Shown here one piece after another: positions 1 to 64,000 of a stretch of DNA of 64,000 nt (its first letter is position 1; each line of letters begins with the position of its first letter). The DNA is from Desulfuromonadales bacterium (lineage in GTDB: Bacteria > Desulfobacterota > Desulfuromonadia > Geobacterales > Pseudopelobacteraceae), in the NCBI GenBank assembly GCA_016650295.1, contig JAENWA010000069.1, positions 1-64,000 of the forward strand, given 5' to 3'. The notes under the pieces were generated by a model that was not told where the DNA came from, made no database searches, and worked only from the letters and a program-made list of their open reading frames with translations. The translations under genes were made by a program, and so were the position numbers.

Positions 1-681
1 ACGGTCGTCATGCGGCGCGACATGGAGTATTTCCTGATCCTGTACGCCGTCGCCATCACCGCCTCGTTCCTGGGAGGGCATCCGGTCATCAAGACCTTTA
101 TTGCTTTGGCGCTTGTCCTGACCTACGGCAGCTATGTGTTTAAAACACTGAAATGCGAGGGAGATGCCTGCCATGAGGTGGAGGAATCGGATCTGGAACC
201 TTGCTACTTCGCCCCCAAGTCCCACGACCCGCAGATGTGGATCATCGGCTTGCAGGTACTCAGCTCCCTGCTGCTGATCGTGTGGGGTTCCTATATCTTC
301 GTGGAGAAGGTCCAGATCATCTCGGTCCAGATGGGCATATCACCCTTCATCCTGGCCATGATCATTGCGCCGATTGCAACGGAACTGCCCGAGAAATTCA
401 ACAGCGTGATCTGGATCAACAAAGGCAAGGACACCCTGGCCATCGGCAATGTTACCGGCGCCATGGTTTTCCAGGGATCGATGATCACCGCCATCGGCAT
501 CCTGATGACCGACTGGCAGCTCAATACGGCCGCCCTTTTGACCGTGGCCCTGACCTTCGCCTCGGTCGGCATGGCCTACCTGCAAATACGGATTAAAAAA
601 CATCTGACGCCGGGGACACTGCTGGCGGGGGGGATTTTCTACTTCGCGTTTCTGGTGCTGATCTTTATGGGGAAGATCTGA
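1..681 (+). CDS. Na+/Ca2+ exchanger-family membrane protein, C-terminal part (5' end outside window)
   Basis: Inner-membrane cation antiporter of the CaCA type, probably exchanging Ca2+ for Na+ or H+. The frame is already open at base 1, so the true start lies upstream; the Met at base 10 is probably internal. Several hydrophobic segments are visible, and the stretch PIATELPEKFNSVIW followed by GNVTGAMVFQGS is the alpha-repeat that forms the ion pathway, with the acidic ELPE in the expected place. A Cys/Glu-rich cytoplasmic loop lies near the start. The gene ends with TGA and a terminator follows about 210 bases downstream. Family call firm, substrate inferred. Confidence 0.75.
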   Translation, partial: TVVMRRDMEYFLILYAVAITASFLGGHPVIKTFIALALVLTYGSYVFKTLKCEGDACHEVEESDLEPCYFAPKSHDPQMWIIGLQVLSSLLLIVWGSYIFVEKVQIISVQMGISPFILAMIIAPIATELPEKFNSVIWINKGKDTLAIGNVTGAMVFQGSMITAIGILMTDWQLNTAALLTVALTFASVGMAYLQIRIKKHLTPGTLLAGGIFYFAFLVLIFMGKI

Positions 682-894
682 TCCCCTGCCTTAGCTACTT
701 CGTGCGGCCACACATTTTCGCCAACCCGCCTGTTCCGCAAACTCCTGTCGTTTCCTTTAATCATGACGTGTTGATTGACTTTAATGCGGTAATAGTTTAC
801 TAACTCTTCGTACCTTTGGAGGTTTTTGAATACTGTACTGATATTTAATGAGGGCGAAATGACAGCCTGTTTCCAACATCATAAAGATTAACAA

Positions 895-938
895 AAGCCG
901 CTGTAATCAGTTTTCTGCTGATTCAGCGGCTTTTTTTG
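895..938 (+). terminator. Rho-independent terminator
   Basis: Stem AAGCCGCTG / CAGCGGCTT, extended inward by AATCAG / CTGATT around a TTTTCTG-type loop with one bulged base, followed by seven T. It lies downstream of the exchanger gene with no gene between, though about 210 bases away. Confidence 0.75.
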
Positions 939-1004
939 TAAAAACCAATTATCTCTCACGAAGGCACGAAGACACGGAGAAATGACTGAAAGCATTTTGA
1001 CACC

Positions 1005-1103
1005 TGTACTGTTATAAATAAACCAGTTAAAGCAGATTCCAGCATGCCGGAATTTTGATGTTTTCAGCGTTTTGGTTGGATGGAAACAGAAATGGTAACA
1101 ACG
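1005..1103 (+). repeat. Direct repeat copy A flanking a toxin-antitoxin module
   Basis: Aligns over about 99 bases with 2201-2299; shared blocks include GTTATAAA, GCCGGAATTTTG, TTTTCAGCGTT and a GAAACAG/GAAAACAG block followed by TGGTAA. By eye about 70% identity with one single-base gap. The two copies bracket the toxin-antitoxin pair. Confidence 0.6.
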
Positions 1104-1182
1104 TAGGTCGGGTTAGCAAAGCGTAACCCGACGATTGTAAACCATGTCGGGCTACTCGATGAAGCCACTAACTCGACCTACG
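1102..1182. repeat. Nested inverted repeat, CGTAGGTCG type
   Basis: Outer arms CGTAGGTCG (1102-1110) and CGACCTACG (1174-1182) enclose an inner hairpin GTCGGGTTA (1107-1115) / TAACCCGAC (1124-1132). The phrase resembles widespread dispersed intergenic repeats of environmental proteobacteria. No coding content. Confidence 0.7.
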
Positions 1183-1299
1183 GAGCTGGGATGTCCTTTT
1201 TTTTCTTTTTTCCTCGGAGGACGACGCTATTTGTTATCTGGATATTGTTATTGAACTATGGTTCTTGGTGCTATATTATTGAATTAGTCAGGGGCGATA

Positions 1300-1683
1300 T
1301 TGAGGGTTTTTAAAACAAAATGGTTTGCCCGGTTTGCACGGCGAGAGGGTCTTGCTGACAGCAAGCTTGTCGAGACGATAAAAGAAATCGAAAGCGGACT
1401 AATTGAAGCTGACTATGGCGGCGGTTTGGTTAAAAAACGTGTCGCTCGGGATGGTGGCGGCAAGAGTGGCGGTTATAGAAGCATAATCGCGTACCGTTCA
1501 ATGAGTCGATGCATTTTCATGTTTTGTTTCGCCAAAAACGATAAGGAAAACCTGGATAAGAACGAGGTCGTGGCATATAAAAACGCGGCAGCCATATATC
1601 TCGGATTCAGCGATATGGAGATTACTGCAGCAGTGGAAAAGAGAGAAATGGAGGAGGTTGAATACCATGACGAAACAGTATAA
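1300..1683 (+). CDS. RelE/HigB-2-type toxin
   Basis: Predicted toxin of a type II toxin-antitoxin system, 127 aa, RelE/ParE fold, probably a ribosome-dependent mRNA interferase. It opens with FKTKWFARFARREGL and has the family block LVKKRVARDGGGKSGGYR followed by CIFMFCFAKNDKENL, typical of COG4737-like toxins. The start is TTG at 1300 with GGGGC five bases upstream; no in-frame ATG precedes the conserved N-terminus. It overlaps the antitoxin by 17 bases. Toxin-first order matches HigBA-type modules, where the pair represses its own promoter. Family call strong; target not visible. Confidence 0.85.
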   Translation: MRVFKTKWFARFARREGLADSKLVETIKEIESGLIEADYGGGLVKKRVARDGGGKSGGYRSIIAYRSMSRCIFMFCFAKNDKENLDKNEVVAYKNAAAIYLGFSDMEITAAVEKREMEEVEYHDETV

Positions 1684-1984
1684 AAGCAAGGCGCTGGCAG
1701 CGCTTCATGAATCCATACAGGGGTTACACGACATCGGACTTGTGGATACAACAACAATGCGCAAGTTTGATGATTCCTGTCTTACTCCGATTGAGTCCAT
1801 GACGCCGGATGAAATTGCTAAGATGCGAAACAACGCGGGTGTCAGTCAAAATGTCTTTGCGCACTACCTGAATGTATCGGTCGGTTCGGTGAGTAAGTGG
1901 GAGCGAGGTGAAAAGAATCCCAGTGGCCCGGCGTTGAAACTGCTCTCACTAGTAAAACGCAAAGGGCTGGAAGCGATAGCCTGA
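1667..1984 (+). CDS. HigA-2-type antitoxin, helix-turn-helix regulator
   Basis: Antitoxin partner of the upstream RelE/HigB-like toxin and probable autorepressor, 105 aa. The C-terminal half is a Cro/C1-type helix-turn-helix: MTPDEIAKMRNNAGVSQ, then VFAHYLNVSVGSVSKWERGE, the usual recognition-helix context. ATG at 1667 is chosen over the in-frame TTG at 1658 because GAGGAGG ends nine bases upstream of the ATG. The toxin overlap implies translational coupling. The module lies between two copies of a roughly 99-bp repeat. Confidence 0.85.
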   Translation: MTKQYKSKALAALHESIQGLHDIGLVDTTTMRKFDDSCLTPIESMTPDEIAKMRNNAGVSQNVFAHYLNVSVGSVSKWERGEKNPSGPALKLLSLVKRKGLEAIA

Positions 1985-2200
1985 TAGTTTAGTCTCACGG
2001 CGTAGAGGATGACGCCAAATTGAGCGCCGAACAAGCATTGCGCCTTTACAGAAGGAATGCGAGGAATTACTGGCGATTTTCACCACAATTGCAAAAAAGT
2101 GCAAAAGTACTGGAAAAGCGTGAAAGATTGAAGGGTTGTTTCATACCTCATCCTTCATCCTTCATAATTGTCTTTAAAATATTTGGGCTGTTTTTAGAGG

Positions 2201-2299
2201 TGAATTGTTATAAACGGATAGTTAGATCAAAATTCCGGCCGGCCGGAATTTTGGGTTTTTCAGCGTTCCGGCGGGGTGAAAACAGGGGTGGTAAGCGTG
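2201..2299 (+). repeat. Direct repeat copy B flanking a toxin-antitoxin module, with 26-bp palindrome
   Basis: Second copy of the repeat at 1005-1103. Within it 2228-2253 is a perfect palindrome with 13-base arms, CAAAATTCCGGCC and its exact complement, where copy A has a shorter imperfect version (CCAGCATGCCGGAATTTTG). Confidence 0.6.
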
Positions 2300-2347
2300 G
2301 GGTAAAGGATGAGTTTCATAATCCATAATTCACACTTCATAATTTCA

Positions 2348-2520
2348 GATTCACGGGAGAAGGGTGAACGGTACGGGGTGGTTGAATAAAATTGACACCG
2401 AATTGAGAATTGTCCCCCGAATTACGTCCATACTTTTGATTCACGGGAGAAGGGTGAGCGGTTTGGGGTGGTTGAAATTGATTGGTTTAGAATTAAGTAT
2501 GGTGTCCCCCAAATTACCCT
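2348..2520 (+). repeat. Two direct repeats, 90-bp spacing
   Basis: Units start at 2348 and 2438 with GATTCACGGGAGAAGGGTGA, then CGGT, GGGGTGGTTGAA, a variable middle, and end in GTCCCCCGAATTAC and GTCCCCCAAATTAC. The ends resemble, in reverse orientation, the GGGGACAGTATATTTAA sequence at 6388. Possible small non-autonomous element or remnant element ends. Confidence 0.6.
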
Positions 2521-2567
2521 CCAGAAACCAAAAAAAGAAAACTCCATAGCTCCGATCAACGGGCTAT

Positions 2568-2655
2568 GCTCAACATCGGGATGGACGCGGATAGACAGAA
2601 CGCGTCGAAAATGCTGACGCGCTCCGTCTGCCGGTCATCCCCTAAAACGTTATGC
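2568..2655 (+). mobile_element. attC-like recombination site, upstream
   Basis: Begins with GCTCAAC (fits RYYYAAC) and ends with GTTATGC (fits GTTRRRY at six of seven positions). Between them is a long imperfect palindrome: GGGATG/CATCCC, CGG/CCG, AGAC/GTCT and CGCGTC/GACGCG around a nine-base loop, with unpaired bases as in integron attC sites. Called from architecture only; no integron integrase is in the window. Confidence 0.4.
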
Positions 2656-2716
2656 CCGTAAAACAAGAAAAATCTTATGTCCCGGGGTAATACCCATAAA
2701 TAAAACTGAGGTAAGA

Positions 2717-3763
2717 ATGAGCGAAGAAACTACTCGAAATATAATTATCGATGCATTAGTAGTTTTTGTAGACGCCCGCGGATTTACTTCTTGGTCAGAG
2801 AATACGGATGTTTTTGCATTTATTGATGAGTTTGGGATCCGTTTTCAAGAACTATTGACCAATACCTTCTCGTCATGGTCTATTAAGCATCTTGGCGATG
2901 GTGCAATGCTTGTCTTGGAAATAAAAGAGAAAACCACAGAAAAACTACTAAAGAGACTTCTTTTGGATACAATAAAAAATATACAAGATACCGAAAAACA
3001 ATTTAAATCATTATGCAAAGAATTGTCAGTTCAATATGGGAGTAGAATTCCATTACGTCTTGGTTGGGGTATTACGAAAGGACACATTAAACGTGCAGGT
3101 GAGGATTTTATTGGTTCAGATATTAACAAGAGTTCCCGACTTTGCAGTATAGCTCGACCTTATGGAGTAGTAATTGATAAAGATGATTTTCCTGTTTTAC
3201 CAAATTTCCCAAAAACGGTAGATATTTCACTATACGAACAAATACGTAAATTGAACGGAATTCCACACGATATACATGTTTGGGTTACAAAAGAAATTGC
3301 AACTCAATTTATTACCAGGGAACATTTACGTGAAGCACCGGAAGTACATGTTGCGGGATTATGCATAAAAAAAGAGAATAATCTTATCTATTGTTTAATC
3401 TCAAAGAGATCACCATCAAGGCAACTATTTCCGAATTTATATGAAGGATGCGGAGGTCAACTTACAAGAAATGAACTATTTACAACCGGTGTAAAACGAC
3501 ATTACCAATTAGAACTAAACCTTGAAGTTGAAGTACAAGAGGCAATCCATAAATTTTATTATATTCAGCAGCCAAATGAGCCAACAATACCAGGATTAAG
3601 TTTTCTATGTCTTTATAAATCAGGAAAAGAACATTCTGAAAACCATACAGAAGTAAAGTGGGTAACTGAAGCAGAACTCAAAAGTATGCCAGAAGAACTA
3701 TTCATTAAAGGCTTAAAAGATGAGTTTCTTGAGCTTCTATCCGTTTACAAGCAAACCTGCTGA
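2717..3763 (+). CDS. Class III nucleotidyl cyclase-Nudix fusion protein, function unknown
   Basis: 348 aa, apparently cytosolic with no signal peptide or membrane segment. Residues about 10-160 form a class III cyclase domain: FVDARGFT gives metal-binding Asp19, KHLGDGAM gives Lys57 and Asp61, and INKSSRL supplies the transition-state Asn137 and Arg141. All expected catalytic positions are present, so cyclic-nucleotide synthesis is plausible. Residues about 209-340 resemble a Nudix domain, but the Nudix box around 247-267 is degenerate: it keeps Gly247, Glu253, Arg261 and Glu266 and loses other acidic positions, so it may bind rather than hydrolyse nucleotides. Start ATG at 2717 with GAGGTAAG upstream. 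The gene is AT-rich compared with the core genes and lies between two attC-like sites beside an R-M system, which suggests transfer and perhaps a defence or signalling role (inference). Confidence 0.7.
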   Translation: MSEETTRNIIIDALVVFVDARGFTSWSENTDVFAFIDEFGIRFQELLTNTFSSWSIKHLGDGAMLVLEIKEKTTEKLLKRLLLDTIKNIQDTEKQFKSLCKELSVQYGSRIPLRLGWGITKGHIKRAGEDFIGSDINKSSRLCSIARPYGVVIDKDDFPVLPNFPKTVDISLYEQIRKLNGIPHDIHVWVTKEIATQFITREHLREAPEVHVAGLCIKKENNLIYCLISKRSPSRQLFPNLYEGCGGQLTRNELFTTGVKRHYQLELNLEVEVQEAIHKFYYIQQPNEPTIPGLSFLCLYKSGKEHSENHTEVKWVTEAELKSMPEELFIKGLKDEFLELLSVYKQTC

Positions 3764-3773
3764 TACATGCAAG

Positions 3774-3825
3774 ACATAACAAACGGCGACAAACGGTCAA
3801 GTCGCTGCGCCTTTCACCGTTATAC
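3774..3825 (+). mobile_element. attC-like recombination site, downstream
   Basis: ACATAAC, then a short imperfect palindrome containing GGCGAC and GTCGC plus CGCC, then GTTATAC. If the cassette runs from 2650 to 3819, joining its ends would restore GTTATGC, complementary to ACATAAC at six of seven positions, which is what an integron cassette predicts. Structure-based call. Confidence 0.4.
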
Positions 3826-3866
3826 AAAGAATAAAAGAAAGACCAAAAACCGCAAAAGGAGATTCT

Positions 3867-4115
3867 ATGTCTTGCGTCATTCCAGGTTGTAACAATCCCG
3901 CGCCCCACAATCTTAGTGTCCGACTTCGTAGGCCTGATACCACCGCTATTTGGGCACCAAATACAGAAGCTTTTCTCTGTGATACACATGCAGCACAAGG
4001 ATTGAGCATAACAATAATTCTTGAGCCAACAACTACTAGACAAATAGAAACAAAAATTTGTGGCATTACGCCGCCGACCCCCAACAGAATCACACCAATC
4101 ACTAACACGCCTTAA
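3867..4115 (+). CDS. Small zinc-finger-like protein, unknown function
   Basis: 82 aa. The N-terminal half has CVIPGC, then a conserved-looking core RLRRPDTTAIWAPNT, then FLCDTHA; the Cys-x4-Cys and Cys-x2-His pairs suggest a small zinc-binding treble-clef or ribbon fold. The Thr/Pro/Ile-rich tail looks disordered. AAAGGAG lies just upstream of the ATG. It precedes a methyltransferase-endonuclease pair by 87 bases. Similar small proteins occur in mobile DNA as far as I recall; a role in controlling or assisting the R-M genes is only a guess. Confidence 0.55.
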   Translation: MSCVIPGCNNPAPHNLSVRLRRPDTTAIWAPNTEAFLCDTHAAQGLSITIILEPTTTRQIETKICGITPPTPNRITPITNTP

Positions 4116-4202
4116 TCTTATAAAATCGTCCAATAAAGTCGGTACAGATTTTTCCTGATAAATGATATATAGTCATTCCATCATGGTTTTAGGGAGGAAT
4201 GA

Positions 4203-5120
4203 ATGATTGCAGTCACTGCAAAAACAATATTGGGAGATTGCCGGGAAGCATTACAAGAGCTAAGTGACAACTCCGTTGATTTGATTTTCACATCACCGCC
4301 TTATGCAGATCAACGGTCACAGACCTATGGCGGTATCAAGCCTGACCAATACGTTGACTGGTTTATGCCGATCGGCGTCGAATTGTTTCGAGTACTCAAG
4401 CCGGATGGAACCTTTGTCCTCAACATCAAAGAAAAAGCGCAAAATGGAGAACGGCATACTTACGTTCTTGAACTGATTCTAGCCATGAGAAAGATAGGCT
4501 GGCTCTGGACTGAAGAGATGATTTGGCACAAGAAAAATTGTTATCCGGGAAAATGGCCTAACCGTTTCAGGGATTCATGGGAACGACTACTGCAATTCAA
4601 TAAATCTCGGCACTTCAACATGTACCAAGAAGAGGTTATGGTTCCTATGGGAAGCTGGGCAGAGAAAAGGCTACAGAACCTGAGTGAAACTGATAAAATC
4701 CGTGACAATTCAAAAGTCGGCAGCGGATTCGGAAAAAACATTTCAAACTGGATAGGAAAAGAAAAAGCGTATCCTACCAATGTTCTGCAACTTGCAACAG
4801 AATGTTCAAACAAGAGCCACAGCGCGGCATTTCCGGAGTCTTTGCCTGAGTGGTTCATCAAACTTTTTACCAAAGAAGGTAATACAGTGCTTGATCCATT
4901 CATGGGGTCAGGTACTACTCTCAAGGTTGCACAGCGAATGAAAAGAAATTCTGTCGGCATAGATATTCTTCCGCAGTATTACGACATGGTAAATGAAGCA
5001 ATCAAACCTACTGAATGTTATCTTTTTGAAAAGAGGGAAGAATATGCCGCCGATCACAAAAAGCGAAGTAGCAAAGTACGTAAAGGAAAACATAGCGAGC
5101 TTCCACAACAAGCGCATTGA
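4203..5120 (+). CDS. Type II DNA methyltransferase (N4-cytosine/N6-adenine, beta class order)
   Basis: 305 aa SAM-dependent DNA amino-methyltransferase protecting host DNA from the overlapping endonuclease. The catalytic motif IV TSPPY is at residues 30-34 and the SAM-binding motif I DPFMGSGTT is near residue 230, so the catalytic block precedes the SAM block. The SPPY form favours N4-cytosine modification, as in PvuII-type enzymes, but N6-adenine is not excluded. Start ATG at 4203 follows AGGGAGG. The 3' end overlaps the endonuclease gene by 77 bases in another frame, so the two are translationally coupled. AT-rich relative to core genes. Confidence 0.88.
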   Translation: MIAVTAKTILGDCREALQELSDNSVDLIFTSPPYADQRSQTYGGIKPDQYVDWFMPIGVELFRVLKPDGTFVLNIKEKAQNGERHTYVLELILAMRKIGWLWTEEMIWHKKNCYPGKWPNRFRDSWERLLQFNKSRHFNMYQEEVMVPMGSWAEKRLQNLSETDKIRDNSKVGSGFGKNISNWIGKEKAYPTNVLQLATECSNKSHSAAFPESLPEWFIKLFTKEGNTVLDPFMGSGTTLKVAQRMKRNSVGIDILPQYYDMVNEAIKPTECYLFEKREEYAADHKKRSSKVRKGKHSELPQQAH

Positions 5121-5778
5121 AAGCATCAATAAAATCAAGCTGGAACAAATATTGAAACGTAAAAACCCTTATTTGTTCAAGGCAAAAAATATCATTGCCG
5201 CCCCCGATCTCATTAAGACACTTCTTGACGCCCATCTTTCTTCACAAGAAGAAACTATCTTCGGTGATTTTCTTGAAGGACTTGCAATCCACATAAACAA
5301 AACCGTTTTCGGTGGCGAAAAATCTGAGGGTGAAGGCATTGACCTGAAATTTATTTTCGATGGTGTCACATATATTGTATCGGTCAAGTCTGGCCCGAAT
5401 TGGGGCAACAGCTCACAAATCAAGAAAATGAAAGACAACTTCAATAAAGCGAAAAGAATTTTGAGAACTTCAAATTCAAAAATGAATATCATTGCAGTTA
5501 ATGGCTGCTGTTACGGAGTTGATAACCAACCAGACAAAGGCGACTATCAAAAGCTGTGCGGACAGAGTTTCTGGGAGTTTATTTCTGGAGATGAATCTCT
5601 GTTTACGCAGATTATTGAGCCACTTGGACATAATGCGCGAGAACGGAACGAAGAGTTTTTAGAGCGTTATGCCCAGATTATTACCAAGTTTACATGCAGC
5701 TTCGCGGAGAAATTCTGCAACGACGGAAAAATTGACTGGGAGCGTCTGGTCATTTTCAATTCCGGGAAGAAGAAATAA
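5044..5778 (+). CDS. PmeII-family type II restriction endonuclease
   Basis: 244 aa endonuclease partnered with the upstream methyltransferase. The segment NPYLFKAKNI followed by LLDAHLSSQEETIFGDFLE is characteristic of PmeII-like enzymes as I recall them. EGIDLKF followed fifteen or so residues later by IVSVKSG fits a D...xVK PD-(D/E)xK-type metal site. ATG at 5044 is chosen over the in-frame ATG at 4993 because GAGGGAAG lies four bases upstream and the family N-terminus begins MPPITKSEV. Recognition sequence cannot be read from the protein. The pair lies in an AT-rich, probably transferred segment. Confidence 0.8.
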   Translation: MPPITKSEVAKYVKENIASFHNKRIESINKIKLEQILKRKNPYLFKAKNIIAAPDLIKTLLDAHLSSQEETIFGDFLEGLAIHINKTVFGGEKSEGEGIDLKFIFDGVTYIVSVKSGPNWGNSSQIKKMKDNFNKAKRILRTSNSKMNIIAVNGCCYGVDNQPDKGDYQKLCGQSFWEFISGDESLFTQIIEPLGHNARERNEEFLERYAQIITKFTCSFAEKFCNDGKIDWERLVIFNSGKKK

Positions 5779-5885
5779 CAGAAATCCCCACCAAGCCTGT
5801 AACTTCCTTTATTGGAAAACCTCTGGGGTCTATCATCGGATTATTGCAGATGACAGCCACCCCTTAAAAAGATAATATCCACTTT

Positions 5886-6056
5886 GACGGGGGTGTGGCT
5901 CTTGGGGTCAGTGGCCTGTTTATTCAGTCTCACTTTAACCTGAAATGCCGCCCCCGTCATCTGCGTCATCCGGCGGGTCTACCGGGATGGTGCCGAAACC
6001 GTGGCTCTGTAAATAGACGAGACCCGAGGATGATACTTCATCTTGTCTAAGGAGCC
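5886..6056 (+). ncRNA. Structured leader of IS110-family element, candidate bridge RNA
   Basis: The 280 bases before the transposase hold no gene but strong structure: GACGGGGGTG (5886-5895) pairs with CGCCCCCGTC (5949-5958), a smaller CGGC/GCCG stem follows, and TAGACGAGA/TCTTGTCTA lies inside GGCTC/GAGCC up to the start codon. IS110 elements are known to encode a bridge RNA in a noncoding end beside the transposase; position and size fit, but identity is inferred. Confidence 0.35.
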
Positions 6057-6059
6057 ATC

Positions 6060-6379
6060 ATGTCAAAGAGTTCTCTCCTTGAGCTTCGCGTAGGTGTCGA
6101 TGTCGGCTGTCATAGCCACAATGTTGCCATTGGACTATCCTCTGGCGAGATACTTGATGAATTCGAAGTTTCACACAATCCGGAAGGTTTTCACCTTTTT
6201 TTCTCACGGATTGAAAATCAACAGCGAAAATACGATTGCCTCGTGGCGGTTGCGATGGAAGGTTTCAATGGTTATGCTCGACCGTTGGACACCCTTGTAA
6301 GAGGACGCAATTACCGGCTTTTCAATGTTAACAATATGAAGCTGGCACGTTTCAAAGAGATATTCCCTGGTGCAGCCAC
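6060..6379 (+). pseudogene. IS110-family transposase, N-terminal fragment
   Basis: The first about 107 residues match the DEDD (RuvC-like) domain of IS110/IS1111 transposases: VGVDVGCHSHNVAIGLSSG with the first catalytic Asp, then CLVAVAMEGFNGYARPLD and LARFKEIFPGAA. Similarity stops there, where intact proteins continue to a KNDAIDA-type motif and a C-terminal Ser domain; the usual length is about 330 residues. The frame runs on to 6470 through unrelated sequence starting at GAATTCTGGGGACAG. The element is truncated and cannot move by itself. Confidence 0.8.
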
Positions 6380-6598
6380 AGAGAATTCTGGGGACAGTAT
6401 ATTTAACTCATGTCAACACTTTCTACGCATTAATTATAAAAACCGACCAGCAGGACCAAATGTCGGTTGATTGGCCGCCATTGCAGCGTCGGCAATTCCT
6501 TCATCTTTCAGCAGCGGGAACGGGTGATACACGTCGTCGGGCCTGGCTCAAATCCCCACCCCTCAAATCACGAGTGAGCTACATCATCCCCCGCAACC
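6380..6598. other. Junk-like junction downstream of truncated transposase
   Basis: Holds the GGGGACAGTATATTTAA motif (from 6388), a minus-strand open stretch of about 35 codons with no start (reading YHPFPLLKDEGIADAAM, perhaps the tail of a lost gene), and one copy of a 30-base direct repeat (6536-6566). No intact gene. Confidence 0.4.
6536..6566 (+). repeat. Direct repeat flanking toxin-antitoxin module 2, left copy
   Basis: GTCGGGCCTGGCTCAAATCC followed by CCACCCCTCAA; matches 7262-7291 except for one extra C. The two copies bracket the minus-strand toxin-antitoxin pair. Confidence 0.75.
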
Positions 6599-6874
6599 TT
6601 ACACGACTCTTATTTCTACTCTTCCGCACACAGCCTCAGCGTACCGTTTCAGCGACCGCAGACTTGGCAACGGATGTCCTGATTCAAGCCTGGCAACAAC
6701 AGACTGAGTGGTTCCCATTCTTCTGGCGACTTCATCCTGGGTCAGATGCGCCTTTTTCCGGGCCTCGATAAGCTGCGCAGCCAAGGCAAATTCATCTTCG
6801 AGCCCTACAAATGCGATCCGGAATTCTTCATCCTTCATCAGATCTTTTTTTACTTCCGACATCTTCCTACCCAT
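6599..6874 (-). CDS. XRE-family antitoxin of toxin-antitoxin module 2
   Basis: 91 aa DNA-binding antitoxin. The helix-turn-helix is explicit: LIEARKKAHLTQDEVARRMG, then TTQSVVARLESG and PLPSLRSLKRYAEA. GTA-class start choice: ATG at 6874 is preferred because AAGGAG lies seven bases upstream; an internal ATG at 6862 has a poorer site. It overlaps the toxin gene by eight bases, giving toxin-antitoxin order as in HigBA modules. It likely neutralises the toxin and represses the shared promoter upstream of 7202. Confidence 0.85.
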   Translation of the reverse strand: MGRKMSEVKKDLMKDEEFRIAFVGLEDEFALAAQLIEARKKAHLTQDEVARRMGTTQSVVARLESGHPLPSLRSLKRYAEAVCGRVEIRVV

Positions 6875-7202
6875 GATCGATCTCCTTAATGCGGGACAAA
6901 GCCAGGACAATTTCTCCCGGCGGTGTCTTTTGCGTTTTCTTAACAAATACCCTCAGGATGATAACCCTTCTGCCAACCACGGCCACATACAGTGCCCTGA
7001 CAATCCCGGATTTCCTTTTGCCGCGAATCTCCCAGAGTTTATCCTGAAGATGACGAACATACGGCATACCCAGATTATCAAGGCCGTAGGACTCAATCAA
7101 ATCGGTAATCCGCACCAGCCGCGCCTGGAGATCCTTTGGAGTGTCAAGGAACTCAGCTTCGACTGCACCGTTAAGAAATTCAACTGTCCACGCGGTCTTC
7201 AT
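6867..7202 (-). CDS. RelE/HigB (phage Gp49-like) toxin
   Basis: 111 aa toxin, likely mRNA interferase. Typical blocks are VEFLNGAVEAEF, LPYVRHL-like MPYVRHLQDKLWEIRG, IVRALYVAVVGRRVIILRVF and the Lys-rich VKKTQKTPPGEI near the end. Start ATG at 7202; antitoxin overlaps the 3' end. A direct repeat follows the promoter side at 7262-7291, so the pair looks like a compact insert. Confidence 0.85.
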   Translation of the reverse strand: MKTAWTVEFLNGAVEAEFLDTPKDLQARLVRITDLIESYGLDNLGMPYVRHLQDKLWEIRGKRKSGIVRALYVAVVGRRVIILRVFVKKTQKTPPGEIVLALSRIKEIDHG

Positions 7203-7261
7203 ACGACTACTATAGCAAAATAGCGATAATTATCCACAAAAATCTCTTCCTCCGGGAGTCT

Positions 7262-7291
7262 GTCGGGCTGGCTCAAATCCCCACCCCTCAA
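7262..7291 (+). repeat. Direct repeat flanking toxin-antitoxin module 2, right copy
   Basis: Second copy of the 6536-6566 sequence, identical apart from one missing C. It lies upstream of the toxin start and downstream of the VapC stop. Confidence 0.75.
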
Positions 7292-7336
7292 TATATTCGG
7301 GTCTCATGTCCGGATCGGCTTTCATATTCTTTCCTT

Positions 7337-7762
7337 TCATTTCGATTGAGTTGACGCACAACCCCGTACCTCCAACCGCAGCCCCTCGATCTTTTCAAAA
7401 TCACGCCGGTTTGATGTGATCACCGTATAGTCCAGAGAAATGGCTGTTGCGGCAATTATCAGATCATGGGCACCCACCGTGAAACCTCGCTGTACAAGCG
7501 ACGCCCAAATCCTGGCGTAGATGCGGGCCGCGGCCACATCAAACGGAAATATCGGGAGCACCTCGATCACCTTCTCCACAAAAGCCTGCCGCCTGAGCCT
7601 GCGGGTTTCGGTATCTGCCCGTTCAACGCCATGGAGCAGTTCGGCTACCGTAACCACACTGATCCCGAACAGTTCATCCTCCCGGCCGACAACCAGGGCC
7701 TCAACCAATCCCCGGTTTCTTTCAAGGGCAATAATCTCGCTGGAATCAAAGATTACTCCCAT
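7337..7762 (-). CDS. VapC-type PIN-domain toxin
   Basis: 141 aa ribonuclease toxin. PIN-domain acidic residues are visible: IFDSSEIIALER near the N-terminus, TVAELLHGVERA in the middle, and GAHDLIIAATAISLDYTVITSNRRDFEKI near the end, giving the usual quartet. Start ATG at 7762 overlaps the antitoxin gene by ten bases. Cleaves RNA in known relatives; its target here is unknown. Forms an antitoxin-first module with the Phd-like gene, in contrast to the neighbouring toxin-first modules. Confidence 0.88.
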   Translation of the reverse strand: MGVIFDSSEIIALERNRGLVEALVVGREDELFGISVVTVAELLHGVERADTETRRLRRQAFVEKVIEVLPIFPFDVAAARIYARIWASLVQRGFTVGAHDLIIAATAISLDYTVITSNRRDFEKIEGLRLEVRGCASTQSK

Positions 7763-8034
7763 GACACCGCCTCCGGCATGGACGGTTGAGAATTCTCCGC
7801 TGCCAGAACATCTGCCTCGAACGCTGTATCAGAACTGTCCAGATGCGGCAAATGCTGCATAATCTCACGCAGGTCAGCCAGGGTGGCACCTGCGCGTGTC
7901 GGTTCCACCGGTACAAGGGAAGCTGCCGGTTTGCCGCCACGGATAACAGTGTAGCGGTCGCCCCTGTACTTGATGTTGTTTAGCAGCTCTGAAAAGTTTC
8001 TGACAGCCTCGGTTGAACTGATTGACACTTGCAT
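7753..8034 (-). CDS. Phd/YefM-family antitoxin
   Basis: 93 aa antitoxin for the downstream PIN toxin. The N-terminal DNA-binding part reads MQVSISSTEAVRNFSELLN and RYTVIRGGKPAASLVPVEP, typical of Phd/YefM folds; the acidic C-terminal tail would wrap the toxin. Start ATG at 8034 follows a GGAGG-like site. A near-perfect palindrome lies 14 bases upstream and is the likely autoregulatory operator. Confidence 0.87.
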   Translation of the reverse strand: MQVSISSTEAVRNFSELLNNIKYRGDRYTVIRGGKPAASLVPVEPTRAGATLADLREIMQHLPHLDSSDTAFEADVLAAENSQPSMPEAVSWE

Positions 8035-8047
8035 ATCAACCTCCGTA

Positions 8048-8066
8048 AAATATGATAATCATATTT
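8048..8066. promoter_or_regulatory. Palindromic operator of the vapBC-like module
   Basis: Perfect inverted repeat with nine-base arms AAATATGAT and ATCATATTT around one base, immediately upstream of the antitoxin start. A looser half-site AACCATATTT lies at about 8096-8105. Fits dimeric Phd-type autorepression. Confidence 0.7.
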
Positions 8067-8117
8067 ACATTGTTTTCTGATTCCGGCAATAGAATAACCA
8101 TATTTCGCAAGCCGGAA

Positions 8118-9047
8118 TCAATCCTCTCCACCAAACCTGCTCCCCTGCCGCGTCCCGCGCCGCTCCAACTCGCCATCAATCAGATTCAGTATCTCGAACT
8201 TCTTCAGCGACCATAGCGGCGCTATCAGGTTGTCGTGACCTCCATCACCGGTCAGGCGATGGATCAGTATCCGTGGATTAAGCAGCTGCAGAAAATCGCA
8301 GACCAGCCCGGCGTACTCATCCCGCTCCAGCATCCGCACCTCGCCCCGCCCGTACATCTCAGCCAGCTCTGTACCCTTCATAACGTGCAGCAGATGCAGT
8401 TTGACGCCATCCACGCCGAGCCGGTTCAACTCGCTGGCCATGGCCAGCATCTCCTCCCGCGTCTCGCCCGGCAACCCCAGGATGACATGGGCGCAAACCC
8501 GCACTCCCCGTGAGCGTGCCCGTTGGATCGTATCTATGGAACAGCTGTGATTATGGTGCCGGTTGATCAGGGTCAGGCTGCTGTCATGCATGGACTGCAG
8601 GCCCAGTTCCAGCCAGAGGTAGGTGTGCGAGGAAAGCTCCGCCAGATATCCAAGCACCTCATCCGACAGGCAATCCGGCCGGGTAGCGATAATCAGGCCG
8701 ACCACATCCGGCACCGCAAGTGCTTCGCCGTACAATCTCCGCAGATCGTCAAGCGCTGCATAGGTGTTGGAATAAGCCTGAAAATAGGCCATGAACTGCG
8801 AGGCCTTGTACTTGCGGCGCATGACCTCCTTGCCGTCCTCGATCTGGCCGGCGATGGAGAGTTCGCGGAGGATGCCGTAAGAGCCCGATCCATGGCCGCC
8901 GCAGAAGATACAGCCCCTAGTATCCAGTGTGCCGTCCCGGTTGGGACAGCTGAAACCGGCATCGACCGAGATGCGCTGCACCCGGCAGCCGAAGACCCGC
9001 TTCAGTTCATCGGAAAAGGCGTTGTAGCGTTTGGTGTGCTGACTCAT
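8118..9047 (-). CDS. TIGR01212-family (YhcC-like) radical SAM protein
   Basis: 309 aa radical SAM enzyme of unknown substrate. CPNRDGTLDTRGCIFC carries the spaced cysteines for the 4Fe-4S cluster, close to GFS at the N-terminus, and later blocks VVGLIIATRPDCLSDEV, WLELGLQSMHDSSLTLINR and VRVCAHVILGLPGETREEM follow the TIM-barrel strands of the family. The ATG at 9047 (MSQHTKRYNAFS) is chosen because the family starts there; the longer frame would run far into the upstream gene. The two genes overlap by four bases (ATGA), indicating one operon. Confidence 0.85.
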   Translation of the reverse strand: MSQHTKRYNAFSDELKRVFGCRVQRISVDAGFSCPNRDGTLDTRGCIFCGGHGSGSYGILRELSIAGQIEDGKEVMRRKYKASQFMAYFQAYSNTYAALDDLRRLYGEALAVPDVVGLIIATRPDCLSDEVLGYLAELSSHTYLWLELGLQSMHDSSLTLINRHHNHSCSIDTIQRARSRGVRVCAHVILGLPGETREEMLAMASELNRLGVDGVKLHLLHVMKGTELAEMYGRGEVRMLERDEYAGLVCDFLQLLNPRILIHRLTGDGGHDNLIAPLWSLKKFEILNLIDGELERRGTRQGSRFGGED

Positions 9048-9865
9048 GAAGGCAGGACAGAGTCGGGCGGGATCATGGCCTCGCAGGGGACTTTGGTCTG
9101 GCACAGGCCGCAGCCGGTGTTGGGCACTCCATAGACCGCGGAGAGCTTCTCCGGGGCCGAGCCATACACCAGCTCCCGGCAGCGGGCCTTGTCGTGGCCA
9201 CTGCGCGAAATTGCGCCCACCGGACAGCGTGCAATGCACATGCCGCAGCTGCCATCGCGATAATGGAGACAGTTGACGTAGTGATTTGCCTGGGTACGGG
9301 GGGTGGGGGAAAGCACCAGATCAGTGATGACGCTGCCGCAGCGATGGGCGATGCCGCGTGCGGTTATGAAGCCGTCGCTCAGGCTGAAGGTGCCCAGCCC
9401 GGCCGCGTAGGCGGCGTGCCGTTCCGACCAGGTAGAAGCGATGCCGACCGGCGTTTCGGCAAACTCTTTCCAGAGAAGGGAGTACTGGGGCGCCACGGCC
9501 CGCTGACCCTGCCCCTCCAGCCAAGCGACCAGGTGACGACGCAAGTCGCCATTGACCGTCTCGCCGTGGGTGCGGGTCAGAGCCCACTCGCGGGATGGCA
9601 GTTCGGTCTCCCGGCAGTTACTCTCCCGCACCACCCGGCTGACCGGCAGAATCCAGCTGATGACTGTTGCCGCACCAGGAAGCAGTTCCTCCGGCAGAAG
9701 ATGAAAAGGCCCGATGATCCGTTTGTACTCCCCGTACAGCGGGTCACCGGCCGTTGAGAAACCTACCAGGGGACTGTCCAAATAGGGGCTGTCGCTGCCG
9801 GGCAGATGGTTACCGGGATGATCTGCAACAAATCTGGTGATCTCGGCGTGTATCTGTTGTTCCAT
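9044..9865 (-). CDS. 4Fe-4S protein of the epoxyqueuosine reductase-like family
   Basis: 273 aa redox protein. The C-terminal third has two ferredoxin-like cysteine clusters, CLHYRDGSCGMCIARC followed by PVGAIS and then GCGLCQTKVPC, after a QueG-like domain (GLGTFSLSDGFITARGIAHR). QueG reduces epoxyqueuosine in tRNA, but this protein has a different N-terminus and belongs to the broader group, so the substrate is open. ATG at 9865 follows GGAGAGG. Overlaps the radical SAM gene downstream by four bases. Confidence 0.7.
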   Translation of the reverse strand: MEQQIHAEITRFVADHPGNHLPGSDSPYLDSPLVGFSTAGDPLYGEYKRIIGPFHLLPEELLPGAATVISWILPVSRVVRESNCRETELPSREWALTRTHGETVNGDLRRHLVAWLEGQGQRAVAPQYSLLWKEFAETPVGIASTWSERHAAYAAGLGTFSLSDGFITARGIAHRCGSVITDLVLSPTPRTQANHYVNCLHYRDGSCGMCIARCPVGAISRSGHDKARCRELVYGSAPEKLSAVYGVPNTGCGLCQTKVPCEAMIPPDSVLPS

Positions 9866-9888
9866 ATCAACCTCTCCAAGCCGGCGTG

Positions 9889-10392
9889 TTACTTCTTCTC
9901 CACCCGCTCCACCCAGCACTGCGCGGTTGCCATATATCGCAGGAACTCGCCGGCAAAGATGAATTTGGTCAGCGGTATCGGCACACTGATGAAGTCCTTG
10001 CCGCGTCCGACCGTCAGGGCGTAGCCGCTCTTGCCGCCCCGCTCCCACTTCTCGATCGCCAGGGTGGTAACGGTCTCCACGCCCCGCTCGCCAGCGCTGA
10101 ACTTGTGCGGGTTAAGCTTCTCCTTGACCGGAACCGGAGAATTTGCAACCTGGGCAATTCTCATCCCCAGCTCGAAGGCTTCGTCCGGTTCGCAGATGAA
10201 GCGGATCTGGGTCACTTCGTCGGGTGTGGTCCTGGGTGTCAGCTTGAAGAAACGCAGATGGACCCTGCCGGAACGCTCCGTAACCAGGCCGTTATCTTCA
10301 TGGCTCTTGCTGGCCTCTCGGATTTCAACTCCTGTGGATTGTGAAAAAATCTCGTAACAGCGGCTGCGTGTAAGTTCGTGTGTCCGTGGCAT
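9889..10392 (-). CDS. Conserved protein of unknown function
   Basis: 167 aa, soluble, no signal or membrane segment. It starts MPRTHELTRSRCYEIFSQ and carries charged segments VHLRFFKLTPRTTPDEVTQ and GGKSGYALTVGRGKDFISVPIP that look like beta-strand pairs; I do not recognise the family. ATG at 10392 is favoured because a purine-rich AGGGGG site precedes it; an upstream Met exists at 10452. It lies 23 bases before the QueG-like gene and probably shares its transcript. Confidence 0.6.
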   Translation of the reverse strand: MPRTHELTRSRCYEIFSQSTGVEIREASKSHEDNGLVTERSGRVHLRFFKLTPRTTPDEVTQIRFICEPDEAFELGMRIAQVANSPVPVKEKLNPHKFSAGERGVETVTTLAIEKWERGGKSGYALTVGRGKDFISVPIPLTKFIFAGEFLRYMATAQCWVERVEKK

Positions 10393-10462
10393 CCCGGTCC
10401 CCCTGATAATCAATTCAGTTGAATGTCTCAAGACATATATCAAAACCGGCACTGTAATGCCA

Positions 10463-10496
10463 TAGAAACAAAAAGAGCGGCATCGCTGCCGCTCTT
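10463..10496 (-). terminator. Rho-independent terminator of the ATP synthase operon
   Basis: Ten-base perfect stem AAGAGCGGCA / TGCCGCTCTT (10473-10482 and 10487-10496) with a four-base loop; on the minus strand it is followed by TTTTTGTTTC. It lies 37 bases after the atpC stop. Confidence 0.88.
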
Positions 10497-10532
10497 CGGT
10501 ACTTATCGGTACTTATATATTCGTGATACTTG

Positions 10533-10949
10533 TTATTTACGGGAAGCCTTGCCGGCCACCTGCATGCGTATGATCGCCCGTTCGAGGGCAGCTTCATAAA
10601 TCTTATGCTGTTTGTCCTCCGGAGTCAGTTTTTTGAGAGCTTCCTCGGCCCGGCCCAGAGCTGCTTTGGCACGCTCCAGATCGATCTGGTCGGATGCCTC
10701 GGCAGTTTCGACCAGCACGATGATCTTGTCGTCCCGGATTTCGAAGTAACCCCAGTTGTGCGCCATATGTTCGGTTACGCCGTTGTTCTTGTAGGTAAGC
10801 TCACCGATCTTGAGGGATGTCAGGAAAGGGGCATGGCCGGGAAGTACGCCGAATTCACCGATTTTGCCGGTTGCGGTGACCTCGTCCACTTCCATATCAA
10901 GAACCCTGCTATAGGGTGTAACTATTTCAAGCCTCATCTTTTCAGCCAT
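10533..10949 (-). CDS. atpC: F1 ATP synthase epsilon subunit
   Basis: 138 aa epsilon subunit of the F1 central stalk, which couples rotation to catalysis and can inhibit ATP hydrolysis. The N-terminal beta-sandwich is clear: LEIVTPYSRVLDMEVDEVT, then GEFGVLPGHAPFLTSLKIG and AHNWGYFEIRDDKIIVLVE; a helical hairpin with Ala-rich AALGRAEEALKKLTP follows. Last gene of the atp operon, with a terminator just downstream. Normal length. Confidence 0.95.
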   Translation of the reverse strand: MAEKMRLEIVTPYSRVLDMEVDEVTATGKIGEFGVLPGHAPFLTSLKIGELTYKNNGVTEHMAHNWGYFEIRDDKIIVLVETAEASDQIDLERAKAALGRAEEALKKLTPEDKQHKIYEAALERAIIRMQVAGKASRK

Positions 10950-10960
10950 ATATCATTCCT

Positions 10961-11014
10961 TGTAGGGGCGGACGGCGTCCGCCCTGTTTTGGGCGCATGC
11001 AATGCGCCCCTACA
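10961..11014. repeat. Three-stem inverted repeat between atpD and atpC
   Basis: Outer arms TGTAGGGGCG (10961-10970) and CGCCCCTACA (11005-11014) enclose two hairpins, GCGGACG/CGTCCGC and GGGCGCAT/ATGCGCCC. The 54-base unit could fold into a three-way junction. The phrase is of a type dispersed in many genomes; here it sits inside an operon, where it could tune atpC expression relative to atpD. Confidence 0.8.
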
Positions 11015-11025
11015 CGATAAATTAA

Positions 11026-12492
<1,467 letters not shown>

Positions 12493-12510
12493 TTATAAAC
12501 TTCAGGTGGT

Positions 12511-12587
12511 AAGGCTGAAGACTGAAGGCTGAAGAAACTTAAGGATTGTTTGAAGTTACCGGTGTAAAAACCTTCAGCCTTCAGTCT
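12511..12587. repeat. CCTTCAG-phrase inverted repeat between atpG and atpD
   Basis: GACTGAAGGCTGAAG (12520-12534) and its complement CTTCAGCCTTCAGTC (12572-12586) form a stem around 37 bases. The seven-base unit CCTTCAG also builds a tandem array inside the HpnI-like gene at 22976-23010. Confidence 0.75.
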
Positions 12588-12603
12588 ATCAACCTATATT
12601 CAT

Positions 12604-13470
12604 CTATCCTTTGATCGATTCAGAGCCGGAGATGATTTCCATCAACTCCGTGGTAATGGCAGCCTGACGCGCCCGGTTGTACTGGAGGGTCAGTTTGCCG
12701 ATCATTTCGTTGGCATTCTTGGATGCGCTGTCCATGGCGGTCATGCGGGCGCCGTGCTCACCAGCCACGGTTTCCAGCATGGCCTTGAATATCTGCACTT
12801 CAATATTTTTGGGCAGTATCTCCGCCAGCAGTTCAGCAACCGAAGGCTCATAGATGAACTCCACCGGAGTTTCGTCAGCGGCAGAGGTTTGTTCGGGAAC
12901 GACCGGCAGCATTTGCTGGAAGGTGATGTCCTGTGACATGACCGTACGGAAAGAATTATAGAGCAGTTCGACCTGATCGTACTCTCCGGCCACAAAACCA
13001 TCGATCACTTCCTGTGCCAGCATGGCGGCGGTCTGATAGCTCGGTTTTGCAAGTACGTTGGAGAAAGTTCTGTAGACCGAGTAACGGCTTTTAAGAAATT
13101 CATTCCCCTTGCGGCCGATGGTCAATACGCTGACCTGCTCGTATGAACCCGATTTTTCTTTAAGGTAACGGTCAGCGGCCTTGCACAGGTTGGAGTTGAA
13201 GCCGCCGCACAAACCACGATCCGACGTAAGAACGATCAGAAGAAGTTTCTTGGCATCACGCTTTTCAAGCAGCGGATGAAGATCACCCTCAAGGTTGGCC
13301 GAGAGCGACTGCAGCACTTCGCCCAGCTTTTTTGCATACGGACGGGCAGCTACGACATTTTCCTGGGCCCGGCGCAATTTTGCCGCCGAAACCATTTTCA
13401 TGGCCTTGGTGATCTGGCGCGTATTTTTTACGGATACAATCCGCTTTTTAATGCTTTTAAGGCTTGCCAT
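12604..13470 (-). CDS. atpG: F1 ATP synthase gamma subunit
   Basis: 288 aa rotor subunit. N-terminal [20 protein letters not shown] followed by [15 protein letters not shown] and the C-terminal coiled coil [15 protein letters not shown] with [20 protein letters not shown] are signature sequences; [13 protein letters not shown] is in the globular part. Standard length. It lies 18 bases after atpA, whose stop precedes a GGACGG-type ribosome site. Confidence 0.96.
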
Positions 13471-13488
13471 ATCTCAAACCGTCCTTGT

Positions 13489-14997
<1,509 letters not shown>

Positions 14998-15005
14998 GGA
15001 TGCTC

Positions 15006-15548
15006 CTACCCCTTCTGTAATATATCTTTAATCCGTTTAAGCTGGGTCTTGACACTGCTGTCAAACGCTGTATCGCCAATCTGTGTAACCACGCCGCCCA
15101 GCAGAGTCGGGTCAACGGTAACCTGCGGGATGACTTTTTTGCCGCTTTTCTTCTCCAAGGCACTCTGGATGGAAGCCACCTGGCTGTCATCCAGCGCAAA
15201 GGCTGTCTTGATAATAGGGCGAATGATATTGGACTGCTCATCGGCCAGTGTTTCATAGGTATGTACGATCTGGTCCAGGAAAGCCACACGGTTTTTGTCC
15301 ACCAGCAGCAGCAGGAAGTTGCCGACCAGCTCGGAACAGTTAACCTTGGCGATAAGGTCCTTCATGATTTCTTTCTTCTGCTCTGCAGTGTACGCCGGAT
15401 TGGCAAAAACAGCCTTCAGGTCCGTATTTGCAGCAAAAATGCGGTCAACGGCTGTCAGCTCATCGCGAAAACGGTCAATCAGTCCGCCCTCGGAACCTAG
15501 CTGTACCAGCGCCTTGGCATAGCGACGCGCTAAAGTATTATTGGTCAC
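15006..15548 (-). CDS. atpH: F1 ATP synthase delta subunit
   Basis: 180 aa peripheral-stalk subunit linking the b dimer to the top of F1. N-terminal [13 protein letters not shown] and the C-terminal [20 protein letters not shown] are family hallmarks. The start overlaps the atpF stop by four bases (ATGA), a sign of translational coupling. Confidence 0.95.
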
Positions 15549-16156
15549 TGGATCTGTACCACCTTGTCAAGATATTCACCGACAAATCGGTCGTGGTCGG
15601 CCTTCTGTATGGCGCCGGTCAGTTTGCCGGTAGCAATCTCAACCGCCAGGCGGGCAGCCTCGGCACGCAACTCGGCACGGGCCTTGACTGTTTCCTGTTC
15701 GGCCGACTGGGCAGCCTGGGCCGCTATCTTCTGAACAGCTATGCGCGCCTCGGCAATAATGCGCTCTTTTTCCTGCTCACCTTCCCTGATAATGGCAGCC
15801 TGCAGATCATCGATCTCTTTGGTGGCCTGATCAAGCTTGCTGCGGTATTCGGCCAGCTTGGCCTCGGCAGCAGCCTTGCCTTCCTGGGCGTCCTTGAGAT
15901 CCTTCTCGATCTGGGTCTGGCGGGCAGCCAGCGAACCCTTTACATCGGCCTTCTTAAGTGCAAAACCGAGAATGCCGAACAGAACTGCAAAGTTAAGCAC
16001 ACGCCAGCCAAGGTCTTTCAGCTGCGCCCCTTTATCAACATGGTGCGCGCCTTCGCCGCCTTCATTGGCAAAACCGACCGAAGCGACCAGCACAATAACG
16101 GCAATGTAAGCCAGGGAGAATATGATTTTTTTGCTGCGATCAGATACCATCAACAT
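15545..16156 (-). CDS. atpF: Fo ATP synthase b subunit
   Basis: 203 aa stator subunit. A hydrophobic N-terminal segment IIFSLAYIAVIVLVASVGF precedes a second, shorter one (VLNFAVLFGILGFAL), then a long charged helix (RQTQIEKDLKDAQEGKAAAE and so on) that dimerises with b'. The first segment looks like a signal peptide, an extension found in some deltaproteobacterial b subunits. ATG at 16156 is chosen because AGGAG lies eight bases upstream; the longer frame to 16195 would overlap b'. One base separates it from the b' stop. Confidence 0.92.
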   Translation of the reverse strand: MLMVSDRSKKIIFSLAYIAVIVLVASVGFANEGGEGAHHVDKGAQLKDLGWRVLNFAVLFGILGFALKKADVKGSLAARQTQIEKDLKDAQEGKAAAEAKLAEYRSKLDQATKEIDDLQAAIIREGEQEKERIIAEARIAVQKIAAQAAQSAEQETVKARAELRAEAARLAVEIATGKLTGAIQKADHDRFVGEYLDKVVQIQ

Positions 16157-16157
16157 G

Positions 16158-16583
16158 TTACAGGCTCCTCCCCAGGATTTTTTCACTGATGTCAACGGAC
16201 AGGAGTTCGGCCTGCTGTTTCAGCAGGACTCGGGCATCAGCAGCCTCTTTGGCCACACGGTCGCGTATCGTGCCGAGAGAGACGGTTGCCTCTGCACGGG
16301 CCTTTTCCAGCAGCGAAGTTTCTTCCAGCTGTGCCTGCTTGAGAGACTCGGCCCGACGGGAGCCGGCTTCTGCTTTGGCCTCATGCAGCCTGGACTCGTA
16401 CTGAGCCATCTTTTCCTGAACCTCAAGGTCAACCGAGGCGGCCTTTTCACGGGCACCATCGATCACCTGACGACGATCGGCCAGAACCTTGCGGAGCGGC
16501 TTGTACAGAAAAATGTTGAGGACCAGGACCAGAATCCCGAAGTTAACTACCTGAACAAAAAACGCCAAATTTAATTCAATCAC
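16158..16583 (-). CDS. atpF2: Fo ATP synthase b' subunit
   Basis: 141 aa second stator subunit. One membrane helix, FFVQVVNFGILVLVLNIFL, followed by the usual KPLRKVLADRRQVIDGAREKAA and a long coiled coil. Paired b/b' genes at the head of an operon lacking the a and c subunits match Geobacter-type arrangement, where those genes are elsewhere. First gene of the atp operon; the 150 bases upstream to parB would hold the promoter. Confidence 0.92.
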   Translation of the reverse strand: MIELNLAFFVQVVNFGILVLVLNIFLYKPLRKVLADRRQVIDGAREKAASVDLEVQEKMAQYESRLHEAKAEAGSRRAESLKQAQLEETSLLEKARAEATVSLGTIRDRVAKEAADARVLLKQQAELLSVDISEKILGRSL

Positions 16584-16733
16584 GACCTACCCCTTGCAGG
16601 CATCCTGAGTTGTATACTGTATCCCAGATTCGGGCGTAAAACAGCAGATTAGCTATCATGGTTTTTACGTGTGTGTCAAGAAAATTACAGGAACCGTATA
16701 CTTTATTTTTCAAATAATCCGTTCGCGTTTTTC

Positions 16734-17591
16734 TCACAAGTCAAGCAGATCAATGATCCGGGTCAGTTCGTCCGTGTCATTGAAATGTATCTCCAGGCGG
16801 CCGCCTTTCGTCCCGACCCTACGGATGGCAACCCGCGACTGGAAGCGTTTCTGCATCTGTTCCTCAAGGGAGCTCAAAAGAAGGTCCGGCTGCTGCGGGC
16901 GCTTGCGACCGGCAGCGGGATGCGGGTTGACCTTCAGTCTCCGCACAAGATCTTCGGTAGCACGCACACTCAGTTGACGGTGCAGGATTTCATGACGGGC
17001 TTTTTCGATCAGTTCCAGACTCTCCAGCGCCAGCAGGGCGCGGGCATGTCCCATGGAAAGACGTTCCTCGATGATGTCGTGCTGGATCACTTCGGGCAGC
17101 TTGAGCAGCCGCAGGGAGTTGGTCACGGCGGTCCGGCTCTTGCCGACCTTCCTGGCCACATCCTCCTGAGAGATGCTGAACTGTTCCACCAGTGAGCGGT
17201 AGGCCTCGGCCTCCTCGATGGCATTCAGATCCTGGCGCTGGATGTTCTCGATCAGGGCCAGTTCCATGACAACCGCGTCGCTGGCCTCACGGATTACAAC
17301 CGGAACCTCATGCAGTCCGGCCTTCTGTGAAGCCCTCCAGCGACGCTCTCCGGCGATAATCTCGAAGAAACCGTCCTTCTGGGTAACCACCAGCGGCTGA
17401 ATAATTCCCTGTTCACGGATCGAGGCCGCCAGTTCTTCCAGTTTATCCGCTGCAAAGTTCTTGCGGGGCTGGTTTTTGTTGGGCCGGATCTGTTCGATGG
17501 GACAGAGGAAATAATCCTTGCTTCCCCGTGCCATTTCCGGCACTTGGAGCAGCGCTGCCATCCCCTTTCCAAGGCCACCTCTCTTAACCAT
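16734..17591 (-). CDS. parB: Chromosome-partitioning protein ParB
   Basis: 285 aa parS-binding CTPase-type clamp. It opens MVKRGGLGKGMAALL, then the ParB/RepB box IEQIRPNKNQPRKNF, GIIQPLVVTQKDG, IAGERRWRASQKAG, the helix-turn-helix EEAEAYRSLVEQFSISQEDV with KVGKSRTAVTNSLRLLKLP, and a C-terminal dimerisation tail. ATG at 17591 matches the family start; the longer frame lies inside parA. Overlaps parA by eight bases. Confidence 0.95.
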   Translation of the reverse strand: MVKRGGLGKGMAALLQVPEMARGSKDYFLCPIEQIRPNKNQPRKNFAADKLEELAASIREQGIIQPLVVTQKDGFFEIIAGERRWRASQKAGLHEVPVVIREASDAVVMELALIENIQRQDLNAIEEAEAYRSLVEQFSISQEDVARKVGKSRTAVTNSLRLLKLPEVIQHDIIEERLSMGHARALLALESLELIEKARHEILHRQLSVRATEDLVRRLKVNPHPAAGRKRPQQPDLLLSSLEEQMQKRFQSRVAIRRVGTKGGRLEIHFNDTDELTRIIDLLDL

Positions 17592-18357
17592 TGGTCGCCT
17601 CCCTGCGGATGATTTCCCGGGCCAACTGCAGATAACTGGCAGCACCACGGGATGCAATATCGTAATAAATGATCGGCAGGCCGTGGCTGGGTGCCTCTGC
17701 CAGGCGCACATTGCGCGGCACAACCGTCTCGAACACCTGCTCGGGAAAATGGGTGCGGATCTCGTCGGCCACCTCTTTACTCAGGTTGCCGCGGGAATCG
17801 AACATGGTCAGCAGTATGCCTTCGATCTTGAGCAGGGGATTAATCCGCTTCTGAACCAGTCCGATGGTATTCAGGATCTGCGACAATCCTTCCATGGCGT
17901 AGTATTCGCACTGCAACGGGATCAGGACGGAATCGGCGGCGGTCATGGCATTGACGGTCAGCAGGTTGAGAGACGGCGGACAGTCAATAATTATGTAGCG
18001 GTAGTCAGATGATAGAGCCGCCAGGGCACACTTGAGCTTCTGCTCGCGGCCGATCTCGGGGGCCAGCTCCAGCTCGGCGCCGGCCAGATCTGAGTTGGCA
18101 GGCATGATATGCAGAAACGGGTGACCGGTATCCATCACAATCGAGCGGGGGTCAAGCTCGTTGATAATGGCATCATAGACCGTATGCTTGAGCCCTGACC
18201 GCTCGATGCCCACACCGCTGGTGGCATTGGCCTGGGGATCGATATCGACCAGCAGCGTCGGCCGTTCAGCAGCCGCCAGAGAGGCCGCCAGATTGACGGC
18301 AGTGGTAGTCTTTCCGACGCCCCCCTTCTGGTTGGCGATGCAGATGATTCTGGACAT
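17584..18357 (-). CDS. parA: Chromosome-partitioning ATPase ParA (Soj)
   Basis: 257 aa deviant Walker ATPase that moves ParB-parS complexes over the nucleoid. The opening ICIANQKGGVGKTTTAVNLA is the deviant Walker A box with both lysines; LLVDIDPQANATSG and IIIDCPPSLNLLTVNAM supply A' and Walker B, and VVPRNVRLAEAPSHGLPI is the C-terminal signature. First gene of a parAB pair just upstream of the atp operon. No parS site (TGTTTCACGTGAAACA class) was spotted here. Confidence 0.96.
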   Translation of the reverse strand: MSRIICIANQKGGVGKTTTAVNLAASLAAAERPTLLVDIDPQANATSGVGIERSGLKHTVYDAIINELDPRSIVMDTGHPFLHIMPANSDLAGAELELAPEIGREQKLKCALAALSSDYRYIIIDCPPSLNLLTVNAMTAADSVLIPLQCEYYAMEGLSQILNTIGLVQKRINPLLKIEGILLTMFDSRGNLSKEVADEIRTHFPEQVFETVVPRNVRLAEAPSHGLPIIYYDIASRGAASYLQLAREIIRREATNG

Positions 18358-18544
18358 GTGGGTGTGCTTTCTGCCGTGGTTATTGAGATATCAAAGTTGG
18401 GTGCGCCGTGCGCCGGGAAGCAGGAAAATTAGCACAACCGGGCGGGTATTGGAAATGATTTTTTTGACGCCGGTCAAGTACTCTCCAATCCCCGGCCGAT
18501 ACAGTGGCTGAAGCAAAACTCACTTCACCTGCAAAAGGATCGTT

Positions 18545-18811
18545 ATGTCTGTCTCTAAAACCTGCCTGCTGCTCATGACCGTCGGCCTCATGACCGCGTC
18601 TTCGGCTCAGGCCTTTGAATGCAAGGTCTGCCACAGCAAAAACCCAAAGATGGTGGCCATGCACAAGGCCCTGGAAGGACAGAACTGTTTTGGATGCCAC
18701 AAGGCGGGAGAAAAGCTGATGGGCAAGTCGAAGCCGAAAGACCAGGACAGCCTGCTGAAGCGCAGGGCTACGGAACCGGAGTGCCTGCCGTGTCACGGCA
18801 GGAAGTTATAA
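18545..18811 (+). CDS. Small periplasmic triheme c-type cytochrome
   Basis: 88 aa, with signal peptide (MSVSKTCLLLMTVGLMTASSAQA, cleavage after AQA). The mature protein, about 65 residues, has three CxxCH motifs: CKVCH, CFGCH and CLPCH, so three covalently bound hemes. Extra His residues (MHKALE, HSK) could be distal ligands. Heme spacing differs from PpcA-type cytochrome c7, so it is not simply PpcA. Probable periplasmic electron carrier or sensor. ATG at 18545. It is monocistronic, facing away from parA. Confidence 0.85.
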   Translation: MSVSKTCLLLMTVGLMTASSAQAFECKVCHSKNPKMVAMHKALEGQNCFGCHKAGEKLMGKSKPKDQDSLLKRRATEPECLPCHGRKL

Positions 18812-19000
18812 ACATCTGAGGCACTTGCAAAAAGATTGTTATCCCCGAATGCTTCTATACGGGGATCGAGACTTTTCAGCTACTTAAAACTGGATTCCCG
18901 ATCAGAACCGCTTCGGGAATGACATGGTTAGGACTCTTGCAAGAGGCTCATCTGTTTTTTTAGATTGGTTATCCATCTGCGGCAGTGTCTTTTGCAACAG

Positions 19001-19125
19001 TTTTTCTCGTTACGCAGATCCAGCTGCGTAACGCAATGGCCCGACAAACTCCCGCTTGGTGATTCGGTAAGCGGTAGCTTACCTTACCGGTGCGTTACCA
19101 AGCTGGAGCTTGGTAACGAGAAAAA
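19001..19125. repeat. Branched inverted-repeat element
   Basis: Outer arms TTTTTCTCGTTAC (19001-19013) and GTAACGAGAAAAA (19113-19125) enclose three hairpins: GTTACGCAG/CTGCGTAAC (19009-19032), GGTAAGC/GCTTACC (19066-19083) and GTTACCAAGCT/AGCTTGGTAAC (19094-19117). No protein; miniature-element architecture. Confidence 0.8.
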
Positions 19126-19165
19126 AAAACTTCCCATAGCCTCATTCAGAGCCATGGGAAGTTTT
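19121..19165 (-). terminator. Rho-independent terminator after the collagen-like gene
   Basis: AAAACTTCCCAT (19126-19137) pairs with ATGGGAAGTTTT (19154-19165); on the minus strand the stem is followed by a run of nine T. Located 37 bases after the stop of the gene at 19202. Confidence 0.85.
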
Positions 19166-19201
19166 AACAAACAACATGAAAGTTTTTCAGCTAAAAGATT
19201 T

Positions 19202-20800
19202 TCACGGTGTAATAAACGCTCCTAAAACATCCTGGCTGGTATATGCATTGACATTAAAAGGGTCAGTGCCGGGGACGCCTCTGTTCACGATCATAAAATA
19301 TTTTGTTCCATTCACATGAGGAATAGCAAACCACGGTTGTCTTCCATTATTTTCGGTCGAGAACAGGTTCAGTGCTGACCCGATTGGTGCCCCCGATGTA
19401 TCAAAATAGCCACCTTTTACGCCCGTTGTCGGAGTTCCCCAGTTTTCTGTCCAGGTCACCAGATATTTTGTGCCATTCCAGATAACATTTTGGAATTTGT
19501 GATCCGGCGATGTATTGGATATTGTAATTATAGAACCGGTCGGGATGCCTGATTTAGTGACTAATTGACCGTAAATATCCCACTTGCACCCACTCGCTTG
19601 ACACGCGTTAGGAAGCGTTGTCTCTTCCTCGATGACCACAAAATAATTTGTGCCATCAAACGCTAATGCAAGAGGATTGTCGCGCGGCAGCGACGATGCA
19701 TTTATCAGGAAGTTATTTCCTGTGAGGCTGCCCGCCGTTGACGGAGCGGATTTTGTTACAAATTGGCCATACACATCTGACTCGAAACAATGGGTGCCTT
19801 GAGTATCCGTGTAGCAGGCACTCTGGTTGCGCCCATCTCCCCAGACGACAAGAATGTTCGTGCCGTCAAAAGCGACAGCAGGCTCTCTCTGACCATGTGG
19901 AGCCGTGCTGACGGAGATAGCGGCCCCTAATAGACTACCCGAGGGTGAAATAAACTGTCCGTATATATCGGAGGCATCTGATGATGATCCCCTGGTGTCC
20001 CAGACTGCAAAATAATTTGCCCCATCAAATATTATGCGTCCACGCCCTTTAGTTCCTAACTGGCCAATTATGAATGCAGATCCGACCAACTGGCCAGTCT
20101 TACTGATGCGTTGGCCATACAAAATATCATTTGGGTAAAGGGCATCATCTGGCCATATCATCAGATAGTTCGTTCCGTCAAAGGCTACAGAAGACATTCC
20201 GCCGGTCCGGCCAATAGAGATCGGGGAGCCTACCAGACTTCCTGTGGAGCCAGAGACAAGTTGAGCGGTTATACTGTTGCTGGCATTCTGATCACCCTGA
20301 ATTCCTACCAAGTAGTTTGTCCCATCAAAAGCAGCACCTCTACTCATTTCTCGTCCTGAGGTTGCGGCAATGGGGAATTCCGCGGCAGTCGCACTACCTG
20401 CTGCGCTTCCGTTACAAATATACTTAGTCTGGGTAACTTCACCGGCACCCAACGCCCCATCCCTGTTCAGGTCAAGGCCAGTCTGAATCTTTACTCCACC
20501 GTTTGTGCAATTTGCACCAGAGACTTCATCAACAAGCAAGATCAATGAATTAAAGCCATTGGTTCCCGCAGGTCCCTGTGACCCCGTTGTCCCTGTGTCA
20601 CCTTTTAAACCTTGTGGTCCCACTGGGCCTTGAATTTCTGCTTTATATTGAATGCTGCCATCAGGGAATACTAGTCCGTTTCCCGCGCCAGATATTCTGA
20701 GATCCCCATTATACACCCTCACACTATCCGGATTAGCAAACGCTGAAGCAGCAAATAACGCAGAAAAGCATACAACTTCAATAATGATATTTCGTAACAT
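19202..20800 (-). CDS. Secreted protein with collagen-like and propeller-like repeats
   Basis: 532 aa. Signal peptide MLRNIIIEVVCFSALFAASAFA, then a short N-terminal region (VRVYNGDLRISGAGNGLVF), a Gly-x-y collagen-like stretch at about 57-82 (GPVGPQGLKGDTG and onward), a small domain with CTNGGVKIQTGLDLNRDGAL and YICNG that looks calcium-binding, and about eight repeats built around FDGTNYLV(V)W, probably a beta-propeller. Likely surface or periplasmic; function unknown. ATG at 20800 after GGAGGATAATC. The terminator at 19121-19165 ends the transcript. Confidence 0.7.
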   Translation of the reverse strand: MLRNIIIEVVCFSALFAASAFANPDSVRVYNGDLRISGAGNGLVFPDGSIQYKAEIQGPVGPQGLKGDTGTTGSQGPAGTNGFNSLILLVDEVSGANCTNGGVKIQTGLDLNRDGALGAGEVTQTKYICNGSAAGSATAAEFPIAATSGREMSRGAAFDGTNYLVGIQGDQNASNSITAQLVSGSTGSLVGSPISIGRTGGMSSVAFDGTNYLMIWPDDALYPNDILYGQRISKTGQLVGSAFIIGQLGTKGRGRIIFDGANYFAVWDTRGSSSDASDIYGQFISPSGSLLGAAISVSTAPHGQREPAVAFDGTNILVVWGDGRNQSACYTDTQGTHCFESDVYGQFVTKSAPSTAGSLTGNNFLINASSLPRDNPLALAFDGTNYFVVIEEETTLPNACQASGCKWDIYGQLVTKSGIPTGSIITISNTSPDHKFQNVIWNGTKYLVTWTENWGTPTTGVKGGYFDTSGAPIGSALNLFSTENNGRQPWFAIPHVNGTKYFMIVNRGVPGTDPFNVNAYTSQDVLGAFITP

Positions 20801-21308
20801 AGATTATCCTCCTTTTTATTTGTGAGCCAAATAAAGGACATGCGGTGCGTAGCGAGGCGGAGCCATCACATGTACTGGTGTTGAACTAAACCGCTTGGGC
20901 ACCTTTCTTGGATTTTCATCCGGTTTTTTGGTTTTTTGGTTTTTTGGCGTGAGGCGTGAGGCGTGAGGCGTGAGTCGTGAGTCGTGTGGAAGTATCCCGG
21001 TCAACACGGAGGAGTCAAAATATTTATGCGTTTGTATGGAAAGGGTAATCATGACCCGGTTCCTCGCATGAAGCTTGAAGAATTTTAACAGAAACCGGCG
21101 GGGTGTCAAGGGGGAATTGCTGTAGCTTAAAAAGGCAGGTTGATCTACTTCGTAAGTCATGTATAGATTACGTCACGAAGTGGCTGATGCACGGTAGACC
21201 GGCGTTTCAACGCCGGGATTAATGCAGATTTATTCATTCCGTCACGTACGTGACGTAGGGAATTTGTTGGGCATTCAAGAATCCGTGGGATAAATCCCAC
21301 GGCTACCA
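20801..21308. other. Intergenic stretch with low-complexity and inverted repeats
   Basis: No credible gene. It holds TTTTTTGG triplets and a run of GGCGTGA/GTCGTGA seven-base units (about 20945-20988), CCGGCGTT/AACGCCGG near 21199, a 16-base perfect palindrome CGTCACGTACGTGACG (21240-21255) and CCGTGGGA/TCCCACGG (21283-21302), the last beside the next gene's stop. Confidence 0.6.
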
Positions 21309-22202
21309 TCAAACGCCCCTCTGGGGCTCCAGTCCCTTCTCCCTCATGAACGCTTTAAAGGCCCCATCCGGCGGAGCCGTGACGCGGATTTCCACTGCCC
21401 GCTCATCCTTGAATACCAAAGACGCGCAGTGCAGCATCATCCGCACTGCCGGCGCCCCGCCATAGGTAGCATCCCCGACAATCGGCAGTCCGGAGGCCTC
21501 CAGGTGGACGCGAATCTGGTGGGTACGGCCGGTCTGGGGACGCGCCTCCACCAGTGAAAAATCACCCGACGTGGAGAGCAGGCGGAATTCGGTCAGGGCC
21601 GTGCGCCCTTCGGCCATGACACCATATCGTGAGGTCCCAACCTTGCCGATCGGGCCGTCAACGCTCCAGACATCCTGGCCCGGCCGACCGCTGACCAGCG
21701 CCAGATAAACTTTGTCCACCGCCCCGTCGTGAAAACGCTTGGAGAGCCAGGCGGCGGCCTGCTTGTGCTTCGGGAACAGCATGACACCCGAGGTGCCGCG
21801 ATCCAGACGATGGATGACCCGGGCCGGCTCATTGCTGCCTTGGTGGCGGAAATATTCGGAGACCCAGTATTCCAGCGTCCCCTTGAGCTGATAGGGGGTG
21901 CGCTGGGTGTTGATGCCAGCCGGCTTGTTGACCGCGATCAGCGCCTTATCTTCATATAACAGGGCCTCGGGCAACAGGATCAGTTCCCGGAAGCGACCCG
22001 CCTCCATTATCCCGGCCTCGATGATATCCCCGGCCTTGATCATTCGCGAGGCGACCCGCACCATGGCGCTGTTGACAGCACAGCCGCCCCGGTCGATGAT
22101 CCGCCGCGCCTCCGACTTGCTGAGCGCCTCGAAGAGTATGCTCATGGTCTCGTCCAGACGACGCCCGCCCTGTTCCGCTGTGACTGTTTTTCTGAGTATC
22201 AT
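21309..22202 (-). CDS. RluA/RluD-family pseudouridine synthase
   Basis: 297 aa RNA pseudouridine synthase with an N-terminal S4 RNA-binding domain (GGRRLDETMSILFEALSKSE through about residue 70). The catalytic motif HRLDRGTSGVMLF carries the nucleophilic Asp, preceded by IAVNKPAGINTQ and followed by ARPQTGRTHQIRVHL, all family signatures. Acts on 23S rRNA or tRNA uridines; the site cannot be read from sequence. ATG at 22202. Confidence 0.87.
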   Translation of the reverse strand: MILRKTVTAEQGGRRLDETMSILFEALSKSEARRIIDRGGCAVNSAMVRVASRMIKAGDIIEAGIMEAGRFRELILLPEALLYEDKALIAVNKPAGINTQRTPYQLKGTLEYWVSEYFRHQGSNEPARVIHRLDRGTSGVMLFPKHKQAAAWLSKRFHDGAVDKVYLALVSGRPGQDVWSVDGPIGKVGTSRYGVMAEGRTALTEFRLLSTSGDFSLVEARPQTGRTHQIRVHLEASGLPIVGDATYGGAPAVRMMLHCASLVFKDERAVEIRVTAPPDGAFKAFMREKGLEPQRGV

Positions 22203-22288
22203 ACCTTGTTACTATCCTGTTTCCGCATTGCAATGCAAACGAAAATCACGGTGGCACAGCAGCGATATTTCTGTTACCCTCTGCCGCC

Positions 22289-22879
22289 ATGAACAGCGAA
22301 ACCATCACAGACATCCCCCTGCTGCGCGGACCGGTAGCCCTGTCGCACCACTTCATCCGCCGGTTTTTACATGAGGGAGACCGGGCCGTTGACGCCACCT
22401 GCGGCAACGGCAGCGACACACTCCTGCTGGCCGAACTGGTGGGTTCAAGCGGCCGGGTCTGGGCCTTCGATATCCAGCAGGCGGCCATCGACCGGAGCTT
22501 CCAGAGGCTGACGGAGGCCGGACTGGCAGAGCGGGTGAAGCTTATCCGCGCCGGCCATGAAACCCTGTCCGGCCATGTGACAGACAACATCAGCCTGGTC
22601 GTCTTCAACCTGGGTTACCTGCCGGGCGGCGACCGCAGCATCATCACCAACCCCGAGACAACCGCAAAAGCGTTGGAGATGTCCCATGCCTGCCTGAAGC
22701 CGGGCGGCATCCTGGCGGTGACGATCTACCCCGGCCACGACGGCGGGGAGCGGGAGCGGCATGTCGTCGAGAGCTGGTCGGCCGGGCTTGACGCTCGCGC
22801 CTTCCACGTCTGGCGCATGGGTCAACTGAACGTACCCGCTGACGCCCCCTATTTTATATTGATCCAGAAGGCGGCCTGA
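22289..22879 (+). CDS. MnmM/YtqB-like SAM-dependent methyltransferase
   Basis: 196 aa Rossmann-fold methyltransferase. SAM motif DATCGNGSDTLLLAEL (about residues 35-50), VWAFDIQQAAI, then VVFNLGYLPGGDRSIIT, the hallmark of the YtqB (MnmM, tRNA wobble nm5s2U methylation) group, formerly annotated as rRNA methylase-like. ATG at 22289. Only one base separates it from the downstream glycosyltransferase, suggesting co-transcription. Family call good, substrate inferred. Confidence 0.75.
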   Translation: MNSETITDIPLLRGPVALSHHFIRRFLHEGDRAVDATCGNGSDTLLLAELVGSSGRVWAFDIQQAAIDRSFQRLTEAGLAERVKLIRAGHETLSGHVTDNISLVVFNLGYLPGGDRSIITNPETTAKALEMSHACLKPGGILAVTIYPGHDGGERERHVVESWSAGLDARAFHVWRMGQLNVPADAPYFILIQKAA

Positions 22880-22880
22880 C

Positions 22881-24035
22881 ATGCTTCGCGAACTGCTTCC
22901 CTTCATAGCCGTCCTGCCGGCAACCGCCTACAGCCTGATCTCTCTGGCCTGCGGACAAAGGTATTTCAGGAAGGACCTTCAACCTTCAGCCTTCAACCTT
23001 CAGCCTTCGCCCCTCGGCGTCACCATCCTGAAACCGGTCAAGGGCATGGATGCCGGCAGCTACGACAACTTTGCCTCATTTTGTTGTCAGGAATATTCCG
23101 GTCCGGTTCAGCTGCTTTTCGCTGCCGCATCGTCTGATGATCCGGTCATTCCGGTCATAATGCAGCTCATGCGGAGCCTTCCGGACATGGATATACAGTT
23201 GGCGGTCAACCCGGCCATCCACGGCCCCAACTACAAGGTTTCCAACCTGATCAACGCCTTTCCTGCGGCAAAATACGATATCATCATTGTGTGCGACAGT
23301 GACATCCGGGTATCACCCGATTATCTGGCATCGGTCACAAGACATTTCGATGACCCTACAGTCGGGCTAGTTACCTCGCTGTACCGCACCTCCAACGTCC
23401 ACGGCATCGCCACCGCCCTCGAAGCCACCGGATTCACCAGCGAGATGATCCCCAACGTCATGGTGGCGCTGCAGTTGGAAGGGCTCTCCTTCGCGCTGGG
23501 GGCCTCCATGGCGGTGCGGCGCGAAGCCCTGGCCTCCATCGGCGGTTTCGATTCGCTGGTGGATTATCTGGCCGATGACTATCAACTGGGCAACCAGGTC
23601 CATGCCGCCGGCTGGCGCATCGCCCTGGACAGCTGTTTTGTGGAAAGCATGATGAAAGCCGAGAGCCTCAGGTCCGTGCTGTCCCGGCAATTGCGCTGGG
23701 CGCGCACCATGCGGGTCAGCCGGCCGGGAGGCTACCTGGCGTCCGGTATCACCCTTCCCTTTCCGGCACTGGTCCTGGCGGCACTGCTGGCCCCCTCCGC
23801 CGGAACTGCCTTGTTGGCAATCATTCTGCTCTATGGGGTTCGGCTGACGGTTGCCTGCATCTTCAGCCGGACATTCGTTGGCGACCGGCTGCTCCCCGGC
23901 TGGCTCTGGCTGCTCCTCTTTCGGGATATGCTGGCCTTCTTCAGCTGGGCGCTCTCTTTTCTGGGCAACCGGGTGGAATGGCGAGGCATCCGCTTCAGGC
24001 TGAAACCGGGTGGAAAACTGGAAGAGCTGGTCTGA
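22881..24035 (+). CDS. hpnI: HpnI-like family 2 glycosyltransferase (hopanoid glycosylation)
   Basis: 384 aa membrane glycosyltransferase resembling HpnI and ceramide glucosyltransferase. Motifs: N-terminal membrane segment, TILKPVKGMD, IIVCDSDIRVSPDYL (metal-binding DSD), LADDYQLGNQ, and QLRWARTMRVSRPGGY (QxxRW-type), then C-terminal membrane helices. HpnI transfers an N-acetylhexosamine to bacteriohopanetetrol in the known pathway. Residues 30-45 (KDLQPSAFNLQPSPLG) come from five seven-base repeats (22976-23010), a linker insertion unlike the rest of the protein. No other hpn genes in view. Confidence 0.7.
   Translation: MLRELLPFIAVLPATAYSLISLACGQRYFRKDLQPSAFNLQPSPLGVTILKPVKGMDAGSYDNFASFCCQEYSGPVQLLFAAASSDDPVIPVIMQLMRSLPDMDIQLAVNPAIHGPNYKVSNLINAFPAAKYDIIIVCDSDIRVSPDYLASVTRHFDDPTVGLVTSLYRTSNVHGIATALEATGFTSEMIPNVMVALQLEGLSFALGASMAVRREALASIGGFDSLVDYLADDYQLGNQVHAAGWRIALDSCFVESMMKAESLRSVLSRQLRWARTMRVSRPGGYLASGITLPFPALVLAALLAPSAGTALLAIILLYGVRLTVACIFSRTFVGDRLLPGWLWLLLFRDMLAFFSWALSFLGNRVEWRGIRFRLKPGGKLEELV
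22976..23010 (+). repeat. In-frame tandem repeat, unit CCTTCAA/CCTTCAG
   Basis: Five seven-base units: CCTTCAA, CCTTCAG, CCTTCAA, CCTTCAG, CCTTCGC, within the HpnI-like gene. The same unit occurs in the atpG-atpD spacer. Thirty-five bases is not a multiple of three, so the tract alone would shift the frame unless compensated at its edges. Confidence 0.8.
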
Positions 24036-24076
24036 TAAAAAATATCTGGACAAATCCATTTTTAATGAGGTAAAAA

Positions 24077-24094
24077 GGAATGAACATTCATTCC
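24077..24094. promoter_or_regulatory. TetR-family operator upstream of its own gene
   Basis: Inverted repeat GGAATGA-ACAT-TCATTCC, 21 bases upstream of the TetR start. A shorter copy at 24734-24749 precedes the efflux operon. Two matching sites in the same cluster support autorepression plus pump control. Confidence 0.75.
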
Positions 24095-24114
24095 GTAAAT
24101 ACATGAGGTGAAGC

Positions 24115-24690
24115 ATGGCAAAGCCGGACAAACGCGAAGAAATCGTAAAAGCCTCGCTGGAACTGATAGCGGAACAAGGCTTTCATGGCGCCCCCATGGC
24201 GATGATCGCCGAGCGGGCCGGGGTTGGTGCCGGGACGATTTACCGTTACTTCGAGAACAAGGATGTGCTGATTACCGAATTGTACCGGGAGCTTGAAGAA
24301 CGCATCTTCCCGGCCATTCAGGAGGGATATGCGCCGGACAAACCGATCCGTGAGCAGTTTCTGCATCTCAGCACTGGTTTGCTGAAGTATTTCATCGAAA
24401 ACTCCCTCGACTTCCGCTTCATCGAACAGTTTCACAACTCTCCGTACGGCGTAGCCTGCCGCAGGGACAAACTCATGGGAACAAAGGCAGGCTGCGACAT
24501 TTTTCACGATCTCTTTGAATACGGGATCTCCCAACAGGCTATGAAGGACCTTCCGCTTGTCATCATCTTCGCCTTGGCTTTCGGCCCCATTCTGGCCGTG
24601 GCCCGCGACCATATCCTTGGCTTCATCGTTCTCGACGAAGCCATGATCGCCCGGACAGTTGAAGCATGCTGGGACGGCGTCCGGAGATAA
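24115..24690 (+). CDS. TetR/AcrR-family repressor of the efflux operon
   Basis: 191 aa. The N-terminal helix-turn-helix reads KREEIVKASLELIAEQGFHG, then APMAMIAERAGVGAGTIYRYF and ENKDVLITELYRE, the classic TetR signature; the rest is an all-helical ligand-binding domain. Start ATG at 24115 with GAGGTGAAGC upstream. Lies between two copies of the operator GAATGA-ACAT-TCATTC and directly before the RND operon on the same strand, so it presumably represses the pump and itself until a ligand binds. Confidence 0.9.
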   Translation: MAKPDKREEIVKASLELIAEQGFHGAPMAMIAERAGVGAGTIYRYFENKDVLITELYRELEERIFPAIQEGYAPDKPIREQFLHLSTGLLKYFIENSLDFRFIEQFHNSPYGVACRRDKLMGTKAGCDIFHDLFEYGISQQAMKDLPLVIIFALAFGPILAVARDHILGFIVLDEAMIARTVEACWDGVRR

Positions 24691-24733
24691 GGGAATATTC
24701 AGCCGTTAGACTAATTTGTGTTTATCAAAAACA

Positions 24734-24749
24734 GAATGAACATTCATTC
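24734..24749. promoter_or_regulatory. TetR-family operator upstream of the RND operon
   Basis: GAATGA-ACAT-TCATTC, same core as 24077-24094, 18 bases before the periplasmic adaptor start. Position between promoter region and start codon fits repression. Confidence 0.75.
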
Positions 24750-24767
24750 GACTATAGTGAGGTGACC

Positions 24768-25946
24768 ATGCAAACCACATGCAAAACAAGACTGACCGCC
24801 GTTGCCGGCATTCTCATCGGCGGCCTGATGACGACATCCTGCTCAAAACCGCCGCAAACGCCTCCCCCGGCGGGACCACCGGAAGTAGGTATAGTGGTGG
24901 TGCAGCCGCAACGGGTGGCGCTGACCAGCGAACTTTCCGGCCGGACCACTCCTCAGATGATCGCCGAGGTCAGGCCCCAGGTCAGCGGGATCATCCAGAA
25001 GCGACTTTTTACAGAAGGGAGCGATGTCAAGGCTGGGCAGGTGCTGTACCAGATTGATCCGGCAATCTACAAGGCCGCCTTCGATAGCGCTAAGGCCGCC
25101 GAGACCCGGGCCGAGGCCAACCTTATCCCGGCCCGGCTCAAAGAGGAACGCTACAGGGATCTGGTAAAAATAAAGGCGGTCAGCCAGCAGGACTATGATG
25201 ACGCCCATGCCGGGCTCAAGCAGAACGAGGCCGATGTGGCCGCTGCCAAGGCCGTGGTTGAGACCGCCCGGATAAACCTGGCCTATACCAGGATAGCCGC
25301 CCCCATCTCCGGCCGGATCGGCCGTTCCACCGTGACCGACGGTGCGCTGGTTACCGCCAACCAGCCGGTGGCACTGGCCACCGTCCAGCAGATCGGCTCC
25401 ATGTATGTGGACGTGACCCAGTCCAGCTCCGAGCTCTTGAAGCTGAAGCAGAACCTGGCCAGCGGCTTGATAAAAAAAGACAACGGGGCTGCCCAGGCTC
25501 GCGTCAAACTGCTGCTGGAAGACGGCAGCGCCTATCCGCTGCCCGGCACGCTCAAATTTTCCGAAGTGACCGTGGACCAGAGCACCGGTTCCGTCACCCT
25601 GCGGGCGGTCTTCCCTAACCCGAAACAGGTGCTGTTGCCCGGCATGTTTGTCCGTGCCGTTGTAGAGGAAGGTGTTAACGAGCAGGCCATCCTGGTGCCG
25701 CAGCGCGGAGTTACCCGCAATCCCAAGGGTGAAGCGCTGGTCATGACCGTGGGCGCCGAAGAGAAGGTTGAACCGCGGCCGATCAAGGTGGCACGGACCG
25801 TTGGTGACAACTGGCAGGTGAGTGAAGGATTGAAAGCGGGAGATCGCGTCATTGTGGAAGGGCTTCAGAAGGCAAGGCCGGGGACAGTGGTCAAAACTGT
25901 GCCTTTCGGCAGTGCGCCGACAGCAGCACCTGCTGCAAAAAAATAA
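24768..25946 (+). CDS. RND efflux periplasmic adaptor (membrane fusion lipoprotein)
   Basis: 392 aa AcrA-type adaptor. The signal ends in a lipobox (GLMTTSCS, lipidated Cys), followed by Pro-rich linker, lipoyl-type domain (RPQVSGIIQKRLF and AGQVLYQIDPA), a coiled-coil hairpin (AETRAEANL through IAAPISGRIGRS), and beta-barrel domains. ATG at 24768 follows GAGGTGACC; the longer frame has no upstream ribosome site and overlaps tetR. First gene of the operon. Confidence 0.92.
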   Translation: MQTTCKTRLTAVAGILIGGLMTTSCSKPPQTPPPAGPPEVGIVVVQPQRVALTSELSGRTTPQMIAEVRPQVSGIIQKRLFTEGSDVKAGQVLYQIDPAIYKAAFDSAKAAETRAEANLIPARLKEERYRDLVKIKAVSQQDYDDAHAGLKQNEADVAAAKAVVETARINLAYTRIAAPISGRIGRSTVTDGALVTANQPVALATVQQIGSMYVDVTQSSSELLKLKQNLASGLIKKDNGAAQARVKLLLEDGSAYPLPGTLKFSEVTVDQSTGSVTLRAVFPNPKQVLLPGMFVRAVVEEGVNEQAILVPQRGVTRNPKGEALVMTVGAEEKVEPRPIKVARTVGDNWQVSEGLKAGDRVIVEGLQKARPGTVVKTVPFGSAPTAAPAAKK

Positions 25947-25948
25947 TC

Positions 25949-25973
25949 TGACAAGTCTGACTTGTCAGACCTT
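25949..25973. repeat. TCTGACAAG/CTTGTCAGA phrase
   Basis: The spacer between adaptor and pump contains TCTGACAAG followed by TCTGACTTGTCAGACC, a self-complementary phrase. The same GACTTGTC/GACCTGTC unit makes a five-copy tandem array inside cheA at 52081-52125. Confidence 0.65.
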
Positions 25974-25991
25974 ATTCTAAGGAGCCTCTCC

Positions 25992-28900
25992 ATGCCCCGT
26001 TTTTTCATAAACCGCCCCATCTTCGCCTGGGTCATCGCCATCATGGTCATGCTGGTCGGTCTGCTGTCGATCAAGAAGCTGCCGGTCTCCCAGTATCCGC
26101 CCATCGCGCCGCCCCAGATCGCCATTAATGCCACCTACCCGGGCGCCTCGGCCCAGACCGTGCAGGATACGGTTACCCAGGTCATCGAGCAGAAGCTGAA
26201 CGGCATCGACAACCTGATCTACATGTCGTCCACCAGTGACTCGGCCGGGGCGGTGACCATCACCCTGACTTTCAAGGCCGGCACCGATCCGAATATCGCC
26301 CAAGTGCAGGTGCAGAACAAGCTGCAACTGGCCGTGCCGCTCCTGCCCCAGATTGTCCAGCGCTCGGGGATTCAGGTGGTCAAGTCCACCAGAAACTTCC
26401 TGCTGATCGTCGGCCTCGTCTCGGAAGACGGCTCCATGGACCGTAATGGCCTGACCGACTACATGGTCTCCAACCTCCAGGACATCGTCAGCCGGCTGGA
26501 GGGGGTCGGCGAACTGCTGCTGTTCGGCACCCAGAACGCCATGCGGATCTGGCTGAACCCGGCCAAGCTGAACAACTGCCATCTGACCTCCAATGACGTG
26601 ATCGCGGCCTTGCAGGCCCAGAATGTCCAGGTGTCGGCCGGACAGTTTGGCGGCACCCCGGCCAATCAGGGCCAGCAGCTCAATGCCACCATCAACGCCC
26701 GGGCCCTGCTGAAGAACACGGAGCAGTTCGATGCCATCATCCTGCGCACAAACAGCGACGGCTCCACGGTCAAACTCAAGGATGTGGCTGAAAGCAGGAT
26801 CGGCACCGAGAACTACGAGATACAATCGTACTACAATGGTAAACCGCTGGGAGGGATGGCGATCCGCCTGGCGGCCGGCGCCAATGCACTGGAAACCGGC
26901 AACCGGGTCAAGGCCAAGATGGCGGAGCTGGAGAAATATTTCCCCCCCGGCATGAAGGTGGTCTATCCCTACGACACCACCCCCTTTGTCAAGATCTCCA
27001 TCGAAGAGGTGGTTCACACCCTGATTGAGGCGGTCTTCCTGGTCTTCATCATCATGTTCCTCTTCCTGCAGAACATCCGCGCCACCCTGATCCCCACCAT
27101 CGCGGTGCCGGTGGTGCTGCTGGGCACCATGGGGGTGCTGGCGGCCTGCGGGTACTCCATCAACACCCTGACCATGTTCGCCCTGGTGATCGTCATCGGC
27201 CTGCTGGTGGACGACGCCATCGTCGTCGTCGAAAACGTCGAACGCATCATGACCGAGGAAGGGCTTCCGCCCAAGGAAGCAACCATCAAATCCATGGGAC
27301 AGATCACCAGCGCGCTGTGGGGCATCGCCACCGTACTGACGGCGGTCTTCCTCCCCATGGCCTTCTTTCCCGGTTCCACCGGCGTCATCTACCGCCAGTT
27401 TTCCGTCACCATCATCTCGGCCATGATCCTGTCGGTGCTGGTGGCCATGATCCTGACCCCGGCGCTGTGCGCCACCCTGCTCAAGCCGGTCGCAAAGGGA
27501 CATCATGCCGGTGAATCCGGCTGGTTCAGCTGGTTCTTCAGCCACTTCAACCGGCTGTTTGAATTCTGTCGGCATAATTATGAGGGGATCGTCGGCCGCT
27601 CCTTCGGCAAACCGGTGCGCTATCTGGTGGTCTACGGCGCCATTGTGGCCGCCATGGCTTACGTCTTCCTGCATCTTCCCACATCATTTCTGCCGGATGA
27701 GGACCAGGGTTTCATTATCTGCCAGGTCCAGTTGCCGGCCGGCGCCACCCAGGAGCGGACCATCCAGGTCATCCGCCAATTGGAGCAGCACTTCCTGGAG
27801 AAGGAGTCCAAAGCAGTGCAGGGGGTCATTACCGTGGCCGGGTTCAGCTTTGCCGGTCGCGGCCAGAACATGGGGCTGGCCTTTGTCAGGCTCAAACACT
27901 GGAACCTTCGCAAGTCTCCCGACATGAAGGCATCGGCCATTGCCGGCCGGGCCATGGGGGCCTTCTCCAAGTTCAGAGACGGCCTGGCCTTCGCCTTTTC
28001 ACCGCCGGCGGTACTGGAACTGGGGGTTGCCAACGGCTTCGACTTCCAGTTGCAGGATCGTGGCGGTCTGGGGCATGAGAAGCTGATGGAGGCGCGCAAC
28101 CAACTCCTGGGCTTGGCCATGAAAAACAAGAAACTGGTCGCGGTGCGACCCAACGGCCAGGATGACTCGCCCCAGTTCAAGCTCGACATCGATGATGTGC
28201 GGGCCGGAGCCCTGGGGGTATCCCAGGCCGATATCAACAATGTCCTCTCCACTGCCTGGGGAAGCACTTACGTCAACGACTTCATCCAGGACGGCCGGGT
28301 CAAGAAGGTTTTTCTCCAGTCAGACGCCCGCTACCGCATGCTGCCTGAGGATATCAACCGCTGGTATGTCAGCAACAAGAACGGCCAGATGGTGCCGTTC
28401 TCCGCCTTTGCCACCGCCCGCTGGCAGTATGGCTCGCCCCGACTGGAGCGTTACAACGGCATCCCGTCCGTGGAGATCCTGGGGCAGGCCGCGCCGGGGA
28501 TCAGTACCGGCGAGGCCATGGACGAGGTGGAAAAGATGGCGGCCCAGCTGCCGGCGGGGATCGGCTACGAATGGACCGGTCTCTCCTACGAGGAAAAGAA
28601 CGCCGGGGCCCAGGCGCCGGCACTCTATGCCATATCGCTGCTGGTGGTGTTCCTCTCCGTGGCGGCCCTGTACGAAAGCTGGACCATCCCCTTCGTAAAC
28701 CTGTTGATGCTGCCATTGGGACTGGTGGGGGCGGTTATCGCGGTCAAGCTGCGGATGTTCCCCAACGATGTCTATCTCCAGATCGGCCTGCTCACCACGG
28801 TGGGGCTCTCTACCAAGAACGCCATCCTGATCATCCAGTTCATCAAGGAGCAGATGCATCAGGGGCATGAACTGGTCGAGGCCACCCTGTCAGCGGTGCG

Positions 28901-29153
28901 GATTCGACTCCGCCCTGTTATCATGACGTCGCTGGCCTTCTTCTTCGGCACCCTGCCGCTGGCGCTGACCAAGGGGGCTGGGGCCGCGGCCCAGAATGCC
29001 ATCGGCACGGCCGTCACCGGCGGACTGCTATCGGCCACCTTCATCGACCTGATCTTCATCCCGTTCTTCTTTGTACTGGTCTCGCGCTTGTTCGCCGGAA
29101 AGAAGACCCCTGCGCAACCTGCCGTTGCCGCCACCACCCCGGAGGTGCATTGA
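25992..29153 (+). CDS. RND efflux pump inner-membrane transporter (HAE1, AcrB/MexB-like)
   Basis: 1053 aa, standard HAE1 length. Proton-driven drug exporter. [21 protein letters not shown] begins TM1; the TM4 motif region [21 protein letters not shown] carries the proton-relay Asp pair; [16 protein letters not shown] and [19 protein letters not shown] are TM10-12 signatures. Periplasmic docking and pore domains between TM1-2 and TM7-8 are present at normal lengths. ATG at 25992 is the conserved start, 11 bases after AAGGAG. Confidence 0.95.
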
Positions 29154-29154
29154 T

Positions 29155-30603
29155 ATGAAACGGATAACAACGACCCTGTGCCTTTTCCTGGGAACAATTC
29201 TGTGCCTGAGCGGCTGCAGCATGGCCCCGGGCTATACCCGACCCGACGCGCCGGTACCGGCCGCCTGGCCTGCCGGTCCGTCCTACCAGAGTGGAACGGG
29301 CAAAGCTGCCGATGCGTCAGTGGCCGACATCCCCTGGCGCCAGTTCTTCATCGATGAGAAACTGCGCAAGCTGATCGCCCTTTCCCTGGAAAACAACCGC
29401 GACCTGCGCGTCGCCCTGCTCAACATCGAGCGTTCCCGGGCCCAGTACCAGATCCGGCGCTCCGACCTCCTTCCAAAGATCGATGCCTCGGCCGGAGCAA
29501 CGTTCCAGCGGGTGCCGGCAGGGCTTTCCACTACGAGAAATACCATGACAACCGAGCAGTACAGCGCCGCTCTCGGGGTCAGTTCCTACGAACTGGACCT
29601 GTTCGGCCGGGTAACCAGCCTGAAGGACCAGGCCCTGGAACAGTTTCTGGCAACAGAACAGGTCCGGCGCAGTGTCCAGCTCAGTCTGGTGGCCCAGGTT
29701 GCCGCCGCATATCTCAACCTGGCAGCTAACCGGGATCGGCTTCAACTTGCCCGGGAGACACTGTCCAGCCAGCAAACATCGCATCAGCTTACCCGGAGTC
29801 GCTTCGAGGCGGGCGTATCCTCGGCCCTTGACATGAACCAGGCCCGGACCGCCGTAGAAACGGCCCGTCTGGATATCGCCCGTTTCACGACCCTGGTGGC
29901 CCAGGACGAAAATGCCCTGAATCTGGCGGTCGGCACCCAGGTTGGGTCAGACCTGATTCCCTCTACCCTTGACGAATCGTTGACGTCACTCAGGGATCTC
30001 GCTCCCGGCCTGCCGTCGGACGTGCTGCTGCGCCGGCCCGACATTCTGCAGGCCGAAAACCTGCTCAAAGGGTTTAATGCCAACATCGGCGCTGCGCGGG
30101 CCGCCTTCTTTCCCAGGATCACCCTTCTTTCATCGGTCGGATTCGGCAGCAGCGAACTGGCCGGCCTGTTCACCGGCAATGCCTTTGCCTGGAGTTTTGC
30201 ACCGCGCATCACGCTGCCGATCTTCGATGGTGGCAGCAACCGGGCCAATCTCAAGGTAGCGGTGATAGATCGCGACATCGCACTGGCCCAGTACGAAAAG
30301 GCCATCCAGACCGCTTTCCGCGAAGTGGCCGACGCCCTTGCCCAGCGCGGGACCATCGATGAGCAGGTGGCAGCGCAACAGTCTCTCACCGATGCCACCT
30401 CCGAAAGCTACAACCTCTCCCGGGCACGCTACGAAAAAGGGGTTGACGGCTACCTGTCGGTTCTCGACTCGCAACGCTTCCTTTACGGAGCCCAGCAGAA
30501 CCTGATCACCGCCCGCCTGGCCCGGCTGGCCAATCTGGTGACCCTCTACAAGGTGTTGGGAGGGGGAAGTGAAAAAATAATACTCACAACTCCTCATAGT
30601 TAG
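29155..30603 (+). CDS. Outer-membrane efflux lipoprotein (NodT/OprM-like TolC family)
   Basis: 482 aa channel of the tripartite pump. Signal with lipobox CLSGCSMAPGY, then two repeats of TolC-type helices: ENNRDLRVALLNIERSRAQY, VSSYELDLFGRVTSLKDQAL, and the second-half copies SDVLLRRPDILQAENLLKG and FDGGSNRANLKVA. Start ATG at 29155, one base after the pump stop. Completes adaptor-pump-channel. Normal length. Confidence 0.92.
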   Translation: MKRITTTLCLFLGTILCLSGCSMAPGYTRPDAPVPAAWPAGPSYQSGTGKAADASVADIPWRQFFIDEKLRKLIALSLENNRDLRVALLNIERSRAQYQIRRSDLLPKIDASAGATFQRVPAGLSTTRNTMTTEQYSAALGVSSYELDLFGRVTSLKDQALEQFLATEQVRRSVQLSLVAQVAAAYLNLAANRDRLQLARETLSSQQTSHQLTRSRFEAGVSSALDMNQARTAVETARLDIARFTTLVAQDENALNLAVGTQVGSDLIPSTLDESLTSLRDLAPGLPSDVLLRRPDILQAENLLKGFNANIGAARAAFFPRITLLSSVGFGSSELAGLFTGNAFAWSFAPRITLPIFDGGSNRANLKVAVIDRDIALAQYEKAIQTAFREVADALAQRGTIDEQVAAQQSLTDATSESYNLSRARYEKGVDGYLSVLDSQRFLYGAQQNLITARLARLANLVTLYKVLGGGSEKIILTTPHS

Positions 30604-30629
30604 ATATCCTCAACAAACTCGATTCTTTC

Positions 30630-30658
30630 TTTACAATTTCCAATCGAGTCGGTATAAG
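30630..30658 (+). promoter_or_regulatory. Sigma-70-type promoter of the mla operon
   Basis: TTTACA (30630-30635), 17-base spacer, TATAAG (30653-30658), 30 bases before the mlaE start. The -35 element lies inside a hairpin CTCGATT/AATCGAG (30619-30625 and 30642-30648). Confidence 0.55.
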
Positions 30659-30687
30659 TTTAAATTGACTTTTTTCGAGGTAGTGCC

Positions 30688-31458
30688 GTGTCCGGAGCAG
30701 TTCAATTCATAGGACGTGTAACCATCGCGTCCGTACGGGATCTGGGGAGAATCGGATGGTTTCTGATCTATTCTCTCTACATGATCCTGCGATGCCCCGG
30801 CAGTCCGCTCCAGATTCTCAAGCAGATCAGGTTTATCGGCGCCAAGTCACTCTTCGTCATCTTTCTGACCGCCGCCTTTACCGGCATGGTACTGGGCCTG
30901 CAGGGCTATTACACCCTGACCAAGTTCGGCTCCGAAGGCATGCTGGGCACCGCCGTGGCCCTCTCGCTGATCCGCGAACTGGGACCGGTGCTGACCGCGT
31001 TGATGGTGACCGGCAGGGCCGGCAGCGCCATCACGGCCGAGATCGGCATCATGCGGATTACGGAACAGATTGACGCCCTGGAGACCATGGCGCTGGACCC
31101 CTTCAGGTATCTGGTCACCCCCAAGTTCATCGCCGCCATGCTCTCCCTGCCGCTTCTGTGCGCTATCTTCGATGTGGTCGGCATCTATGGCGGCTGGGTT
31201 GTGGGGGTCAAGCTGCTGGGGGTCAATCCGGGCGCATATTTCTATGAGATGGAAAAAGCGGTGGTCTGGCGGGATGTTTACTCCGGCATCGTCAAGTCCT
31301 TTTCGTTCGGCTTGATCATCGCCTGGATCGGCTGCTACAAGGGCTATTATGCAGGCCACGGCGCCGAAGGTGTTTCCAAGGCGACCACCGAATCCGTGGT
31401 ATTGACCTCTGTCCTGATTCTGGTGTGGGATTACTTCCTCACGTCGATCCTTCTGTGA
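30688..31458 (+). CDS. mlaE: MlaE-like ABC transporter permease
   Basis: 256 aa inner-membrane permease of an Mla-type phospholipid transporter. An N-terminal amphipathic part (VQFIGRVTIASVRDLGRIGW) and five or six membrane spans follow; family sequences TGMVLGLQGYYTL, LIRELGPVLTALMVTGRAGS and ITAEIGIMRITEQIDALETM are the MlaE core. GTG start at 30688 with TCGAGG upstream. First gene of the operon, eight bases before mlaF. Confidence 0.92.
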   Translation: MSGAVQFIGRVTIASVRDLGRIGWFLIYSLYMILRCPGSPLQILKQIRFIGAKSLFVIFLTAAFTGMVLGLQGYYTLTKFGSEGMLGTAVALSLIRELGPVLTALMVTGRAGSAITAEIGIMRITEQIDALETMALDPFRYLVTPKFIAAMLSLPLLCAIFDVVGIYGGWVVGVKLLGVNPGAYFYEMEKAVVWRDVYSGIVKSFSFGLIIAWIGCYKGYYAGHGAEGVSKATTESVVLTSVLILVWDYFLTSILL

Positions 31459-31465
31459 GCGCATC

Positions 31466-32212
31466 ATGATCCAGCTGACCAACCTCCATAAAGCCTTCGG
31501 CAGCCAGAAAGTCCTCAACGGGCTGAATCTGACCATCCCCGACGGCCAGATTACGGCCATCATCGGTCCCAGCGGCGAAGGCAAGAGCGTCCTGCTCAGG
31601 CACATCATCGGCCTGATGCAGCCGGATTCAGGCCGGGTAGAGATCGATGGCGAGAGTATTATCGGCATCCGTCGTTCGGAGATGAACCGCATCCGTGAGA
31701 AGTTCGGCATGCTTTTTCAGAACGCGGCCCTGTTCGACTCCATGACTGTATTTGAGAATGTGGCCTTCCCGCTGCAGGAAAAGACCTCCTATTCGAAAGA
31801 CGAGATCAGGATACGGGTGCTGTCGGCATTGGAAGATGTGGGACTGAAAAATGTCGAACATAAATATACGGATGAACTGTCCGGCGGAATGAAGAAAAGG
31901 GTCGGACTGGCTCGGGCGCTACTGCTCAACCCCGGGATAATCCTGTTTGACGAACCGACCACCGGATTGGACCCGATCATCAAGAGGGCGATCCACCAGT
32001 TGATCAAGGATACCCATGAGAAGTTCGGCTTTACGGCGGTAGTCGTCTCTCACGAGATCCCCGATATCTTTGACATCGCCCAGAATGTGGCCATGCTCTT
32101 CCGGGGTGAGATACGTCAATACGGCCCAGCCGACGAGATCAGGAATTCCAGCGACCCTGTGGTCAAACAATTTATCAGCGGCAGTCTGGACGGGCCGATT
32201 CAAATGGTATAA
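31466..32212 (+). CDS. mlaF: MlaF-like ABC transporter ATPase
   Basis: 248 aa. Walker A GPSGEGKSVLLR, signature LSGGMKKRVGLARALL, Walker B IILFDEPTTGLDPI, and the H-loop VVSHEIPDIFDIA are all present. Energises lipid transfer with MlaE. The Lys-rich signature variant MKKR is the typical Mla form. Normal length and start (ATG at 31466). Confidence 0.94.
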   Translation: MIQLTNLHKAFGSQKVLNGLNLTIPDGQITAIIGPSGEGKSVLLRHIIGLMQPDSGRVEIDGESIIGIRRSEMNRIREKFGMLFQNAALFDSMTVFENVAFPLQEKTSYSKDEIRIRVLSALEDVGLKNVEHKYTDELSGGMKKRVGLARALLLNPGIILFDEPTTGLDPIIKRAIHQLIKDTHEKFGFTAVVVSHEIPDIFDIAQNVAMLFRGEIRQYGPADEIRNSSDPVVKQFISGSLDGPIQMV

Positions 32213-32230
32213 TTTCAATTTCAAATAAAA

Positions 32231-32340
32231 GATGCATTCAAGGCGGCGAGGATTGAGGCGACGAAGGCATACAAATAGTATGTTGAGGAGCAGAAGACGA
32301 GCCAACGCAGAAGACGCTTTGATTTGGAAATGGAACACAT
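32231..32340. repeat. Stem-loop element in the mlaF-mlaD spacer
   Basis: A 146-base gap inside an otherwise tight operon. It holds GGCGGCGAGGATTGAGGCGA, a central CATAC/GTATG hairpin, then CAGAAGACGAGCCAACGCAG. Layout resembles the element at 58305-58425 (GAGG arms, central CGTACC/GGTACG hairpin, GACGAAAATGAGTGCAACG), so the two may be relatives. Confidence 0.4.
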
Positions 32341-32358
32341 CGCTATGAGGACACCACG

Positions 32359-32808
32359 ATGAACATGGCAAAACTCGAAATGACGGTCGGCATCTTCATG
32401 CTGATCGGTATGCTCTGCCTGGGATACATCTCCATCAAGCTGGGCAAGATGGAGATCATGGGCGGCAATTATTACGCCGTTTCGGCGGAATTCGACTCGG
32501 TTTCGGGCCTGAAACCGGGAGCCCGGGTGGAAGTGGCCGGGGTAGATGTCGGCAAGGTGGATCGTATTACCCTGGAACCGAAATCCGGCGACCGGGCCGT
32601 GGCCTTCCTGAAGATCAAAACCGGCGTCAATATCACCGACGATGTGATTGCCTCGGTCCGCACCAGCGGCATCATCGGCGATAAATTCATCAAACTGAAG
32701 CCGGGTGGTTCGGACAGGTTTCTTAAAAACAATGACAAGATCAGGGAAACCGAATCGTCTATCGACATCGAGGAACTGGTCAGTAAATTCATACACGGAA
32801 AGGTTTAA
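32359..32808 (+). CDS. mlaD: MlaD-like MCE-domain protein
   Basis: 149 aa periplasmic lipid-binding protein anchored by one N-terminal helix (TVGIFMLIGMLCLGYISI). The MCE domain spans about 35-115: YYAVSAEFDSVSGLKPGARV, then VEVAGVDVGKVDRITLE and VRTSGIIGDKFIKLKPGG. Forms a hexameric ring with MlaEF in known systems. ATG at 32359. The C-terminal tail with EELVSKFIHGKV is short. Confidence 0.92.
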   Translation: MNMAKLEMTVGIFMLIGMLCLGYISIKLGKMEIMGGNYYAVSAEFDSVSGLKPGARVEVAGVDVGKVDRITLEPKSGDRAVAFLKIKTGVNITDDVIASVRTSGIIGDKFIKLKPGGSDRFLKNNDKIRETESSIDIEELVSKFIHGKV

Positions 32809-32823
32809 TAGTCGGGGATATCC

Positions 32824-34395
32824 ATGAAATCAAATATTTTGAAAACAGCGGTCGTGCTGGCCACCTTTGTTACGTTTTGTCACCCTGCGCATGCTGCCAC
32901 GAATAATGCCACGTCTGCACATGATCAGATGCCGGTCTCGGGAAACGGCGAACCCGACAAACTGAGTAAACTGAAAGCCGGCGCCATAATCGCTCTGAAT
33001 GATGTGGACAGTGGTCCGGTAATTGCGAAACAACCCGTGCTTGCCCCAGCCTCCCTGCAACCGACGCCCCCCTCCGAACAGCCGAAACCGGGTTTTTTAC
33101 TTGGCTTGGGTGACTGCATCGCCATGGCCCTAAAGGGCGCTCCCGAGATGGGTGAAGCCCAGGCAGATATCGATCTCACCACCAGCAAACTGGATGAAGC
33201 CAGGTCATACCGTTATCCGCAGATTGAGGTAAAAGCCCTCTTCGGCCCGGCTCCCCAGGCACACGTGCAGGATATTTCACCTAGTGTTGCAACGGACAGG
33301 AGCACCCGATGGAACCATCTCACCTGGTTCTCCAGTGTGGATGCTACACTCATTCAGCCACTCTACACCTTCGGTAAAATTTCCGAAAACATGAAGGCCG
33401 CCACCCATGGTATCGAAGTCGATCGCTCCCGCAAGGAACAGCGTGCAAACGAGATCTCCCTCAAGGTTCATGAATATTACTATGGTCTGTTACTGGCGCG
33501 TGAGCTGAAAGAACTGGTGACAGAGGTACAGGAAACGCTCCGAAAGGCTCGGGGTAAGGCCGTAAAAATGATCGAGGAAGGTGCTGAAAGCGCCGATGAG
33601 ATTGATCTGTACAAACTGGATGCCTTCTCCGGCGAAATGGGCAAATACCAGGAGGAAGCCAGTAAAGGAGAAAGACTGGCAATGGCCGCGCTCAAGACAC
33701 GTCTCGGTCTTTCCGCCGACAGCCAGATGGAAATCAGCACAGAACGACTGGTCATGGAAGAATCAACCATCCCGGCCTATGAAACCTTCCTGAACAAGGC
33801 GCACAGCCAGAGGCCGGAATACCGCCAGATAGCCGAGGGACTCAAGGCGCGTTCCGCACTGGTCGAGGCAGCCAAGGCCAACTATTATCCCGACATCTTT
33901 CTTGGAGGACTGTTCTCCTGGGCCTATGCCGATAAGCGGGACAGAATCAACAATCCCTATATCAACGACCAGTTCAAGCATCTCTACGGAGGTGTGGCAC
34001 TTGGAGCCCGCTGGAAGCTGGATTTTGGGATCACGGGTGCGAAAGTGGCCAGTGAAAGAGCCCAATACAACCGCCTGCTCAGCACCAGGGATTTTGCCGA
34101 TGCAAACATCCCGCTCCAGATCAGAAAGTATTATCTGGATCTTCAGGAAGCTGAAAACAGCGTAGCGGCAACTCGGGAGGCTTTTTCCAATGCCAAGAAA
34201 TGGGGTATGGCAGCCGTAGCCAATTTCGATTTTGGAGTCGGTCCCGCCAAGGATATTATGGAGGCCCTCCAGGCCTATGCCCGGATGAGGGCAGCCTACT
34301 TCCAGTCCATCTACAACTATCACATTGCCCAGGCCAATCTTGATTATGCCATCGGCGAAACATCCGCATCAATCGTAAAACAAGGGGGAAAATGA
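32824..34395 (+). CDS. TolC-family outer-membrane protein in the mla operon
   Basis: 523 aa. Signal peptide MKSNILKTAVVLATFVTFCH with cleavage near AHA; a Pro-rich N-terminal linker (about 40-90), then TolC-type coiled-coil repeats: GDCIAMALKGAPEMGEAQAD, YTFGKISENMKAA, and LDFGITGAKVASERAQ with DFGVGPAKDIMEALQAY. No lipobox, unlike the NodT-like protein of the previous operon. Its location between mlaD and mlaC suggests it is the outer-membrane partner of this transporter. ATG at 32824. Confidence 0.85.
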   Translation: MKSNILKTAVVLATFVTFCHPAHAATNNATSAHDQMPVSGNGEPDKLSKLKAGAIIALNDVDSGPVIAKQPVLAPASLQPTPPSEQPKPGFLLGLGDCIAMALKGAPEMGEAQADIDLTTSKLDEARSYRYPQIEVKALFGPAPQAHVQDISPSVATDRSTRWNHLTWFSSVDATLIQPLYTFGKISENMKAATHGIEVDRSRKEQRANEISLKVHEYYYGLLLARELKELVTEVQETLRKARGKAVKMIEEGAESADEIDLYKLDAFSGEMGKYQEEASKGERLAMAALKTRLGLSADSQMEISTERLVMEESTIPAYETFLNKAHSQRPEYRQIAEGLKARSALVEAAKANYYPDIFLGGLFSWAYADKRDRINNPYINDQFKHLYGGVALGARWKLDFGITGAKVASERAQYNRLLSTRDFADANIPLQIRKYYLDLQEAENSVAATREAFSNAKKWGMAAVANFDFGVGPAKDIMEALQAYARMRAAYFQSIYNYHIAQANLDYAIGETSASIVKQGGK

Positions 34396-34985
34396 TGTTT
34401 AAACGTTATCTGCTGCTTATCGTGGCCGGTATTTTTCTGGCGACAAACGCCTGTGCCGGAGTAACCAACGAGGTAAAAAAGACAGTGGACGAAGTTGTCA
34501 GGATCGTCTCTGAGAAAGAGTTGAAGAATAACGATAAAAAACGGCGTCAACTGCTCAAAAAGGCCATCAGCGTCATCTTTGACTACAACGAAATGGCAAA
34601 GCGCTCCATGGGTAAACACTGGAATCAGCGCTCGGCGGCCGAGAAAAAACAGTTTGTCGAACTTTTTGCAACATTGCTGGAAAATTCCTATGCCGGCAAA
34701 ATAGAATCCTATAACAACGAAAAGATTGTCTACCTGAAGGAAACTCAAGATGGAGACTACGCCGAACTGAAATCCAAGGTAATCACCGCTAAACGGGATG
34801 AATTTTCCCTGGATTACCGTATGTCCAATCAAAACGGGACCTGGATGGTGTATGATGTCGTGATTGAAGGGGTTAGTCTGGTGTCTAACTACCGCACCCA
34901 GTTTAATAAAATAGTAACTTCCGAAGGGTACCCGGCCTTACTGAAAAAACTTCAGACAAAATCAGACGAATTGAAGTCACTTTAG
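34392..34985 (+). CDS. mlaC: MlaC-like periplasmic lipid-binding protein
   Basis: 197 aa. Signal peptide ending ATNACA (KRYLLLIVAGIFLATNACAG), then the MlaC/Ttg2D fold: EVVRIVSEKELKNNDKKRRQ, IFDYNEMAKRSMGKHWNQRS, FATLLENSYAGKI and MVYDVVIEGVSLVSNYRTQF. It carries phospholipid between inner and outer membrane. The start overlaps the TolC gene stop by four bases. Last gene of the operon. Confidence 0.92.
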   Translation: MMFKRYLLLIVAGIFLATNACAGVTNEVKKTVDEVVRIVSEKELKNNDKKRRQLLKKAISVIFDYNEMAKRSMGKHWNQRSAAEKKQFVELFATLLENSYAGKIESYNNEKIVYLKETQDGDYAELKSKVITAKRDEFSLDYRMSNQNGTWMVYDVVIEGVSLVSNYRTQFNKIVTSEGYPALLKKLQTKSDELKSL

Positions 34986-34999
34986 CCCGATATTTTTAC

Positions 35000-35027
35000 T
35001 TGACACGCAATTTAGGGCTATGATAAA
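35000..35027 (+). promoter_or_regulatory. Sigma-70-type promoter of the cold-shock gene
   Basis: TTGACA (35000-35005), 16-base spacer, GATAAA (35022-35027). It leaves a leader of about 145 bases before the csp start, in line with the long structured leaders of cold-shock genes. Confidence 0.5.
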
Positions 35028-35176
35028 CGACACGTGCAGCAAGTTTCGGAAGTTTTTGCAGAACGTTGAAGCAGCATGTTTGACCAGGCTCTGCATTTTC
35101 CTGCATCAGACTCCGGAAACTTAAGCGGTATCTCACAGTTCCGGCGTTGTACCGGAGAAAAAAAGGAGGTAGGAAA

Positions 35177-35380
35177 ATGGCACAGGGCAAGGTTAAATGG
35201 TTTAATGACACAAAGGGTTTTGGCTTCATCGAGCAGGAGGGGGGCGAAGACGTCTTCGTTCATTTCTCCGCGATTCAGGGCGACGGTTTCAAATCCCTGG
35301 CTGAAGGCGATGCGGTTACGTTCGACATTACGCAGGGTCCCAAAGGCCTCCAGGCAGCCAACGTACAGAAGGCACGCTGA
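35177..35380 (+). CDS. Cold-shock domain protein
   Basis: 67 aa single CSD nucleic-acid chaperone. [17 protein letters not shown] is RNP1, [11 protein letters not shown] is RNP2; the rest is the standard five-stranded barrel. ATG at 35177 follows AAAGGAGG with nine bases spacing, preferred over the in-frame upstream start at 35147. A strong terminator at 35409 ends the transcript. Monocistronic. Confidence 0.95.
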
Positions 35381-35408
35381 TTTTTCAATTACATCGTAGT
35401 TTACGAAA

Positions 35409-35440
35409 CGCCCGCCGGGACCTCGGCGGGCGTTTTTTTT
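35409..35440 (+). terminator. Rho-independent terminator of the cold-shock gene
   Basis: CGCCCGCCG / CGGCGGGCG (35409-35417 and 35424-35432) with a six-base loop, then eight T. Confidence 0.92.
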
Positions 35441-35473
35441 ATCTTCTGCGGCTCAGATTGAGCATCTAAATCT

Positions 35474-35550
35474 AACCCCCCTCATTCCCCCCTTATCAGG
35501 GTGGAGGCCTTGAAGTCTCCCCTGATAAGGGGAGATTTAGAGGGGTTTGA
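35474..35550. repeat. CCCCTTATCAGGG inverted repeat
   Basis: CCCCTTATCAGGG (35489-35501) and CCCTGATAAGGGG (35520-35532) form a 13-base stem, extended outward by AACCCCCCT and AGAGGGGTTT. The phrase recurs in many bacterial intergenic regions. Convergent position between csp and the radical SAM gene. Confidence 0.7.
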
Positions 35551-35576
35551 TGCGAAAGAATAGATGTTACAGCGTA

Positions 35577-37466
35577 CTAGCGATGTTTTGACGTTGCGCC
35601 TTTCTGTCTGTCACCGCGCTGATTCCGACGAGCCGCAGCATCCGTCTTCTCCTTGATTCCATCAGGTATCCGCTTGACCCCTCCCAGCAGCACAGCGGCA
35701 ACCTCTTCCCTTCCCAACTCCCGAAGCGCCTCAAGCACCTTGTTCCGCTCCGCCGGCTGGTGCCACAAGAGCAGCGCCTTCTGCAGGCCCTTTTCGCGAT
35801 CACTGCGCGGCACATGGACCGCATTGCCGGTATCCGGGTCGAGCCCGGTATAGAACATGCAGGTTGAGAGAGAGCCAGGGGTCGGAGTAAAGTCCTGCAC
35901 CTGCTCTACCTGGAATCCCAGACCTTTGAGCGTCAGCGCCAGTTCCAGCATATCCGCCAAAGTACAGCCGGGATGGCCTGAGATCAGATAGGGTACGATC
36001 TGCTGTCGTTTGCCGATACGGTCACTCTCCTCGCGGAAACGCCGCAGAAAGGACTCAAAGGACTTTTGTCCCGGCTTGCGCATCAGGGCCGTGACATGCT
36101 CCGCGAAATGCTCCGGAGCGACCTTGAGAAGCCCGCTGACATGATGGCCGACCAGTTCCTGAAAGTATCCCGCCTGCCGTTCCATCAGGTCATAGCGCAC
36201 CCCGGAAGAGACTGCCACGTGCTTGACACCGTCCACGCCGCGCACCCTGCGCAGCATTCTGACAGCGCGTCTGTCATCGCTGGCCAGGTTCCTGCAGATG
36301 GCGGGAAAGAGACAGCTTGCACGGCGGCACGACCGCTGTGCCTCAGGGTTGCCGCAGGACAGGCCGTACATGTTGGCGGTCGGTCCTCCCACATCACTGA
36401 TGCTGCCCCGGAACCAGGACTTGTCAACAAGGTCCCTGACCTCGCTTGCGATCGAGTCCTCGCTGCGGGACTGGATTGTCTTGCCCTGATGCAGGGCAAT
36501 CGCGCAGAAGGCACAGCCGCCGAAACAGCCGCGATGGCTGGTTATGGATGTTTTGATCTGTTCCCAGGCCGGGATCGGCTCCCGGTAGGACGGGTGCGGA
36601 GCCTTCTCGAACGGCAGTGCATAAACCGCATCCATCTCGGCCTCGGAAAGCGGCAGGGCCGGTGGAGCAGCGATCAGCAGGCGATCGGCGTGCGGCTGGA
36701 TAATCATACGGGAGCTGCCTGAATTGTGTTCGCTGCTGAACAGGCGGAAGGCCTCGGCAAATTCGGCCCTGTCGGCACAAACCGTCTCGTAGGAAGGTAT
36801 CTCCACGACCGATGTGCCGGCAGCATCGTTTTTTCGCTCATCCTCCAATTCACCTGTCCGGGCGACCCGGCAGGTACCGCGTACATCGCGGATATCCTGA
36901 ATCCGCTCACCGGCATGCAAACGCTGAACCACTTCCAGAAGCGGCCGTTCGGCCATGCCGTAGATCAGCAGGTCCGCTTTGGCGTCGAACAGGATCGAAC
37001 GCCGGACCTTGTCCTCCCAGAAATCATAATGGGCAAACCTGCGCAGCGAAGCCTCAATGCCGCCGATAATCACCGGCACGTCCCGGTAGGCCTCTTTCAG
37101 GCGGGAGGTATAGATAATGGTGGCCCGGTTGGGGCGGGCGCCATGCCGGTTGCCGGGCGTATAGGCATCGTCGTGGCGCAGTTTGCGGGCCGGAGTATAA
37201 TGGGCAACCATCGAGTCCATGGCGCCGGCCGAGACGGCAAAACAGAGCCGGGGACGCCCTAGGGCCATGAACGCGTCCTTTGTGCGCCAGTCCGGCTGGG
37301 CAATGATGCCAACCCTGAAACCATGCTTCTCAAGCCAACGGGCCAGCAACGGCACACCAAAGGCCGGGTGGTCTATGTAGGCATCGCCGCTGATGAAGAT
37401 CACATCCAGCTCACTCCAGCCGCGTTTTGAAACGTCTTCCCGGGTTATGGGAATAAACTGCATCAT
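35577..37466 (-). CDS. YgiQ-family radical SAM protein
   Basis: 629 aa. N-terminal domain [20 protein letters not shown] with [20 protein letters not shown] is the YgiQ hallmark; the radical SAM cluster is CFGGCAFC after [18 protein letters not shown] and GDRQ-type tails follow. Substrate unknown for the family. Start: tandem ATGs at 37466 and 37463. The C-terminal tail [17 protein letters not shown] is basic and low-complexity. Confidence 0.88.
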
Positions 37467-37785
37467 GCATCACTCCAAGCCATCGGCTTACTACCCCTGG
37501 GGTATTTTCTCACATCAAAACGAAAGGTTGCCCCCACATCACGCTCGACAGGCACCTGATATTCCATTATCTGAAATCAAGGAATTGATTAGCTTCTTTA
37601 ATATACTGGATGTATATGCGTATGAATACAAGATCTGGTTTTATACTGTTATGTCTCGCAATCTGTTTAGAAGCTCAAGTCAGGGATTGCTGGAGAACAT
37701 CAAGCCATGTGGCAATAAAAAAAGGGCGCGGACAGCGCCCCTTTTTATCTGATCCCTCATCCCTCATCCCTCATCTCTCAACAAC
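37467..37785. other. Intergenic stretch with terminator and CATCCCT repeats
   Basis: About 319 bases upstream of the radical SAM gene and downstream of PBP1A. No gene seen. It holds the PBP terminator (37719-37745) and a tandem CTCATCCCTCATCCCTCATC-like tract (about 37749-37780) of the same kind as 63211-63240. Confidence 0.6.
37719..37745 (-). terminator. Rho-independent terminator of the PBP1A gene
   Basis: GGGCGC (37724-37729) / GCGCCC (37735-37740) with a five-base loop and one extra C on the right arm; A-run on the plus strand gives seven or more T after the stem in the minus direction. Lies 40 bases after the PBP stop. Confidence 0.8.
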
Positions 37786-40122
37786 CTATGGCTTGGCTCC
37801 CGCCCCGACTTCGCCATCATAACTGCTCGGCTCGGTTCCCTTGATGAAACATTCCATAACCGCACCCGGCGTACCTTCCCTCGCCAGCCCGCCGGTACGC
37901 GGATTAATCAGCACAAAGGACACATTTTCCGGTGCCTGAAAATCCTCCACCGGTAGCGACGCCGTTGCCTTTTGCATGAACTCTGCCCAGATGGGGGCCG
38001 ATGCCACCCCGCCCGTACCGCCGGAGCCAAGCGAACGCTCCTGGTCATAGCCCACCCAGACCCCCGCAACCAGCTGGGGGACATATCCGACAAACCAGGC
38101 ATCCTTGGCTTCATTGGTTGTCCCGGTCTTGCCTGCTACCGGGCGGTTTATGGTGGCACGGTGTCCGGTACCGCTCATTACGACACTCTGCATCAGGTTG
38201 GTAATTACATAGGATGCTTCCGGCGAAACCGCGGGGACACCCACCGGCGGTGCAGTTTCCTGCAGAACGGTCCCATCGGTGTCCGTTACCCTGGTTATAA
38301 AGTACGAAGGCAGCAGCACACCTTTATTGGCAAAGACCGCATAGACCCCGGTCAACTCGAAGGGGGAGACGCTGGCGGCTCCCAGAGCCAGGGCCAGATT
38401 GGGCTCAATCTTGGCGGTGAAGCCGAGCCTCTTTGCAAATTCAACTGCATACGGTGCACCGATCTGCTCCATGATTTTGACGCTGACAATATTGATGGAA
38501 TAGGTCAGCGCCTCACGCATGGTTACGGGACCACGGAAGTTGTTATCATAATTTTTAGGCTTCCAGGTACCGCCGGAACCATCCGGGTATTCCACTTCGG
38601 CATCATTGATAACCGTTGCAGTCGTCAGCCCTTTTTCCAGGGCTGCCGCGTATATGATTGGCTTGAATGCCGAACCGGCATTGCGCTTGGCCTGGATGGC
38701 GCGATTGAACTGGCTCTTGCGGAAGTCATAGCCTCCGACCATGGCCTTGACCCCTCCGCTGCGCGGATCAATAGCCACCAGCGCCGCCTGAACAGCCGGA
38801 GTCTGGTCAAGTGCAAACTGGGCTCCATCCCTGTTTACATCAGGTGTTACTATCGAAACATCGATAACAGAACCGAGCGTCAAAGACCTGTTGCCCTTCT
38901 CGGACTTGCCGTAACTGTTGATCATGCCGAGCTTGCCGGCCCAGGACATGTGTTTACGCGCCAGCAGACCCTTTCGATCACCGACCCTGACGATTGCCTC
39001 GCCCTTTTCGGGATTGAATCCGACCACAACGCCCTGGTAGCTCTCACCGGTCTTGAGAGTTGATGAATCGATCCCGTCCTCAGCCTTGCCGCAGAACGCC
39101 TCCACTTCGGAGTCCTTGAGATATTTGATTGGCCCGCGGAACCCCTGACGCTTGTCCACCGCCTTCAGCCCGTTACGGATGCTCTCGTAAGCCGCCCGCT
39201 GCATCTCGGCATTCATGGTGGTGTAGATCTTCAGCCCGCCCTTGTAGAGGTTGTCTTCCCCGTATTTTTCCTCCAGCTGAATTCGCAGGTATTCCAGAAA
39301 ATAGGCCGACTGCTGGCTGTTTACCTTTTTCATGGGCTGGATAATGATTACGGTCTTTTTGGCATGTTCTGCCTCGGCCGGAGTAATATAGGCCTCCTTG
39401 ACCATCCGCTCCAGCACGTAGGCCTGCCGTTCGCGGGCCTTATCCAGATGCTTGATGGGAGAATAGGTATTGGGAGCCTTGGGAAGCCCGGCCAGCATTG
39501 CGATTTCAGCCAGGTTGAGCTTATCGACATTCTTGCCGAAATAGGTCTCGGAGGCAACCTGCACACCGTAGGCTCCGGCTCCGAGATAGATCTGGTTGAG
39601 ATACAGGTACAGGATCTCGTCCTTGGAGAGCTTCTCTTCCATGCGTTTGGCAAGAATGGCCTCCTTGATCTTGCGGGAGAACTTTTTCTCCGACGTCAGC
39701 AGCATGGACTTGGTCACCTGTTGGGTAATGGTGGAAGCCCCCTCCTTCTTGCGCATGGAAATCACGTTTTTGAAGGCCGCACGGAGAATCCCCAGGTAGT
39801 CGATGCCCTTGTGCTGATAAAAGCTGGCGTCTTCAGCGGCAACAAAAGCCTGGATCAGCTTGCGCGGCATCTTGTTGACCGGCACCACGATCCGGCGCTC
39901 CAGGTAGAACTCACCCACCAGACTGCCATCATCACCAAAGACCTGCGAAACTATCGGCGGCTTGTAATCGGTCAGGCGATCAACCCGCGGAAGCTTGGCC
40001 ATCAGGAAAAAGACATAGCCGGATATCCCCAGAAGCGCCACAACGCCCAGCGTTACAACAACCAGCAGCAATCCGGATAAAAAACCACTGGTTCGAGGCG
40101 GCGTTTGTGTCTTGTTATTCAT
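37786..40122 (-). CDS. mrcA: Penicillin-binding protein 1A (bifunctional transglycosylase/transpeptidase)
   Basis: 778 aa peptidoglycan synthase. One N-terminal membrane helix, then the GT51 domain with EDASFYQHKGIDYLGILRA and GASTITQQVTKSMLL, an OB-like insertion, and the transpeptidase with SxxK in AGSAFKPIIYAAALEKG, SxN in TYSINIVSVKIM and KTGTTNEAKDAWFVGY. ATG at 40122 has GGGGA nine bases upstream; the longer frame to 40164 lacks a ribosome site. Normal length for class A PBP1A. Confidence 0.94.
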   Translation of the reverse strand: MNNKTQTPPRTSGFLSGLLLVVVTLGVVALLGISGYVFFLMAKLPRVDRLTDYKPPIVSQVFGDDGSLVGEFYLERRIVVPVNKMPRKLIQAFVAAEDASFYQHKGIDYLGILRAAFKNVISMRKKEGASTITQQVTKSMLLTSEKKFSRKIKEAILAKRMEEKLSKDEILYLYLNQIYLGAGAYGVQVASETYFGKNVDKLNLAEIAMLAGLPKAPNTYSPIKHLDKARERQAYVLERMVKEAYITPAEAEHAKKTVIIIQPMKKVNSQQSAYFLEYLRIQLEEKYGEDNLYKGGLKIYTTMNAEMQRAAYESIRNGLKAVDKRQGFRGPIKYLKDSEVEAFCGKAEDGIDSSTLKTGESYQGVVVGFNPEKGEAIVRVGDRKGLLARKHMSWAGKLGMINSYGKSEKGNRSLTLGSVIDVSIVTPDVNRDGAQFALDQTPAVQAALVAIDPRSGGVKAMVGGYDFRKSQFNRAIQAKRNAGSAFKPIIYAAALEKGLTTATVINDAEVEYPDGSGGTWKPKNYDNNFRGPVTMREALTYSINIVSVKIMEQIGAPYAVEFAKRLGFTAKIEPNLALALGAASVSPFELTGVYAVFANKGVLLPSYFITRVTDTDGTVLQETAPPVGVPAVSPEASYVITNLMQSVVMSGTGHRATINRPVAGKTGTTNEAKDAWFVGYVPQLVAGVWVGYDQERSLGSGGTGGVASAPIWAEFMQKATASLPVEDFQAPENVSFVLINPRTGGLAREGTPGAVMECFIKGTEPSSYDGEVGAGAKP

Positions 40123-40455
40123 TCGTTCATTCCCCACATATTCCCTCTTGAAAAGCACTGTCACTTACTGAACATCAATACTTCAATCTATGCAAAATAG
40201 CCCAGATCAGTCAGATAATTCAAGCAGAATAACAAATCCGCTCGACGTCTGGAGGATTCGACAACCCCGAAGTTCTGATGAGTGCTACCGTCAAAAAATT
40301 CCCGAGAAATTCACCCAGCCATTCCGCTATTCCACGGCTTATAGTTCGGTTATACGACCAGTTATATTTTAATTAAAAATGCAACACACTGAAAAGATAA
40401 TATTAATTAAATGGTTTGTTTTTTGCATAAACCCTTAATCATTAAATATTTGTTC

Positions 40456-40535
40456 CGTCCATGGTAACCCTATCGAGAGGTAGGCACACAAAGCCACAGG
40501 TCCTGGTTTAAAAAAAGGACAGCTGGGCTACCGGA
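40456..40535 (+). ncRNA. GEMM-class riboswitch aptamer (c-di-GMP or 3',3'-cGAMP)
   Basis: Features of the GEMM-I consensus occur in order: GGTAACC, the stem CCTA..TAGG capped by a CGAGAG-type GNRA tetraloop (40469-40484), the invariant ACACAAAGCCACAGGTCC with GCCACAGG, a second stem closed by GGACAGCTGGGCTACCG, and the flanking stem GTCC/GGAC. Geobacter relatives use such elements to sense c-di-GMP or cGAMP; I could not safely assign the specificity position. The terminator 70 bases on is the likely expression platform, controlling the following four genes. Confidence 0.85.
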
Positions 40536-40603
40536 CATAATCTGGGCGGGACTTCTGTGCATTTCTTTATTTTTAAAAATTCTGGATGCGACTAATTTAA
40601 CTG

Positions 40604-40646
40604 ACCGGCAGTGCGGATATGTTCCGTGCGCCGGTTTTTTGTTTTT
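40604..40646 (+). terminator. Riboswitch expression-platform terminator
   Basis: ACCGGC with GTGCGGA (40604-40617) pairs with TCCGTGC and GCCGGT through 40635 using two G-U pairs, loop TATGT, then TTTTTTGTTTTT. Located between the GEMM aptamer and the first gene, so readthrough would be ligand-controlled. Confidence 0.8.
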
Positions 40647-40694
40647 CTGGAGCGTATGTAATTTAACGAAATAAAAAATGAAAGGGAGGAAAGT

Positions 40695-41486
40695 ATGAGT
40701 AATTTATTTAAGCGCTTGTTTGTGACTGGGGCAATGGCTGCAATGTTGACTGTAGCGATTCCGCTGTTCGCAGCAGGAGTACCAACGATACTTAGCTATC
40801 AAGGATTTTTAACTGACAGTTCTAGCCAGCCAATTACTGGTCAAAAGACTATCACTATTAATCTCTATTCTGTTCCTTCCGGAGGTACTTTTTTTTGGTC
40901 GGAAACGCAAACTGTGAATGTACGCAACGGTAACTTCGCTGTTGCGCTCGGGAATATCAATCCTCTCAATCCAACCCAATTCTCTAGCAACGTATACGTC
41001 GGTTTGACTTTAGGCTCAGATAGTGAAATGACTCCACGTCAAACTCTTGTTAGCGTGCCTTTTGCCTTTAACGCGAATAACGGAGTACCGCAGGGAGTAA
41101 TCGTTATGTGGAGTGGGGCGATTAACCAGATACCAAGCGGTTGGGCACTCTGCAATGGGACGGCTGGGACGCCTGATTTGAGGGATAGGTTTGTTGTTGG
41201 AGCAGGTAATACTTATATACCTGGAACAACAGGAGGAAATACAACTATCAACTTGCAACATGGCCACATAATCAATGACCACACACACTCTGGAACTACA
41301 GGTTCTTCAAATTCAAATAAGAGTAGAAATGAAGGTAGCAGTTCAAGCTTTACTCTCCCAGAGACAGCACATGGCCATAGTTTTACAACCGGTGGCGCAA
41401 GTGATAGAGGTACCAGCAGCAGTCTTAGTACTGCACAAGATGTCCGTCCTCCTTACTATGCCTTGGCCTATATAATGAAGCTCTAG
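40695..41486 (+). CDS. Secreted protein with phage tail-collar-like domain
   Basis: 263 aa. Signal peptide MSNLFKRLFVTGAMAAMLTV followed by AIPLFAAG; residues about 28-130 are a beta-rich domain (ILSYQGFLTDSSSQPITGQK). From about 134 a collar-type fold appears: GVIVMWSGAINQIPSGWALC, then NGTAGTPDLRDRFVVGAG, and the C-terminal RPPYYALAYIMKL. Histidine pairs (QHGHIINDHTH, ETAHGHSF) could bind metal, as in tail collars. First gene after the GEMM riboswitch; SD GGGAGGAAAG. Exported structural or adhesive role inferred. Confidence 0.75.
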   Translation: MSNLFKRLFVTGAMAAMLTVAIPLFAAGVPTILSYQGFLTDSSSQPITGQKTITINLYSVPSGGTFFWSETQTVNVRNGNFAVALGNINPLNPTQFSSNVYVGLTLGSDSEMTPRQTLVSVPFAFNANNGVPQGVIVMWSGAINQIPSGWALCNGTAGTPDLRDRFVVGAGNTYIPGTTGGNTTINLQHGHIINDHTHSGTTGSSNSNKSRNEGSSSSFTLPETAHGHSFTTGGASDRGTSSSLSTAQDVRPPYYALAYIMKL

Positions 41487-41505
41487 CCACACACGGAGAG
41501 TAAAA

Positions 41506-43593
41506 ATGAAAATATTTTTATTTGTATTGATGTTTATTCTTAGTGTGCTCTTTTATTCCCTGACAGGAGCGAATGATTATGGAACGATGGCGAGTAACAA
41601 TTATCAAATCTTCCTTGCTGATATGAGCATAGCCGAAAGTGGTGCCAATGGGACTAGTTTAGAGCTAGTATTTTCTTTGATGACCCCATATCAAGAAGTT
41701 TTCGCAACTGACAATTCCGGGAATTCTTTGACGACTCCGCATTACTTTATTATATCTGTTCCCGGCGCACCGACAATCGGGACGGCCACAGTCGGCGATA
41801 CCCAGGCCACGGTTACCTTCACGACTCCAGACTCCAACGGTGGCAGTGCTATTACCAACTACTCGGTGACTTCCAATCCTGGCAATTTCACCGCTACTGG
41901 TACCGGCAGCCCGTTAACCGTTACCGGCTTGACCAACGGCACCGCCTATACCTTCACTGTGACAGCAACCAATGCTGTTGGCACTGGTTTGCAGTCAATA
42001 TCATCAAATAGTGTGACACCTATCGGCACCCAGTCAATCACCTTCCCGTCACTGACGGCAAAGAGTTACGGGGTTGGAGATTTCGATCCCGGGGCTACGG
42101 CAAGTTCAGGACTCGCGGTAACATACACCAGCTCAAACCCAGCGGTGGCAACCATGTTGGCAGGAAAAATCCATGTTGTCGGCGTCGGTTCCACGACCAT
42201 AACTGCCAGCCAAGCTGGCAATACCAGTTTCACCGCAGCAACGGACGTAACACAGAGTTTGACTGTAAACCCGGCGACACTCACGGTGACGGCAAGCTAC
42301 AAAAGCAAGACCTACGGAGCATCAAACCCCGCTTTAACCATAGCCTATTCCGGATTTGTCAACAGCGATACGGCGGCAAGCCTTACGACACAGCCGGTTG
42401 TAGCAACGACGGCCACGATGTCAAGTGCAGTCGGCAGCTATCCAATCACCGTCAGTGGTGGAGTGAGCAGCAATTACACCTTTACCTGTATTCCCGGAAC
42501 CCTGTCTGTCACCCAGGCAACCTTGACGGTGACGGCGAACGGTACCAGCAGAATTTATGGAGTTGCAAACCCGGCATTCACACTTTCCTATTCCGGGTTT
42601 GTCAACGGTGACACGGCAGCAAGCCTTACAAGTCAGCCAACCGCCACGACAACGGCAACGACGGCTAGCTCGGCGGGTAGTTATCCAATCACCGTCAGTA
42701 GTGGAGCAAGCAGCAACTACAGTTTTACCTACGTTTCGGGCACTCTGACTGTAAACACCATAAATCTTACCGTAACAGCGAATAATGCCAGCAGATCCTA
42801 CGGGACAGCCAATCCGGCATTCACACTTTCCTATTCCGGCTTTGTCAACGGCGACACTGCTGCAAGCCTGACAAGTCAGCCGACCGCTGCAACGGCGGCA
42901 ACATCGTCCAGCCCGGTCGGCAGCTATCCGATCACCGTCAGCGGCGGAGCAAGCAGCAACTACAGTTTTACCTACGTTTCGGGCACTCTGACTGTAAACA
43001 CCATAAATCTTGCCGTAACAGCGAACAATGCCAGTAGATCCTATGGGACAGCCAATCCGGCATTCACACTTTCCTATTCCGGCTTTGTCAACGGCGACAC
43101 TGCTGCAAGCCTGACAAGTCAGCCGACCGCCACTACGACCGCAACAATGTCCAGCCAGATCGGAAGCTATCCGATCACCGTCAGCGGCGGAGTGAGCGGC
43201 AACTACAGTTTCACTTACGTTTCAGGCGCTCTGACTGTAAACACCAAAAATCTTACCGTAACAGCGAACAATGCCAGTAGATCCTATGGGACAGCCAATC
43301 CGGCATTCACACTTTCCTATTCCGGCTTTGTCAACGGCGACACTGCTGCAAGCCTTACAAGCCAGCCGACCGCCACTACGACCGCAACAATGTCCAGCCA
43401 GATCGGAAGCTATTCGATCACTGTCAGCGGCGGAGTGAGCGGCAACTACAGCTTCTCTTATGTTTCAGGCACCCTGAGCATAAATTCCGGCGGCGAAGGT
43501 GGAGGTACTCAAGTCCCTGTCATGGATGGTTGGTGGCTGCTGCCGGGGATGTTGGCCGGTTTGGGTATGTTTGCCCGTAGAAGGAAAGAGTAA
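41506..43593 (+). CDS. Surface protein with fibronectin type III and MBG repeats and C-terminal exosortase signal
   Basis: 695 aa. Signal peptide MKIFLFVLMFILSVLFYSLTG; residues about 85-170 form an Fn3 domain (GAPTIGTATVGDTQATVTF); 175-255 a bacterial Ig-like domain; then five MBG-type repeats, the last four with an 81-residue (243-base) period and nearly identical DNA (each starting LTVTANNASRSYGTANPAF or similar). The C-terminus is GGEGGGTQVPVMDGWWLLPG followed by a hydrophobic stretch and ARRRKE: a tripartite sorting signal with an unusual VPVMDGWW box in place of PEP or IPTLxxWG. Adjacent to its probable exosortase. Likely outer-surface or matrix component. Confidence 0.85.
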   Translation: MKIFLFVLMFILSVLFYSLTGANDYGTMASNNYQIFLADMSIAESGANGTSLELVFSLMTPYQEVFATDNSGNSLTTPHYFIISVPGAPTIGTATVGDTQATVTFTTPDSNGGSAITNYSVTSNPGNFTATGTGSPLTVTGLTNGTAYTFTVTATNAVGTGLQSISSNSVTPIGTQSITFPSLTAKSYGVGDFDPGATASSGLAVTYTSSNPAVATMLAGKIHVVGVGSTTITASQAGNTSFTAATDVTQSLTVNPATLTVTASYKSKTYGASNPALTIAYSGFVNSDTAASLTTQPVVATTATMSSAVGSYPITVSGGVSSNYTFTCIPGTLSVTQATLTVTANGTSRIYGVANPAFTLSYSGFVNGDTAASLTSQPTATTTATTASSAGSYPITVSSGASSNYSFTYVSGTLTVNTINLTVTANNASRSYGTANPAFTLSYSGFVNGDTAASLTSQPTAATAATSSSPVGSYPITVSGGASSNYSFTYVSGTLTVNTINLAVTANNASRSYGTANPAFTLSYSGFVNGDTAASLTSQPTATTTATMSSQIGSYPITVSGGVSGNYSFTYVSGALTVNTKNLTVTANNASRSYGTANPAFTLSYSGFVNGDTAASLTSQPTATTTATMSSQIGSYSITVSGGVSGNYSFSYVSGTLSINSGGEGGGTQVPVMDGWWLLPGMLAGLGMFARRRKE
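42520..43490 (+). repeat. 243-bp tandem coding repeats
   Basis: Four in-frame copies starting near 42520, 42763, 43006 and 43249 within the MBG protein. Copies 2-4 are almost identical at DNA level, so copy number could change by recombination or slippage. Confidence 0.9.
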
Positions 43594-43597
43594 CCCT

Positions 43598-44185
43598 TTG
43601 GCAAAAAAGAAGAGAAAGGTTAATTCAGAACAAATCCACGTAGAGCAGCCGATGCAAAAAGAAGCCGGGGCGAGCAATCGCCCCGGCTCTTCCCTTGTCA
43701 AAACCTGCATTCTGTTTGCCGTGATCCTTGCCGGACTTCACGCCTTCACCTGGCTCTTCGCGCTCAAGGGATATATCCAGTGGGGAAACGGCACGGCACA
43801 GATTGTTTCCACCATCCTCAATACCATGGGGATACAGAATATTGTTGACCGCAACATTATCTGCCTTCACAACGATACCTGGAACGTCACCTCCGAATGT
43901 ACCGCTGTCAATGCAGTATTTCTGTTTGTCTCCTTTGTCCTGGCCTATTCGTCGGAATTCAAATCAAAAGCCATAGGAGTCGCAACGGGAATACCGCTCA
44001 TACTAACAATCAACATAATCCGGCTTGTTGTGCTGGGATGGGTGACGGAATACTGGCCCAAGCATGCCCATCTCTTCCATGATTATGTCTGGGAGACTAT
44101 CTTTATCTTCTTTATCATTTCCCTCTGGTTCGTATGGATTAATCTGGTGGTGAGTCGTGAAAAAAATATTGCCGTTTCTTGCTAG
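43598..44185 (+). CDS. Exosortase (XrtH-like)
   Basis: 195 aa membrane cysteine transpeptidase predicted to cleave the sorting signal of the preceding protein. Hydrophobic segments surround the catalytic triad: Cys101 in SECTAVNAV, Arg142 in NIIRLVVLG and His161 in LFHDYVWET, the exosortase Cys-Arg-His set. TTG start at 43598 follows GGAAAGAG eight bases upstream; the basic N-terminus AKKKRK is cytosolic. The 695-aa protein ends four bases earlier. XrtH subtype suggested by neighbour and target type, not proven. Confidence 0.8.
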   Translation: MAKKKRKVNSEQIHVEQPMQKEAGASNRPGSSLVKTCILFAVILAGLHAFTWLFALKGYIQWGNGTAQIVSTILNTMGIQNIVDRNIICLHNDTWNVTSECTAVNAVFLFVSFVLAYSSEFKSKAIGVATGIPLILTINIIRLVVLGWVTEYWPKHAHLFHDYVWETIFIFFIISLWFVWINLVVSREKNIAVSC

Positions 44186-44618
44186 GCTGCTCGTCATTTC
44201 CCTGCTGTTTGTACCAGTCTTGCCATATTTCCATCAATCCTACAAATTCGTTCTGACACTCATTACAACCGAAAGCATGCCGACAAGCGAGATGATGAAC
44301 TCTCTCCCCTATGATGGCTCAAACAACCTCTACACTTATCTGGTGCTCATCTTGGCGATACCTGGGATGGAGATTAAGAAGAGGGTTATTGGTATTGTCA
44401 CGGGGATCGCACTGTTCCTTTTTGTTGATTTCTTCATGATGGCGATTTGGATTCCTTACCTGAAAACACCCCGGCCATCCCTGGCAAACATGGCTGTATC
44501 GTATGGGTGGCTGGTTGTGGCCCATTACCTGCTGCCGTTTCTGCTCTGGCTTGCGTTTGCCTTCAGGCAGATCGAGGGATTATTCAGAGGCGGGACATCC
44601 GTTGAGCAAACCGGTTAA
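44157..44618 (+). CDS. Exosortase-associated small membrane protein
   Basis: 153 aa with about four hydrophobic segments (LLVISLLFVPVLPYF, LYTYLVLILAIPGM, GIVTGIALFLFVDFFMM, LVVAHYLLPFLLWLAFAF). GTG start at 44157, overlapping the exosortase 3' end by 29 bases, so translation is coupled. Similar small membrane proteins accompany exosortase H, as I recall. Its role, perhaps assembly or substrate handover, is inferred. End of the riboswitch-controlled operon. Confidence 0.65.
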   Translation: MKKILPFLARLLVISLLFVPVLPYFHQSYKFVLTLITTESMPTSEMMNSLPYDGSNNLYTYLVLILAIPGMEIKKRVIGIVTGIALFLFVDFFMMAIWIPYLKTPRPSLANMAVSYGWLVVAHYLLPFLLWLAFAFRQIEGLFRGGTSVEQTG

Positions 44619-44789
44619 GCTTCGCGTGCAATCGTAATCCCCGTTTGCATCAACCGAGAGGATTCAAGCAGAATCAGGCTGTTACAATGCCGAGCATATC
44701 TCTGTAACTCCAAATTCTATTGCATTCTCCAGCTCATTTTCCACTTGTAAAGCACCCTGACCTTCTATACAGTTCCATCCCACAATCAG

Positions 44790-44880
44790 CACTCTCCGAG
44801 TCGCACTGCCTACGGGGGAATAATCCTCACGGCCTGTGACCTGCGGGTGTCGCCGGAAACAGCGCCGCCCTCCTTTAGTG
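44790..44880 (+). ncRNA. Candidate Moco/Tuco-type structured RNA
   Basis: CACT (44790-44793) can pair with AGTG (44877-44880); inside are CTCCGAG, an internal GCC..GG/CC..GGC stem (about 44808-44833) and GGAAACAGCGCCGCCCTCC. The arrangement recalls the molybdenum/tungsten-cofactor RNA motif, and the next genes are a tungstate-type transporter. Assigned from memory of the motif and context, without alignment. Confidence 0.4.
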
Positions 44881-44951
44881 AGTTAGAAGTTTTTTTTGCT
44901 TTGTTCTGGCAAAAAATAACTTCGTGAACAAACTATCCTGTCTGTTAGGGA

Positions 44952-45031
44952 GAAAAGGGGATCATGCATTTACGAAGCCGTCTTCCGACTGTATCGTAGA
45001 GGCCCCTTTTCATCCGGAGAAGGGTTTTTTT
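44952..45031 (+). promoter_or_regulatory. Alternative terminator/antiterminator structure
   Basis: CCCTTTTC (45004-45011) can pair either with GAGAAGGG (45017-45024), making a terminator followed by seven T, or, together with the preceding C, with GAAAAGGGG (44952-44960) in a longer stem enclosing TTACGA...TCGTA. The two are mutually exclusive, as in riboswitch platforms. Confidence 0.65.
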
Positions 45032-45069
45032 ATGTGCAGTAAGTAATGCTTTATTCAATAGGATATCTC

Positions 45070-45141
45070 ATGACAAAGCTGATGAACACCCCGCGGATCT
45101 TCCTCGATGCAGGTAAAAAACCGGAGTCACTGGTAATCTGA
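45070..45141 (+). CDS. Putative 23-codon leader ORF before tupB
   Basis: ATG at 45070 encodes MTKLMNTPRIFLDAGKKPE and ends in a TGA overlapping the tupB ATG by one base (TGATG). It could couple translation to tupB or be the remnant of an upstream gene such as a lost binding protein. No strong ribosome site; low confidence. Confidence 0.3.
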   Translation: MTKLMNTPRIFLDAGKKPESLVI

Positions 45142-45839
45142 TGGATCTGATCCTCGACGGTATAAAGACGGCGCTGACGCTGATCTTCACCCTCGACCGG
45201 GAGGTGCTGGCGGTCACACTACTGTCTCTCAAGATCTCCGGCTGCGCGACACTGGCCAGCCTGCTGATCGGCATCCCGGCCGGAGTGTTTCTGGCATTAT
45301 CCAATTTCCCCTGCCGCCGGCTGGTCATCAGCCTGGTCAATACCGGCATGGGACTGCCGCCGGTAGTAGTCGGTCTTTTTGTGACGATCTTCCTCTGGCG
45401 CAACGGTCCGCTCGGCTTTCTGGAAATCCTCTATACACCTTCGGCGATGATCCTCGCTCAATCCGTGATCGCTACACCGATCGTAACCGGCATAACCATC
45501 GCCGCAATCCAGAACCTGCCCGCCAACCTCAAGTTGCAGGTGCGAGCTCTGGGCGCCACCCGGTTGCAAACTGTCTGGATTCTGGTACGCGAGTCGCGCC
45601 TGCCGCTCCTGGCTGCGGTCATGGCCGGGTTTGGCGGCGTCATCTCCGAAGTGGGGGCCTCTATCATGGTGGGCGGCAATATCAAGGGCCAGACCCGGGT
45701 GCTGACTACCGCCACGGTTATGGAAACCGGCCAGGGCAATTTTGACACCGCCATCGCCCTTTCACTGATTCTGCTGCTGCTGGCCTTTGGCGTCAATTAT
45801 CTGCTGACCGTCATCCAGCAGCGGGAGCGTCCGCGATGA
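45141..45839 (+). CDS. tupB: Tungstate/molybdate-type ABC transporter permease (TupB-like)
   Basis: 232 aa inner-membrane permease with about five spans. TLLSLKISGCATLASLLIGI, PPVVVGLFVTIFLWRNGPLG, and the coupling-helix EAA-like LQVRALGATRLQTVWILVRE followed by GFGGVISEVGASIMVGGNI match TupB/WtpB-type permeases. The ATPase follows with a four-base overlap. No solute-binding protein gene lies upstream. Confidence 0.85.
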   Translation: MDLILDGIKTALTLIFTLDREVLAVTLLSLKISGCATLASLLIGIPAGVFLALSNFPCRRLVISLVNTGMGLPPVVVGLFVTIFLWRNGPLGFLEILYTPSAMILAQSVIATPIVTGITIAAIQNLPANLKLQVRALGATRLQTVWILVRESRLPLLAAVMAGFGGVISEVGASIMVGGNIKGQTRVLTTATVMETGQGNFDTAIALSLILLLLAFGVNYLLTVIQQRERPR

Positions 45840-46579
45840 GCGTTACAACACCCCTGTTGCAGATAGAAGGCCTGAAGATCCGGCGAGGCGGTGTGCAGGT
45901 GCTTGATCTGCCGAATTTTTCCATATGCGCCGAGGAAAAGGTCGCCGTAATCGGGCCGAACGGTGCCGGGAAATCCAGCCTGCTGCTGGGACTGGCCTGT
46001 CTTATCGGTCGGGACTGCGGCCGGATCACCTTTCGGGGCACAGAGATCACAGCCAGTGAAGAAACAGCTTTCCGGCGCAGAATCGCGCTGGTCTTTCAGG
46101 AACCGCTGCTGTTCGACACAACCGTACTGGATAACGTGGCCGAAGGGTTGCGGATTCGCGGATGGAAGCGGGCCGAGGCCCGTGAAGCGGCCCTGGAAAG
46201 CCTCGAACTCTTCAGGATTGGACATCTGGCCAAGCGCTCTGCCCACAAGCTCTCCGGCGGCGAGGCCCAGCGGGTCAGCCTGGCGAGGGCCTTTGCCGTC
46301 AGGCCGAAGCTGATCCTGATGGATGAACCCTTCTCCAGCCTCGATCTGCCGACCAGGATCGTACTGGCGGAGGATCTGGGGCGGATCCTGCACGAGTCCG
46401 GAACAGCGGCGCTGATTGCCACTCATGATCGAATTGAAGCGTTGCGGGTGGTGGATCGGCTTGTTGTCATGGATGGGGGGATTATAGTTCAGGAGGGAAC
46501 ACCGCACGAGGTGATTGCCAACCCGGTCAATTCCTTTGTAGCTGCCTTCAGGAGGACAACCGGGGCGATTGCCAAGTAA
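45836..46579 (+). CDS. tupC: Tungstate/molybdate-type ABC transporter ATPase (TupC-like)
   Basis: 247 aa. Walker A GPNGAGKSSLLLG, signature LSGGEAQRVSLARAF, Walker B LILMDEPFSSLD and H-loop ATHDRIEALR. Normal length without a C-terminal regulatory domain, as in TupC. Start overlaps tupB by four bases. Convergent with the histidine-kinase gene downstream. Confidence 0.87.
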   Translation: MSVTTPLLQIEGLKIRRGGVQVLDLPNFSICAEEKVAVIGPNGAGKSSLLLGLACLIGRDCGRITFRGTEITASEETAFRRRIALVFQEPLLFDTTVLDNVAEGLRIRGWKRAEAREAALESLELFRIGHLAKRSAHKLSGGEAQRVSLARAFAVRPKLILMDEPFSSLDLPTRIVLAEDLGRILHESGTAALIATHDRIEALRVVDRLVVMDGGIIVQEGTPHEVIANPVNSFVAAFRRTTGAIAK

Positions 46580-46599
46580 TATGAGTTTATTCTAAAAAA

Positions 46600-47703
46600 T
46601 CAAAGCGTTTCATCAGCGACCGGCAGCCAGATATTGAAGGTTGCACCTGCACCGGATGAGTTATTGGCGCTGATCAGGCCTCCATGCTTGCGGATTATCG
46701 AGTGGCAGACGCTCAAACCCAGTCCCTGCCCCTTGTTGACACCCATTTTCTTGGTCGTGAAATATGGATCGAAGATCTTGGCAAGGTTTTCGGGTGGGAT
46801 GCCGCTTCCTGTGTCGCTGAAGGTGAGATGCACGTAGTCGCCGGGCGGGAGCGGGAGACCGGACTCCTGGGAAAGACTGCTGACACAGGCGGCAACCTGC
46901 AGCATTCCGCCCTTCGGCATGGCCTCGATTGCATTGAACGTCAGATGGGATATGACCTGCTGCATCAGGGTCATATCCAACAATATCTGGGGGATATCAG
47001 TCGGCAGATCGAAGACCGGGGTGACGGCGGCTCCGCCGAGAGCGGCCCTGACACCGGACATGATTAAGGGAGTCGGGGCTGTTTTCTGCATCAGGCCGCT
47101 CCCGCCCCCGGAAAAGATCATCAGCCGCCGGCTGAGCTCCCGTACATCGTTCGATACGCTCTCGGCCATGGTGAGATGTGAGTAGGCCTCGCTGCCTGGT
47201 TCGACACTCATCTTGGCGAGGGAGACACACCCCATGAACATCTGAAGCAGATTGTTGTAATCATGGGCCAAACCGCCCGCCAGAACAGCGATGGACTCAA
47301 GATTTTTTACCCGCCGCGCCTCGGCCTTCAGCCGGATGATGGCTTCACAGTGCGCGATGGCTGCCAGGAGCTTGGGCAGCTCCACCGGCTTGACAACGTA
47401 TTGGGTTACACCGATATCGATGGCTTCCAGTATGAATTTGCTCTCTCCCAGGGCGGTCATGAAGATGAACTGGGCCTCGGGGAAATCGGCACGGATAGCG
47501 CGCGCCATCTCCATCCCGCTCATGACCGGCATCATGATGTCGCTCAGCACGATATCAGGGGTGTGACGGCGATAAAGCTCAAGGCCCTGCAGCCCGTTTT
47601 CCGCCACGATGCAGTTGCAGCCGTTCAGCTTCAGCATATCCGTTACCACTTCTCGGGTGGCGGTTTCATCCTCGACATAGAGCAGCGAGACAGTTCCTGG
47701 CAT
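46600..47703 (-). CDS. Receiver-histidine kinase hybrid
   Basis: 367 aa. N-terminal receiver (LLYVEDETATREVVTDML, phosphoacceptor Asp in IVLSDIMMPVMSG, KPVE near its end), then a dimerisation/H-box AGGLAHDYNNLLQMF and an ATPase domain with FNAIEAMPKGG, SDTGSGIPPENLAKIF and KGQGLGLSVCHSII. No membrane segment, so cytosolic. ATG at 47703 after GGAG; the longer frame is non-homologous. Last gene of the chemosensory cluster, probably an output or tuning kinase. Confidence 0.88.
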   Translation of the reverse strand: MPGTVSLLYVEDETATREVVTDMLKLNGCNCIVAENGLQGLELYRRHTPDIVLSDIMMPVMSGMEMARAIRADFPEAQFIFMTALGESKFILEAIDIGVTQYVVKPVELPKLLAAIAHCEAIIRLKAEARRVKNLESIAVLAGGLAHDYNNLLQMFMGCVSLAKMSVEPGSEAYSHLTMAESVSNDVRELSRRLMIFSGGGSGLMQKTAPTPLIMSGVRAALGGAAVTPVFDLPTDIPQILLDMTLMQQVISHLTFNAIEAMPKGGMLQVAACVSSLSQESGLPLPPGDYVHLTFSDTGSGIPPENLAKIFDPYFTTKKMGVNKGQGLGLSVCHSIIRKHGGLISANNSSGAGATFNIWLPVADETL

Positions 47704-47812
47704 TCTATTCTCCGTTAAAATGTTCGTGGTGAAAGCGATATGTGCAGTATGCAACGTGATATCGTGGCCGTATACCTGATAAGAATGGTGTGGGATTGGA
47801 CATGGGTTACTT

Positions 47813-49195
47813 TCAGACCTCAATCCTGAATTCAGCACCATTGGCGATGTTGCGCACGCTCAGCCGTCCCCCCATATTCTTCTCGATAATGGTCTTCGAC
47901 ATGAACAGACCGACTCCCGTTCCCTTGTCCGGACCCTTGGTGGTGAAATAGGGATCGAAGATTTTGTCCATGATTTCCAGGGTGATACCTCCGGCATTGT
48001 CGGCAATGCAAACGACGACACGCTTGCCTTCACGGCCCAGGGTGATCGTTACCTTCGGACCTTCGACATCTCTCTCCATCAATGCATCCCTGGCATTGGC
48101 CAGAATATTGATAAGCACCTGCGAGAATTCGTTTGGATAACCGTAGAGGTCTAACTCTTCCCGTGCATCAATTTCGATGCTGATCCCCTGACTGCCAATA
48201 CTTCCCTCTATCAACAGCAAGGTTTTGGCAAGCACCTCATTCAGCTTGAAAATGACTTTCTCCTTGTCGGGCTTGAAGAAATTGCTGAAATCATCAATGG
48301 TCTGGGACATATGCCGAATGATATCCATCGATTTTTTTGCACTGCTGTCCACAAAATCCTTGTCGAGCTTGCCGAGGTTGAAATAGAGCGGCGCCTGCTG
48401 GACTATCAGCCCCAGGGTATTCAGCGGCTGACGCCACTGGTGGGCGATATTGCCGATCATCTCTCCCATGGCTGCCAGACGGCTCTGCTGGATGAGCATC
48501 TGTTCCTTTTCGCGGAGAGCCTCCAGTGCCCGCATACGCTCAATAGTCTCAACTTTCAGGTTCTCGATAGTAGCAACAAGATCGGCGGTCCGTTCAGCGA
48601 CCAGATTCTCCAGTCGTTCGTTGACCAGGTTCAGCTCGTCCTGCGCCATGATCAGCTCGTCGTTCTTATGAATGGCGGCTTCGTAGGTAGAGAGGAGCAG
48701 ATCGAGGATCTGGCGGCGATCGGAGGTGATCAGGTATTTCTGGCTGGCGAATGATATTTCCAGCCCCGGCAGTGCGGAAGGTTCCTGCTCAAGGTGTCTG
48801 TTCTCCAGCATATCCGTGATGCGGGACAGCAGCAGCCCTTCTTTGTAGGGCTTGGTGATAAAGTTGTCGGCCCCGCATGCCAGCCCCCTGATAACGCCCT
48901 GTGGGTCGGAGAGCGATGTCAGCAGGATAACCGGGATTTCGCGCGGCCCTTCGATCTCCTTGATCCGGCGGCACAGCTCGTAACCGTCCATCTGCGGCAT
49001 GATGATATCGCTGATGATCAGGGCCGGCTGCAGTTTCGGGATCATGGCCAGGGCCGCGCCCCCGCTCGTCGCGACAGCCACCTGATAGCGGTTCTTTTCC
49101 AGCAGGTAGCGCAGCTGTATGGCCTGGGTTGGGCTGTCTTCCACGACCAGAATCAACTCGCCGGCCTGCCCGGATATGCGTCCGATATCTGACAT
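47813..49195 (-). CDS. Receiver-histidine kinase hybrid with coiled coil
   Basis: 460 aa. Receiver domain (LVVEDSPTQAIQLRYLLEKN, Asp in IIMPQMDG context), a coiled-coil region about 150-230, then HisKA H-box IGNIAHQWRQPLNTLGL and ATPase motifs ILANARDALMERD, ADNAGGITLEIMDKIFDPYF and GTGVGLFMSKTIIE. Cytosolic. Start ATG at 49195, four bases downstream of the cheB stop. Likely receives phosphate from the CheA of this cluster. Confidence 0.9.
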   Translation of the reverse strand: MSDIGRISGQAGELILVVEDSPTQAIQLRYLLEKNRYQVAVATSGGAALAMIPKLQPALIISDIIMPQMDGYELCRRIKEIEGPREIPVILLTSLSDPQGVIRGLACGADNFITKPYKEGLLLSRITDMLENRHLEQEPSALPGLEISFASQKYLITSDRRQILDLLLSTYEAAIHKNDELIMAQDELNLVNERLENLVAERTADLVATIENLKVETIERMRALEALREKEQMLIQQSRLAAMGEMIGNIAHQWRQPLNTLGLIVQQAPLYFNLGKLDKDFVDSSAKKSMDIIRHMSQTIDDFSNFFKPDKEKVIFKLNEVLAKTLLLIEGSIGSQGISIEIDAREELDLYGYPNEFSQVLINILANARDALMERDVEGPKVTITLGREGKRVVVCIADNAGGITLEIMDKIFDPYFTTKGPDKGTGVGLFMSKTIIEKNMGGRLSVRNIANGAEFRIEV

Positions 49196-49198
49196 TGT

Positions 49199-50257
49199 TT
49201 ATATTCCTCTGATTGACGTTAAATATTCAACAATCCTGCCGGGCGGGAAGCAGTAGGTGGCGGCCCCGATTTTTTCCGCCTCTCCCGGCATGCCGTAGAT
49301 GACGGAGCTTTCCCGGTCCTGGGCAATGGTCACCGCGCCCCGGTTTTTCATCTGTTTCAATTCACGGGCGCCGTCATCCCCCATGCCGGTGAGGAGAATA
49401 CCGATCGCGTTCCTGCCGAATATGCCGGCCACGGAACGAAACAGGGCATCTACCGAGGGCAGCTGGGCATTTTCCGGGGCGCCCCGCCTGAGCGCGATTC
49501 GGCCGGCCTGCGCCACCTCCATATGGAAGCCCTCCGGGGCGATGTAGACATGTCCCGGAAGAAGGCCTTCACCCTGGGAAGCGATTCGCACAGGCAGACG
49601 GGAGGTGAGGTTGAGCCATTGGGCAAATCCGCCGATGAATCCCGGTGCCATGTGCTGCACGATCAGCAGCGGAAGCGGGAAATCCGGCTGCAGGCCGGAG
49701 AGAATGGTGTTGATGACCGGCGGACCGCCGGTCGAAGCGCCGATCGCCACAACCTGCGGGGAGGTATGTGCGACCGGTGCGTGCGGAAACGCCTGAGGAT
49801 GGCTTTTGGCGCCGGCGTCGTGCCAGCGCCTGACCACCCGTACCTCTGCCATCAATTTTACCTTCTGGAGCAGCTGGGTTACGTCGGCTGCGTGTTCCGG
49901 ATGAGAGGGGCCTCTCGGTTTCGGCAGGGCTGTCAGCGCCCCGGCCTCCATGGCACGGAAGGAGGTCAGCACCTCTTCCGGGTCGAGATTGCCGCTGACG
50001 ATGATGATCGGGAGCGGGTGCCGCTCCATGATCATGCGTGTCGCTTCCAGGCCGTTCATGCGCGGCATGAGGATATCCATGGTGACGACGTCGGGAGAGA
50101 GCTGCTCCACCGCTTTAACGGCCTCCTCTCCGTCGCCGGCCTGGCCTGCCACTTCGAAGGCCGCATCGGTGCTGAAGATCTGCTCCAGCATCATCCGCAC
50201 ACTGGGCGAGTCATCGACGATCAGAACCCTGATTTTCGCCTGCTGTCTGCCGGTCAT
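49199..50257 (-). CDS. cheB: Chemotaxis methylesterase CheB (WspF-like)
   Basis: 352 aa. Receiver domain with VDDSPSVRMMLEQIF and the acceptor Asp in VTMDILMPRMNGLE, linker with Pro/Arg-rich patch, then the methylesterase: catalytic Ser in VAIGASTGGPPVIN, His in LLIVQHMAPGFIGGF and Asp in LLTGMGDDGAREL. Removes receptor methyl groups or deamidates receptors. Overlaps cheA by four bases. Confidence 0.94.
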   Translation of the reverse strand: MTGRQQAKIRVLIVDDSPSVRMMLEQIFSTDAAFEVAGQAGDGEEAVKAVEQLSPDVVTMDILMPRMNGLEATRMIMERHPLPIIIVSGNLDPEEVLTSFRAMEAGALTALPKPRGPSHPEHAADVTQLLQKVKLMAEVRVVRRWHDAGAKSHPQAFPHAPVAHTSPQVVAIGASTGGPPVINTILSGLQPDFPLPLLIVQHMAPGFIGGFAQWLNLTSRLPVRIASQGEGLLPGHVYIAPEGFHMEVAQAGRIALRRGAPENAQLPSVDALFRSVAGIFGRNAIGILLTGMGDDGARELKQMKNRGAVTIAQDRESSVIYGMPGEAEKIGAATYCFPPGRIVEYLTSIRGI

Positions 50258-52530
50258 ATCAGCCTTTTAATTACATCCACCAGGTTGCTCTGGTCGAAAC
50301 TGCTCTTGACGATATAGGCGTTCGCCCCGACCTCGATGCCCCGTTCCCGGTCTTCCCGCGCATCCAGGGAGGTTACCAGCACCACCGGCAGGTCGGAAAA
50401 ATCCTTGGAGGCGCGAATCTTCGCCGTCAGTTCGAAACCGTTCATACGCGGCATATCCACATCCGAAACCAGCAGGTCGATCTGGTTGCTGCGCAGCAGC
50501 ATAAGTGCGTCCATGCCGTCTACGGCCGTGGTGGTGCGGTAGCCTGCTGATTCGAGGATGTTCTTCAACAGCGTCCTGGCGGTTATGGAATCCTCGGCGA
50601 TCAGTACCGATGTGCGGGTCGGCGCGTCAGACTTCGCAACAGGTGCGGATATGCCCGCTGCAACGGTGCTCAGCGCGGATCTCACCAGGTCACCGGGATG
50701 GAGAATGGCCGCCATCCTGCCGTTGCCGAGCAGTGTGGCGCCGGCAATATTGCGCACCCGCGTCAGTTGCGGACCGAGGCCTTTGACCAGTATCTCCTGT
50801 TCATCGACGACCGCATCCACACCGAAGGCGATCCGGCTCGCCCCGCTGCCGATCACGAACAGCGATACCAGGCCGGTGTCATCGGTGATCCTCTCTTTCT
50901 GCGGGAGCCGCAATACATCGGACAGCCTCACGAACGAGAGTGCGGCACCGTCCAGTTCGACGCTCTCCCTGTTTTCCACGCTCTTGAACGCAGACCTGTC
51001 GATCCGCGCCACCCGTTCCACACCGGCGGAAGGAACGATGAATGTCTGTTCCCCTACCGCGAACAGGACACCGCGGCAGGTGGAGAGGGTCAGGGGCAGG
51101 ATCATCCTGAAGCTCGTCCCCTGCCCCGCGTCGCTTGACACGGAAACTGTCCCGCCCAGATTCTCCACCTTCTCGCGGACAATGGCCATGCCGAGTCCCC
51201 TGCCCGAGATGTCGGTGATCAGAGGGGCGGTGGAAAGGCCGGACAGGAAGATCAGTCCCAGCAGATCCTCCATCTCCATGCGCCCGGCCTGATCCTGAGC
51301 TACAACACCCTGGCGTACGGCCGCAGCCGCTACCCGCCCGATATCAATGCCCGCCCCGTCGTCAGAAACGACAATCTCGACCAGGTTCGCCTCCCTGAGC
51401 ACGACCGCAACCCTGATGGTCCCTGTCGCAGGCTTGATTCGGCGCTGCCGCTCCTCCGGCTTTTCAACGCCATGGTCGACGCAGTTGCGGATCAGATGGA
51501 TCAGGGGGTCTTTGATCTGCTCCAGAATCCGTTTGTCGATTTCAACATCCTCTCCCGCCAGCAGCAGCTCCACATCCTTGCCGCGCTCCCGCGCCAGGTC
51601 GCGGACCATCTTCGGCAGGAGCCCCAGCACGGTTGCGCTGGGGAGCAGGAGCACATCTTTCAGGTCGGAGACCAAACCGTCCACCATCAGCTCCATCTCG
51701 TGGCGATCGCCCGCCCTGGCCTTGGCCAGGGCATGCAGCTTGTGTTTCAGAGAGTTGTGGGCATCGCGGCTCCCTTCGCAATAGGCCAGCAGCTTGCCCA
51801 TCCGGCCGGCATCCGCGCCTTTGAAGGGGTTGCCGTCAGTCGCCTGCTGCAGCTTGTGCAGCCTGCGCAGGGCAGGTCGGATCTTATTCCACTCCTTTTC
51901 CCAGCCTGCCAGATCGGCAACGATCTCTGCCAGCTCCGCGGCGCGCTGCAGCGCTGCCTGCTTGGCAGTCAGCATTTCTTCTGCCTGGCGCAGCAGAGTG
52001 TCCAGCCTGGCTGCGGAAATCCTGATCGTGTCGCTGTCGGCGCTCCGCTCGACTGGGGGGATCTCCTGTTGCTTATCCGTTGTCGGACCTGTCAGACCTG
52101 TCAGACTTGTCGGACTTGTCGGAGGCGCACCCTTAAACACCTGTTCCAGACTGAGGACAAGCTCCCTGACCGGTATCTTCCCGCCGGTGTCGCGATCCGG
52201 TTCGCCGGATGTGAGCAGCCGTGAGATCGTATCGCTCGCCCGGTGCAGCAGATCGAACAGGGCCGCTGAAGTGGGGACTTCCCGACGTCCAAGGCCGGCA
52301 AAGACCCCTTCCAGGGCGTGGCTGAGCGACTCGATGCCGCTCTGGCCTACCGAACGGGCCGCACCTTTCAGACTGTGCGCCTCGCGGAAGACGGCCTCCA
52401 GGATCACCTGCCGTTTTTCGGGATCAGCGGCCTTCTCCAGCGCCAGCAGGCCGTCCGATATGGCGGCCAGATGCTCCCTGGTCTCGTCCCGGAAGGTTGC
52501 CATGAGCCTTTTTTGAAAGTCGATGTCCAT
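50254..52530 (-). CDS. cheA: Hybrid histidine kinase CheA with C-terminal receiver (WspE-like)
   Basis: 758 aa. Domain order: Hpt with His in REAHSLKGAARSVG (about 45-60), linker with the Thr/Ser/Pro-rich segment PPTSPTSLTGLTG made by a nine-base repeat, dimerisation/coiled coil, ATPase (IHLIRNCVDHGVE, ISGRGLGMAIVREKV), CheW domain, and receiver with Asp in LLVSDVDMPRMNGFE. ATG at 52530 gives GGAG five bases upstream; the tandem ATG at 52533 is too close. Structure matches WspE rather than the classical CheA. Confidence 0.93.
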   Translation of the reverse strand: MDIDFQKRLMATFRDETREHLAAISDGLLALEKAADPEKRQVILEAVFREAHSLKGAARSVGQSGIESLSHALEGVFAGLGRREVPTSAALFDLLHRASDTISRLLTSGEPDRDTGGKIPVRELVLSLEQVFKGAPPTSPTSLTGLTGPTTDKQQEIPPVERSADSDTIRISAARLDTLLRQAEEMLTAKQAALQRAAELAEIVADLAGWEKEWNKIRPALRRLHKLQQATDGNPFKGADAGRMGKLLAYCEGSRDAHNSLKHKLHALAKARAGDRHEMELMVDGLVSDLKDVLLLPSATVLGLLPKMVRDLARERGKDVELLLAGEDVEIDKRILEQIKDPLIHLIRNCVDHGVEKPEERQRRIKPATGTIRVAVVLREANLVEIVVSDDGAGIDIGRVAAAAVRQGVVAQDQAGRMEMEDLLGLIFLSGLSTAPLITDISGRGLGMAIVREKVENLGGTVSVSSDAGQGTSFRMILPLTLSTCRGVLFAVGEQTFIVPSAGVERVARIDRSAFKSVENRESVELDGAALSFVRLSDVLRLPQKERITDDTGLVSLFVIGSGASRIAFGVDAVVDEQEILVKGLGPQLTRVRNIAGATLLGNGRMAAILHPGDLVRSALSTVAAGISAPVAKSDAPTRTSVLIAEDSITARTLLKNILESAGYRTTTAVDGMDALMLLRSNQIDLLVSDVDMPRMNGFELTAKIRASKDFSDLPVVLVTSLDAREDRERGIEVGANAYIVKSSFDQSNLVDVIKRLI
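52081..52125 (+). repeat. Nine-base tandem repeat inside cheA
   Basis: Five units TGTCGGACC, TGTCAGACC, TGTCAGACT, TGTCGGACT, TGTCGGAGG, in frame, forming a Ser/Thr/Pro-rich linker. Similar phrase at 25949-25973. Confidence 0.85.
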
Positions 52531-52567
52531 CATGTCTCCGTCAACACCTACCAAAACAATATTACCC

Positions 52568-54187
52568 CTACAGTTTGAAATGCTCCACCAGACGCTTCAG
52601 CTTCTGTCCCAGTTCGTGGAGGTTCTGCGCCGACTGTTCGGCCTGCTGCGAGCTGGAAACACTCATGATGCTGGCCTCCTTGATGTTCTCCATGGCCTGG
52701 GCCACCTGTTCCATGCCCACCATCTGCTGATGACTCGATGCGGCGATCTGGGTCGAGGCATCGGCCGACTCGGCAATGCTGTCCGCCAGCAGGCGGATCG
52801 ATTTCTCCGCCACGCCGGACTGTTTCTCTCCCGCCTCCACCGCCTTGCTACCCTGTTCAGTGGCCATCACCGCCGCATTGGTGGCCTTCTGGATGTCGTT
52901 GAGGATCGTCCTGACCTGGGCGGTGGCCTCTTTGGACTGCACGGCCAGGCTCCGGACTTCATGGGCCACCACGGCGAAACCCTTGCCGTGTTCGCCCGCC
53001 TTGGCCGCTTCGATGGCCGCGTTGACCGCCAGCAGATTGGACTGCTCGGCCAGGTCGTTGACCGTGGCGATAATCTCGCCGATGGCCTGGCTCTGTTCGC
53101 TCAGGCTGACAATACTCTCGGCAATGGTGTCCATCTGTTCCCGGATGCGGTTCATCCCCTGGATGGCGTCTCCCACCGCTTCCCGGCCGTGCTGCGACAC
53201 CTGCAGCGATTTCTGGGCATTGTCGGCTACCTGGCGCACCTTCTGGCTGGAGAGCTGGCTGGTCTGCTTGACCTCCTCCACGGTGGCGGTGGTTTCGTTG
53301 ACCGCCGAGGCCGTCTGCGATGCTCCGGAAGCAACCTGGGTCGTCGAGGCCAGGATCTCGCCGGCAGATGCGGCCAGGACATTGACCCCCTCCTGGATGG
53401 CCAGGGTCTGGCCGCGGAGATTCTCCACCATGGTTTGAAACATCTTCGCCAGTTCCCCCAGCTCGTCACCTTTGTCGGACACGGGAACCTTCACGGTCAG
53501 GTCGCCGCCGGCGACCTGTTCGACCGCACCCACCAGCGCATGCAGGGGGTGGGTTATGCTGCGGGTGAGCCGCACGGCGATCAGGACGGTGAGAACAATC
53601 GATGTCAGCTGGAGGGTCGTAAGCAGCAAGTACGATGTCTGCGCAGCATTGTGCGATTCCTTGACGAAATCAGCCGCCTTGTTGTCGGCGAACACCAGGA
53701 CGTCGTTCATTTCTTTCTCCATCCTGGTCATAAGGTCGGCCTCGCTGATCCTGACAACCTGTTTCGCGCTGTCGAAGTTCCGCGCCTTGATCGCCTCGAC
53801 AACTTTAGTACGGGTCACGTGCCATTCCGCGTAAACCTGCATGACGTGATCCACATCGCTCTGATCACCGAGAAACGCCTTTCTCACCGTCACCATGTTG
53901 CTGTTGAATTCCGCCTCAAATCCTTCCAGTGCTCTCAAATGAGCGGCCTGGGCCGCCGTATCTCCGGAGTTGGCCAAGTCATTCAGGGTGTAGTGCATCT
54001 TCGTAAAATGGAGATTGGCGTCGCGGATCGATTTTCGGGTTTTGAAGGGATGCTCGTACAACTCAGTGGTGCGGCTGGCCGTATAATCCAGCCTGTTCAG
54101 GGAATATGCGCCGCTGATAATCATCAGTATAACGATCACCGCGTAACCGACTGCCAGTTTTGTACCGATCCGGGGGTTTGCGAACAT
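52568..54187 (-). CDS. Methyl-accepting chemotaxis protein
   Basis: 539 aa transmembrane receptor. TM1 [20 protein letters not shown], a four-helix-bundle sensor domain of about 150 residues ([20 protein letters not shown]), TM2 near 190-210 ([20 protein letters not shown]), HAMP, then a long cytoplasmic coiled coil with the hairpin tip [23 protein letters not shown] at 54187 follows GGGAGAAAG; the longer frame has no ribosome site. Ligand not visible; 4HB_MCP type. Confidence 0.92.
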
Positions 54188-54230
54188 GCTCTTTCTCCCT
54201 TCCTGTATCAGAATTGTATCGTTGTAATCA

Positions 54231-54860
54231 TTACGCTTCGACCTGGTCATGCACGACAATCTTTCTGTCGGCCAGCAGTTTCTCCCCATCCAGGAGCGCC
54301 GTCCGCTCGCGGGTGACACCCTTCAGGTACTCTTCGCGGATACCGGTCAGGGTGGGCAGGGGGGGCTGCAGTTCCGCCAGGGGAATCGAGCGCGTGCCGA
54401 TGATCTCGTCGGCCAGGATGCCGAACTCCATCTCCCCGGACTGCAGGATGATGACCTTGTTCAGGTTGGTCAACCCCGTGTGCGGCAGGTCGAAAAATGT
54501 CCTGATATCGATCACCGACAGGATGCGGCCCCTGACGTTGATGATGCCCAGGACAAAGGGAGGCGTGCCGGGCAGCGGGGTCAGCTCCCGGAGCGGGTAG
54601 GCCTCGGCGATCCAGGAGATCTCGATGGCGTAGGTCTCGTACGAGATCAGGAATTCCAGGACCTCCAGGGTCGCTCCCGCCACGTCCTCCCCGGTCTGCC
54701 GCGCCAGTTCCCCGGCCCGCGCCTTAAGGATCTCGCGGGTCGCGTCCGGGGTCTGTTCGAGGACGACGGCCGAACGCGAGGCTTCGAGACGGCGGCGGAG
54801 ACTATCCCAGTCAATGGCCTTTGGCTGACGTTGTTTCTGTCTATCCGGCTGTTCAGGCAT
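54231..54860 (-). CDS. cheW: CheW-type coupling protein (with N-terminal extension)
   Basis: 209 aa. Residues about 60-200 form the CheW fold: [40 protein letters not shown] and [15 protein letters not shown]. The first 55 residues ([20 protein letters not shown]) are charged and unique. Couples the receptor to CheA. Start ATG at 54860, 43 bases before the MCP start. Confidence 0.9.
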
Positions 54861-54921
54861 TGAATGATCCTTAATGAAGTTCAGAAGTAAACTCTATGAA
54901 CTCAATGAACTCAATAAACTC

Positions 54922-56481
54922 TTACGGCTGTAAGATACCGGCCCTGGTCGCGGCGATGATCTCGGAGAGTCTCGCGGCGGTCATGCCATCCGAGGCGGGC
55001 ACCGGCTCATCGGCCGGGAGTGCTTCAAGAAGCGAACAGGCGATTTCGAAGTGCCTGCCCGCCTCCCCCTTTTTTCCCTGCTGCAGGGTCAGGGTTCCCA
55101 GGGAGAAATGGGCCAGCACAAAGTCCTGATCCAGGTAGAGCGACTGTTTCAGGGAAGCGATCGCCGGGGAAAGTGCCCCCTGCTCCTGGAAGATGGTGGC
55201 GCGCAGATAGTACAACTCTGCGTTGAGCTTGTCGACGCTGATCGCCCGCTCGACCCACTCCAGCGCCGGGGCGATCCGGCCCTGGTTTGCCAGGGAGCGG
55301 GCCATCAGGGCGGATGCCTTTTCGAACAGGGGCATCCAGGCACTATCCGTTTCAGAGGTCAGCGGCAGGCGGGAGAGTTTTCCGACGGCCTCTACGTAGC
55401 TCCCCTGTTGGTAAAGCTCCAGGGCCTCTTCGTAGAGGATAGTCTCGGCTGTCGGTTGTGACACAAAGGTTTTTACCGATCCCCGATCCCCGGTCCCCTC
55501 TTTAAAGAGGATTGTCTCAGCTGTCGGTTTTGACTCAAAGGTTTTTACCGATCCCCGATCCCCGGTCCCGGCTTCATCGAAGATTGTCTCCACAGCCGGC
55601 GGAGGGGTGCGCGTTTTATCCCCCTGCACGTGTTTCCGGTAGAAGGCCGCTCCCGAAAAAAAGACCGTATCAAAGCTGGTCGAAAAAGCGGCCGAGGTTT
55701 CGCAGGGGCTGACGACCAGCCAGCCGCCGTCAACCAGTGAGCGTCTGAATCCATCGATGACCCGCAGCTGTTTTTTCTGCTCGAAGTACATCAACACGTT
55801 GCGGCAGAAGATGATATCCATGGCGCTGGTATTGGTCGCCAGCGACGGAAAGCTGTCCTCGGCCAGGTTGAGGACGGCGAAGCTGACCATCCTTCTGACG
55901 GTATGCGAAAGTTCGAAGAACCCGTCGTTGTTCCGGGTGAAATACCTCTGGCGTATCCACTGCGGCACGTTGCGGAAGGACCATTCGCTGTACACGCCGT
56001 GCGCCGCCTTGGCCAGGGAGCGGGTATTGACGTCGCTGGCCAGAATGGTGATCTGCCACTCGCGGTTATCGGGAATCAACCGGCTGAGCAGCATGGCCAG
56101 CGAATAGGGCTCTTCGCCGGATGAACATCCGGCGCTCCAGATCCTCAGGCGCTGGTCCCTTCCCCGCCGCGCGGCGATCAGGCCGGGCAGGATGCGGTTT
56201 TCGAGGATATCAAAACTTTTCTGATCGCGGAAGAAATAGGTTTCGCCGATGGTCAGGTGGTTGGCGAGAATTTCTTCCTGCTCCCTGGTGAGCTGCCGCG
56301 AGAGTAACAGTGCCACGCAGGCATTCACGTCCGGGATGCCCAGTTCACGGGCGGCGCTGACCATGCATCGCTGAAGGTCGCGCCAGCGGTTTCCGGGAAA
56401 GTGCAGGCCGAGCCAGACGGTGACGAATTCACTGAGCCGGGACAACTGCTGGTCGGAAATGAGGCGGGGCGCATTCTTCAT
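54922..56481 (-). CDS. cheR: CheR methyltransferase fused to TPR-like repeats (WspC-like)
   Basis: 519 aa. CheR catalytic region with SAM motif IWSAGCSSGEEPYSLAMLLS and the sequence DIIFCRNVLMYFEQKKQLRV at about 95-260; C-terminal TPR-like repeats about 370-490 (LELYQQGSYVEAVGKLSRLP, NAELYYLRATIFQEQGALSP). Between them, around residues 300-350, a 24-residue tandem duplication, GTGDRGSVKTFESKPTAE and GTGDRGSVKTFVSQPTAE, comes from repeat-rich DNA. WspC-like order and length. Confidence 0.9.
   Translation of the reverse strand: MKNAPRLISDQQLSRLSEFVTVWLGLHFPGNRWRDLQRCMVSAARELGIPDVNACVALLLSRQLTREQEEILANHLTIGETYFFRDQKSFDILENRILPGLIAARRGRDQRLRIWSAGCSSGEEPYSLAMLLSRLIPDNREWQITILASDVNTRSLAKAAHGVYSEWSFRNVPQWIRQRYFTRNNDGFFELSHTVRRMVSFAVLNLAEDSFPSLATNTSAMDIIFCRNVLMYFEQKKQLRVIDGFRRSLVDGGWLVVSPCETSAAFSTSFDTVFFSGAAFYRKHVQGDKTRTPPPAVETIFDEAGTGDRGSVKTFESKPTAETILFKEGTGDRGSVKTFVSQPTAETILYEEALELYQQGSYVEAVGKLSRLPLTSETDSAWMPLFEKASALMARSLANQGRIAPALEWVERAISVDKLNAELYYLRATIFQEQGALSPAIASLKQSLYLDQDFVLAHFSLGTLTLQQGKKGEAGRHFEIACSLLEALPADEPVPASDGMTAARLSEIIAATRAGILQP
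55468..55611 (+). repeat. 72-base tandem repeat in cheR linker
   Basis: AAAGGTTTTTACCGATCCCC followed by GATCCCCGGTCCC occurs at about 55465 and 55537, offset 72 bases (24 codons). Contains the GATCCCCG phrase in tandem. Confidence 0.85.
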
Positions 56482-56566
56482 CAGCGCTGCCGGGACAGTA
56501 CCAGCGGAGAGGACTGCCCGGTCGCCGAATCAGCTGATCGGGCTTCCTGATTGGCGGCGCCCCGCT

Positions 56567-57028
56567 TCAGGTGACCCCTCCGATCGCGGCTTCCAGCGCC
56601 TGCTCCTCGTCCAGGGAGAGGAACGCGTCCAGATCGTGGATAAAAACCATGCCGCCTTCCAGGAGCGCCACACCTTCAACATGCTCCAGCCGGGGAAGTA
56701 TTCCGGCCGGATCGACCAACTGCTCCGGCGGCAGGGAGACAACATCACTGACTCCGTCCACCACAAGCGCCACAAGTCGTCTGGCCGTGCGGGCGATGAT
56801 CAGCTGGTCGCCCAGTCCCGCTATCCGCCCGGGGAGACGGAAACGCTGGCGCATATTCAGAACCGGGACGACAACGCCATGGAAGTTGATCACGCCCAGC
56901 ACCATCTCCGGCGCCTTGGGCAGAGGAGTGATCTCAACCATGCGTACCGTTTTCAGCACCATTGCCAGGTGAAGCGCATAGCGCCGTTCATCAAGGGCAA
57001 AGACGATAATTTGAAGCGGCTTCGTCAC
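56567..57028 (-). CDS. cheW: CheW-type coupling protein
   Basis: 153 aa single CheW domain: IIVFALDERRYALHLAMVLK, PLPKAPEMVLGVINFHGVVV and ARTARRLVALVVDGVSDVVS. Smaller than the other CheW and lacks the extension. GTG start at 57028. First gene of the minus-strand cluster; cheR follows after 85 bases. Confidence 0.9.
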   Translation of the reverse strand: MTKPLQIIVFALDERRYALHLAMVLKTVRMVEITPLPKAPEMVLGVINFHGVVVPVLNMRQRFRLPGRIAGLGDQLIIARTARRLVALVVDGVSDVVSLPPEQLVDPAGILPRLEHVEGVALLEGGMVFIHDLDAFLSLDEEQALEAAIGGVT

Positions 57029-57098
57029 CGGCTGCTCATCTCCTTGATTGCAAACTGCTTTTTCAGATGCGGAATACTAACAACAAAACGTCGCTGAA

Positions 57099-57845
57099 TC
57101 AAGAAAAGTCGGCAAGGCGGGAGTAATGCAGGGAGTTGACATGAGTTGCGGTTTCCCGCTCCAGCAGGCAGCCGGTGCGCAGGTCGCTGTCTTCGGCGGC
57201 ATTGAGCAGGCGTTTTGAGGCGGAGAGTGCCGCCAGGGGATGGGTCGCCACCTGTTCAGCAAACCGCACGACCTCCGGCCAGAATTCATCCTTCCCGCAG
57301 ACCCGCTCCACCAGCCCCATCCTTAGCGCATCAGCGGCACCATACAGATCTGACGTCATGAAGATCTCGCGGGCCAGATTCTTGCCGACCATACGCGGCA
57401 GCTTGCGGGTACCGCAAAAACCGGTGATGATCCCCAGCCGGGCGCCGGGATGGGCGATCTGCAGGCCTTCGACAGCGATGCGGATATCGCAGGCCATGGC
57501 CAGATCACACCCGCCGCCCATGGTGATGCCGTTCAGGGCGCCGAGGACCGGCTTGGAACAGGATTCGATCTGTTCGAACAGTGATTGCCCCAATTCGGCA
57601 AAATGGAAGGCATCGGACGGACCGAAGTGCACCATCTGGCCGATATCGGCCCCCACGGCAAAGGATTCGCCCGGATAGCCGGACAGCACGATGACATGCG
57701 CCGCCTGATCGACCTCAACCTGCGCAAAGGCCCGTTTCAGCTCACGGATGGTGGTGATGGAGAGTTTGTTGAAACGCGAACCGGCATCCAGCATGATATA
57801 GCCGACCCGGTTCGCTACCTGTATGGAGAGTTTTTTGAAGGGCAA
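57099..57845 (-). CDS. Crotonase-superfamily protein (enoyl-CoA hydratase-like)
   Basis: 248 aa. Oxyanion-hole segments FAVGADIGQM and ALNGITMGGGCDLAMACDIRIA are clear. The two catalytic Glu of crotonase are missing: the first position is Asp in GGGCDL and the second is Gly in HPGARLGIITGFCGTRKLP. So it may catalyse another CoA-ester reaction such as isomerisation or decarboxylation. TTG start at 57845, abutting the B12-binding gene stop. Confidence 0.75.
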   Translation of the reverse strand: MPFKKLSIQVANRVGYIMLDAGSRFNKLSITTIRELKRAFAQVEVDQAAHVIVLSGYPGESFAVGADIGQMVHFGPSDAFHFAELGQSLFEQIESCSKPVLGALNGITMGGGCDLAMACDIRIAVEGLQIAHPGARLGIITGFCGTRKLPRMVGKNLAREIFMTSDLYGAADALRMGLVERVCGKDEFWPEVVRFAEQVATHPLAALSASKRLLNAAEDSDLRTGCLLERETATHVNSLHYSRLADFS

Positions 57846-58250
57846 CTACGCCCTCGGCAGGATGTTGCCCTGGATCCACTTGACGATATCCTCGGTTGAC
57901 GTACCGGGGGTAAATACCTCGCAGATACCGGCAGCCTTGAGTTCCGGGATGTCGTCTTCAGGAATGACGCCGCCTCCGAAGACCTTGATGTCGATGGCGT
58001 TTTTCTCCTTGAGCAGCTGGCAGACGCGCGGCAGCAGGGTATTATGGGCCCCGGACAGGATCGAGAGACCGACACAGTCAACATCCTCCTGGATGGCGGC
58101 CGAAACGATCTGCTCCGGAGTCTGGTGCAGGCCGGTGTAAATAACCTCGAAGCCCGCGTCACGGAAGGCGCGGGCGATGATCTTGGCGCCGCGGTCATGC
58201 CCGTCCAGCCCCGGTTTTCCAACGAGTATGCGAAGTGTTCTTTCTGCCAT
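57846..58250 (-). CDS. B12-binding subunit of methylmalonyl-CoA mutase-type enzyme
   Basis: 134 aa free-standing cobalamin-binding domain. [20 protein letters not shown] supplies DxHxxG with the axial His; [17 protein letters not shown] and [14 protein letters not shown] contact the B12 tail. Length matches small McmB-type subunits whose catalytic partner is encoded elsewhere; it is not in this window. ATG at 58250 after GGAGGTAATT. Confidence 0.87.
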
Positions 58251-58304
58251 GGTAAATTACCTCCAGATATGATTAGTGATTAAATATGACCTTATTCTTA
58301 ACAA

Positions 58305-58425
58305 CGAATTCGCAAAAAGCTCCAGATGGCAGGCGCGCGAAATTTGAGGAGTGAGGCGTACCTTATGGTACGTCGCAGCGACGAAAATGAGTGCAACGAA
58401 CCAGCTGGACTTTTTCCGGATTCGT
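58305..58425. repeat. Stem-loop element between B12 gene and cobA
   Basis: Imperfect arms CGAATTCGCAAAAAGCTCCA (58305-) and TGGACTTTTTCCGGATTCG, with a central CGTACC/GGTACG hairpin (58357-58372). Recalls a dispersed Geobacter-type repeat. Its left part resembles 32231-32340. Confidence 0.6.
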
Positions 58426-58426
58426 C

Positions 58427-58954
58427 CTACATTTCGATGCCGGTTCTGGCCGGCACCCCGGCCTTATAGTAGTGCTTGATCTCGCACATCTCGGTCACCA
58501 GGTCGGCCGCCTCGATCACCCGTTCATGGGCATTGCGGCCGGTCAGCACCAGTTCGACCTTCTCCGGCTTCAGTCTGATCAGCTCCAGCACCTGCTCCAC
58601 ATCGATCAGGCCGAACCCGACGGCACCGTTGATCTCGTCACAGATGAACAGGTCAAAGTCTCCGGAAGTCAGCAGTTCTCTGGCCCGTACAAGGGCTTCC
58701 TGCGCAATCAGCTGGTCTGCTGAAATATCCCTGGTATTGACCCAGCCGGGCCGACCGGTCTGGATTATGGTAAAAAAAGGCGACAGCTTATCAGCGACCA
58801 GATGCTCGCCGTAGGGTCCGCCCCCCTTGATGAACTGGAACACGCAGACCCGCAGACCGCGGCCGACGGCACGCAGGGCTAGCCCCAGCGCAGCGGTAGT
58901 CTTGCCCTTGCCGTTACCGGTATATACCTGGGTGCAGCCCCTTTCGAGCATCAT
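58427..58954 (-). CDS. cobO: Corrinoid adenosyltransferase (CobO/BtuR family)
   Basis: 175 aa. P-loop VYTGNGKGKTTAALGLALRA at about residues 10-30, then FQFIKGGGPYGEHLV and ICDEINGAVGFGLIDVEQVL. Adds the adenosyl group to cob(I)alamin, giving the cofactor used by the B12 mutase subunit just downstream. Tandem ATGs at 58954 and 58951; directly after the crotonase stop. Confidence 0.9.
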   Translation of the reverse strand: MMLERGCTQVYTGNGKGKTTAALGLALRAVGRGLRVCVFQFIKGGGPYGEHLVADKLSPFFTIIQTGRPGWVNTRDISADQLIAQEALVRARELLTSGDFDLFICDEINGAVGFGLIDVEQVLELIRLKPEKVELVLTGRNAHERVIEAADLVTEMCEIKHYYKAGVPARTGIEM

Positions 58955-59713
58955 CTACTCCCCCGTGAAGCGCGGCGGGCGCTTGTCCAGAAAGGCCTGC
59001 ATCCCCTCACGCTGGTCAAAACTGGAAAAGCAGAGCGCAAAGGCATTTCTTTCCAGCAGACAGGCGGTCTGCAGGTCAATGTCGTAGCCGGCATTGATCA
59101 CCTCTCCGCCAATGCGGATGGCATGGGGGCTGCGGCTGCAGATATGCCCAAGCAGTCCCCCTGCCCTTGTCAGCAGTTCGTCAGCGGCGTAGAGACGGTT
59201 GACGAGCCTGATGCGCAACGCCTCTGCGGCGTCGATCATCCCGCCGCTGTAGATCATCTCTTTTGCCTTTGATTTGCCGACCAGCCGTGCCAGGCGCTGG
59301 GTGCCCCCGCAGCAGGGAATCACTCCATCGGCAATGGCGGGAAATCCGAAACAGGCCGCGTGCGAGGCAACAATAAAATCACACGACAGCGCCAGCTCCA
59401 GCCCCAACCCCGAGCATTCGCCGGAAATGGCCGCAAGGCAGGGTTTGCCGAGCTTTTCCAGATTGAACATGACCTGCTGCCCGAATCCGGAAAGCATCGC
59501 AGGCTCAGTGCTTCCGGGAGCTGAACAGCGGCCGAAGCCCTCCGCCGGACCGGTCAGGATAATGCCTTTTATATCATTATTTCTGGCCAGCGACGCGAAC
59601 TGGCGCTGAAGCGCCTCCAGAAGCTGCATCCCTGTTGCTGAACTGCTTCCGGGAATGTCGAGCACGGCGATGCCGTTCTCTTCTGTATGTAGTGTGCAAA
59701 GTCTGTCCGGCAC
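58955..59713 (-). CDS. Crotonase-superfamily protein (enoyl-CoA hydratase-like)
   Basis: 252 aa. The first Glu is kept in SGLGLELALSCDFIVA, but the second is lost (AIADGVIPCCGGTQRLARLV, Ala where family members have Glu). N-terminal half has an unusual, Ser-rich segment and lost usual oxyanion spacing in GPAEGFGRCSAPGSTEP. Function uncertain. First gene of the four-gene minus-strand cluster. Confidence 0.72.
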   Translation of the reverse strand: MPDRLCTLHTEENGIAVLDIPGSSSATGMQLLEALQRQFASLARNNDIKGIILTGPAEGFGRCSAPGSTEPAMLSGFGQQVMFNLEKLGKPCLAAISGECSGLGLELALSCDFIVASHAACFGFPAIADGVIPCCGGTQRLARLVGKSKAKEMIYSGGMIDAAEALRIRLVNRLYAADELLTRAGGLLGHICSRSPHAIRIGGEVINAGYDIDLQTACLLERNAFALCFSSFDQREGMQAFLDKRPPRFTGE

Positions 59714-59895
59714 CGGTTTGTTCCTGTTCAGTACGGATTAAGTTAGAATAAAATTCAGCGGCGCGACTATACCAATTCAACCGTATACGGTCAAGTAAAG
59801 CTTTAGCCGGTTTTATTGACAGTAAAACTTTGCCGTGCAGAACTATGGTGGTATATATTATTTGTATACGAACTTCTCCCTAGAGGAGCCGCCCC

Positions 59896-62871
<2,976 letters not shown>

Positions 62872-62957
62872 ATTTTACTTTTATTGACGCTCGCTGTTGT
62901 GCTAGAAATAAGACCTGTTTACAGTATGAATGTGATACCACGATAAAGGAGTCTGCC

Positions 62958-63203
62958 ATGTCAACCAACAATGATAACGCCGCAGCAGCTGTAATCGCCT
63001 TTGTATCCGGCGCCGTAATCGGTGTCGCCGCTGCCCTTCTGCTCGCTCCGGCGCCTGGCCGCGAAGTACGTGAAAAACTGTCGGATCTGGGCGAAAACGC
63101 CGCCGAAAAGATGAAGCGCTTGGCCCGCGAAGCCAAGTTCAAGGTGACCCCCCGGACTAAGACCGAGGGATACCAGTATGATGGCGGAGATGCCTGGATT
63201 TAG
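62958..63203 (+). CDS. YtxH-domain small membrane protein
   Basis: 81 aa with one hydrophobic segment (AVIAFVSGAVIGVAAALLLA) followed by PAPGREVREKLSDLG and a positively charged helix: the YtxH/Gvp-like stress protein form. ATG at 62958 after AAAGGAG. Function unknown; often near stress genes. Confidence 0.82.
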   Translation: MSTNNDNAAAAVIAFVSGAVIGVAAALLLAPAPGREVREKLSDLGENAAEKMKRLAREAKFKVTPRTKTEGYQYDGGDAWI

Positions 63204-63204
63204 G

Positions 63205-63345
63205 ATTTTGGATGAGGGATGAGGGATGAGGGATGAAGGTTTCTCATCTCTCAACGCTCATCTCTCATCAGATTTTCGGAGTTCATCTCTCAACAAGGTT
63301 CTACTCATCTCTCATCTCTCATCAGATTTTCCCTCACCCTTCGGC
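63205..63345. repeat. GATGAGG/CTCATCTCTC repeat tract
   Basis: GGATGAGGGATGAGGGATGA near 63211-63240 and CTCATCTCTCAACGCTCATC blocks after it form a mostly purine/pyrimidine biased spacer before the racemase gene. Similar tract at 37749-37780. Confidence 0.7.
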
Positions 63346-63379
63346 CTAACCACCTGATTTTCACATACGGTGAAATATC

Positions 63380-64000
63380 ATGAACTTAAAGTACGGCTCC
63401 ACATCATTTCCGCTTGATCTTCCGCCGGAACGCCTGGCGGGAATCATACTGCCCGCGCTGAATTACCCCGATCAGTCCCCTGAACAGATAATCACCACTG
63501 CGCTTGATGCGTGCCAGTCCGCCATTTCATCCTTCAAACCCGGCGAAAAGATCGTCATCGTCACCTCTGATATCACCCGCTATACCGGCAGCGAGATCTA
63601 CCTGCCGCTGCTGGTGGAGCGACTCAACCGCCAGGGCATACCCGACCGGGATCTGGAGATCCTGATTGCGCTCGGTATCCATCGCCCCCAGACCCCCCAC
63701 GAACATGAGAGGATACTCGGCCCGCTGTACGGACGTATCAGGGTTAAAGACCACGATTGCGACAAACAGGCCGAGCTGGTTTCAATCGGCAGGACCTCCA
63801 ACGGCATTGACGTCACTATCAACCGCGCGGCCGTCGAGGCGGACCGCCTGATCCTGACCGGCGTGATCGGATTCCACTATTTCGCCGGTTTCGGCGGCGG
63901 GAGAAAATCCGTCCTGCCCGGCATCGCCAGCCGTCAGGCCTGCATGGCAAGCCATTTTGCCGTGCTGAACCCCGGTCACAGCAGCGGTAAAAATCACTGT
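63380..64000 (+). CDS. LarA-like nickel-pincer racemase, N-terminal part (3' end outside window)
   Basis: First 207 residues; the frame runs off the window edge. N-terminal LarA-type segments: VIVTSDITRYTGSEIYLP, LIALGIHRPQTPHEHERIL and the ligand loop FHYFAGFGGGRKSVLPGIAS with the His typical of the family (DUF2088). ATG at 63380. Acts on lactate or a related 2-hydroxy acid in known relatives, with a nickel pincer cofactor; substrate not provable from this part. Confidence 0.8.
   Translation, partial: MNLKYGSTSFPLDLPPERLAGIILPALNYPDQSPEQIITTALDACQSAISSFKPGEKIVIVTSDITRYTGSEIYLPLLVERLNRQGIPDRDLEILIALGIHRPQTPHEHERILGPLYGRIRVKDHDCDKQAELVSIGRTSNGIDVTINRAAVEADRLILTGVIGFHYFAGFGGGRKSVLPGIASRQACMASHFAVLNPGHSSGKNHC

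Follow-up and report, generated by a model that had tools for sequence, protein, structure and literature searches.

How exosortases act on their substrates, and when they do so, is poorly known. Among riboswitches of the same broad kind as the one described here, the GEMM-Ib switches known from Geobacter activate their genes (PMC6456294, PMC9262584), and an A20-to-G change turns a GEMM-Ib switch c-di-GMP-responsive (PMC6456294). The Cd1 riboswitch, an OFF switch, keeps its aptamer and terminator as separate stems (PMC9262584). In Methylophaga nitratireducenticrescens, c-di-GMP riboswitches lie beside PEP-CTERM and VPLPA-CTERM genes (PMC12530212).

The locus analyzed here lies in the window, by which we mean the whole 64,000-nt stretch of DNA that was analyzed, from a relative of Geobacter, and is probably a doubly gated surface-display operon, controlled by a c-di-GMP riboswitch and a sigma-54-type promoter. 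The leader and operon are a real regulated unit, since the cassette at their start recurs in two related genomes, and they are built mostly of known kinds of parts. The original prediction of a riboswitch heading a co-directional substrate-exosortase operon therefore stands, with the pairing of enzyme and substrate backed by a perfect phylogenetic profile, while its proposal that the second messenger switches the operon on is not supported.

Riboswitch aptamer and predicted ligand

The GEMM aptamer originally predicted at 40456-40535 was recovered by the covariance scan that had been proposed for it. Across the whole window, Rfam placed a c-di-GMP-I (GEMM-I) aptamer at 40454-40536 on the plus strand, with c-di-GMP-I-GGC (RF03167) as the best-scoring model (59.9 bits against a cut-off of 59, E 1.3e-11). 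We note that this margin is just 0.9 bit, which counts against our preferred explanation. Alignment with the genome's other aptamers places the ligand-selecting position 20 at G40463 and A47 at A40490. Seven further aptamers of the same genome were sampled and aligned, and all seven carry A20 and are of the cGAMP type, and two others (L001 and L002) carry G20, as do the copies in the related genomes G053 and G032. In place of the GEMM-Ib cGAMP signature (A at position 20, AAUACUAAAC), the window has AUGGUAACC. Because the window aptamer has G20, unlike the A20 aptamers of the cGAMP type, its predicted ligand is c-di-GMP and not cGAMP. The original prediction, which allowed for either, was thus right in naming a cyclic-dinucleotide riboswitch and can be narrowed to the c-di-GMP class. 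Recognition of cGAMP would fit the majority type among the aligned aptamers of this genome, but the G20 that the window aptamer shares with its G053 and G032 counterparts, together with the top Rfam model, makes it highly improbable.

An aptamer subfamily found solely before exosortase operons was considered and rejected, since several high-scoring model relatives precede genes for cytochrome-like or other secreted proteins. Of the aptamer models, R1 was based on the RNAalifold structure without P3 and still recovered known aptamers, and R2 used the full structure.

Putative promoter, terminator and sign of the switch

A putative second input, missed by the original prediction, lies upstream of the aptamer and consists of a sigma-54-type promoter and a shared motif. 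The -24/-12 promoter (TGGTTTGTTTTTTGCA, GG-N10-GC) is at 40412-40427 on the plus strand and predicts a transcript start near 40438, ~16 nt before the aptamer. The conserved motif, CGGTTATNNNACCAG, is at 40347-40361 (plus strand) and is a candidate binding site for a sigma-54 activator, given its recurrence before sigma-54-like sites. Scored against the consensus TGGCAC-N5-TTGCW with GG-N10-GC (11 positions), the window promoter matched at 8/11 positions, a weak result when taken singly (p 0.064 by shuffling, over 330 nt). It is among the weakest sites of the set and not significant by itself, which also counts against our preferred explanation. At the equivalent place, sites matching at 11/11 and 9/11 positions were found in G053, and one matching at 8/11 in G032. 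The exact CGGTTATNNNACCAG was found only in the window, at L038 in G053 and at L205 in G032, each time with a sigma-54-like site downstream, and a one-mismatch version precedes the other G053 unit. Two relatives without the aptamer (L043 and L044) also have sigma-54-type sites before their substrate genes, and in both L040 and L041 the exosortase operon has as its neighbor a response regulator carrying a sigma-54 activator domain.

Downstream of the aptamer, the consensus fold of four leaders and single-sequence folds delimit a conserved linker around GGGACUUCUGUGC (40545-40561, plus strand), a candidate anti-aptamer element whose UGUGC is predicted to pair with the aptamer-core sequence GCACA. 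An intrinsic terminator follows at 40603-40641 (plus strand), between aptamer and gene 1, as originally proposed; its stem (40603-40636; core -19.9 kcal/mol) runs into a U-run, and it is present in all four cassette copies. Terminator formation was predicted in every leader folded, regardless of aptamer state, which counts against our preferred explanation. Aptamer and terminator are separate stems in the window leader, and no conserved antiterminator was found in the leaders folded, so folding favors neither sign of the switch decisively.

The two possible signs are sub-cases of the same model. The chances are nearly balanced that this is an OFF switch, in which bound c-di-GMP would stabilize the aptamer, leave the terminator free to form, and restrict production of the operon to low c-di-GMP; the coexistence of aptamer and terminator as separate stems resembles the published OFF switch Cd1 (PMC9262584). 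Pairing is also possible between the 5' arm of the terminator (GCGGA) and the P1 5' strand (UCCGU/C), and L038 showed it when folded at a length that includes this arm but not the rest of the terminator. However, it amounts to 5 bp against the 12-bp terminator and was absent from the window and L205 folds, and c-di-GMP as a rule raises, rather than lowers, the expression of matrix genes. More tentatively, c-di-GMP may instead let more transcripts read through into the genes for the surface proteins and the exosortase, which is the ON behavior that the original prediction assumed. Surface proteins would suit a c-di-GMP-induced biofilm state, and the known Geobacter GEMM-Ib switches activate (PMC6456294, PMC9262584), but the described ON design (pilM) places the 3' strand of the aptamer inside the terminator, which is not so in the window leader.

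The operon, its exosortase and the sorting tail

Four genes on the plus strand follow the leader, with gaps of 19 nt (genes 1 and 2) and 4 nt (genes 2 and 3) and an overlap of 29 nt (genes 3 and 4). This agrees with the tight spacing originally noted, except that the listed 95-nt overlap of exosortase and substrate is an ORF artefact. Homologs of the exosortase begin MAKKKRK at the position of TTG 43598, which makes this codon its likely start and leaves a gap of 4 nt to the substrate stop. A terminator-like site from a consensus scan (45004-45031, plus strand) possibly ends the operon, although such sites occur overall at about chance rate. It is unlikely that control by the riboswitch ends with gene 1 or gene 2 and that the exosortase and its partner have their own promoter. 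Many exosortases serve unlinked substrates, and enzyme and substrate are apart in relatives such as G094, but the packing of the four genes argues against separate transcription here, and a simple scan found no plus-strand sigma-70-like site within the operon.

Gene 1 (40695-41486) encodes a predicted secreted fibre-like protein with a MAT-like N-terminal domain and a collar-like domain. Both assignments are below cut-off: the MAT fibre model NF053851 gave E 2.8e-7 and 30.5 bits (cut-off 60), and the phage tail collar domain PF07484 gave 21.1 bits (cut-off 24), so that the collar domain of the original prediction is seen as a likeness that falls slightly short of the Pfam threshold. Its N-terminus also matches the protein encoded first in the G053 unit (E 1e-16).

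Gene 2 (41506-43593; 695 aa) is the predicted exosortase substrate. As the original prediction held, it is a repeat protein with a sorting-type C-terminus: Pfam identifies fn3 and five MBG_2 repeats, and the C-terminal tail (VPVMDGWWLLPGMLAGLGMFARRRKE, 43513-43593) has a conserved motif, then a membrane helix, then a basic end. Gene 3 (43598-44185; 195 aa, TTG start) encodes a short exosortase, A1, above the family cut-offs (TIGR04178, 56.6 bits against 23; PF09721, 43.4 against 25.7), and the residues expected of an exosortase, Cys98, Arg139 and His158, were invariant in 10 homologs. The enzyme scored under every named NCBIfam subtype cut-off, including the best, archaeosortase B (ArtB; 87.3 against 150), as well as XrtX (68.8 bits, cut-off 170) and XrtH (50.3, cut-off 86). 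Tails likewise fell under every NCBIfam CTERM cut-off, with VPLPA-CTERM the best model (14.1 for the window tail and 15.8 for the paralog tail, against 25.35).

Exosortases of this type are present in 9/141 genomes of the order, and the tail was found in exactly the same nine. Two of the tail copies are unlinked to the enzyme, one ~0.9 Mb away (G094) and one on another contig (G063). Since the two genome sets are identical, unlinked copies included, these comparisons are strong evidence that exosortase and tail form a dedicated pair, one that fits no named NCBIfam subtype. A tail that served simply to anchor the protein in the membrane, and was no sorting signal for the adjacent enzyme, would agree with the low scores for all CTERM models, but this is very unlikely given this shared distribution and the sequence conservation of motif, helix and basic end.

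Gene 4 (44157-44618) encodes a small multi-helix membrane protein conserved in nine loci, and the gene overlaps that of the exosortase by an identical 29 nt in 9/9. Its predicted structure is mostly helical (pLDDT 82). We rejected the idea that it is the detached C-terminal domain of larger (~350 aa) exosortases, for which profile comparison gave a probability of 0.3% and E 0.18 (with only three C-termini). A search of solved structures with the exosortase and gene 4 models gave no credible match, and no relatives were found in viral contigs.

Recurrence of the leader and comparison with known systems

The pairing of one enzyme with one apparent substrate, as originally described, holds at the locus, but the genome carries two exosortases and two tails. 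No aptamer (at E up to 1) and no sigma-54-like site was found before the paralogous operon (L037). A detectable aptamer is absent from 8/10 loci of this exosortase subfamily, including that paralog, so the enzyme system does not in itself include the riboswitch. The leader cassette of putative activator site, sigma-54-type promoter, aptamer and terminator recurs before two G053 operons and one G032 operon, the last with a different exosortase type; the cassette and its recurrence, as read from these sequences, are new here. In the survey proposed originally, a GEMM aptamer was upstream on the same strand in 18/144 exosortase loci and on the opposite strand in 1 (binomial P 3.8e-5, which is optimistic because related species are not independent). 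In ~7 of the 18, an opposite-strand gene lies between aptamer and exosortase. The analysis suggests that exosortase loci of the order are linked to riboswitches repeatedly.

In the mechanism that we propose, sigma-54 RNA polymerase, driven by an enhancer-binding activator, would start the transcript, and the aptamer would be the first structured RNA made. Its state would bias the terminator, and c-di-GMP would thereby set the number of transcripts reaching the genes. The message would encode the fibre-like protein and the adhesin-like repeat protein, whose tail the exosortase may cut, transferring the protein to an envelope anchor, with gene 4 as a membrane partner translationally coupled to the enzyme. 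Of this scheme, the sequence itself establishes the aptamer class, the order of the genes, the enzyme family, the joint occurrence of enzyme and tail, and the cassette's recurrence, whereas the ligand, the use of sigma-54, cleavage and the surface location are predictions. We regard it as an even call whether the cassette is portable, placed before different exosortase-substrate operons in the order, and whether enzyme, tail and overlapped partner are an unnamed exosortase subtype. If the cassette is portable, c-di-GMP and a sigma-54 signal would jointly govern the envelope display of a whole enzyme and substrate set. The locus combines a single enzyme, substrate and partner with an input defined by sequence, and in a system this small cleavage, anchoring and control by the signal could each be tested separately. 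It also points to an enzyme-tail pair that has no name and is cleanly distributed among genomes.

Compared with known systems, the window aptamer belongs to the same clan as the Geobacter GEMM-Ib cGAMP riboswitches, several of which are present in this genome, but those have A at position 20 where it has G. It shares with the c-di-GMP-I riboswitches of Rfam (RF01051/RF03167) an above-cut-off score, G20, A47 and a downstream terminator, and differs in its place after a putative sigma-54-type promoter and at the head of an exosortase operon, and in its conserved anti-aptamer linker element. The switches of M. nitratireducenticrescens have the same ligand class and adjoin exosortase-substrate genes, so riboswitches beside such genes were already in print and partly anticipate the original prediction; in the available portion of that source, however, the substrate genes are near exopolysaccharide genes, the tail types are unlike those of the window, and no exosortase on the same message is mentioned (PMC12530212). 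XrtH and archaeosortase B systems share the Cys/Arg/His exosortase core, the motif-helix-basic tail and the pairing of enzyme with substrate. The window locus differs from them in an enzyme and tail below every named cut-off and in an extra membrane partner with a fixed overlap.

A riboswitch-headed exosortase operon

The original prediction of a GEMM riboswitch ahead of an exosortase operon describes a real arrangement, although it slightly under-described it. The only cyclic-dinucleotide riboswitch that Rfam detects in the window is a c-di-GMP-I-GGC aptamer at 40454-40536 on the forward strand; it scores 59.9 bits where the cut-off is 59, with E 1.3e-11 in a 64-kb search. Downstream are a terminator hairpin with a U-run (40603-40641) and four forward-strand genes: gene 1 (40695-41486), gene 2 (41506-43593), gene 3 (43598-44185) and gene 4 (44157-44618). 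The most likely start of gene 3 is the TTG at 43598, because MAKKKRK opens relatives' proteins at that position; the raw open reading frame starts at an upstream GTG, and its overlap with gene 2 comes solely from that. Genes 1 and 2 are 19 nt apart and genes 2 and 3 are 4 nt apart, and genes 3 and 4 overlap by 29 nt, as in all nine loci measured. Elsewhere in the window, an Acido-Lenti-1 small RNA at 21283-21328 scored 38.2 bits (cut-off 37).

The secreted product of gene 1 has an N-terminal region similar to the first domain of MAT fibres, and also a collar-like stretch; both matches score below the curated cut-offs. Its N-terminus is shared (E 1e-16) with the equivalent first gene of an operon in a relative, G053; that gene carries an endosialidase-type chaperone domain, typical of trimeric fibres. 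The gene 2 protein has an fn3 domain, five MBG_2 domains and the C-terminal end VPVMDGWWLLPGMLAGLGMFARRRKE. TIGR04178 and PF09721 both assign gene 3 to the exosortases, and its Cys98, Arg139 and His158 are invariant in 10 homologs, but it reaches no named subtype's cut-off. Gene 4 encodes a membrane protein, helical for the most part, for which neither a database family nor a matching fold was found.

Pairing of enzyme and sorting tail

Exosortases of the window type occur in 9 of 141 genomes of the order, and the gene 2 sorting tail occurs in the same nine and in no genome lacking the enzyme. Unlinked tails are the informative cases, since adjacent copies co-occur anyway: in G094 about 0.9 Mb separates tail from enzyme, and in G063 a second tail lies on another contig. 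Outside the order, enzyme and tail occur together in G229 and in G170, the latter with several tails. Judged by this distribution, enzyme and tail belong together. The pairing of one enzyme with one substrate holds for the locus but not for the genome, where two tails accompany two enzymes that share 76% identity, so cross-processing is possible. The second set is a paralogous operon of tail-bearing substrate, exosortase and gene 4 (L037:5629-10104, contig C114), where neither an aptamer nor a sigma-54-like site was detected; it does have a similar hairpin, resembling a terminator, near L037:5525-5560.

A recurring start cassette and its probable promoter

In G053, tail-bearing proteins are encoded by two operons in tandem, and an aptamer of the window kind heads each one (L244:1038 and 5257). 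In the first, the exosortase gene after the tail-bearing protein is cut to about 55 codons (L244:3796-5030); the second operon follows directly, and its enzyme is intact. In G032, the same leader stands before genes for a beta-propeller protein that bears a tail and for an exosortase of another kind (346 aa, of no named subtype). The propeller is virginiamycin-B-lyase-like, with a sorting-like tail (L205:1446-3813).

All four leaders have the following elements in this order: CGGTTATNNNACCAG (a single leader has one mismatch), GG-N10-GC, the aptamer, then a linker around GGGRCUUCUGUGC that has diverged in G032, and finally the terminator. Against the sigma-54 consensus, the GG-N10-GC element scores 8/11 in the window, 11/11 and 9/11 in G053, and 8/11 in G032; about 2% of shuffled 120-nt leaders reach at least 8/11. 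Two relatives without an aptamer have sigma-54-like sites (9/11 and 10/11) immediately upstream of the substrate gene, and in two others the operon adjoins a gene for a response regulator that has a sigma-54 activator domain. Sigma-54 control of the leader is likely from these comparisons, although the window's site alone is not significant. The earlier interpretation is sound in outline but incomplete on promoter control and on the second enzyme-substrate pair.

Linkage, ligand and sign of the switch

Within the order, we surveyed up to 9 kb upstream of each of 134 further exosortase genes, plus the ten loci of the window subfamily, using a search model built from aptamers of the window's genome. 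An aptamer lay upstream on the exosortase strand at 18 of 144 loci and on the opposite strand at one (P 3.8e-5, relatedness ignored); absence is uninformative at some loci, which are short contigs. By heuristic ORF picking, about 11 of the 18, including the window, have a plausible uninterrupted run, and about seven have an opposite-strand gene in between. Many of these aptamers are of the cGAMP type. One GEMM aptamer in G123 (L197:8676-8753) ends about 11 nt upstream of the exosortase gene's likely start codon, a position that suggests direct translational control. In G131, a PEP-CTERM-like protein and genes of exopolysaccharide type lie downstream of four tandem GEMM aptamers (L175:9087-9747, minus strand).

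Alignment of 10 aptamers of the window's genome and one relative separated two types. The window aptamer has a G that we take to be position 20 of the published numbering, as do two others of its genome; seven have A, within the AAUACUAAAC context of cGAMP riboswitches. An A20-to-G change gave a c-di-GMP reporter in Geobacter (PMC6456294). From its sequence, the window aptamer is predicted to bind c-di-GMP.

Searching the full text of the open PubMed Central set turned up no paper that treats an exosortase and a riboswitch as a unit. In a 2025 report on Methylophaga (PMC12530212), four c-di-GMP riboswitches adjoin PEP-CTERM or VPLPA-CTERM genes, a precedent for coupling c-di-GMP to exosortase substrates.

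The terminator was predicted by folding in all three leaders tested, with equilibrium probability near 1, and no conserved antiterminator was found. GCACA in the aptamer core can pair with UGUGC of the linker (7 bp in L038 of G053, 9 bp in L205 of G032, about 5 bp in the window); this favours a functional switch over a relic. The claim that the messenger switches the operon on assumed an induction that is not justified. Product and genus argue for an ON switch; the leader layout is closer to that of Cd1, a published OFF switch, than to that of pilM, a published ON switch (PMC9262584).
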